In this document: piece after piece, positions 1 through 36,848 of the stretch
Layout: each line of letters opens with the position of its first letter
How positions within the stretch are numbered: the stretch's first letter is position 1
Assembly: GCA_002869145.1 (NCBI GenBank)
Contig: PKTM01000014.1
Span: forward strand, 1-36,848
DNA length: 36,848 nucleotides
Direction: 5' to 3'
Source: Denitrovibrio sp.
Lineage (GTDB): Bacteria; Chrysiogenota; Deferribacteres; Deferribacterales; Geovibrionaceae
Made by a program: the position numbers and the translations under genes
Notes under the pieces: generated by a model
Seen by the model: the letters and a program-made list of their open reading frames with translations, nothing else
What the model was told of the DNA's origin: nothing
Database searches by the model: none

Positions 1-264
1 AAAGTTCTGGTAGCGGTATACCCCACCAGAGGACTTGATATGGGTGCTGCGGAGTTTGTTCACTCTGAGCTGTTACGTGCCAGAGACGAAGAGAAGGCAG
101 TTCTTATTATCTCCGAGGAGCTGGAGGAGCTTATGAACCTGTCTGACAGGATAGCTGTTATTTATGAAGGTAAGATTCTGAAAATAATACCGGCAAAAGA
201 GGCTCAGAAACGTGAGCTCGGACTGCTTATGGCGGGGGTGCAGAGTGAAACAGAACAGGTTTAG
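1..264 (+). CDS. Nucleoside-type (BmpA/Nup family) ABC transporter ATPase, C-terminal fragment
   Basis: The frame is open from the first base, so the gene begins outside the window and only its last 87 residues are present. The fragment contains PTRGLDMGA, the characteristic sequence after the Walker B region in the second ATPase half of sugar/nucleoside (RbsA/YufO-like) double ATPases, and then the H-loop-equivalent region with IISEELEELMNLSDRIAVIYEGKI. That H-loop position is occupied by Glu-Glu, which is usual for the degenerate second half of this family. It overlaps the following permease by 20 bases, so both are translated from one operon. Known for the family: energises import of purine or other nucleosides with a BmpA-type lipoprotein. 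The substrate here is inferred only from the permease type. Confidence 0.88.
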   Translation, partial: KVLVAVYPTRGLDMGAAEFVHSELLRARDEEKAVLIISEELEELMNLSDRIAVIYEGKILKIIPAKEAQKRELGLLMAGVQSETEQV

Positions 265-1348
265 CGAACTTACCTACAACGTAAGCATAACAGCTTTCAG
301 CCTTTTTGTAGCTCTTGCACTTGGCGCTTTGCTGTTTCTTATAGCCGGGGCTAACCCTTTTAAGGCATATGCTGTAATGTTCACAGCACCGCTTCAGGAC
401 ATATTCGGTATTACGGAGATTTTTGTCCGTGCAGCACCGCTTCTTCTTGTGGCACTAGGTATTTCCATCTCTTTCAGAAGCGGGATTTTGAACATTGGTG
501 GTGAAGGGCAGATACTTGTGGGTGCAATATTCGGGCTGTTTGTTTCACTGTACTTTCCGAAATTTCACTGGTCTGTGATGATACCTATGGTCTTTATGGC
601 GAGCTTTATTGGTGGGGCTATTTGGGGCGGCATCGCCGGATGGATGAAAGCTTACCTGAATGTAAACGAGATATTAAGCACTGTGATGCTGAACTATGTG
701 GCGATACAGATATATAATTTCCTTATCCGCGGCCCTATGATGGACGAGAACGAGATAGTATACGGCACTGGCGCATCCCAGACCGCACGCATCGCAAAGG
801 AGTACTGGCTGACCAAGCTGATACCCGGAGCAAGGCTGCACTCGGGAATGATAATAGCGGCTGTACTTGCTGTTATCGTTTTTTTCTTCTTATGGAAAAC
901 AATTTACGGTTACCGGATGCGAGCTGTTGGTGCAGAGATAAAAGCATCCAGATACGCAGGGATAAACACCAAATGGTATCTGCTTTTGGCTATGCTTTTC
1001 GCAGGGGGCTTTGCAGGGCTTGCTGGTGCTGTTGAAATACTTGGTGTGCACCACAGGTGACTTGAATCCATTTCCGCAGGTTACGGGTTTTCAGGTATTG
1101 TTGTGGCACTCTTCGGAGGGCTGCATCCGCTGGGAGCTATACCTGCTTCGATAGTTTTTGGACTGCTTATAGTGGGTGCTTACATGATGCAGCGTGCTGT
1201 GCAGGTTCCGGCTTATATAATCCTTGCCATTCAGGGGCTTATTATACTTGCTATAGTGACAAGCAGTGTATTTATAAGCAAGAAATCAATGAAAGCGAAG
1301 GTTCTTGCCAAACTTAAAAAATTTACCGGAGGTAAAGATGCTGTTTGA
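245..1348 (+). pseudogene. Nucleoside-type ABC transporter permease (NupP/BPD-transp_2), interrupted by in-frame TGA
   Basis: This is an inner-membrane permease of the BPD_transp_2 family, about 367 codons and full family length. I start it at the GTG at 245, which follows a G-rich ribosome site and overlaps the ATPase end. It has hydrophobic membrane segments throughout and the conserved loop GILNIGGEGQI near residue 85. Codon 272 (1058-1060) is TGA. Before it the protein reads EILGVHHR and after it LESISAGYGFSG, which together form the continuous conserved cytoplasmic loop of this family. The reading frame is unchanged and the downstream part (LGAIPASIVFG and two more membrane segments) is intact. 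Single-base nonsense mutation, sequence error or recoding are all possible. Family recall suggests a hydrophobic residue at this position, not Cys, so selenocysteine is unlikely. Confidence 0.85.
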
Positions 1349-2276
1349 GATAGTCACAGGGATAATAGCCGCAGCTATACCTCTTTCAATAACATTTCTT
1401 CTTGTTGGTATCGGCGAAATGTTCAACCAGAAGGCAGGGGTCTTTAACCTGGGCGCAGAAGGGATCATGATGGTGGGTGCATTTGTAGGCTTTTATGTGG
1501 AATACGTGATGCAGTCAGGAACCGGAAGCTCCTTTCTGGGGATGATTGCTGCCATAGGTGTTGGCGCACTAATGGGCGGCATTATGGCTCTGATATGCGT
1601 AAAATTTAAAGCTGAACAGGGCATTGCAGGTATTGCTCTGTATATGCTCGGCTGGGGTATTGCAGGGATGCTTTTCCGTGTTTATATAGGCGGAACAACA
1701 AGCATCGTCGGGCTGAAAGCGATAGAAATACCTGTTTTAAGCAGTATTCCTGTTATCGGACAGATACTTTTCACCCATAATATTATGGTCTATGTAGCGT
1801 TCGCACTTGTTCCCCTTTCGTGGTATTTGCTGAACAAAACAGCGTGGGGGCTGAAAGTAAAAGCTGTGGGCACAGCGCCCAGAGCTGCTGACACCATGGG
1901 CGTAAACGTAGACAGGATACGTATGCAGTGTGTCATACTGGCTGGTGCAATGGCAGGGCTTGCAGGCGCATACCTCTCCATCTGCCAGACACATATGTAT
2001 GCTGACAACATAACAGCAGGACGGGGTTTTATTGCGGTTGCACTTGTTTATTTTGGAAAATGGAAACCCACAGGCATACTCTGGGGTGCACTCCTTTTCA
2101 GTCTTGCTCACTCTTTCCAGAGGTCAATACAGGTCTATGGCATAGATTTCCCATATGAAATAGCAGTAGTCTTCCCTTATCTGCTGGTAATAGTCGTTCT
2201 GGCGTTTTCAGGCAGGTCAAACATAATGGCTCCATCTGTACTCGGAAGGCCTTACTACAGGGAACAGAGGGACTAA
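1338..2276 (+). CDS. Nucleoside-type ABC transporter permease (second subunit, NupQ-like)
   Basis: The second inner-membrane permease of the transporter, 312 aa, with about eight to nine hydrophobic segments. The ATG at 1338 is chosen because CCGGAGGT sits just upstream; an in-frame start further up has no ribosome site. It overlaps the end of the first permease by 11 bases, which indicates translational coupling. Family motifs are the GVFNLGAEGIMMVGAF block near residue 35 and TAPRAADTMGVNVDRIR near residue 190, the cytoplasmic coupling loop. With the ATPase fragment upstream it forms the usual ATPase-permease-permease set; the BmpA-type lipoprotein must lie outside the window. If the first permease is truly truncated, this subunit would have no partner. 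Confidence 0.9.
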   Translation: MLFEIVTGIIAAAIPLSITFLLVGIGEMFNQKAGVFNLGAEGIMMVGAFVGFYVEYVMQSGTGSSFLGMIAAIGVGALMGGIMALICVKFKAEQGIAGIALYMLGWGIAGMLFRVYIGGTTSIVGLKAIEIPVLSSIPVIGQILFTHNIMVYVAFALVPLSWYLLNKTAWGLKVKAVGTAPRAADTMGVNVDRIRMQCVILAGAMAGLAGAYLSICQTHMYADNITAGRGFIAVALVYFGKWKPTGILWGALLFSLAHSFQRSIQVYGIDFPYEIAVVFPYLLVIVVLAFSGRSNIMAPSVLGRPYYREQRD

Positions 2277-2277
2277 T

Positions 2278-3477
2278 ATGGAATCCTTAAGAGAGCTTTA
2301 CCGTATAGGGACAGGTCCCTCCAGCAGTCACACTATGGCTCCGAAAAAAGCGGCACAGCTTTTTATCAGTAAAAATCCAAACGCACATACATACAGGGTT
2401 ACACTTTATGCTAGCCTTGCAGCAACAGGCAAAGGTCACCTGACAGATGTCGCCATCATGGACGCTATGGGTGATAAAAGCTGCGAGATAGTCTTCAAAC
2501 AGAGAGAGTCGCTGCCAGACCACCCAAACGGAATGCTTTTTGAAGCTCTTAATGACAAAAACGAGATAACAGAAAGCTGGACTGTATACAGTGTCGGCGG
2601 AGGTACTTTGAAAGGTGGAGGAATAAGTCACTCCACTAAAAACATTTATCCGATGACAACAATGACAGAAATCCTTGCTCATCTGCAGGAAAGCGGACAG
2701 GCTTTCTGGGAATATGTTTATCAGTATGAAGACGATAAAATTGCCTCTTACCTGAAAGATGTGTGGGAAGCTATGAACGGGTCTGTTGAGCGTGGAATAA
2801 ACAGCAGCGGGATTCTGCCCGGCGGGCTTGGTGTTTCCAGAAAAGCTCACTCATTCCACAGAAAACTTCACCTTTTCGGAGATACCATATCACAAAACGG
2901 GCATCTGGCATCATATGCATACGCAGTGGCCGAAGAGAACGCATGCGGCGGAATTATCGTAACAGCGCCCACTTGCGGCGCTAGCGGAGTATTACCTGCT
3001 GTTCTCAAGTATCTGATGAAAACAACTGAGTGCTCTGAACAGGACATTATAAATGCTCTGGCAACTGCCGGCCTGATAGGCAACCTCATAAAAGAGAACG
3101 CATCAATATCCGGTGCAGAAGTCGGCTGTCAGGGTGAAATAGGCTCTGCATGTGCTATGGCTGCCGCTGCCGCAACTCAGCTTTTGGGGGGCTCCATACG
3201 CCAGATAGAATATGCCGCAGAGATGGGGATAGAACACCTTTTAGGGCTCACTTGTGACCCGGTGGGCGGTCTGGTGCAGATACCATGCATAGAACGCAAC
3301 GCCCACGCCGCTGTAATAGCTATTGGCTGTGCTCACTTCGCACTGCTTTCTGACGGGGTGCATAAGATATCTTTTGATGAGGTTATGTATGTTATGATGG
3401 AGACAGGTCAGGCCATACCTTCTATGTACAGAGAGACTTCCGAGGCAGGGCTTGCCGAGAAATACCGCAACAGGTAA
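2278..3477 (+). CDS. sdaA: L-serine dehydratase (iron-sulfur type, single chain)
   Basis: Cytosolic enzyme that deaminates L-serine to pyruvate and ammonia using an oxygen-labile [4Fe-4S] cluster. The 399-residue chain has the N-terminal SDH-beta part beginning with GTGPSSSHTMAPKKA, then the SDH-alpha part with APTCGASGVLPAVL (Cys233), CQGEIGSACAMAAAA (Cys284) and CDPVGGLVQIPCIERNA (Cys326 and Cys337). Cys284, Cys326 and Cys337 are the expected cluster ligands. It is somewhat shorter than the usual ~450 residues, mainly in the linker between the two parts. The start lies one base after the stop of the permease, so it belongs to the transporter operon. Why a serine deaminase is coupled to a nucleoside importer is not evident; a general catabolic operon is one inference. 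Confidence 0.93.
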   Translation: MESLRELYRIGTGPSSSHTMAPKKAAQLFISKNPNAHTYRVTLYASLAATGKGHLTDVAIMDAMGDKSCEIVFKQRESLPDHPNGMLFEALNDKNEITESWTVYSVGGGTLKGGGISHSTKNIYPMTTMTEILAHLQESGQAFWEYVYQYEDDKIASYLKDVWEAMNGSVERGINSSGILPGGLGVSRKAHSFHRKLHLFGDTISQNGHLASYAYAVAEENACGGIIVTAPTCGASGVLPAVLKYLMKTTECSEQDIINALATAGLIGNLIKENASISGAEVGCQGEIGSACAMAAAAATQLLGGSIRQIEYAAEMGIEHLLGLTCDPVGGLVQIPCIERNAHAAVIAIGCAHFALLSDGVHKISFDEVMYVMMETGQAIPSMYRETSEAGLAEKYRNR

Positions 3478-3493
3478 ACAAGCTTTTTGAGTG

Positions 3494-4783
3494 CTAAAAA
3501 ATAATTCGCTCATCCTCAGGTTTCAGTTCACTCCTCATGGATTCTCTTATATAGTCCATTCCGTTATAAAAACATTTCATCATCACAGACATGAGGAACA
3601 TACCCTTGTAAGTGAGTTCACCTTTGCTAACAGCGCCCATCAGCTTCAGCGAGCTATACTCTGCGAAAGGTCTGTTTTCCGGCTGTCCGTTCAGTGCAAA
3701 CATCTCCACCATCATCCTGTACTGACTGATGGAATAATTACTGAACTGTACGCTCTTTTCTACAGAAGATCTGCCTGCTGAAACCATTTCGCTATACCTT
3801 TTCAGAGAAAACGAGTTCGCATATAGCTTTCCGTTCAAAAAGCTGAAAGCTCCAGAGCCAAGACCCAGATATTCGCTGTTATCAACAACATATTCGTCTA
3901 TCATCTCTGTGCTGTTAAGCCCATATGTCCATGATGTTCTTTGCATATATTCAGGAATCATCTTTTCTGCTATCAATCTGAAAAGCTTAGCTTCCTCCTC
4001 ATACCCCTGTTTGCCCAGTTTCTCTTTTAGAGATTTCCCTGCAAAAGGTGCAAACATTAGAGGGTAAAATGTAATCTGCTGAGGACTTAAAGCTTTAGCT
4101 TTTATTATGTCAGATTTAAGCTCGGCTTCCGTCTGTCCGGGGAAATTATATATAAAATCAAGATTTATAATGTCAAAATGCTTGATCAGCTCAGAGACTT
4201 TGCCATAAAGCTCTGAACCGCTCCCAAACTTTTCCAAACGGCCTATGTGTTCCAAATGTTTATCATTAAAGGTCTGTAACCCTATGGAAAGCCTGTCTAT
4301 GCGGTCTTTTGTGAACTCCAGATTATCCTCATTTACATGATCAGGGTCGGTTTCGCAGGAAACTTCTTTAATATCGAAAAGCTCATGAGCCAGATCTATA
4401 GTTTTAGCAAGTTCTTGCGGAAGTATGGTTGTGGTTCCGCCGCCGAAATAAACTGAATCAAAGTTATAGCCAAGTTTTGCAGCCATTCTCATCTCTTGAC
4501 GAAGCAGTTCAAAGTATCTCACTGCTGTTTCTTGATGCATTTCGAATCTATGAAAAGAGCAGTAAGGGCAAAGGTTTGTACAGAAGGGAATATGTAGATA
4601 AAGCAAATACTTTCTCCCTTTTTCAGGTGGCGGGAGAATGTCTGTATTGTCATCAGAGAATCGCAGATAATACCTTACCGCAAGCTTCATCACCATACGG
4701 GCAAGCTTTGAGCTTAGGCCCCACTGAATATCATCTATACTGCCCGATGGCGTGAATGGTTTACCCGAAGGAAATGCTTTCAT
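3494..4783 (-). CDS. HemN/HemW-family radical SAM protein (coproporphyrinogen III oxidase-like)
   Basis: A 429-residue radical SAM enzyme. The cluster motif is CTNLCPYC (Cys68, Cys72, Cys75), preceded by YLHIPF as in HemN/HemW proteins. YFGGGTTT near residue 113 is the SAM-binding glycine motif, and SIGLQTFND and DFIYNFPGQTE follow in the family order. The C-terminal third diverges from HemN and HemW, so oxidative decarboxylation of coproporphyrinogen is not assured. Related proteins include the anaerobic haem-degrading ChuW/HutW type and the HemW haem chaperone. It is the last gene of a minus-strand cluster with XdhC, a hemerythrin and a methyltransferase. No haem uptake genes are visible nearby, so the substrate stays open. 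It converges on sdaA with a gap of only 16 bases and no clear terminator. Confidence 0.85.
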   Translation of the reverse strand: MKAFPSGKPFTPSGSIDDIQWGLSSKLARMVMKLAVRYYLRFSDDNTDILPPPEKGRKYLLYLHIPFCTNLCPYCSFHRFEMHQETAVRYFELLRQEMRMAAKLGYNFDSVYFGGGTTTILPQELAKTIDLAHELFDIKEVSCETDPDHVNEDNLEFTKDRIDRLSIGLQTFNDKHLEHIGRLEKFGSGSELYGKVSELIKHFDIINLDFIYNFPGQTEAELKSDIIKAKALSPQQITFYPLMFAPFAGKSLKEKLGKQGYEEEAKLFRLIAEKMIPEYMQRTSWTYGLNSTEMIDEYVVDNSEYLGLGSGAFSFLNGKLYANSFSLKRYSEMVSAGRSSVEKSVQFSNYSISQYRMMVEMFALNGQPENRPFAEYSSLKLMGAVSKGELTYKGMFLMSVMMKCFYNGMDYIRESMRSELKPEDERIIF

Positions 4784-4855
4784 ATAAATATCCTACGCTC
4801 TTTAATAAGCGATTTTACACCGTAGGTGAAACATTTTAAGGTATACTTGAATAAA

Positions 4856-5863
4856 TTATTTTTGAAATGACCTGTGCTGAATAAGCTGTGCGGCAATGCT
4901 GACTGATATCTCTGCCGGGGTGTCGCCGCCTATTGGAAGCCCTACCGGGCAATGAACACGATCAAGATCGTCCTTCGTGAATCCTTCGCTCATCATTTTT
5001 GCATAAACAGTTTCACGCTTCTTTTTACTGCCAATCATGCCAATATAGCCAGCATCTGTCTGTAAAGCCTGTTCCAGAGATTCTCTGTCATATTGATGCC
5101 CTCTGGTGAGTATCACGACATAGTCATTTGCTGTGATTTTTTCATCTGTAAAAAGGCCTTTGAAACCTTCCTTTACGTAAACACTGCCTGATTCCGGAAA
5201 TCGCTCTTTGTTTGCAAACTCTTCTCTGTCATCTATGATAACAGTCCTGAAATCAAGCTTTTCACAAAGCTCTGCAAGCTCTTTTGAAACATGACCCGCA
5301 CCAATAAGGTAAATGGTCTCACGAGGTTTTATCTGTTCAACATAATATCTGCTTTCGCCTGCATAAATAAGTGAATCGTTCTTTTTCAGAATCATGTCTT
5401 CATGCTGTGCCGGAAAGCTTTGCCCTGTCCAGTCTGTATCAGGAGTTTTGATACTGTATCTGACATCATTCAGGTCGGAAAAATCAGTAACCATAAGAAC
5501 AGATTTGCCCTCCTGAACAAGAATATCTGCCATCTTAAAAATCTCACTTTTTTCAGATGAGACATACTCAGTCAAAACCTGCATCTGTCCGCCGCAAACA
5601 ATATCTAAGCTGTTACTGCTTCCTGAAACGTTCAGGTCATAAGACTTAATCACTGCGTTTTTTGTTTCGAAAAGCTCCAGAGATGTTTTTATAACATCCC
5701 CCTCCACAGCACCTCCGCCAATGGTCCCTGTTATGGAGCCATCTTTGTAAACTATCATGCTGGAACCTGATGTTCTTGGCACGGAACCGCTTGATGCTAT
5801 TATCCTTACCAGAACAACGGCGTCATTTTTTATGATTGCATTTGAAATTTCTGATATAAACAT
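4856..5863 (-). CDS. xdhC: XdhC/CoxF-family molybdenum hydroxylase maturation protein
   Basis: A 335-residue protein of the XdhC/CoxI family. These proteins bind molybdenum cofactor, help sulfurate it and deliver it to xanthine dehydrogenase-type enzymes. The N-terminal XdhC_CoxI domain has SSGSVPRTSGSSMIV, GTIGGGAVEGDV and DIVCGGQMQV with the conserved Cys90. The C-terminal Rossmann-like XdhC_C domain has YLIGAGHVSKELAEL near residue 185, the conserved TRGHQYD and GYIGMIGSKKK, and ends with GLPIGGDTPAEISVSIAAQ. No molybdenum hydroxylase structural gene lies in the window, so its client is unknown. It starts 17 bases after the hemerythrin stop, consistent with one operon. Confidence 0.92.
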   Translation of the reverse strand: MFISEISNAIIKNDAVVLVRIIASSGSVPRTSGSSMIVYKDGSITGTIGGGAVEGDVIKTSLELFETKNAVIKSYDLNVSGSSNSLDIVCGGQMQVLTEYVSSEKSEIFKMADILVQEGKSVLMVTDFSDLNDVRYSIKTPDTDWTGQSFPAQHEDMILKKNDSLIYAGESRYYVEQIKPRETIYLIGAGHVSKELAELCEKLDFRTVIIDDREEFANKERFPESGSVYVKEGFKGLFTDEKITANDYVVILTRGHQYDRESLEQALQTDAGYIGMIGSKKKRETVYAKMMSEGFTKDDLDRVHCPVGLPIGGDTPAEISVSIAAQLIQHRSFQK

Positions 5864-5880
5864 TTATCACTCTTTATTTC

Positions 5881-6288
5881 TTATTTTATACCCTTCAGGT
5901 ATCTGGCCAGCTTTATATCTGACTTCATAACATGCTGAATTATCCATCTTTTCGCTTCTTTTACAGTAAGAACAAGGATGTCGTGGTTATGGTTGGTTAC
6001 CTGTCTGGACATATGCAGTGTCCTTATCCGCATTTTGAAAAGGTCGTGCTCTGATTTATGTTGTGCAAATTCAGGATAGCGATTTTTCAGCATCACGCTC
6101 TCTTCCTCTTCAAAATGCTCATCAATGTATGCTACCAGAAAATCAAGCAGGCGTTTTACCTCTTCATAATTCTCACCTGTATCAAGTTCCGACAATATGC
6201 TTTCCACTGTTTCAAGCAGTTTCTGATGTTGGTCATCTATTTCATCATTACCAGTAACAAGTTCCGACGGCAGACCTTCATAACCCAT
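5881..6288 (-). CDS. Bacteriohemerythrin
   Basis: A single-domain hemerythrin of 135 residues, an oxygen-binding four-helix protein with a non-haem di-iron site. The expected ligands are all visible: His21 (DDQHQKLL), His58 and Glu62 (DEHFEEEE), His77 and His81 (QHKSEHD), and His119 and Asp124 (IQHVMKSD). A good ribosome site, GGAGG, precedes the ATG at 6288. Known for the family: oxygen storage, delivery or scavenging in anaerobes and microaerophiles. Position just ahead of xdhC and the radical SAM gene suggests protection of oxygen-sensitive enzymes, which is inference only. Confidence 0.95.
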   Translation of the reverse strand: MGYEGLPSELVTGNDEIDDQHQKLLETVESILSELDTGENYEEVKRLLDFLVAYIDEHFEEEESVMLKNRYPEFAQHKSEHDLFKMRIRTLHMSRQVTNHNHDILVLTVKEAKRWIIQHVMKSDIKLARYLKGIK

Positions 6289-6371
6289 AAAACCTCCATA
6301 CAGCTAAGTATATCACAACGGTTTAATTAAGGTTTATTATCTCGCTGACAAACATGTTCTGCTGAAAAGAT

Positions 6372-6989
6372 TTAAAGAACTTTATACACGCAAACCTTGC
6401 AGGTAATTTCTTCTCCGGAAAAATAAACCGCATCAGTAAGTTCTTTCAGCTCCCAAAGCGAATCATGCTCCATTTGAACCATTTTTTTGCGGTAGTTCAT
6501 ATCGTCATATGCGCCTTCTCTGACGGTAAAAACAATATGCCCGCCCGGCTTCACTATCTTCACCAAGCTGTCAAAAGCATCTGCTGAAACATGGCCATAT
6601 GTAAATGTACCCACACAAATGAGCGCATCATAAATGTCAGCCTCTATCTCAAGAGGTAACGTCAAATCTGCATGGTAGAGTTTTTCGTATACGCTTTTCC
6701 CTTCGGCCACCTGAAGCATCTCAACTGAGTAATCAAGCCCATGTATCCCTCTGAACCCATGCTCTTTCAGCATAGAACCAACCAATCCTGTTCCACAACC
6801 TGCATCGATGACATTCTGATCAGGGCTAACATACTTCAAAAATTTTGATACACTTTCAAGAGGCGCTTCATACCCGAACTCTGAAAGATCAGTGTCGTAA
6901 TCTTTTGCCCACTCGTTATAAGCATCCATCAATTCTTCTTTTGTCTTTGCAGTGTATACTCTTTTCAAAATTTCCCTGTCAGTATTCAT
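6372..6989 (-). CDS. SAM-dependent class I methyltransferase
   Basis: A 205-residue methyltransferase. I begin at the ATG at 6989 because GGAGAG lies seven bases upstream; an in-frame ATG at 7025 has no ribosome site. The SAM-binding motif I is VIDAGCGTGLVGSML near residue 65 and the acidic residue of motif II is in GLDYSVEML. The later region ICVGTFTYGHV and GGHIVFTVREGAYDD resembles the WBSCR27/METTL27-like and TPR-methyltransferase groups. The N-terminal YDTDLSEFGYEAP is also typical of that group. The substrate cannot be told from sequence. It is the first gene of the minus-strand cluster leading to hemerythrin, xdhC and the radical SAM gene, with an 83-base gap before hemerythrin. Confidence 0.85.
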   Translation of the reverse strand: MNTDREILKRVYTAKTKEELMDAYNEWAKDYDTDLSEFGYEAPLESVSKFLKYVSPDQNVIDAGCGTGLVGSMLKEHGFRGIHGLDYSVEMLQVAEGKSVYEKLYHADLTLPLEIEADIYDALICVGTFTYGHVSADAFDSLVKIVKPGGHIVFTVREGAYDDMNYRKKMVQMEHDSLWELKELTDAVYFSGEEITCKVCVYKVL

Positions 6990-7090
6990 AAGCTCTCCAA
7001 GTAAATTATTATAGAATAATGTCATTGTATCTTTTCACTAAGGGGTGTGTCAAGTTTGTGAGGTAAAGGGTTGGAATATGAGAACGTAAA

Positions 7091-7128
7091 AAAAGGACAT
7101 AAAAGCTTTAAACCTTTATGCCCTTTTG
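7091..7128 (-). terminator. Rho-independent terminator of the HesB-like gene
   Basis: Read on the minus strand, AAAAGGGCATAAAGG pairs with GCTTTTATGTCCTTTT across a short A/T loop, with a few G-U pairs. The run of T residues expected after a terminator follows directly. It sits 16 bases beyond the stop codon of the HesB-like gene. The stem is A/T-rich in the middle but long. Confidence 0.75.
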
Positions 7129-7143
7129 TGGGTTTTATACTAA

Positions 7144-7455
7144 CTAACTACAGCCGCATCCGTTATCGCTGGATGATTCACCATCGGCGGGTCCGAGCAC
7201 AAAGCCTTCTCCACGCTCATCACTGATGAAATCCAAAAGCACACCTTCTGTATATGACATAAGACCGTCTGCAATGATAACTTCTACATCGTTAATAGTG
7301 TATGTTTTTTCGTGTTTTAACGGCTCATCCAGAGCCATTTTGAGTTGTGGACCACCTCAGCCTGCACCGTCAAGTACTATGCGGAGGTATTTACCCTCAT
7401 TCTGCTTTAGTACATCACGTAAAAGGCTGCTTGCGGTATCTGAAATCTGAAGCAT
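7144..7455 (-). CDS. HesB-like selenoprotein (IscA/ErpA-type fold, Sec33)
   Basis: A 103-residue protein if the in-frame TGA at 7357-7359 is read as selenocysteine. The ATG at 7455 has GGAAGGTGAG upstream, and the frame runs through LRIVLDGAG-U-GGPQLKMALDEP to a C-terminal NGCGCS. HesB/IscA proteins carry Cys in the loop that binds iron or an iron-sulfur cluster (G-x-GC-x-G). Here the first of those cysteines is encoded by TGA, and the C-terminal CxC pair is kept. HesB-like selenoproteins with the GUGG pattern are an established bacterial selenoprotein family. A hairpin with SECIS properties lies at the right distance. Conventional gene calling would give only the 64-residue tail from the ATG at 7338. 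The precise function is unknown; iron-sulfur or redox chemistry is likely. A terminator follows. Confidence 0.88.
7319..7339 (-). promoter_or_regulatory. Bacterial SECIS-like hairpin for Sec33
   Basis: In the mRNA, 17 bases after the UGA, AAUGGCUC pairs with GAGCCGUU (eight pairs, one G-U) around the five-base loop UGGAU. The loop begins 25 bases after the UGA and contains the GG expected near the apex of a bacterial SECIS. Distance and size fall in the accepted range for SelB recognition. The stem lies wholly within coding sequence. Confidence 0.7.
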
Positions 7456-7467
7456 ACTCACCTTCCT

Positions 7468-7489
7468 TATATATGTATTTACATATATA
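7468..7489. promoter_or_regulatory. Perfect palindrome upstream of the HesB-like gene
   Basis: The arms TATATATGTA and TACATATATA flank a two-base spacer, giving a 22-bp perfect palindrome. It ends 12 bases before the start codon of the HesB-like gene, just upstream of its ribosome site. Its position would overlap a core promoter or the very start of the mRNA. A dimeric repressor site is the simplest reading; the protein is unknown. Confidence 0.5.
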
Positions 7490-7532
7490 CTAAGTTAATC
7501 TTTTAAAAATAACCATAGGAAATTTTCATTTC

Positions 7533-7568
7533 ATTGCCATTTGACAGTTTATATGGCAATTATATATT
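7533..7568 (+). promoter_or_regulatory. Arginase promoter with overlapping inverted repeat
   Basis: TTGACA (7541-7546) and TATATT (7563-7568) are 16 bases apart and form a good sigma-70 type promoter 21 bases before the arginase start. The perfect inverted repeat ATTGCCAT (7533-7540) / ATGGCAAT (7553-7560) brackets the -35 hexamer with a 12-base spacer. This arrangement suits a repressor that blocks polymerase; an arginine- or nitrogen-responsive factor is inferred. Confidence 0.55.
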
Positions 7569-7589
7569 AGTTAAATATAAGGGTGACAC

Positions 7590-8480
7590 ATGCCAAAAAA
7601 AGTTAGACTGATAGGGATTCCTCTTGATTTGGGACAGGTTCACAGAGGTGTCAATATGGGACCTTCCGCAGTAAGATATGCCGGACTTGCGAAAAGGCTG
7701 AGACACATAGGCTATACCGTGAACGACATAGGAAACATCAATGTTCCCATAAGGGAAAAACTGCTTGAAGGGGTATATGAAAATGTTCTTCCGGCACTTC
7801 AGGAGGCCAGCCTCTGGATATATAACGCAGCAAAACAAGCTGTTGAGGATGAATGCATACCGATATTCATGGGCGGTGACCACTCTATCGCCATAGGGAC
7901 CATTGGCGGTATCACATCAGACACGAGGTGCGGAGTTATATGGATAGATGCCCACGGCGATTTTAACACTCCCGCCACTTCAAAATCCGGCAACATACAC
8001 GGCATGCCGCTTTCCATTCTGCTTGGAGATGGACACGAAGAGCTTGTAAACATAGGTCGGCCAGGTGCAAAACTGCGCCCGGAGGATGTTGTTCTGATAG
8101 GGCTGAGGGACTTGGACAAAGAGGAGCGGAACCTAATCAAACAAAGCGGTGTACATTATTTTACTATGAGAGATATTGACGAAAAAGGTATAAGCAGAGT
8201 TATGCAGGAGGTACTGAAATGCCTCGACCATCTGGATAAGATTCACATCAGTTTTGACGTGGACAGTCTTGACCCTATAGAGGCACCCGGAGTGGGGACA
8301 CCTGTTAAAGGCGGACTAAGCTACAGAGAGGCGCATCTTGCTATGGAGATAATAGCAGACAGCGGAAAGGTTTGCTCCATGGATATAGTAGAGATAAACC
8401 CGATGCTTGACATGTATAACAACACTGATGATATGGCTGTGGAGCTGACAGCGTCACTTTTCGGTAAAAGCATCATATAA
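7590..8480 (+). CDS. rocF: Arginase
   Basis: A 296-residue cytosolic enzyme of the ureohydrolase family that hydrolyses L-arginine to ornithine and urea at a binuclear manganese centre. The metal ligands are all present: GGDHS near residue 95, DAHGDFN near 120, and SFDVDSLDP near 230. [17 protein letters not shown] and the C-terminal [12 protein letters not shown] are the arginase (not agmatinase) type. The start is supported by AAGGGTGA upstream. The next gene encodes an ornithine cyclodeaminase of the archaeal/AgrE type, so the pair would take arginine to proline, urea and ammonia. No urease gene is in the window. Confidence 0.93.
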
Positions 8481-8564
8481 AACAGTGCGATTCATATTTA
8501 AATTTATAAAATGCTATAGTATGATTAAACTTAACATTCATAAACAAAACAAGGAGAATATAAG

Positions 8565-9665
8565 ATGAGTTTCAGTATCCCTAAATATATCGGACCAGAT
8601 TTTAACAAAGAACAACTCAAAGACTCTCCATGCGCAAAGACTGTTGCAGCAGAGATGGATGGTGTTGCACCGGACAATTTTCATGCAACATCGAACCACC
8701 CCGAGTATGTAAAGCTAGAAAGCGGAGATTGGGCTCTCACGGCAGACAGCAGGATGGACTGCACACTTGTTGTACGCGATGACAGGGTTGACGCTGTTGA
8801 GGCGAGAAACCTAAAAAAGGGCGATAAGGTCGTCGTTGGGCGTACTGAAAACGGTGAGGAAGGGATATATGTTCACACCGAAGGTTTTATCTACTCTGAT
8901 TCAAAATCAGCCGATAAATTCTCATTTCGCACAAGGGGCACAAGAGAAACTCCATTCTCCTACAGCTACGATTCGCTCTATGAACTACTGAAACACGACA
9001 GGGATCACGGACACATTTCATGGGTTTTAGGACCTGCGGTGGCCTTTGACAAAGACAGCAGAAGCGCAATGCAGGCACTGATAGAAAATGGTTACTGCCA
9101 CTCGCTCCTTGCAGGTAACGCTCTTGCCACACACGACCTTGAAGGGGGACACTTCCGCACAGGGCTCGGTCAGGACATATACGATCAGTCGCTGAAACCT
9201 CTTGGTCACTATAACCATCTGGATATACTGAATAAAGCACGCCGCTTCGGCTCGGTGAAACAGCTTATAAAAGAGCTGAATGTCGAGGACGGCATAATAT
9301 ATGCATGCGAAAAGCACGATATACCATACCTTTTGGCTGGTTCCATAAGAGACGACGGCCCCTTACCTGAAGTTATCCCGAATGTGTACGATGCTCAGGA
9401 TGCCATGAGAGCGCACGCCAAAGAGGCAACAATCGTTATAGCCATGGCAACACAGCTTCACACTATAGCCTACGGAAACATGACACCAAGCTACAGAGTT
9501 ATGCCAGACGGCACAATACGTCCGGTTTATTTCTATGTGGTTGATATGTCAGAATTCAGTGCAGACAAACTGGCAAACCGAGGCTCCGCACAGGCAAGCG
9601 CCATCCTTACAAATGTTCAGGATTTTATAGTAAACCTTTGGAACAATCTCGCTAAACAAAAATAA
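8565..9665 (+). CDS. Ornithine cyclodeaminase, AgrE/TIGR00300 (LOR/SDH-like) type
   Basis: A 366-residue protein of the TIGR00300 family, once called LOR/SDH bifunctional-like. It includes the archaeal ornithine cyclodeaminase and the C-terminal half of cyanobacterial AgrE. These enzymes use NAD+ to convert ornithine to proline and ammonia. Family signatures seen are LLAGNALATHDLEGGHF near residue 185, LLAGSIRDDGPLPEVI near 255, AMATQLHTIAYGNMTPS near 295 and DMSEFSADKLANRGSAQAS near 330. It lies 84 bases after arginase and has its own strong ribosome site (AAGGAGA). The neighbouring arginase supplies its substrate, which supports the cyclodeaminase call over other family functions. This fold is unrelated to the common mu-crystallin-like ornithine cyclodeaminase. 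Confidence 0.82.
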   Translation: MSFSIPKYIGPDFNKEQLKDSPCAKTVAAEMDGVAPDNFHATSNHPEYVKLESGDWALTADSRMDCTLVVRDDRVDAVEARNLKKGDKVVVGRTENGEEGIYVHTEGFIYSDSKSADKFSFRTRGTRETPFSYSYDSLYELLKHDRDHGHISWVLGPAVAFDKDSRSAMQALIENGYCHSLLAGNALATHDLEGGHFRTGLGQDIYDQSLKPLGHYNHLDILNKARRFGSVKQLIKELNVEDGIIYACEKHDIPYLLAGSIRDDGPLPEVIPNVYDAQDAMRAHAKEATIVIAMATQLHTIAYGNMTPSYRVMPDGTIRPVYFYVVDMSEFSADKLANRGSAQASAILTNVQDFIVNLWNNLAKQK

Positions 9666-9674
9666 TAAAAAAAA

Positions 9675-9696
9675 GGCTCCCTCAGATGAGGGAGCC
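9675..9696 (-). terminator. Strong terminator between the convergent cyclodeaminase and cytochrome genes
   Basis: GGCTCCCTC and GAGGGAGCC form a nine-pair perfect stem with the four-base loop AGAT. An eight-base A run precedes it on the plus strand, so on the minus strand it reads as a hairpin followed by a T run, a classical terminator for the cytochrome gene. On the plus strand no T run follows, so it may stop cyclodeaminase transcription less well. Confidence 0.88.
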
Positions 9697-9747
9697 AATG
9701 TGTGCGAAACTGATTATTACGAATCTTTTGTATGTGTTGGTTGCTGT

Positions 9748-10791
9748 TTACTTATGGAAACCTTTAGCTTTCTTAGAAGCCCACTTAGAATCTCTGCCTT
9801 TATGACATGCTCCTACACAGGAGAATTCAAGCCCAAGCTTAGCATCTGTAAGCTTTCCTTTATCATCAAACATCGAATAGTCTGCGCTTGTGTTGATTAC
9901 AAAAATATGTGTACGTGTATCGCCTACGTATGTATCTTCTGCAACAGCAGACTTACTTGCTTTAGGCATGTGGCACTCTATACAGTCAATCTTGTTTGCA
10001 CCGTGGAATTCCTCTTTTGCATATTTTGCTGCAACATCTTCGTGACAGCTTGCGCAGTCAACTTTGATACTCTTAACAACCTTAGCGTGAGGATTATGGC
10101 AGTCTACGCAGCCAAGGTCTTTATGGCTGCCGCCGAGGAGTTCATTATACTGCTCGTGGTGACGAATAAATCCACCTTTTGAAGGGATAGTGTTTTTATC
10201 ACTTCTGATATGGCATTTACCGCAGGCTGCAGATGAAGTGTCAATTTTCGGCTTCATAGCTTCTGGGTTTGCAACGTGAAGTGACGATGGTCCGTGGCAC
10301 TCTTCGCACTCTATTCCGTCGAATGTCCATGTTCCGATCATACCTGGCTTACCATCCTGATTCCCTTCAGGTTTGTAGTTTGTCATGTGGCAAGGACCGC
10401 ATTTATAAGGCTTAACCTCACCCGGATGATAATTAGACCATGTTCCAGTCAGGATGTTGTATTGAGTTTTCAAAGGACTTCCATCTTTAGCAGCTGTAAT
10501 GACATAACCATCGTTTCCGATGTATCTCATTTTTTTGATCTCGCCTCCGATGGTGTATGAGATATCATCCCATGTATAGCCGGTTGGAAGAGGAAAACCA
10601 GATGCTTCTGCCAGCTCAGCTTTACGAAGCTTGAAAGGGTGACCTGAGTCTATAAAGTAATTATAGATCTCTTCATGGCATGACTTACATGACTCTGAGC
10701 CTATATAGCCATTCTTCTTCTCTTTGTCTGCAGCAAAAGCAGCAGCAGGAAGGATTAAGCAGATTAGTAACAAATAAAATAACTTTTTCAT
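9748..10791 (-). CDS. Octaheme c-type cytochrome, periplasmic
   Basis: A 347-residue exported multiheme cytochrome. The first 20 residues form a signal peptide with an AFA/A cleavage site. Seven CXXCH sites are visible at residues 35, 131, 162, 190, 228, 246 and 270. An eighth, CVGACH at 325-330, has three residues between the cysteines (CX3CH). The long heme-free insert at 40-130 could hold an active site or partner surface. It resembles cytochrome c-554/c3-like multiheme proteins, but I cannot assign a substrate. The gene stands alone between terminator 9675 and a regulatory leader, next to a two-component system. Its SD (GGAGG) lies inside an inverted repeat. An electron-transfer role in anaerobic respiration is inferred. 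Confidence 0.9.
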   Translation of the reverse strand: MKKLFYLLLICLILPAAAFAADKEKKNGYIGSESCKSCHEEIYNYFIDSGHPFKLRKAELAEASGFPLPTGYTWDDISYTIGGEIKKMRYIGNDGYVITAAKDGSPLKTQYNILTGTWSNYHPGEVKPYKCGPCHMTNYKPEGNQDGKPGMIGTWTFDGIECEECHGPSSLHVANPEAMKPKIDTSSAACGKCHIRSDKNTIPSKGGFIRHHEQYNELLGGSHKDLGCVDCHNPHAKVVKSIKVDCASCHEDVAAKYAKEEFHGANKIDCIECHMPKASKSAVAEDTYVGDTRTHIFVINTSADYSMFDDKGKLTDAKLGLEFSCVGACHKGRDSKWASKKAKGFHK

Positions 10792-10796
10792 GTTTC

Positions 10797-10846
10797 CTCC
10801 AGGTATTGTGATTATGAAATTATCTCATGATCATAATATACTGGAG
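10797..10846 (-). promoter_or_regulatory. Nested inverted repeats covering the cytochrome ribosome-binding site
   Basis: On the minus strand, CTCCAG (10846-10841) pairs with CTGGAG (10802-10797), the latter being part of the CTGGAGG Shine-Dalgarno sequence. Inside are TAT/ATA and the perfect arms ATTATGA/TCATAAT (10837-10831 and 10817-10811). If transcribed, the stem would hide the ribosome site of the octaheme cytochrome. The inner repeat could equally be a DNA operator. I could not place the transcription start. Confidence 0.45.
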
Positions 10847-10895
10847 GCTACGCAACACATTCCAGATAATAGTTACTAACAAATTAAAGATTTCT

Positions 10896-10911
10896 GTGAA
10901 CTGGAGTTCAC
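10896..10911. promoter_or_regulatory. Putative operator GTGAA-N6-TTCAC, upstream of the cytochrome
   Basis: The sequence is GTGAAC-TGGA-GTTCAC, a perfect palindrome in its arms, centred 112 bases before the cytochrome start and just beyond the response-regulator stop. The same GTGAA-N6-TTCAC layout occurs upstream of the kinase gene at 13026. A binding site for the neighbouring wHTH response regulator is inferred. As a hairpin it lacks a T run, so a terminator is less likely. Confidence 0.55.
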
Positions 10912-10920
10912 AAGAGTGGT

Positions 10921-11571
10921 TCAGCTGCTGAGGTTTTGTTCGATAACACTCAGACATGACAATATTTTATCGCCCTTGTCGGTTATTCTATATATCTTTT
11001 CACTGTTCTGGATTATATAATCTGACTCTTTCAAAACTTTTAGATGAAAGTTTACTTTGGTGTGATCAGATATGCCAAGAGCCCTTGTTATCTCCATAAA
11101 CCGAAGGGTTTTGTTCTGGTCTATCAAATGAATAATCTGCCTTCTGATTGGGTTTGCCATTGTGGAGAGAGCACAGTCTATGTCAAGCTCCTCGGCACAA
11201 TCTTTAAATTTTTGTTCCTCAAGTATCCTCATTATGGTTATCATTAGCTCGTTTATCTTAAAAGGTTTTGTCAGATAATCCGCAGCCCCTTTTTTCATAG
11301 CTTCAACGGCAGTATCCACAGTGGAGTAAGCGGTCATTATAATAATTTTGGATTTTGCCTGAGTGTTCAGAAACAAAGGTATCGCATCTATGCCGTTCAT
11401 TTTAGGCATTATAACGTCCAGCAGCACAATGTCGTAGATGTTATCTTTTAAGAGCATAAGCCCTTTTTCTGCATTTTCAGCACTGTCAGTTATCAGCCCT
11501 TCACTCTCCATAACTTCTTTTATGGTTGCTCTAAGTTCCGAATCATCGTCTACAACAAGTACTCTAGGCAT
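10921..11571 (-). CDS. Response regulator with REC and ArsR-like winged-helix domain
   Basis: A 216-residue two-component regulator. The REC domain (1-120) has the acidic pocket DDD at 8-10, phosphoacceptor Asp52 in VLLDVIMPKMNG, and Lys in TKPFKINEL. After a short linker, residues 130-210 form a winged helix of the ArsR/HTH_5 type: MANPIRRQIIHLI, then FMEITRALGISDHTKVNFHLKVLKESDYI. ArsR-like effector domains are much rarer on REC than OmpR, NarL or NtrC types. The metal-binding Cys motif of ArsR sensors is absent, so control is through phosphorylation. The ATG follows GGAGAGAG and overlaps the kinase stop by eight bases. Likely targets are its own operon and the octaheme cytochrome. Confidence 0.9.
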   Translation of the reverse strand: MPRVLVVDDDSELRATIKEVMESEGLITDSAENAEKGLMLLKDNIYDIVLLDVIMPKMNGIDAIPLFLNTQAKSKIIIMTAYSTVDTAVEAMKKGAADYLTKPFKINELMITIMRILEEQKFKDCAEELDIDCALSTMANPIRRQIIHLIDQNKTLRFMEITRALGISDHTKVNFHLKVLKESDYIIQNSEKIYRITDKGDKILSCLSVIEQNLSS

Positions 11572-12991
11572 TGCTCTCTCCTTTCGGGAATAAAAGTGTC
11601 GCTAATGCTCCGCCTTCTTTTATGTTTTTAATTTTGATATCTCCGCCAAACATATTCATTATACCGTAGCTTACTGAAAGCCCTATTCCTGTGCCTTTGC
11701 CAACTTCTTTCGTTGTAAAAAAAGGATCAAAAACTTTGGTAATATTTTCATCAGAGATACCATGACCACTGTCTTTTATTTCTGCTATTATATGTTTTTT
11801 CCCAATGTAAGTTCTTATGGTTATCTTACCCGAATTAGGCATAGCATCCATAGAGTTTGTTAAGACATTTATAATAACCTCTTCCAGTTTCCATGGAATT
11901 GCGGAAACCGGAGGAATATCGCCATAATCCTTTTCTATCTCATAATAATTAGCTCTGCCGCCGAGCAGCAAAAGGGAAGATTCTATAATCTCGTTAAGGT
12001 CAACCGGCTCCTTGGAAACAGTTTTTGACTGAGAATAATAAAGCATTTCCCCAGCAATCTTTGATGCCCTCTCAAGGTTGCGCTCTATCTTTCCCACCCT
12101 CTCAATACTGCCTGTACAAGTCTCATTCCCCTGCATAGAGTTTTTGAGCAGCTCAATGTTCAGCATTGCATTAGCCAGAGGATTATTTATCTCATGTGCA
12201 ACACCAGCGGCAAGCTTTCCTATTGAGGCTAGTTTTTCAGAATGCGCCAGATTTGACAGTTTATTTTCCAGTATCTGGTATTTCTCCATATCAAAAACAT
12301 GAAGAGCACTTATCAGAGAATATGTCAGAAGCATAGCACAAGCTCCTCTAACAGCCTCAACAGGGATGATTTTAAAAAAAAGCTCCCCCGAAGGAACCAA
12401 ACCGGCAAAAACCGCATAAAAGATCAGAGCGACTCCAGCCATAGCCTTATGATATGCGCCTTTACGGCTATATTTTTTTGATGCGGCAGATCTTACTATA
12501 AAAGCGATACCAGCCAGCGCCGCGCTGACAAACCCGAAAGTGTGTCTGGTGTGCAGATCCATTCTGTTGATAAGGTGTGACTTAGAAGATGTATCAATAA
12601 CAGCAAACATAGCAAACCATAAAGCAAAAACAATCCCCAGCGTACCCCAGATAATAAGCATTTTATGTTTTCGGTTAATACTAAGTGTGAGCACTCCGAA
12701 AAAAAGCAGAAAGATATAAGATATCCCCATAAAAAGCAGTTTCAGCCATGCCACAGTGGCAGGCTCTATAAAATGCAGGTTCTCGCTGCTTATTTTAAAA
12801 TACAAAACAAACCATTCATGAAAACCATGAACAAAACCAAAAATTGCCAATAAATACATGTATTTTGCAAGGGGGAGCTTACTGCGGGATAAATCCCTCG
12901 TAACTATAGACTGACCAAGCACAATAAAGGCAAGACCATAAAGTAGATAAACAAGAAATGTGATAGCAAAGTCTATGTTTGGATCTGTCAT
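11564..12991 (-). CDS. Seven-TM sensor histidine kinase
   Basis: A 475-residue membrane kinase, cognate to the downstream regulator. Seven hydrophobic helices lie at about 8-28, 42-65, 79-103, 110-131, 152-168, 182-200 and 213-232, with almost no periplasmic domain, so the signal is probably sensed in the membrane. The second helix carries GFVHGFHEWFVLYF, whose two His and Glu are candidate ligands for a metal, haem or quinone. HisKA follows with His266 (VAHEINNPLANAM), then HATPase_c with NVLTNSMDAM, DSGHGISDENITKVF and GKGTGIGLSVSYG. No Shine-Dalgarno is evident before the ATG at 12991. The start codon lies in the small palindrome CATACTGGTATG, so a leaderless or regulated start is possible. 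Confidence 0.9.
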   Translation of the reverse strand: MTDPNIDFAITFLVYLLYGLAFIVLGQSIVTRDLSRSKLPLAKYMYLLAIFGFVHGFHEWFVLYFKISSENLHFIEPATVAWLKLLFMGISYIFLLFFGVLTLSINRKHKMLIIWGTLGIVFALWFAMFAVIDTSSKSHLINRMDLHTRHTFGFVSAALAGIAFIVRSAASKKYSRKGAYHKAMAGVALIFYAVFAGLVPSGELFFKIIPVEAVRGACAMLLTYSLISALHVFDMEKYQILENKLSNLAHSEKLASIGKLAAGVAHEINNPLANAMLNIELLKNSMQGNETCTGSIERVGKIERNLERASKIAGEMLYYSQSKTVSKEPVDLNEIIESSLLLLGGRANYYEIEKDYGDIPPVSAIPWKLEEVIINVLTNSMDAMPNSGKITIRTYIGKKHIIAEIKDSGHGISDENITKVFDPFFTTKEVGKGTGIGLSVSYGIMNMFGGDIKIKNIKEGGALATLLFPKGESNA

Positions 12992-13025
12992 ACTGGTATG
13001 ATATTACATTGGTTGAGCTAGTCCA

Positions 13026-13041
13026 GTGAATTTTACTTCAC
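13026..13041. promoter_or_regulatory. Putative operator GTGAA-N6-TTCAC upstream of the kinase-regulator operon
   Basis: GTGAA-TTTTAC-TTCAC lies 42 bases (centre) before the kinase start. It matches in arms and spacing the site at 10896 ahead of the cytochrome. On the minus strand its TTCAC half would overlap a possible -35 (TTCACT) with TAATAT 18 bases downstream, which suggests autoregulation. Confidence 0.55.
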
Positions 13042-13050
13042 AGGCAAGAT

Positions 13051-13081
13051 AAAAAAAGCTGTCTGATTTAACCCAGACAGC
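13051..13081 (-). terminator. Rho-independent terminator of the DAHP synthase gene
   Basis: GCTGTCTG (13058-13065) and CAGACAGC (13074-13081) form an eight-pair stem with an eight-base loop. On the minus strand a seven-base T run follows. It sits 36 bases after the DAHP synthase stop. Confidence 0.85.
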
Positions 13082-13117
13082 CATTTTGAATCGTATTTTT
13101 ATATTCTAAGTTTTATA

Positions 13118-14173
13118 TCAGAGTTTTTCGTAAGCACTGAGTAGCATCTTTTCTGTTGTTTCCCAGTCCACGCATTTATCTGTAACAGACAGTCCGTATT
13201 TAAGTTCGCTGAGCACTTCAGGAATACTCTGGTTTCCTGCCTGAAGAAAACTCTCTATCATAACTCCCTTAATACTTTTCTGACCTTTGCCTATCTGAGC
13301 GATAACATCGTTAAGAACCTCGCCCTGTCTTGTGTGGTCTTTGTTTGAATTAGCGTGGGAGCAGTCCACCATTATCGCAGGTGGAAGATTGTTTTTGGAA
13401 AGACGTGCCACTGTCTCCTGAATATCTTTCTCGGAATAGTTCGAACCGTCATTGCCGCCTCTGAGAACTATATGAACATCAGGGTTACCTTTTGTATTAA
13501 CTATAGATATGATCCCTTCGTAGTTTATGCCAAGGAAATTATGCTCATGAAGAGAGGCAGACATCGCATCGCAGGCAACTTTCAGCCCGCCATCTGTGCC
13601 GTTTTTAAACCCGATAGGAAATGAAAGACCGCTTGCCATCTCTCTGTGAGTCTGGGATTCTGTTGTTCTTGCTCCTATGGCGCCCCAGCTTATTATATCC
13701 GAAAGATATTGCGGGGTGAACGGGTCAAGCATCTCGGATGCTATAGGCAGCTCCAGTTCAGTTATGTCACAATAAAGCTGACGGGCAACTCCTAAACCTT
13801 TCGATATTTGGTATGTTCCGTTGAGACCTGGGTCATTTATGAGTCCTTTCCAGCCGATAGTAGTTCTCGGCTTTTCTACATAGGCACGCATAATTATAAA
13901 AATTTTATCTTGAACTTTATTGGCAAGCTTCTTAAGTTTTTTCGCATATTCTAATGCCGCAACAGGGTCATGTATTGAGCAGGGTCCCACAACAGCAAGT
14001 ATGCGGTCATCTCTGCCGTGCAGTATGTCTTTTATTATGTTTCTGGAACGATCCACAAATGCACTCCCGCCCACCGGCACAGGAAAAACCTGTTTCAAAT
14101 GCTGGGGTGCAATAATAGGGGTCACTTCGAAAACATTTACGTTATTTGTTTCTATTTTATTCATATCGCGCAT
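13118..14173 (-). CDS. aroG: 3-deoxy-7-phosphoheptulonate synthase (DAHP synthase, class I AroFGH type)
   Basis: A 351-residue enzyme that condenses phosphoenolpyruvate and erythrose 4-phosphate, the entry step of the shikimate pathway. Characteristic blocks are VVGPCSIHDP near residue 60, EKPRTTIGWKGLINDP near 100, WGAIGARTTESQTHRE near 165, GFKNGTDGGLKVA near 190, HIVLRGG near 235 and DCSHANSNKDH near 270. It is the E. coli AroF/G/H type, whose N-terminal strand takes part in feedback inhibition by an aromatic amino acid. The specific effector cannot be read here. GGGAG precedes the ATG at 14173. It is divergent from a TyrR-like ACT-domain regulator 148 bases away, so shared control by aromatic or other amino acids is plausible. 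Confidence 0.94.
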   Translation of the reverse strand: MRDMNKIETNNVNVFEVTPIIAPQHLKQVFPVPVGGSAFVDRSRNIIKDILHGRDDRILAVVGPCSIHDPVAALEYAKKLKKLANKVQDKIFIIMRAYVEKPRTTIGWKGLINDPGLNGTYQISKGLGVARQLYCDITELELPIASEMLDPFTPQYLSDIISWGAIGARTTESQTHREMASGLSFPIGFKNGTDGGLKVACDAMSASLHEHNFLGINYEGIISIVNTKGNPDVHIVLRGGNDGSNYSEKDIQETVARLSKNNLPPAIMVDCSHANSNKDHTRQGEVLNDVIAQIGKGQKSIKGVMIESFLQAGNQSIPEVLSELKYGLSVTDKCVDWETTEKMLLSAYEKL

Positions 14174-14321
14174 GTTAAATCTCCCTAAATCGTGTTAAGT
14201 TTCTATAACCTACAACATTTTAAATGATATGTCAAAACAGTTTATTGCAAAATAATGCAAAATCCTGTGTTATATTTACATTGTCGTCAGCCGACATCTA
14301 CACAATAAATAGGATTCTACA

Positions 14322-15542
14322 ATGAGACAGCCAGAGACAAAAGAGATATTCACAATACAAATCAGATTTTCCGACAGAGTGGGCTTCATCGCTGACATTT
14401 CTACAGCTCTTGCCGCGGGCGGCTATAACATTACATCTATGGAACTCCATAAATCTCAAAGTTTTTCATAACTTTACGTAGGGCTCAGCCATGACAAAAA
14501 CAGCGGCAGTTTTGCTGAAATATATAGCGTGGTCAAAAAAGTGCCTGATGTGCAGGATATCCAGACTGTAACAGAAACCCACACAGAAGAAGGACTCTCT
14601 GCAGGTTTTGAAAGTATCATAGGTGTGAGCAAAGCTATAAAAGATACCATAAAAACCGCCATAAAAGCCGCAGCAACAGATGTGATAGTAACACTTCGCG
14701 GTGAAAGCGGCACAGGCAAAGAGGTCTTTGCAAAGGCTATACACACTAAAAGCGGGCGGAAAGGGATTTTTATTCCGGTAAACTGCGCAGCACTTCCTGA
14801 AAGCCTTCTGGAGACGGAGCTTTTCGGATATGAGGCGGGTAGCTTTACCGGAGCTGACAAACAGGGGAAGCCAGGGCTTTTTGAGGTGGCGAAGAACGGT
14901 ACACTCTTTCTGGACGAGATAGCCGATATACCAATGAATATGCAGGGTAAACTTCTGCGAGCACTTCAGGAACAAAAGGTGCGCAGAATTGGCGGCACAA
15001 AAGAGCTGGATACCGATGTGCGAATCATTACCGCAACCAACAGAAATATAGAAGAGATGGTGCAGAGCGGTCTCTTTCGCGAGGACCTTTACTTCCGCAT
15101 TAATCTGCTCCCCATTTTTGTCCCGTCACTGAACGAGCGGCAAGAAGACATCAAGCTTTTAGCGAATCACTTCCTCTCGAACCTTAACATAAAGCGGCAC
15201 GAAGGAGCACAGATCCTTTGTGATGAGTCATACGAAAAACTGCTCAGCCACAAATGGAAAGGAAATGTGAGAGAGCTGAAAAACGTCATCGAGCGTGCTG
15301 CTATACTTTGTGACAGCAACATTATCAGCAGCGAATTTATACTGTTCGCATCAGACATAAGCAAGGTTATGCAGAAGCAGGACATATTAGGCGGTAAAAC
15401 TCTGAAGCTCCATATGGAAAACACAGAGCGCGGGATAATAAAGGAAACCCTTAAAAACACAACAAGCATAAGACAGGCAGCTCTGAAACTCGGCATCTCT
15501 CACGTAGCCCTGCTGAACAAGATAAAAAAATATAATCTTTAA
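14322..15542 (+). pseudogene. TyrR-like sigma-54 regulator (ACT-AAA+-HTH), interrupted by in-frame TAA
   Basis: An enhancer-binding regulator of about 406 codons. From the ATG at 14322 (AGGA upstream) an N-terminal ACT domain reads IQIRFSDRVGFIADIS and GGYNITSMELHK. Codon 50 (14469-14471) is TAA, yet ACT sequence continues in the same frame with LYVGLSHDKNSGSFAEI. The AAA+ domain has Walker A GESGTGKE near residue 127, GSFTGAD near 173 (the sigma-54 contact loop, GAFTGA in most relatives) and FLDEIADIP. The C-terminal HTH is RQAALKLGISHVALLNKIKK. A GTG at 14529 could restart translation and give an ACT-less 337-residue protein. Family: TyrR/PhhR, amino acid-responsive, but without their PAS domain. 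Its likely targets are the three operators and sigma-54 promoter of ald just downstream. Confidence 0.85.
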
Positions 15543-15598
15543 AAAAATTCAATAAACTTCTCAGGCAAAATCAATTAATAGAATTTTCTCGTTTTAAC

Positions 15599-15616
15599 TG
15601 GTAACATTTATTACCA
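15599..15616. promoter_or_regulatory. Operator copy 1 (TGGTAA-N6-TTACCA)
   Basis: An 18-bp perfect-arm palindrome with spacer CATTTA. The layout is that of a TyrR box (TGTAAA-N6-TTTACA) with altered bases. Its centre is about 273 bases upstream of the predicted ald transcription start, a normal distance for an enhancer site. Copy 2 follows after one base. Confidence 0.75.
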
Positions 15617-15617
15617 T

Positions 15618-15635
15618 TGGTAACTTTTGTTACCA
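15618..15635. promoter_or_regulatory. Operator copy 2 (TGGTAA-N6-TTACCA)
   Basis: The second palindrome, spacer CTTTTG, lies 19 bases centre-to-centre from copy 1, so two dimers could bind side by side on nearly the same helix face. The arms extend by one pair to GGTAAC/GTTACC. Confidence 0.75.
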
Positions 15636-15758
15636 ACAGAACTCTCTTAGCAAGCTTAACAACACAGTACTACAACGCAATATCTCCATAACGGCTTCCA
15701 CAAAGAGCTTGAACGAATAACGAGACTTCACTCACTAAATAACAGCAATGACGCTGAC

Positions 15759-15776
15759 TGGTAATATAACTTACCA
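15759..15776. promoter_or_regulatory. Operator copy 3 (TGGTAA-N6-TTACCA)
   Basis: The third palindrome, spacer TATAAC, with an extra C/G pair outside each arm. Its centre is about 113 bases upstream of the predicted ald start, the classic position for a sigma-54 activator. Three exact copies of both six-base arms in one 365-base gap cannot be chance. Confidence 0.75.
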
Positions 15777-15822
15777 GCCAGTATTTAATTGTCTTGATCA
15801 TGTGCGCCAGAGCCAGTATTTA
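15777..15822 (+). repeat. Pair of 11-bp direct repeats in the ald upstream region
   Basis: GCCAGTATTTA occurs at 15777-15787 and again at 15812-15822, 35 bases apart, between operator copy 3 and the sigma-54 promoter. A second factor or an architectural protein may bind here. The rest of the 365-base gap (15543-15907), notably 15636-15758, holds no ORF or motif I recognise. Confidence 0.4.
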
Positions 15823-15854
15823 TAAGACATTTAGCTGAATATATATAAAAAACA

Positions 15855-15870
15855 TGGCACACCAGTTGCT
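15855..15870 (+). promoter_or_regulatory. Sigma-54 promoter of alanine dehydrogenase
   Basis: TGGCAC-ACCAG-TTGCT matches the -24/-12 consensus, with the invariant GG and GC separated by exactly ten bases. The predicted start of transcription is near 15881, 27 bases before the ald ATG. The same extended form, ATGGCACA-N4-TTGCTTTTAT, occurs before the chemotaxis operon at 30000. Confidence 0.85.
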
Positions 15871-15907
15871 TTTATAACTTCAACTAATAATTCACTGAGG
15901 TATAAAA

Positions 15908-17020
15908 ATGATAGTAGGAATTTTGAAAGAGATAAAAAAGGATGAAAACAGAGTATGCATGACACCTGCCGGCGTGGAAGTAATGGTCAACGCAGGTCAC
16001 AAAGTTATGGTAGAGAATAATGCTGGACAAAATAGTGGGTTCACAAACAAGATGTATGTCCAGTCAGGGGCAGAGATAGCTGTTGATGCCGCTTCTGTAT
16101 ATGCCGCATGCGATATGGTTATGCATGTAAAAGAGCCGCAGCCTTCTGAGTACGGCATGATCCGAAAAGACCAGATAGTATTTACATATCTTCACCTCGC
16201 TGCGGACGAACAGCAGACAAATGGCCTAATAAAAAGCAATGCTGTCTGTATCGCATACGAAACCATCCAGAAAGAAGACGGTACACTCCCGCTGCTCACA
16301 CCTATGAGCGAGGTAGCAGGCAGGATGGCGGTTCAGGAAGGTGCGAAATATCTTGAAATGGCGTTCGGGGGTCACGGTGTTCTTCTCGGAGGAGTTCCCG
16401 GTGTGGAACCCGGAACAGTAGTTGTCATCGGCGGCGGCGTAGTGGGTACAAACGCTGCAAAGATGGCTTGCGGTCTTGGCGCAAAAGTTTACATTCTCGA
16501 CATGAATCTTGACAGGCTCAGATACCTCTCAGACGTTATGCCGAAAAACTGTATACCGCTTATGTCGAGCCCTGCAACAATTAGAAAGCTCATCGGTGAA
16601 GCTGATGTTGTTATCGGTGCAGTTCTGCTACCCGGAACAAAAGCTCCGAAGCTCATCACAAGGGAAATGCTCTCATTTATGCAGCCCGGCGCTGTATTAG
16701 TTGATGTTGCTATAGACCAGGGCGGATGCTTCGAAACATCAAAGCCTACAACACACTCAGAACCAACTTACGAAGTTGACGGCATTGTGCACTACTGTGT
16801 TGCCAACATGCCCGGTGCAGTCTCAAAAACATCCACAATGGCACTCACTAACGCAACATTTCCATACGCTCTTCAGATAGCTAACAAAGGGTGGAAAAAG
16901 GCGATGCAGGACAACAAAGAGATCGCTCTCGGAGCGAACATTATAAACGGCAAAATAACTTACGAAGGTGTGGCTGAGGCTTTTAACCTGCCATACACAG
17001 ACATAAACACACTTTTATAG
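15908..17020 (+). CDS. ald: Alanine dehydrogenase
   Basis: A 370-residue NAD-dependent enzyme that interconverts L-alanine with pyruvate, ammonia and NADH. The N-terminal substrate domain starts [16 protein letters not shown] and has [10 protein letters not shown] (catalytic Lys/Glu region) and FTYLHLAAD with the catalytic His. The nucleotide-binding domain has [14 protein letters not shown] near residue 172. [16 protein letters not shown] and [20 protein letters not shown] are family blocks. Length is normal. It stands alone, behind a sigma-54 promoter and three TyrR-box-like operators, next to the gene for an ACT-domain sigma-54 activator. Amino acid-induced alanine catabolism or nitrogen assimilation is the natural reading. 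It converges on yehW with a two-base gap. Confidence 0.95.
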
Positions 17021-17022
17021 TG

Positions 17023-17751
17023 TCAGGCCGCTTTAAATGACGACAGTTTAGACACTGCCGCCAGAAGGAGCTGATCGGTAAAAACTGCTAAAAGAGCGAC
17101 ACAGACACCGCCTTGAAGCACATAATAGAAATTTTCATTAATAAGACCGGATACGATGGGTGCCCCGAAGCCGCCCGCGCCTATGGTGGCGCCTATCGTT
17201 GCCGTCCCTATGTTTATTATCACTGATGTTCTCACTCCGGCCATTATAATAGATGCCGCCATCGGCAGCTCTACCTTGAAAAGTATCTCCAGATCATACA
17301 TCCCAACCCCTCGTGCCGCCTCTTTGATCTCCGCATGGACTGATTCGATACCCGCTATGGTATTTCTGACAATAGGGAAAATGCCGTAAAATAAAAGAGC
17401 TATTATTGTGGGCTTTGCCCCGAACCCCACAAGAGGAACTGCCAATGCGAGAACTGCAACAGGTGGAAACGTCTGGCCTACAGATGCAAGCATGTTTACC
17501 ACAGGGAGAAATTCCCGTCCGGCTCGTCTGGTTACAAATATTCCACAAAAAACACCAAACAAGGTTGCTAGTGACGATGATGTAGCCACCAGAAAAATAT
17601 GGTCATAGGTGAGTTTAATAAAACTGGAACGAAGGTAAAAAACTCCATCTGCGTCAAAATTACCACCATATATATTAGAGAGATATGTCAGTCCGCCAAC
17701 AGTAAGCACAAGCATCACACCTGTTATATAAAGTCTTCCCCGCCTATCCAT
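17023..17751 (-). CDS. yehW: Glycine betaine/osmoprotectant ABC permease, YehW-like
   Basis: A 242-residue inner-membrane permease of the BPD_transp_1 family, close to E. coli YehW (243 residues). It has an N-terminal membrane helix, then about five more. The coupling motif is EAARGVGMYDLEILFKVELPMA near residue 145, followed by GGFGAPIVSGL. It overlaps the ATPase stop by eight bases and is the last gene of the osmF-yehY-yehX-yehW operon. Known for the family: pairs with a second permease in low-affinity betaine import; its exact compatible solute here is not determined. Confidence 0.88.
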   Translation of the reverse strand: MDRRGRLYITGVMLVLTVGGLTYLSNIYGGNFDADGVFYLRSSFIKLTYDHIFLVATSSSLATLFGVFCGIFVTRRAGREFLPVVNMLASVGQTFPPVAVLALAVPLVGFGAKPTIIALLFYGIFPIVRNTIAGIESVHAEIKEAARGVGMYDLEILFKVELPMAASIIMAGVRTSVIINIGTATIGATIGAGGFGAPIVSGLINENFYYVLQGGVCVALLAVFTDQLLLAAVSKLSSFKAA

Positions 17752-18829
17752 TGCCTGACTCCAGTATGCTCTGTAAGCTTATTTCGCCTATCACCAAATC
17801 ATCTTCTGAAACAGGCAGAACCACCACACCGTTCATAACAAGCTTTGAAAGAGCATCTTTCAGTGTGGTATCGGTTGAAAGACAGTACTGCTCGCTGCTT
17901 GCCCTATGCATAAAATCTTTAACTTCGGCACTCCCGTCCAGCTTAGCACTTTTCGAAAGCCATCCGGTAAACCTGCCGTTTTCATCTGTCACCCACAGAT
18001 AAACTTTGTCACAAAAAAGACCTATAACATCACTAATCTTGTCACGCTCTTTAACAGTGCTTACTTTACTGGATATATCTTTCACAAACATTCTGGTGAG
18101 GTTTTTAAGTGCTCTGTCAATGCCGATGAATTCTTCTGTAAACTTATCAGCGGGGTTGTTTAAGATATTTTCAGGTGTGTCATACTGCACAACACGCCCG
18201 TCTTTCATTATAGCTATCTTAGTGGCGAGCCGTACCGCCTCGTCTATGTCGTGGGTCACAAAAACAACTGTCTTTTTAAGTTTTTTCTGTATTCGCAAAA
18301 GGCCTTTCTGCAGAGCCTCTCTGGTCACCGGATCAAGAGCGCCAAACGGCTCATCCATAAGCAGAATGTCCGCATCGGCGGCCAAAGCTCTTGCTACGCC
18401 TACCCTTTGCGCCTCTCCACCGGAAAGCTGATGAGGATATTTATCTGCATAGTCAGATCCTAACTCCACCAGACTAAGAAGCTCATTAACCTGTTTATCT
18501 ATCCTGCTGTTTTCCCACTTCAAAAGCCTTGGCACCACAGCGATATTGTCACTAACACTCATATGCGGAAAAAGCCCCACGCTTTGAATAACGTAGCCTA
18601 TACCACGCCTGAGTATCTCCGGCTTCTGTTTTTTAACATCCAGCCCATCAGTAAAAATTTCTCCGCCGGAAGGTTCGATAAGCCTGTTTATCATCTTAAG
18701 CGTAGTGGACTTACCACACCCCGAAGGGCCTATCAAAACGCAGAAGTCGCCTTTATCTATTTTAAGCGAGACACCGTCAACAGCTGTATCTTCACCATAT
18801 TTCTTAGTCACATTTTTAAGTTCTATCAT
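17744..18829 (-). CDS. yehX: Glycine betaine/osmoprotectant ABC ATPase with CBS pair, YehX/OpuCA-like
   Basis: A 361-residue ATPase. Walker A is GPSGCGKST near residue 34, the signature is LSGGEAQRVG near 135, and Walker B is ILLMDEPFGALD; the switch His is in VFVTHDIDEAV. Residues 250-361 form a tandem CBS domain (VSTVKERDKISDVIGLF, then DTTLKDALSKLVMNGVVVLPV). CBS pairs sense ionic strength or nucleotides in OpuA/OpuC-type ATPases. E. coli YehX is about 50 residues shorter, so the CBS region makes this more OpuCA-like. It overlaps the preceding permease by 14 bases. Confidence 0.9.
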   Translation of the reverse strand: MIELKNVTKKYGEDTAVDGVSLKIDKGDFCVLIGPSGCGKSTTLKMINRLIEPSGGEIFTDGLDVKKQKPEILRRGIGYVIQSVGLFPHMSVSDNIAVVPRLLKWENSRIDKQVNELLSLVELGSDYADKYPHQLSGGEAQRVGVARALAADADILLMDEPFGALDPVTREALQKGLLRIQKKLKKTVVFVTHDIDEAVRLATKIAIMKDGRVVQYDTPENILNNPADKFTEEFIGIDRALKNLTRMFVKDISSKVSTVKERDKISDVIGLFCDKVYLWVTDENGRFTGWLSKSAKLDGSAEVKDFMHRASSEQYCLSTDTTLKDALSKLVMNGVVVLPVSEDDLVIGEISLQSILESGNG

Positions 18830-19982
18830 TATGAGCCCCTTTGCTGAGTGAAATAGTCAGCTGCATTATACTGTCTGCTAAAACAGCCAGAACTATCGTC
18901 GGTATTGTTCCAAGCATAATAAGCGGAACAGCGGACTGACCTAGCCCCTGAAAAATGAATATACCCATCCCGCCTGCACCGATAAGCGACACAACCGCCG
19001 TGTTGCCTATGGACTGAACCAGAGCCACACGTATACCGTTTAAGATAACGGGCATAGTGAGGGGAAGTTCAACTTTTACAAGCATATACATACTTGTCAT
19101 CCCCATCCCGCGTGCGGCCTCTCGAACACCATCGTCTATATTCTTCACGCCTTCGTAAGTGTTTCTTACTATTGGAAGCAGCGAATAAAGAAACAGTGCT
19201 ATAACAGCAGGAGCCCACCCTATGCCGGAGATACCTGCTGATTTCAGCATAGCAGAGTTAGTCGCCAGCCATGCAAGCGGCGCCATAAGAAGACCAAAAA
19301 GCGCAATGCTCGGAATAGTCTGCACAATATTTAATACATCAAAAATACCTGAACCAGCAGAATCTCTCTTAGCAGAAAAGATACCCAGTGGAACCCCTGC
19401 CAAACATGCTAAAAGTATTGAACCTACAGAGATCATAAGGTGTACAACTATCTCTTTTTTGAATCTCTCGGCGTAGTTGATGTACTCCTGCATAACAGAC
19501 ATGCTGTCTATAAAACCCGAAAAAACTATTACCGCAAGAGGTATGAAAATAATAGAAGTGTATAAAAACCGGATAGATTGCCTTTTCTCTGTTGTGTAAG
19601 CTTGAAGATATAAAAGCATACAGCCCAGAAACAAAAGCCAGTAGCCTGTACTGAACGAAACTCTTGCGTAGCTGCTCTCCTCCATCACGTTTGAAGCGAA
19701 AAAAGCTGAACTCACAGTGACATATACCAACACGGTAGAAACCGCTGACAACCTTAACACATTTCCATAAGCAAAATTAAGTTTACCCGAAAAAAGCACT
19801 AATATAAATGTCGCAACGATAATAATGACAGACCAGACACCAAGGGGATAAAAAGCAGAAACAGAATCGCCCGGCATAAGCCTGTTAGCTTTCTCAAGCA
19901 GAAATGTGGGGAAAAACAACCCTGCGAAACAGAACAAACAAGCCAGTATGTCTACTCCGCAGGGCTTTATCCTTTCAGGCAT
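18816..19982 (-). CDS. yehY: Glycine betaine/osmoprotectant ABC permease with extra N-terminal membrane domain, YehY-like
   Basis: A 388-residue permease. The C-terminal 200 residues are the usual BPD_transp_1 domain, with EAARGMGMTSMYMLVKVELPLTM and GGMGIFIFQGLG. The N-terminal 190 residues hold about five to six additional hydrophobic helices and no recognised catalytic motif. E. coli YehY has the same two-part build and length (about 385 residues). The start overlaps the binding-protein stop by one base (TAATG), so translation is coupled. Together with the 242-residue partner it completes the transporter. Confidence 0.88.
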   Translation of the reverse strand: MPERIKPCGVDILACLFCFAGLFFPTFLLEKANRLMPGDSVSAFYPLGVWSVIIIVATFILVLFSGKLNFAYGNVLRLSAVSTVLVYVTVSSAFFASNVMEESSYARVSFSTGYWLLFLGCMLLYLQAYTTEKRQSIRFLYTSIIFIPLAVIVFSGFIDSMSVMQEYINYAERFKKEIVVHLMISVGSILLACLAGVPLGIFSAKRDSAGSGIFDVLNIVQTIPSIALFGLLMAPLAWLATNSAMLKSAGISGIGWAPAVIALFLYSLLPIVRNTYEGVKNIDDGVREAARGMGMTSMYMLVKVELPLTMPVILNGIRVALVQSIGNTAVVSLIGAGGMGIFIFQGLGQSAVPLIMLGTIPTIVLAVLADSIMQLTISLSKGAHNDRT

Positions 19983-20899
19983 TATTTATTGATAAAACCG
20001 TTGTCCTGCAGATAAGTCTTTGCCATTTTGGCAGCAGGAACTCCATAAACAACCACTTTTGCATTAAGTCCCTGAAGGGTTTCCAGATCAAGGGTTGCAA
20101 AAACCGCATTTAATTTTGATTCTATTTGAGGATATGCTTTCAGAGTCTCCTCTCTGATAATAGGTGCCGGAGCATAAACAGGCTGAACCTCTTTGGTATC
20201 TTCCAGTATGCGAAGCCCCAGAGCCATTATGGCACCGTCTGTTCCGTAGGCCATGGCAAAATTAACCCCGCTGGTTCCCTGAGCCAGAGCTTTCTCTGTC
20301 TGTGCGGTGTTGCCTCCGGACAGTATCACAAGCTGATCGTCTTCGACATTAAACCCGTAAGCTTCCTCAAAGGCAGGAAGAGTATCAGGTCTGGTTGCAA
20401 ACTCTTCCGAAACTGCCATTTTCACTTGTTTGCCTTCGTTTACATATCTGGCCATATCTTCAAGAGTTTTAACGTTGTTCGCTTTTGCAAATTTATCTGT
20501 AACAGCTATGGCCCATGTATTATTTGCAGATGCCGGCTGGAGCCAGACAATTTTATTGTGCTTATAATCAAGTTTCTTTACATCGTCATAGCCATTTTGC
20601 CAGTTTTTATATGCAGTTTTGTCTGCATCCTTAAAAATGTATGCACCGTTGCCTGTGTATTCTGGATAAATATCGATCTGACCTTTGGTGATAGCCTGTC
20701 TGACAATGTTTGTGGGTCCAAGCTCTGTCTTATTTTCCACAGGTATCCCTGAGTCTTTTAAAACAAGAACTATCATATTGCCAAGCAGCGCGCCTTCTGT
20801 GTCTATCTTTGAACCTACCCGTACAGGTTCTGCATAAACTATTGCTGACATAAACATTAATGTGAATGTTAAAACAAATATTTTCGAAAAGTTTTTCAT
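19982..20899 (-). CDS. osmF: Glycine betaine/osmoprotectant-binding protein, OsmF (YehZ)-like
   Basis: A 305-residue periplasmic binding protein of the OpuAC family, the same length as E. coli OsmF. The signal peptide ends at VYA/EP near residue 24, with no lipobox. DIYPEYTGNGAYIF near residue 80 is the family block that lines the ligand pocket, and SANNTWAIAVTDKFA and GFNVEDDQLVILSGGNTAQTEKAL are also typical. Several Trp and Tyr residues could form the usual cation-pi cage. It is the first gene of a four-gene operon. TGGAAA-N16-TATAAT lies upstream at 20924-20951. Confidence 0.9.
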   Translation of the reverse strand: MKNFSKIFVLTFTLMFMSAIVYAEPVRVGSKIDTEGALLGNMIVLVLKDSGIPVENKTELGPTNIVRQAITKGQIDIYPEYTGNGAYIFKDADKTAYKNWQNGYDDVKKLDYKHNKIVWLQPASANNTWAIAVTDKFAKANNVKTLEDMARYVNEGKQVKMAVSEEFATRPDTLPAFEEAYGFNVEDDQLVILSGGNTAQTEKALAQGTSGVNFAMAYGTDGAIMALGLRILEDTKEVQPVYAPAPIIREETLKAYPQIESKLNAVFATLDLETLQGLNAKVVVYGVPAAKMAKTYLQDNGFINK

Positions 20900-20923
20900 A
20901 AAAGACCCCCTATTACTTATTAT

Positions 20924-20951
20924 ATTATAAAGTATGGATAGTATATTTCCA
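20924..20951 (-). promoter_or_regulatory. Putative sigma-70 promoter of the osmF-yehYXW operon
   Basis: On the minus strand TGGAAA and TATAAT are 16 bases apart, 25 bases before the osmF start. The -10 is perfect and the -35 matches four of six bases. Confidence 0.45.
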
Positions 20952-21065
20952 GACGTAATTGGTAATATTTTACATTTCAGCAGCTCTTTAGCTCCGCTGT
21001 TACCCGTCTATTGCTTTAAAAATGACTGTTTGGTAATATAGCGCATTAAAAAACGAGGATACGAC

Positions 21066-21404
21066 ATGAGCGAACTTCCAAAATGCCCCAAATGCGCCTG
21101 TGAATATACATACGAGGACAGAGGCCTTATAATATGCCCTGAGTGCGCACACGAATGGACAGCATCAGAAGCAGCTGAAGAAGCTGAGGCGGGCATAAAA
21201 AAAGATGCAAATGGAAACATTCTGCAAGACGGCGATTCTGTAACCGTAATAAAAGACCTGAAGGTGAAGGGGTCCTCACTTGTAGTAAAGGTTGGTACAA
21301 AAGTGAAAAATATCCGTCTGGTCGATGGCGACCACGACATAGACTGCAAGATAGACGGCATAGGCGCCATGAAACTGAAAACAGAATTTGTTAAAAAAAT
21401 ATAG
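21066..21404 (+). CDS. PhnA/YjdM-family zinc-ribbon protein
   Basis: A 112-residue protein of the PhnA (YjdM) family. The N-terminal zinc ribbon has CPKC (Cys9, Cys12) and CPEC in [10 protein letters not shown]. The C-terminal 70 residues form the PhnA beta domain, with [22 protein letters not shown] and KGTKVKN-like elements. The old name, alkylphosphonate uptake protein, is not supported by function in most relatives, and no phn genes are nearby. It is the first gene of a tight three-gene group, seven bases ahead of the aldolase. Confidence 0.92.
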
Positions 21405-21411
21405 GTGTAAA

Positions 21412-22056
21412 ATGCTCCTGAAAAAAGCGAGAGAACAGCTTGTAGAATACGGCAAAAAACTTGTAACCACCGGACTAACCAGTGGTACGGGTGGAAACCT
21501 TAGCATATACGACCGAGAATCTGGCTATGTTGCTGTGACACCCTCAGGTATGGACTATTTCGATATTAAACCGCAAGACATTGTCATCACAGATATAAAC
21601 GGAGAAAAAATTGAGGGTGAAAATAAAGCTACAAGCGAACTATCTTTTCATTTGGCACTTTATAAGCACCGCAGCGACATAAACGCTGTTGTGCACACCC
21701 ACTCAAGCTTTGCAACCACTGTGGCATGCCTCGGGCTGGAACTCCCCGCCGTACACTACATGGTGGCTTTTAGCGGAAACAAAGTACCGCTTGCACCCTA
21801 TGCCACTTTCGGAACTGATGAACTGGCTGAAAACATTATAAACTCAATAGGTTCATGCAACGCTGTACTGCTTGCAAACCACGGCCTAGTAACTGTCTCC
21901 GGCAATCTGCCTTCGGCATTTGCAGCAGCCGAAGAGATAGAATTTACCGCACGCATCTATATTCAGGCAAAAAGCGCAGGCGAGCCTGTTATAATCTCTG
22001 ACAAAGAGATGCAGACCGTTATTGAAAAATTTAAATGGTACGGGCAGAAGAAGTAA
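21412..22056 (+). CDS. Class II aldolase/adducin family protein (fuculose-phosphate aldolase-like)
   Basis: A 214-residue zinc-dependent aldolase. I start at the ATG at 21412, which has AGGTG upstream; an in-frame start at 21388 overlaps phnA and lacks a ribosome site. The zinc site HTHSSFATTVA near residue 92 and a further His in LANHGLVTVSG are present, and the catalytic Glu is in KATSELSFHLALYKH. SGTGGNLS near residue 27 is the phosphate-binding loop. Relatives cleave fuculose 1-phosphate, methylthioribulose phosphate or similar sugars. With no sugar kinase or isomerase nearby, the substrate is not assigned. Confidence 0.9.
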   Translation: MLLKKAREQLVEYGKKLVTTGLTSGTGGNLSIYDRESGYVAVTPSGMDYFDIKPQDIVITDINGEKIEGENKATSELSFHLALYKHRSDINAVVHTHSSFATTVACLGLELPAVHYMVAFSGNKVPLAPYATFGTDELAENIINSIGSCNAVLLANHGLVTVSGNLPSAFAAAEEIEFTARIYIQAKSAGEPVIISDKEMQTVIEKFKWYGQKK

Positions 22057-22062
22057 CTATTT

Positions 22063-23304
22063 ATGCATAAATACGATGTTGTTGTCATAGGGGGCGGACC
22101 TGCTGGGCTTATGGCCGCCGGAACTGCCGGAGAAAAAGGTGCAAAAGTTCTGGTAATAGAAAAGATGTGTTCATTAGGCCGTAAGCTTCTCATAAGCGGC
22201 AGCGGCAGATGCAACATAACAAACACCATCGACAAAACATCCGAATTTGTAAGCCACTTCGGCAGAAAGGGGCGATTTTTATATCAGGCCATTAACAGCT
22301 TCAACACCTCAAGCACAGTTCAGTTCTTTAACTCAAGGGGACTTGCCACTGTTGTAGATAAAGATATAAAGGTTTTCCCAGCATCAGATATGGCTTTAGA
22401 AGTTCTGTCTGTACTTACCAGATACGTAAAAGAAAGCGGTGTCGATATACGTCAAGGCGCTATCATTAAAAGTATTCAAGCTGAAGATGGTTTCACCATA
22501 TCACTGCCAAACGACACTATTAATTCCAAAGCACTCATCATAGCCACAGGCGGGATGTCATACCCTAAAACCGGCTCCACCGGAGACGGCTACAAATATG
22601 CGCAGGTTCTTGGACACACCATTGTTAAGCCTTCCCCTGCCCTTGTCCCTGTTATAGTTAAAGACCCATGGGTAAAGGAGCTTCAGGGGCTTTCTATCAG
22701 AAATGCGGAGCTTTCGATATATATTGACGGAAAAAAGTCAGCTTCTGACATACAAGATGCAGTTTTCACAGAAAACGGACTCTCCGGCCCTGCGGTGTAT
22801 AACCTCACACGCATGATAGATATTACAGCAAAAGATATGACTCTGGTGATAGACATGTACCCAAACACTGAATACCATGAACTGGACATCCAGATAGCAC
22901 AGTATGTACAAGAAAATGCCCGTAAAACTTTAAAAAATACACTTGATAAATTTTTCCCTCCGAAACTGCTAATGCTGGCTATTAAAATGAGCGGTGCAGA
23001 CCCAGAAATGCGTGCAGGCAGTTTGAACAAAGCCACACGTAAAAAACTGGTAAATATACTTAAAAATCTCAGTTTTAAAATAGAAAGATTCGCCGGGTTT
23101 GAAAGAGCAGTGGTAACATCAGGGGGAGTAAGCCTGAAAGAGATAGACGGGAAAACTATGATGTCTAAAATTGTAAAAAACTTATATTTTGCAGGTGAAG
23201 TGATGGACATCGATGGACCCACAGGCGGCTTCAACCTTCAGGTGTCCTGGAGCACAGGACGATTAGCAGGAACCAGTGCAGCATTAAAAGCCGTTCAGTC
23301 TTAA
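22063..23304 (+). CDS. HI0933/BaiN-family NAD(P)/FAD-dependent oxidoreductase
   Basis: A 413-residue flavoprotein. The N-terminal FAD-binding fold has VVVIGGGPAGLMAAGTAG near residue 5 and VLVIEK. GRKLLISGSGRCNITNT near 45, IATGGMSYPKTGSTGDGY near 165 and GEVMDIDGPTGGFNLQ near 380 are the HI0933 family signatures. The physiological substrate of most members is unknown; BaiN was linked to bile-acid reduction in clostridia, which does not transfer here. It starts six bases after the aldolase and closes the phnA-aldolase-flavoprotein operon. It converges on the diguanylate cyclase with a nine-base gap. Confidence 0.92.
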   Translation: MHKYDVVVIGGGPAGLMAAGTAGEKGAKVLVIEKMCSLGRKLLISGSGRCNITNTIDKTSEFVSHFGRKGRFLYQAINSFNTSSTVQFFNSRGLATVVDKDIKVFPASDMALEVLSVLTRYVKESGVDIRQGAIIKSIQAEDGFTISLPNDTINSKALIIATGGMSYPKTGSTGDGYKYAQVLGHTIVKPSPALVPVIVKDPWVKELQGLSIRNAELSIYIDGKKSASDIQDAVFTENGLSGPAVYNLTRMIDITAKDMTLVIDMYPNTEYHELDIQIAQYVQENARKTLKNTLDKFFPPKLLMLAIKMSGADPEMRAGSLNKATRKKLVNILKNLSFKIERFAGFERAVVTSGGVSLKEIDGKTMMSKIVKNLYFAGEVMDIDGPTGGFNLQVSWSTGRLAGTSAALKAVQS

Positions 23305-23313
23305 TATGTCTGT

Positions 23314-24870
23314 TCAGGAGTCCTTTAAAATAACGATATTGCGTCCATTTTCTTTTGCACTGTAAAGAGCTTCATCAGCTCTTTTAAAAGCTTGCTGAGC
23401 ATCCTCGCCATTTTTCCTGATAGATATACCAGCACTACACGTTACTTTTGTGTTTAGTTCAAAATCATGCTCCGCTGTAAGTCTTCTCAGCTTCTCTGCG
23501 ATACTTAAAAGAACTTTTTTGTTCAGATCAAAAATAATAAGGCAGAACTCATCACCGCCCCATCTGGTAAGAAAATCTGTGTCACGGATATTCTCCAGAA
23601 CTATTTTTGTAAAATCCGTAAGCACTTTGTCACCTATGACGTGCCCAAAGGTATCGTTAATCTCTTTGAAATTATCCAGATCCACCATAATTATCCCAAA
23701 ACCGACATCGGTCTTTAGAAACAGATCAACCTTTTCATCGAAATATCTTCTATTATAAGCTCCAGTAAGAGGGTCTGTGTATACAGTGCCTGAAAGCTCT
23801 CCAATGGTTTCCTTCATATCCTTTGTAGCATTTTTCAGACTGGCTATCTCCTTAACCCTTTTATCGTAAATATCTGCACAATATCTGGAAAACCAGAATG
23901 AAAACATAAACGCAAAAATTGCTGAAAAAATATAAAAAATAATACTTATAATAAACTGCTGAAGATGAATCTTATTAAGGTATGAAGTATTGATTTTATA
24001 CAAAGCATAAAAATATCTGTCATTGTTAAGGCTGATTATTTTCCCAATAGCATGTTCTGATTTATATACACTCGACTTTTCTTTTTGATCTTTCAGAAAA
24101 GGAAAATCTGTAAATATATTGGCGTTCACTTTTCTGTTTTTTGCAAACTGCTTGGACTTGTCAGGATGCAGAATATAGTTGCCCCTGGAATCCGAGATGA
24201 AAACATCTACAACATCAAGGGATTTAAAACCGTGCAAAAAGTAGTCTGCAAAATAGTTAATTATAACGATTCCATGTTTTTCACCGTTTTTGTACACGGG
24301 GGTTGCCACTCTTATGACAGGCTTGTACGGAACCTCTATAAGCTGAAATTCTATGTTCAGATCAAGCTCAGATATCCAAACTTACCCTTCATCAAGCGCC
24401 ATGGTCTCTTTGAAATAATACAGGTGAGCCTTGTTCTGCAATCGATCTTCGCTAACAAGCTCAACAGTGTCACCTTTATTTGGTCTTTCAACACGAATAA
24501 TCTCCTGCCCGTTTTCGTCTATGTACCTGAACTGGGTAATGCTCTGAAGCATTTCAGCGAAGATAATCATCTCTTTCTGATATTGTTTCATAACCTCTCC
24601 GGAAAGAAGATTAGCGCCTTGATTATTTTTCTCGGATATAAATCTGGCAGTAAGGCTAAGAGTGTTTTTTAAATCACCTATTTCTTTTTTCAGCATTCCT
24701 TCTGATTGAGCAAGTTTAGAGGTTATTACCTCGTTAACGTTGGCTTGAGCCTGATTCACTCTTACAATGTAATTTGTAAAAGATGAAGCAAAGCTTATAG
24801 CAAGCCCAAATAGAAACACTGCTAAAAAAACCTTGACCCTCGTTGACAATGATTGGAAGAGCTTAGCCAT
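23314..24870 (-). pseudogene. dCache-GGDEF diguanylate cyclase, interrupted by in-frame TAA
   Basis: A membrane diguanylate cyclase of 518 codons. The first membrane helix (12-33) is followed by a periplasmic dCache sensor with FRYIDENGQEIIRVERPN and NKAHLYYF. Codon 163 (24382-24384) is TAA, lying between ETMALDEG and VWISELDLNIEF. These two pieces are adjacent parts of the standard dCache motif (G-E/Q-V-Y-I-S-x-L-D-L-N), so only one codon is changed. The second helix is at about 305-327. The GGDEF domain is complete: GGDEF at 438-442, with the inhibitory RxxD (RDTD) five residues before it. An ATG at 24309 lies past the stop and would leave a protein without the first helix. It would make c-di-GMP in response to a periplasmic ligand if expressed whole. 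Confidence 0.88.
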
Positions 24871-24980
24871 ATATACGCCCTGTTATTATTTTTAACTATA
24901 CTATAGTGATTATAATGCATATTTCAATGAATTATACTTTTTTCCTCTTTATTTAGTGAAAAATACCTATTGAAATAGTA

Positions 24981-25003
24981 CTAATTAGTAATATATTAAT
25001 TAG
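24981..25003. promoter_or_regulatory. Putative MarR operator
   Basis: CTAATTA and TAATTAG form seven-base arms around a nine-base spacer. It overlaps a likely -10 (TATATT), with TTGAAA 16 bases ahead of it, and ends just before the GGAGG of the marR gene. Autorepression is the common arrangement in this family. Confidence 0.6.
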
Positions 25004-25014
25004 CGGAGGATGAG

Positions 25015-25470
25015 ATGAAAAGAGAAAAACAGACATACGGTATAGAAGCTGACAATGCACTAAGGAGCTGGATTGAGCTCTCCAGAGCGTTCCTTTTTAT
25101 AAGAGCGGCAGAAAACAATTTCGTAGAATCAAAAGGACTTACTATTCATCAGTTCGGAGTACTTGAAGCTCTTTACCATATTGGTAATCTTAATGTTGGC
25201 GAGCTTACCCGACTTATTTTAAGCACTCCCGGCAACATGACAGTGGTTGTAAAAAACCTCATAGCAAAAGATCTGGTGATATCCAGAAAGGATAAGAAAG
25301 ACAAAAGAAAAACTATTCTGTCCATATCGGATGAGGGGAAAAAACTTATATCTGAGATATTTCCCGAACATGCAGAAAAGCTTTCTGATGCATTTTCGGT
25401 GATAACGCATGATGAACACAAAATGCTTCAATCTATCTCTAAAAAACTTTCAAAGCATAAAAGGAGTTAA
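25015..25470 (+). CDS. MarR-family transcriptional regulator
   Basis: A 151-residue winged-helix regulator. The HTH is LNVGELTRLILSTPGNMTVVVKNL at about 60-85 and the wing is DLVISRKDKKDKRKTILSIS at 90-110, both in normal MarR positions. The helical dimerisation ends are present. GGAGG precedes the ATG at a spacing of five. It is four bases ahead of the pirin gene, so the two are cotranscribed. It probably represses its own operon by binding the palindrome upstream and releases on a phenolic or oxidative signal, as known for MarR/pirin pairs; the ligand here is unknown. Confidence 0.9.
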   Translation: MKREKQTYGIEADNALRSWIELSRAFLFIRAAENNFVESKGLTIHQFGVLEALYHIGNLNVGELTRLILSTPGNMTVVVKNLIAKDLVISRKDKKDKRKTILSISDEGKKLISEIFPEHAEKLSDAFSVITHDEHKMLQSISKKLSKHKRS

Positions 25471-25474
25471 ACTA

Positions 25475-26185
25475 ATGAATATTAAAATACATAAAGCAAA
25501 AGAAAGAGGAACCGGAGACCATGGCTGGTTAAAATCAAATTTCAGTTTCAGCTTTGCTGATTATCATGACAAAAACAGGATGGGCTTTGGACTGCTCAGA
25601 GTTCTGAACGACGACACCGTTGCTCCCGGGAGCGGTTTCCCCATGCACCCTCACTCGGATATGGAGATAGTATCTATTGTCACAGAAGGGGAGCTGCAGC
25701 ACAAAGACAGTCTCGGAAACGGCTCTGTTATAAGACCGGGTGAGGTTCAGCGGATGAGTGCAGGCAGCGGCATAACCCATTCAGAATGGAACCCTTCCAA
25801 AACAGATGAACTTAAGTTCTTTCAGATCTGGATACACACCGGAGACAATGGTGTGAAGCCTGAGTATGAGCAGAAAAGTTTCGATTTTGAAGGGCGTAAA
25901 GGTGAGCTTATCGCAATTGTATCTGGAGACTCTTCTGACGGCGGCCTGACATTTCATCAGGATGCATGGATCTACAGAGGCATACTTAATAAAGGACAGA
26001 ATTTCAGATACGAGCTGTCAAACAGTTCAAACGGAGTTATGATCTTTGTAATCAAAGGAAACCTTGTTGTTGAGGGGCACACCCTAGCATCAAGAGATGA
26101 AATAACAGCAACAGACACCGATTCAATAAACATATACTCAGAGACTGAGACTGATTTGCTGCTATTTGAAGTGCCTCAGAGGTAA
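25475..26185 (+). CDS. Pirin-family bicupin (YhhW-like)
   Basis: A 236-residue pirin-like protein. The ATG at 25475 follows AAGGAG; an in-frame start at 25409 inside marR is not needed. The N-terminal cupin has the metal ligands His-x-His in FPMHPHSDMEIVS and His-x-Glu in GITHSEWNPS. GDNGVKPEYEQKSF and the weaker C-terminal cupin follow. Length matches E. coli YhhW, which has quercetin 2,3-dioxygenase activity in vitro; the true substrate of such proteins is generally unknown. Confidence 0.92.
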   Translation: MNIKIHKAKERGTGDHGWLKSNFSFSFADYHDKNRMGFGLLRVLNDDTVAPGSGFPMHPHSDMEIVSIVTEGELQHKDSLGNGSVIRPGEVQRMSAGSGITHSEWNPSKTDELKFFQIWIHTGDNGVKPEYEQKSFDFEGRKGELIAIVSGDSSDGGLTFHQDAWIYRGILNKGQNFRYELSNSSNGVMIFVIKGNLVVEGHTLASRDEITATDTDSINIYSETETDLLLFEVPQR

Positions 26186-26208
26186 AGTTTAACTGGATTT
26201 TGCTCTTC

Positions 26209-26562
26209 TTAGAGTCCGGCCAGGCTGTTTATCTCTTTGAAGAGCAAATCTGCTGTAATTGGTTTATAGATAATGGGTATATCGTCGCTGCCTTCGAACC
26301 CTTCTGCAAAACCTGATACAATTATAACCTTCTGATCAGGGTTTATAAGTTTTATCTGTTTTACCATCTCTTCGCCGCCCATCACAGGCATGCTTACGTC
26401 TGTCACCACAATATCAGGGCGTACATCTATGTATATATCGAGCCCCTCTTTGCCGTTAGCAGCTTCAAAAACCTCCGAATATCTCACAGAGAGCTGATTA
26501 ATCATTACCAATCTGGTAATGGCATCATCATCTACAAATAAAACCTTTAGTTCTTTAATCAT
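26209..26562 (-). CDS. Stand-alone REC response regulator
   Basis: A 117-residue single receiver domain. The acidic residues DDD in VLFVDDDAITR, the phosphoacceptor Asp in IVVTDVSMPVMGGEEM and the Lys in IIYKPITADLL are all kept. I start at the ATG at 26562; a GTG two codons upstream is possible. It directly follows the NtrC-like gene and is the last gene of the operon. As the NtrC-like protein has no phosphoacceptor, this intact REC may be the working output or a phosphate sink of the kinase (inference). Confidence 0.88.
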   Translation of the reverse strand: MIKELKVLFVDDDAITRLVMINQLSVRYSEVFEAANGKEGLDIYIDVRPDIVVTDVSMPVMGGEEMVKQIKLINPDQKVIIVSGFAEGFEGSDDIPIIYKPITADLLFKEINSLAGL

Positions 26563-26568
26563 AAACAC

Positions 26569-27954
26569 CTAGCTGTGAAGCCTTTTATTAAGAGCCTGAC
26601 GGGATATCCCAAGCAAAGTCGCTGCTTTGCTCTGGTTGCCGTTTGTTTTGTTAAGCGCCGTATCTATAAGTAGCATCTCCATCTCTTTTAATGAAGGAAA
26701 ATCTCCGTCATAGCTAAACTTCCGTGAATTATCCGCAGATTTGCTATTTCTTGCTTTAATGTTATGCCCCTGAAGAAACTTTTTCAGCTCGCTCAAAGCG
26801 GGTTTCTTGTTTTTGAAAACTGCCTGATAATCAGCCACCAGAGCTTCGAGTTCCCTTACATTCCCGGGGAAGCTATGTGTCTTTATTATCGAAATAAACT
26901 AATCTGGAACATTTATGGATTCTTTATTGTCGCCATTCATAAATTTCTCGTAAAAATGATAAAAGAGAAGCTCTATGTCTTCCTTTCTCTCCCGCAGCGG
27001 CAGAATGTTCACACTGTGCACCTTCAGCCTGTAGTAGAGGTCTCTGCGGAATAAACCCTCTTTCACCTTTTTCTCCAGATCAGCATTAGTGGCAGCAATT
27101 ATCCTTGCCGTAGTTTTATACAGCTTATCCGAGCCTATGGGCAAAAACTCCATGTTCTGCAAAACACGAAGGAGTTTTATCTGGGATGCCTCAGCCATAT
27201 CTCCTATCTCGTCCAGAAATATTGTCCCGCCGGCAGCTGTGGCCAAAAGTCCTTTACGCTCTTTATCTGCTCCGGTAAAAGCACCTTTTACATGGCCGAA
27301 AAGCGTATCATTAAACATGTTTTCCTCAAGAGCAGAAACATTTACAGTAACAAACTCGCCTTTCCTTCCGCTGCTTTTGTGTAGTGCTTCAGCGAAAAGC
27401 TCTTTCCCTGTGCCAGTCTCACCTGTAATCAGCACAGAAGAGTTACCTTCCGAGATGGCTTCCAAATATCCGAACAGGCTCATCATCTCGCTGTTTCGGG
27501 TTATAATGTGCTTGAAATTAGCATTTTGCTGTGAGCTGGATTTTGTAAGGCATGCCTTTACAACATCAAGCTCAGCCTTTACGCCATATACTTCAAGACC
27601 TTTCATGATGGCTGTCTGAAACCTTGACCTGTCTATAGGCTTTACCAGATAGTCGAGAGCTCCTTTTTTGATGCACCTTACAGCAGTCTCCACATCTTCT
27701 GTTCCGGAAACTATAAAGATAGAGGTGTTCATCTTTTCGCTGCTCACCGTCTGCAGGATATCTTCACCCTCTATCCCTGGCATTCTCAGATACAGAAAAA
27801 GTACTGCGGGGTTAAGATCTGGAAGGTCTTCCATAAATTTAAGAGGGTCATTGTAGAGAGCGTAGTTCTTAAAGCCTTCTCTTCTCATAAGTATTTCGTA
27901 GGATGAGGTTATCTCAAGCTCGTCATCTACAATAACTATTAGATCATTCTTCAT
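26569..27954 (-). pseudogene. NtrC-like regulator (REC-AAA+-FIS), interrupted by in-frame TAG and lacking the REC phosphoacceptor
   Basis: An enhancer-binding regulator of 461 codons. The REC domain (1-120) has Asp10 and Asp11 and Lys105, but the usual phosphoacceptor is Tyr55 in FLYLRMPG (codon TAT at 27790-27792, one base from GAT). The AAA+ domain has Walker A GETGTGKE at 178-185, GAFTGAD at 224-230 and FLDEIGDM. Codon 352 (26899-26901) is TAG, between KESINVPD and FISIIKTHSFPGNVRELEA. The latter is the normal end of the AAA+ domain, and the FIS-type HTH (NQSKAATLLGISRQALNKRL) follows in frame. The truncated product would keep ATPase core but no DNA-binding domain. It overlaps the kinase stop by 11 bases. 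Confidence 0.88.
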
Positions 27955-29812
27955 TTTCAGTATGCTCCGGAAGCTCTATACGAACCACTGTCCCTTTCCC
28001 AACCTCAGATTTGACGTCCAGTGAACCGCCATGTTCCTGAATAATAGTATAAGCGATGGAAAGACCAAGACCTGTCCCGCCATTTGACTGTTTTGTAGTG
28101 TAAAAAGGCTCTGTTATTCTTGAAAGTGACTCATTCGATATCCCCACACCTTCGTCTTTTATCTCAAAAATAACTTTGCCGTCTCTGGCAAAACAAGACA
28201 CCTCAACAAGAGATATGCTGCTTGGCACTGCCTCTAACGAGTTCATAAGAACGTTTATAAGTACCTGCTCAATCTTCTGATCATTTCCATATATGTAAGG
28301 CAGTGGTTATGAAATATTCATGACAAAATTTTCAGTGGCTTTAGACATCTGGTGTTCAAGTATTCTGACAGCGGTGTTTAGCACATCTGCTGGAGCTATC
28401 TTCTCGAACTGTCCGCCACGTTCTGTTTTTGCAAATCCTTTCAGGTCAAATACTATATTTTTGATTCGTTCAGACCCATTAACAATACCGCTGATAAGGT
28501 TATGAACATCATCACTGAACTCGTCCACTGACATGCCACCTATTTCAGTTACTTTGCAACATTTTTTAACATGGTCAAACATGTCCTGCCAGAATTCCAT
28601 CAGCAGGGAACTGTTGAACATTATGAAATTGTTAGGGTTATTTATCTCATGTGCCACACCAGAGACAAGTGTACCAAGGGATGTCATCTTATTTGCATGT
28701 ATAAGCTTCTGCTGAAGCTCTTTTTCCATCTTCGAGATACGAACTTGGTCTGTTACGTCATACACATCTATCAGATAATAATCAACACCTTCAAACTCGA
28801 CCTTTTTTCCTCTGTAGTTAGTAAAAAACTCTTTACCTTCCTTATCTATCTGTTTAAGCAGATCAACCCTAAACGAGCCTTCATCATCCATAGACTCCCT
28901 AATGAGCTCAACCGCGTCTTCCCCTATGATACTCTCAAGTGGGGCATCCGGTGTTGTTTCTTCCAGTTTGTAAAGGCTGTTGAAAGCTTCATTAATCTCA
29001 AAAACAAGCATATCAGGCGCTGTAACCAGCATTGCAGGAATCATCTTTTTCCGGAAAATCTTCGTAAATCGCTTCTCCGCTTCAAAGAGTGCGGATTTCA
29101 TGGAATACATCTCAGTAAGATCAGTGATGGTCAGGATAATGCTCCCCCCTTCACCCTCCATGTCACTTGTAGAGATAAGTAAATGCTTCTTCTCGTCATT
29201 AGTGTATATAGAGAACAGCTTTTTTGTGTTTTCAGCATAAAGACTGTTCACCGTCTCCACTGTCAGGTATCCGTCAAATATTTCGTCTATAGTTTTACCT
29301 GAAGTAAACGGCACACCCACTATTTCTTCGAAACGTGAGTTGACATTGGTAATGGTTCCGTCCCTTTTTACAACTACCAAAGCATCAGTAATACTGTTCA
29401 TTATATTATTCAGTACATTTTTCTGACTGACAATTTTCTCCTCCAGCTCAATCCTGGAGAAGCAGGTTTTCAATGCAGCTGTGAGTGATCCGTCAGTGTA
29501 CGGTTTAATCACATACCCATAAGGTTCTGTAGGCATGGATCTTTCGATCATATGCTGATCGGAATAACTGGTGAGGTATAAAACTGGTATGCTGTAGCTC
29601 TCCCTTATCTTAAGTGCAAGATCAATCCCATCCATATCAGATTTCAGGTTGATATCCATAAGTATAAGGTCAGGCGTATCCTGTTCAACACACTCAAGAG
29701 CTTCATCCGGATTTGTCACAGTCCCCGTAACTGCGTACCCCATCTTTGCCAGCTTAGTGGCTATGTCCAGTCCGATGATAATCTCATCTTCCACAATCAA
29801 TATCTTTTTCAT
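27944..29812 (-). pseudogene. Hybrid REC-PAS-PAS-HisKA-HATPase histidine kinase, interrupted by in-frame TAA
   Basis: A soluble kinase of 622 codons with no membrane helix. An N-terminal REC has EDE at 8-10, Asp53 (LILMDINLKSDMDG) and Lys in VIKPY. Two PAS domains lie at about 130-240 and 245-360. HisKA has His388 in VSGVAHEINNPNNF. Codon 502 (28307-28309) is TAA, between FVMNIS and PLPYIYGNDQKIEQVLIN. These join into a normal linker, and the HATPase_c continues in frame with NVLMNSLEA, DEGVGISNESL and GGTGLGLSIAY. The stop falls exactly between the phosphorylatable domain and the ATP-binding domain, so a truncated product could receive but not make phosphate. An ATG at 28246 inside the HATPase could be an internal start. 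GAGGT precedes the ATG at 29812. Confidence 0.88.
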
Positions 29813-29865
29813 TTTTGTATATACCTCAATGCTTAATTTTATACTATTTTAGTTGCCTGTCAACT

Positions 29866-29882
29866 TTGATTTACAAAATCAA
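29866..29882. promoter_or_regulatory. Palindrome upstream of the hybrid kinase gene
   Basis: TTGATTT and AAATCAA flank a three-base spacer (17 bp, perfect arms). On the minus strand TTGACA follows at 29864-29859, ahead of TATAAA at 29843-29838 with a short 15-base spacing. An operator next to the kinase promoter is likely; the FNR consensus (TTGAT-N4-ATCAA) does not fit the spacing. Confidence 0.4.
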
Positions 29883-29965
29883 TTTTATTCTTTTTAGCCA
29901 GCACTTTACATACAGATACAGATAGACATGTCAATCAATATTTACAACTCTCACATACAGCAACA

Positions 29966-29983
29966 TTGTTAAACTATTAACAA
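29966..29983. promoter_or_regulatory. Palindrome upstream of the chemotaxis sigma-54 promoter
   Basis: TTGTTAA and TTAACAA flank the spacer ACTA (18 bp, perfect arms). Its centre is about 51 bases before the predicted start of the chemotaxis mRNA. It could bind an activator unusually close to the promoter, or a repressor. It differs from the TGGTAA-N6-TTACCA sites of ald. Confidence 0.4.
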
Positions 29984-29999
29984 ATAACGAATATAGAGA

Positions 30000-30015
30000 T
30001 GGCACATGTATTGCT
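30000..30015 (+). promoter_or_regulatory. Sigma-54 promoter of the chemotaxis operon
   Basis: TGGCAC-ATGTA-TTGCT has the invariant GG and GC ten bases apart. It shares ATGGCACA-N4-TTGCTTTTAT with the ald promoter. With GC at -13/-12, transcription would start near 30026, one base before the ATG at 30027. Confidence 0.82.
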
Positions 30016-30026
30016 TTTATTTGCAT

Positions 30027-30440
30027 ATGGAAAAGAAAAAAATTCTACTAATTGACGATGAAGACAATTTCAGGAGCGGAGTTAAGATAGCACTGAAAAA
30101 ACAAGGCTATCTTGTCACAGATGCTGCGGATGGGTACGAAGGGATGAGACACATTATAAGAAGCAGTGTCACAGAGGAGAAATTCGACCTCATAGTTTTA
30201 GACATTATGATGCCGAAAGTTTCTGGTGCTGACATCCTTGAGTATATGATCCACAAAAAGATCAACACTCCTGTCCTGGTTATTACAGGCTTTATGAACT
30301 ACGACATAAAATGCTTCTGCTCCCGCCTTAAGAAGGTGGATATACTGCAAAAGCCTTTTCAGTCATCAGAATTTTTTGAAAAAATCAAATCCATGCTGCA
30401 TGACGATGACAAAGGGGGTCATAATGAAGCTACTGGATAA
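30027..30440 (+). CDS. Stand-alone REC response regulator heading the chemotaxis operon
   Basis: A 137-residue receiver domain. IDDED near residue 9, the phosphoacceptor Asp in [13 protein letters not shown] and Lys in [12 protein letters not shown] are kept. The start at 30027 gives [13 protein letters not shown], the right N-terminus; an in-frame ATG at 30006 lies inside the sigma-54 promoter and is excluded. No Shine-Dalgarno precedes it, consistent with the near-leaderless mRNA predicted. The gene overlaps the following MCP by 17 bases. It is not CheY-like in its C-terminal surface and its partner is not known. Confidence 0.88.
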
Positions 30441-31632
30441 AAGCAAACTTGCAATGATATTTATATCTTTACTTCTCCTCATAGCTGCACTCTTTATCAA
30501 CAGTGCACCTTTGAGAATAGGCTCGGGCTTAATATTTGCAGGATTTCTTCTTGTCTCTGTTTTTATGTCTCTCAAAAACATAACAGCTAACAGCATAAAT
30601 AATGAAATATCCATTCAAAAACAATTTGTCGATAAGATACGTGCATCCATAGCACCAGTCGCTGAGATTTTAAAAGAACGTGCTGATCTTATGCAGGTTC
30701 TGGAAAATCAGCTTCTTCAGGTGAATACAGACAGCGAAAAAGCTCACAACAACATCTCTGATAAATTCTCTTTCATCATTTCCAAAGCGGAAGACCAGTC
30801 AGGCAGCGCATCTAAAGCCGTTGAAGCTTTCACGGGCTCCGGCGGTGAAGGCAGCGGCAGCTTCATAGAAAAAAGCAAGGCTACTCTGCATAACGTTATT
30901 CAGGAGATGGGGAACATCGGTGCATACATAGAAGACATGAACAAACAGCTTGAAATAGTTATAAACGATGTAAGTACAATTAAAGAGACTGTGGTAAATG
31001 TTGAATATATAGCTGACCAGACAAATCTTCTTGCTCTAAACGCTGCCATTGAGGCGGCAAGAGCCGGAGAGGCGGGCAGAGGTTTTGCTGTGGTGGCTGA
31101 CGAGGTTCGAAAGCTGGCAGAAAAATCTAACGAGTTCTCATCTGAGATTAAAAAAATAGTGGATCAGGTATCAGGCAATATAAGCAAAATTCACTCAAAA
31201 GCAGTAGAAGACGTTAGCAAAGTGAAGACGATAACTGATTCATCAGGAAAACAGATAAATACAACTCTGGAGGATCTGAACAACTCAATCATGCAGTCTA
31301 ACGATATAGTGCAGGAGATACAGTCTTCTTCATCCGATCTGGCTGACGAGATAAACCATATGGTGATCTCTATGCAGTATCAGGATATTAACCGTCAGCG
31401 TATAGAACACGTTATTGAACCGCTTCAGATGATGTGCACCGATCTTTCAGAGGTTTCAGAAGCACTCAAGCTCTACACAGGAGACAGTTTGAATTTAGAT
31501 AAAGCTGCCCTGACAGAGCATCTTCAAAACATATACACAATGGAATCAGAGCGTGAAGTATTCACTTCAGGGTCTTCGGCATCCAGCTCTAATGCGGAGC
31601 CAGAAGACGATGACAACGTTGAGCTTTTTTAG
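30424..31632 (+). CDS. Methyl-accepting chemotaxis-like signalling protein with two N-terminal helices
   Basis: A 402-residue receptor-like protein. Two adjacent membrane helices (about 8-24 and 30-50) anchor it with hardly any periplasmic loop and no HAMP. A helical linker leads to the MCP signalling hairpin: [41 protein letters not shown] in pieces around residues 195-235, of which the E-A-A-R-A-G-E tip is diagnostic. The acidic tail ends DDDNVELF. The ATG at 30424 has GGGGGT upstream. It probably senses an intracellular or membrane state and feeds the downstream CheA. The short signalling domain resembles the class found in non-motility or alternative chemosensory arrays. Confidence 0.85.
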
Positions 31633-31641
31633 GAGGCTATT

Positions 31642-31989
31642 ATGCTTGATATGAAACTTGAAAAAACAGATGAAAGCACTGCCCGACTTAATGTTGGCGG
31701 TGACCTTACGGTGGTGAATATCTCCAGCCTGTACGGCAAGATATGCGATCTGTACAAAGAGGTGGATGAACTTTCTGTAAACATTCAAGACGATACCAGC
31801 ATTGACCTTACTTTCATTCAGCTCATGTGCGCTTCACACAGAGCCTTCTCACAGGCAGATAAGAAGTTTTATGTTTCTGGAAACAAGGGGTGCCTCTTCT
31901 CTAAAACGGATGAGGTAGGCTACACAAGACACAAAGGGTGCGAATTTGATAAGCACTGTACATGTGCGCTTGTAAAAAAGGAGGTTTGA
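31642..31989 (+). CDS. STAS-like domain protein with C-terminal cysteine cluster
   Basis: A 115-residue protein. Residues 1-75 resemble a STAS domain, with LNVGGDLTVVNISSLYGKI and the loop DDTSIDLTFIQLM, in which Ser53 occupies the site phosphorylated in SpoIIAA-like antagonists. After residue 80 come four cysteines, Cys84, Cys100, Cys106 and Cys108 (KGCEFDKHCTCAL), plus His97 and His105, which look like a metal or cluster site. STAS genes next to cheY-cheA are known, but a role is not established. It starts nine bases after the MCP stop with AGGAGG upstream. Confidence 0.75.
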   Translation: MLDMKLEKTDESTARLNVGGDLTVVNISSLYGKICDLYKEVDELSVNIQDDTSIDLTFIQLMCASHRAFSQADKKFYVSGNKGCLFSKTDEVGYTRHKGCEFDKHCTCALVKKEV

Positions 31990-31992
31990 TAA

Positions 31993-32358
31993 ATGGCGAA
32001 AACAATACTCACTGTAGACGATTCAGCAAGTATCAGACAGATGGTCAAGTTTACTCTGTCAAAAGAAGGGTACAACATAATAGAAGCCTGCGACGGCAAG
32101 GACGCTTTGTCTAAGGTCGGCAGTGCATCTATAGACATGGTGGTCACTGACCTTAACATGCCGAACATGGACGGAATAACACTAATTAGGGAGCTGCGCA
32201 AACTGCCTAAATTTAAATTTATTCCTATTATTATGCTGACAACAGAATCACAGGATTCCAAAAAAGCAGAAGGTAAATCAGCAGGAGCAACCGGCTGGAT
32301 AGTAAAACCTTTTAAACCGGAACAATTAATAACAGTTACTAAAAAAGTACTGAGGTAA
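31993..32358 (+). CDS. cheY: CheY chemotaxis response regulator
   Basis: A 121-residue single receiver with the CheY pattern. DDSASIRQ with Asp9/Asp10, phosphoacceptor Asp in MVVTDLNMPNMDG, Thr in IIMLTTESQ, and Lys in WIVKPFKPEQL are all present. GKSAGATGWIVKPF is typical of CheY rather than of DNA-binding regulators. It lies three bases after the STAS gene and five before cheA. Phosphorylated CheY would carry the CheA signal to a flagellar switch or other effector. Confidence 0.93.
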   Translation: MAKTILTVDDSASIRQMVKFTLSKEGYNIIEACDGKDALSKVGSASIDMVVTDLNMPNMDGITLIRELRKLPKFKFIPIIMLTTESQDSKKAEGKSAGATGWIVKPFKPEQLITVTKKVLR

Positions 32359-32363
32359 TTATT

Positions 32364-34445
32364 ATGGCTGTAGACGTACATCAGGAAGTTTTTATACAGG
32401 AAGCTCAGGAACTCTTAACAGAGCTGGAATCTTCCCTTTTAGAGCTCGAAAGCGACACAAACGACCTTGATGTTGTGGCAAGAATCTTTCGCGCCATGCA
32501 CACCATAAAAGGCTCTGGCGCTATGTTCGGTTTTGAAAACATAGCTCATCTTGTGCATGACATTGAAACAGCCTATGACAAAGTAAGAAACGGAGAACTT
32601 AAGGTCACAAAAGACATGGTGGACTATTCACTCAGGTCAGTGGATGTTATCAAGTTTATGCTAGAAGACCCGGCTATAAAGGCTGATAGCGATGAGGCAG
32701 TAGAAATCCTCACATTCTTCCGTCAGCTTCAAAATGATAAAAAACCTGAAGCAGCCGCAAGCAAAGAGAAAGTTTCAGCCATAAAAGAAACACAAGCCAG
32801 CGACTTAAGGACATTCAGGATAAGATTCAGACCATCCCAGCTCATTCTAATGCAAGGTACTAACCCTGAACTTCTTCTTATGGAGCTTGAAGAGATGGGC
32901 GAAGCAAAAATTATAGCCCATACGTCAGATGTTCCTCCGCTTGATGAGATGGATCCTGAAAAATGCTATACATTTTGGGACATAATACTCTCCACAACAA
33001 AAACAGAAGACGACATCAAAGATGTTTTCATTTTTGTAGAAGATGACAGCGACATCGCTATAAATACTGTAGACGATCTTGACATAGAAGACGAACACAA
33101 CTCTAAAAAGCTAGGCGAGATACTCCTTGAAAAAGGGGATATCTCTCAGGAAGCACTTAATAAACTGCTCAGCGAGAAAAAAATGCTGGGTCAGATGCTT
33201 GTTGAAAGCGGACTTGTTAAGCCTGAAGCAGTTGAATCTGCACTTCAGGAACAAAAACATGTAAAAGATATGCGTGCTAAAAAAGCCGCTACCGATAGCG
33301 CATCCTCACTGCGCGTACCTTCCGAAAAACTCGACATACTGGTTGATCTTGTTGGTGAAATGGTAACCGTTCAGGCGCGTCTTAACCAGACAGCAGTACA
33401 AGAAGTCAACCCGGAGCTGATGAAGATAGCCGAAGAAGTAGAAAGGCTCGTTTGGGAGCTTAGAGACAACACGATGAGCATCCGTATGATCCAGATCGGT
33501 TCCACATTCAGCAAATACAAAAGACTAGTACGAGATCTCTCTAAAGAGCTCAATAAAGATATAGAACTCCTTACAAAAGGTGAGGATACAGAGCTGGACA
33601 AAACAGTTATAGAAAAGCTGGGAGATCCACTTGTTCACCTTGTCAGAAACAGCTTAGACCATGGGATAGAGGCTCCTAATGTGAGAGAAAAAGCCGGTAA
33701 GCCCCGTAAAGGTACAATCCTGCTCACAGCTAAGCACTCCGGCGATTCGGTTTTAATAGAGATAAAAGACGATGGTAAAGGGATAGACAGAGATGTCATC
33801 TTCAACAAGGCCGTTGAAAAAGGCATTATCTCTGAAACAGCAGAGCTCAGTGACAAAGAAGTTTATGAGCTTATTTTTGCGGCAGGTTTTTCCACAGCGG
33901 CAACAGTCTCCAGCGTGTCCGGAAGGGGCGTTGGGATGGACGTTGTAAAAAGAAATATAGAAGCACTCAGAGGAAAAGTGGATGTAGACAGCGAACTTGG
34001 CAAAGGGACAACCATAACTCTCAAACTTCCGCTTACACTTGCCATAATAGACGGCCTTCTGGTTCAGATAGCCGAACAGTTCTTTATAATCCCTCTTTCA
34101 CTGGTAAAAGAGTGCATAGAGTTCATTGAAAAGAAGGACAAAAAGAGCGATTCCGGCAGAACAATAATCAAAGTTCGCGATGAGCTTATCCCTTATCTAA
34201 GGCTTAGAGACATATTTGGCATCAAGGACAATGTTCCTGCTATTCAGCAGGTAGTTATAGTAGAGCTGGACGACCGCAAAGTCGGCTTTATGGTTGATGC
34301 TGTTATCGGAGACCATCAGACTGTTATCAAGTCACTCGGCAAATCATTTAAGGATGTAGAATGTGTATCTGGAGCAACTGTACTTGGCGACGGGTCAGTA
34401 GCTCTTATAATAGATATAGCCAAAATATACACAAGTATCGAATAA
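32364..34445 (+). CDS. cheA: CheA chemotaxis histidine kinase
   Basis: A 693-residue kinase. The Hpt domain has His46 in AMHTIKGSGAMFGF. A P2-like domain (148-230) follows. Residues 248-297 carry two tandem elements of the form LGxxL-x-GxI-x-L-x-Q (KLGEILLEKGDISQEALNKL and MLGQMLVESGLVKPEAVES), resembling the MshEN motif of c-di-GMP-binding ATPases. The dimerisation domain starts at SSLRVPSEKLD near 314. The HATPase has VRNSLDHGIEAPNVREKAG, DDGKGID and SGRGVGMDVV. A CheW-like domain closes the protein (about 555-690). The MshEN-like insert is a possible c-di-GMP input (inference). Confidence 0.93.
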   Translation: MAVDVHQEVFIQEAQELLTELESSLLELESDTNDLDVVARIFRAMHTIKGSGAMFGFENIAHLVHDIETAYDKVRNGELKVTKDMVDYSLRSVDVIKFMLEDPAIKADSDEAVEILTFFRQLQNDKKPEAAASKEKVSAIKETQASDLRTFRIRFRPSQLILMQGTNPELLLMELEEMGEAKIIAHTSDVPPLDEMDPEKCYTFWDIILSTTKTEDDIKDVFIFVEDDSDIAINTVDDLDIEDEHNSKKLGEILLEKGDISQEALNKLLSEKKMLGQMLVESGLVKPEAVESALQEQKHVKDMRAKKAATDSASSLRVPSEKLDILVDLVGEMVTVQARLNQTAVQEVNPELMKIAEEVERLVWELRDNTMSIRMIQIGSTFSKYKRLVRDLSKELNKDIELLTKGEDTELDKTVIEKLGDPLVHLVRNSLDHGIEAPNVREKAGKPRKGTILLTAKHSGDSVLIEIKDDGKGIDRDVIFNKAVEKGIISETAELSDKEVYELIFAAGFSTAATVSSVSGRGVGMDVVKRNIEALRGKVDVDSELGKGTTITLKLPLTLAIIDGLLVQIAEQFFIIPLSLVKECIEFIEKKDKKSDSGRTIIKVRDELIPYLRLRDIFGIKDNVPAIQQVVIVELDDRKVGFMVDAVIGDHQTVIKSLGKSFKDVECVSGATVLGDGSVALIIDIAKIYTSIE

Positions 34446-34463
34446 TTTTAGTTGGAGGAAAAA

Positions 34464-36518
34464 ATGTTTAAAAACATGAAATTAGCTACTCAGATAGCGG
34501 TAGGCTTCATAGCTGTGCTTCTCATTCTTGCAGTAGTAGCTGGGGCATCCTTTTCAGGGATACAAAAAGCAGCGGCAGGATTCCAAGAGTACAGAGGTAT
34601 CGCAAGAGATACAAACCTTGCGGGGAGACTTCAGGCGAACATGCTTATGGTTCGCATGAATGTAAAAGACTTTCTTATTACTAACAGTGATAAAGATCAT
34701 CAGGAATATTTAGAATACGTTGAATCTATGAACGTTTTTCTTGATCAGGCCAAAGAAGAGATCAAAGACCCTGACAGAGTAAAGCTTATCAACTTCATTG
34801 ATGAAAGCGTTGTAAAATACGAAGCAGCATTTGAAAAGGTTGATGTAGCCATCAATACTAGAAACAAACACTTCAAAGAGCTTGGAGTTATCGGCCTTCA
34901 AATGCGCAAAGACCTCACAGAGATTATGAAAACAGCATATGAAGATGGCGACCCCGATGCGGCATATTATGCAGGCAGACTTCAGGAACATCTTATGCTT
35001 GGACGTTTCTACGCTCTGGATTTTTCCAAGAGTGGCGTAAAAGAAACAGAAGAACGTGTCAGGCAGGAATTCGGACCTGAGATGGATATACTTATCAAAC
35101 CTCTGCAAAAAGGTCTTCAGAACCCTCATAGAAGAGAGCTTCTGAGCAATTTCCTCTCTCTGCACAAAAAGTATCTTGAAAACCTTGATATAATGGCTGA
35201 AAACATATACGTCAGAATGGATCTTGTAACAAACGTTCTTGACGTGATAGGACCGCAGATAGCCCAAGCAGTTGAGGATGTAAAACTCGACATCAAAGAT
35301 GCTCAGGACGAACTGGGACCTAGAGTTCAGGCCGGCAACGCTATGACTATCAGAATGATAACAATAATATCTGTTGTAGGTTTTATTATCGGTATATTCT
35401 TCGCATGGTTCATCACAAAAGTTGTTAAAGCACCTCTTGGCGGAGAGCCAAAAGATATGGCAGCCATAACTAAAGAGATAGCTGACGGTAACCTTGATGT
35501 TCAGTTTGAAACAAATGGCGGTAAAGAGCCTACTGGACTATACGGTGACCTGAAGCTCATGGTGGACAACCTTCGTAGCATCGTGTCGGATGTTAAATCA
35601 GCATCAGACAACGTAGCATCCGGTTCAGGTGAGCTCAGCTCAGCGGCTCAGGACATGTCCCAGGGCGCAACAGAGCAGGCAGCCAGTGCCGAGGAAGCAT
35701 CTTCATCTATGGAAGAGATGGCTTCCAACATTAACCAGAACGCAGACAACGCTCTCCAGACTGAAAAGATAGCTCTTAAAGCGTCATCCGATGCTAAAGA
35801 CGGCGGAGAAGCTGTTGCTCAGACTGTTAAAGCGATGAAAGATATTGCAGATAAGATCTCCATTATAGAAGAGATAGCAAGACAAACTAACCTCCTCGCT
35901 CTTAACGCAGCCATAGAGGCAGCAAGAGCAGGCGAGCATGGTAAAGGATTCGCAGTAGTTGCATCTGAAGTACGTAAACTTGCAGAGCGCTCACAGGAAG
36001 CAGCAGCAGAGATCAGCGAACTCTCCTCATCCAGTGTCGACATTGCAGAAAAAGCAGGCACACTGCTCGACCAGATACTGCCGGACATCGTAAAAACAGC
36101 AGAGCTTGTTCAGGAGATAACCGCATCTAGCAGTGAAATGAGAACAGGCGGAGACCAGATCAACACAGCTATACAGCAGCTTGATCAGGTTATTCAGCGC
36201 AACGCAGGTGTATCAGAAGAGATGGCGGCAACATCAGAAGAGCTCTCCGGCCAGGCAGCAGCTCTACAAAGTGCGATATCATACTTCAGAATGGAAGAGA
36301 GCGGACGAAGCAGAGCAAAAAAACCAGCAGTTTCCAGCAAACCTTCCAACGGGAAATCAGTTTCTAAAGCCATTAAGGCTCCAAAGGCTGACAAGCAGAA
36401 AGCTATAGCATCAGACAATAAAGGCAAAAAGAACGGCAATGATGATGGTGTTTTTCTTGAAATGTCATCAGACGATCAGAAAAAAGACAAGCTTGACGCA
36501 GACTTTGAAAGCTTCTAA
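34464..36518 (+). CDS. Methyl-accepting chemotaxis protein, transmembrane
   Basis: A 684-residue receptor. The ATG at 34464 is preceded by TTGGAGGA; an upstream TTG is not used. Helix 1 (about 10-30) leads to a periplasmic all-helical domain (35-290), then helix 2 ([15 protein letters not shown]) and HAMP. The MCP signalling hairpin has [36 protein letters not shown] and methylation-type Gln/Glu sites. The last 75 residues are Lys-rich and flexible, with no NWETF-type CheR-docking tail. Its ligand cannot be predicted. The position between cheA and cheW shows it works in this array. Confidence 0.92.
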
Positions 36519-36530
36519 GGGGGTATAAGA

Positions 36531-36848
36531 ATGTCTGAAAAAAACGTAAGAACAAACGACAGCTGTCAGGTACTTACCGTCAAACTTGAAAACGAGGTTT
36601 ATGGGGTTGATATAATGTCCGTTCGTGAGGTGCTTGATTTCACCTCTGTGACAAAAGTGCCTCAGACACCGGATTTTATGATCGGAGTTATCAATCTCAG
36701 GGGTAATGTTGTCCCTGTAATAGATTTGAAGCTGAAGTTTGGACTGGGTAAGACCGTAAAGACAGTGAACACTTGTGTGATCATTGTCGAGGTAGACATA
36801 GACGAGGATACGATAGTGCTTGGCGCACTGGCGGATGCTGTGCAGGAA
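36531..36848 (+). CDS. cheW: CheW coupling protein, N-terminal part
   Basis: The first 106 codons of a CheW; the gene runs off the window end. AGGGGG precedes the ATG at 36531. The CheW fold is clear in VLTVKLENEVYGVDIMSVREVL, then VTKVPQTPDFMIGVINLRGNVVPVIDL, with the conserved Asn-Leu-Arg-Gly that contacts receptors. It scaffolds CheA and receptors at the membrane. cheR, cheD or cheB may follow beyond the edge. Confidence 0.93.
   Translation, partial: MSEKNVRTNDSCQVLTVKLENEVYGVDIMSVREVLDFTSVTKVPQTPDFMIGVINLRGNVVPVIDLKLKFGLGKTVKTVNTCVIIVEVDIDEDTIVLGALADAVQE

Follow-up and report, generated by a model that had tools for sequence, protein, structure and literature searches.

An internal UGA predicted to encode selenocysteine in a divergent HesB-like gene of Denitrovibrio sp.

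Introduction

Does the single UGA inside a short hesB-like gene of Denitrovibrio sp. end its translation, or does it specify selenocysteine (Sec), and what might the resulting selenoprotein do? The gene lies on contig PKTM01000014.1 (assembly GCA_002869145.1; contig 19 in our analysis numbering), and the 36,848-nucleotide stretch of this contig that was analysed is referred to here as the window. The host is an anaerobic bacterium, probably of the phylum Deferribacterota, and its genome measures 2.88 Mb and is 99.4% complete. HesB-like selenoproteins have been known as a family since at least 2005–2006 (PMC1088965, PMC1794560), and in the literature searched we found no description of a Deferribacterota branch. 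A preliminary description of the locus had proposed a HesB-like selenoprotein with a SECIS-like hairpin. Here, we assess this proposal from the gene and its product, the hairpin, the relatives, and the selenocysteine machinery of the host, and we consider the possible function of the protein.

The Gene and Its Product

Translation of the minus strand from 7455 to 7147, with TGA taken as a residue, gives MLQISDTASSLLRDVLKQNEGKYLRIVLDGAG-U-GGPQLKMALDEPLKHEKTYTINDVEVIIADGLMSYTEGVLLDFISDERGEGFVLGPADGESSSDNGCGCS, a product of 103 residues with one in-frame TGA, at codon 33, and with C100 and C102 in a C-terminal CGC. The residue at codon 33 is preceded by GAG and followed by GGPQL, and the UxGP motif is present as U33-G-G-P. 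The features of the locus are listed in Table 1. The preliminary description had read the TGA correctly as standing at the cluster-binding cysteine position of HesB/IscA proteins between these same flanks. Its span, 7319–7455, located the gene but reached from the start codon only as far as the hairpin, and the description did not name the minus strand. A plus-strand reading of the feature was rejected, as it yields no coding sense.

The gene looks monocistronic. Two terminator-like sites were found around it against 0.3 expected, the second being the SECIS stem itself when the other strand is read. On the plus strand, this stem (window 7322–7336) looks like an intrinsic terminator (GGCTCATCCAGAGCC ATTTT), a likeness that is likely a coincidence of the inverted repeat. 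Nearby on the plus strand, an arginase gene (7590–8480) adjoins a gene for a putative nickel-pincer-nucleotide-dependent ornithine cyclodeaminase (8565–9665; model NF052526), which together form a putative route from arginine to proline spanning 7590–9665.

Table 1. Features of the hesB-like locus and window genes with a single in-frame stop
Feature	Coordinates	Strand	Remarks
hesB-like selenoprotein gene (predicted)	7144..7455	minus	ATG 7455–7453; 103 codons; stop TAG 7146–7144
In-frame UGA, predicted selenocysteine U33	7357..7359	minus	First cluster-ligand Cys position of IscA/HesB; TGA kept in relatives
Bacterial SECIS hairpin	7319..7339	minus	8 bp; 5-nt loop UGGAU; covariation in 16 Sec genes; fits published bSECIS model
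Purine-rich ribosome-binding site AAGGAAGGT	7461..7469	minus	Directly upstream of ATG; assigned from sequence
Intrinsic-terminator-like hairpin, T-rich tail	7091..7127	minus	Downstream of hesB-like gene
ABC permease	212–1348	plus	One in-frame stop, TGA 1058
Cache-GGDEF protein	24870–23314	minus	One in-frame stop, TAA 24384
NtrC-like regulator	27954–26569	minus	One in-frame stop, TAG 26901
Response regulator/histidine kinase	29812–27944	minus	One in-frame stop, TAA 28309

Family, Fold, and Phylogeny

The product matches two curated selenoprotein models, NF038090 (IscA_HesB_Se; E 6e-16, residues 1–101 of 103) and TIGR01911 (HesB_rel_seleno; E 2e-11), with 58.5 and 44.5 bits against curated cut-offs of 85 and 66.35, which are annotation thresholds and not biological features. 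All of the Deferribacterota relatives tested likewise score under the cut-offs of both models, and the Pfam model PF01521 gives 19.8 bits, below its gathering score of 26.3. With scores of this kind, truncated or missing annotation of the protein is to be expected, as had been anticipated; the protein does not, on the other hand, come from an unknown family, since the NCBIfam models exist.

A profile built from 25 members matches IscA, SufA, and HI1723 in the PDB. The AlphaFold model (pLDDT 87) has a fold that matches E. coli IscA (PDB 1s98, 1r94) with a TM-score of 0.72–0.78, and of 0.74–0.78 for 1s98 taken by itself, and the C-terminal tail carrying C100 and C102 falls below a pLDDT of 50. 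The ligand pattern of A-type carriers, C...CxC, is present as U33, C100, and C102, with Sec standing for the first cysteine; we take these three residues to be equivalent to the E. coli IscA ligands Cys-35, Cys-99, and Cys-101. In the phylogenetic tree, the Sec-containing members, together with two Cys-containing tandem copies, split from the Cys-containing A-type carriers with a branch support of 98/98, and the window gene pairs with that of a genome of the same genus (G002; 99/92). The hesB-like gene is a divergent new member of the already known HesB-like selenoprotein family.

Conservation of the UGA among Relatives

Among 59 relatives sampled, a clear homologue (42–49% identity) occurs in four Deferribacterota genomes, and all four carry TGA at the same codon. 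A sample of 385 genomes added HesB-like matches from other families that contain a single internal TGA, and in the distant loci that were read (L086–L097) this TGA invariably occupies the same position, ahead of GGP or SGP. Homologues lacking the TGA, for example in Methanosarcina, have Cys in the U33 column. Two genomes carry tandem HesB-like pairs of one Sec and one Cys copy (L094, 3941–4763; L090, 4001–4893), which provide a natural control for the interchange of the two residues.

Conservation extends beyond the TGA. Two Calditerrivibrio genes differ at 14 positions after it, 11 of them third codon positions (dN 0.035, dS 0.25), and on this comparison the downstream protein sequence is under purifying selection in the relatives. 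Apart from the two Calditerrivibrio loci, no conserved neighbourhood was found among the Sec loci, and the gene context therefore gives no function. A genome of the same genus (G001) has selA and lacks the hesB-like gene, which indicates that the gene is dispensable in the genus.

The SECIS Hairpin

The hairpin, AAUGGCUC-UGGAU-GAGCCGUU, starts 17 nt past the UGA and has eight pairs, one of them G-U, as well as the GG-containing loop that had been noted at this distance in the preliminary description. The minimum-free-energy fold of the surrounding sequence includes it, with a z-score of -2.3 relative to dinucleotide-shuffled sequences. The published bSECIS model describes a loop of 3–9 nt, a stem of 4–16 bp, a G among the first two loop bases, a loop placed 16–37 nt after the UGA, and a minimum free energy of at most -7.5 kcal/mol (PMC13188914). 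The window hairpin agrees with this model throughout, having a loop of 5 nt, a stem of 8 bp, G at loop position 2, a loop 25 nt after the UGA, and an energy of -11.8 kcal/mol. When the region was recoded synonymously with the peptide fixed, an eight-pair stem of the right geometry arose in 0.4% of trials, and an equal or better energy in 3.5%. Taken alone, the hairpin is weak evidence that needs comparative support, because 250 of 9,392 TGA triplets (2.7%) in 237 kb of the genome are followed by a stem of at least 8 bp with SECIS geometry. Scanning the window with Rfam at gathering thresholds returned no match, so the hairpin was not confirmed by that route.

The comparative support came from 16 Sec genes, including the window gene, whose hairpin regions lie equally far from the UGA and give an ungapped alignment. 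Across this set, 90% of the cells of a five-pair core are paired, against 25–38% when the partners are slid; for the full eight pairs, the values are 76% and 23–43%. Two-sided changes occur at four of the five core pairs, as in GGUUC/GAACC and GGUGC/GCACC, and 14 of the 16 genes have at least five pairs around a five-base loop at the common offset. Within the tandem pair L090, the Cys paralogue (L090a) is down to one hairpin pair, compared with five in its TGA-containing sister (L090b). Since its position is conserved and its base pairs covary, the hairpin is not an accident of the sequence, and the relatives retain both features of the selenoprotein first proposed for this locus, the TGA and the hairpin.

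Two loci, L088 (4001–4303) and L095 (4001–4336), have the TGA and no stem at the usual offset, their loop region (UUGAC or UGGAU) being unpaired. Their SECIS elements are possibly placed differently or are non-canonical.

The Selenocysteine Machinery of the Host

The preliminary description had predicted that the organism would have selA, selB, selC, and selD, and had named absence of selB or selC as grounds for giving up its reading. All four are present. The selA gene (E 4e-132) adjoins selB, which scores above its curated cut-off, on contig 14 (here and below in our analysis numbering). On contig 10, selC is identified by Rfam as tRNA-Sec above the gathering score and by ARAGORN as tRNA-SeC(tca), with the anticodon UCA. 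Contig 10 also carries selD, which itself contains a single in-frame TGA in ...KAAG-U-AAKMGP...; this site presumably corresponds to the N-terminal Sec site of the selenoprotein forms of SelD.

The genome also encodes IscU/NifU, and no SufBD core was found in it. No second A-type carrier was detected in the host genome either: NF038090 finds only the window gene, and the same model also detects carriers in E. coli and B. subtilis, which served as controls. A search of the host genome with PF01521 gave no match, this model being too strict to find even the hesB-like gene. The hesB-like gene thus appears to be the sole A-type-carrier homologue of the host.

How the UGA Is Read

Other genes of this assembly are also interrupted by single stops. 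Four in the window (Table 1) have a frame that is open on both sides of the stop, and ten 20-kb stretches sampled elsewhere in the genome (200 kb) contain about four similar genes, among them one for PBP1A (L112) with a TAA. These interruptions, which include all three kinds of stop, lend some plausibility to the explanation that the hesB gene is an ordinary one of the Cys type, dead or misread, whose TGA arose by nonsense mutation or sequencing error. The PBP1A stop is private to this genome, with no stop in 25 relatives and GAG or GAC as the codon in the four relatives read, whereas the hesB TGA is common to the four Deferribacterota homologues and to distant ones. The conserved, covarying hairpin that follows it and the purifying selection downstream in the relatives also speak against a dead gene. 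The shared TGA effectively refutes this explanation, to which we assign a very small probability. The other in-frame stops look like recent nonsense mutations or assembly base errors, and the mixture of stop codons speaks against recoding. Genome-wide recoding as the source of the hesB TGA was rejected on the same mixture of TAA, TAG, and TGA, and it is also contradicted by the private PBP1A stop and by the several window genes in which UGA is the normal terminator.

That the frame stays open when TGA is translated leaves the identity of the inserted amino acid unspecified, and the UGA could in principle be read as another amino acid, such as Cys or Trp, through near-cognate read-through or a changed code, independently of SelB and the hairpin. 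This, too, is highly improbable, given normal termination at UGA in the window, a host equipped with tRNA-Sec(UCA), SelA, SelB, and SelD, and a SECIS hairpin conserved with covariation. Reading of the UGA as selenocysteine is strongly supported because the four sel genes are present, the TGA is conserved, the SECIS covaries, and purifying selection acts on the sequence downstream of the TGA; on this sequence evidence, we consider that the internal UGA is almost certainly read as selenocysteine. As the presence of all the parts suggests, SelB carrying Sec-tRNA-Sec, the product of selC, would bind the hairpin 17 nt downstream when the ribosome reaches codon 33, and selenocysteine would be inserted instead of termination taking place.

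Proposed Function and Comparison with Known Systems

The product is predicted to be a small protein with the A-type-carrier (IscA/HesB) fold. Sec would take the place of the first of three cluster-ligand cysteines, the other two lying in a flexible C-terminal tail. The protein would most likely bind an iron–sulfur (Fe-S) cluster or iron and hand it on under anaerobic conditions, possibly with a redox sensitivity that Sec tunes. Judging from the fold and the ligand pattern, a role as a carrier of Fe-S or metal, with a selenolate among its ligands, is probable. The main rival is a genuine selenoprotein with a thiol/selenol redox role, or one that binds another metal or metalloid, rather than carrying Fe-S; we regard it as the less likely of the two, though a serious candidate. 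The majority of selenoproteins that have yet to be characterised are believed to be redox-active or to bind ligands (PMC13188914), which would suit such a role, as would the tail, where the spacing of the CxC varies among the Sec members and some have one tail Cys only. Three-ligand cluster binding may accordingly not be general among the Sec members, to judge from their tails. The IscA fold and the position of Sec at a cluster ligand favour the carrier role instead, together with the nearly constant C-terminal Cys and the failure to find another A-type carrier in a genome that does encode IscU/NifU.

The A-type carriers IscA, SufA, and ErpA share fold, length, and ligand positions with the window protein, which is about 24% identical to them and differs in its Sec at the first Cys position and its location outside an isc/suf operon. 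The archaeal SECIS is of an archaeal type and is not located directly downstream of the UGA. An archaeal gene encodes the HesB-like selenoprotein of Methanococcus maripaludis, which is similar by description as the Sec form of a distant IscA relative; according to the section of PMC11097638 that cites the work, it was found by mutagenesis and 75Se labelling, and an unpublished observation quoted there, that nitrogen fixation was unaffected in the disruptant, fits the redox or other-metal role. The closest system is the HesB-like selenoprotein family itself (TIGR01911, NF038090; PMC1794560, PMC13188914), with which the window member has in common Sec at the HesB ligand position, the UGGP motif, a bacterial SECIS directly downstream, a length of about 100 residues, and hosts that are mostly anaerobic and have the Sec trait. 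It differs from this family in its scores below the cut-offs, its Deferribacterota branch, and its CGC tail.

Implications

Through this analysis, the HesB-like selenoproteins gain Deferribacterota members from a host context in which the Sec form is apparently the sole A-type carrier. Where curated models apply high cut-offs, such genes may go unannotated or be annotated in truncated form. The strongest form of the proposal holds that the cell has a single A-type carrier, and that this carrier is a selenoprotein whose selenolate ligates an Fe-S cluster. On present evidence this is unlikely; if true, the delivery of clusters to some targets would depend on selenium. A host with the Sec form as seemingly its only A-type carrier offers a clean test case for the role of the Sec form.
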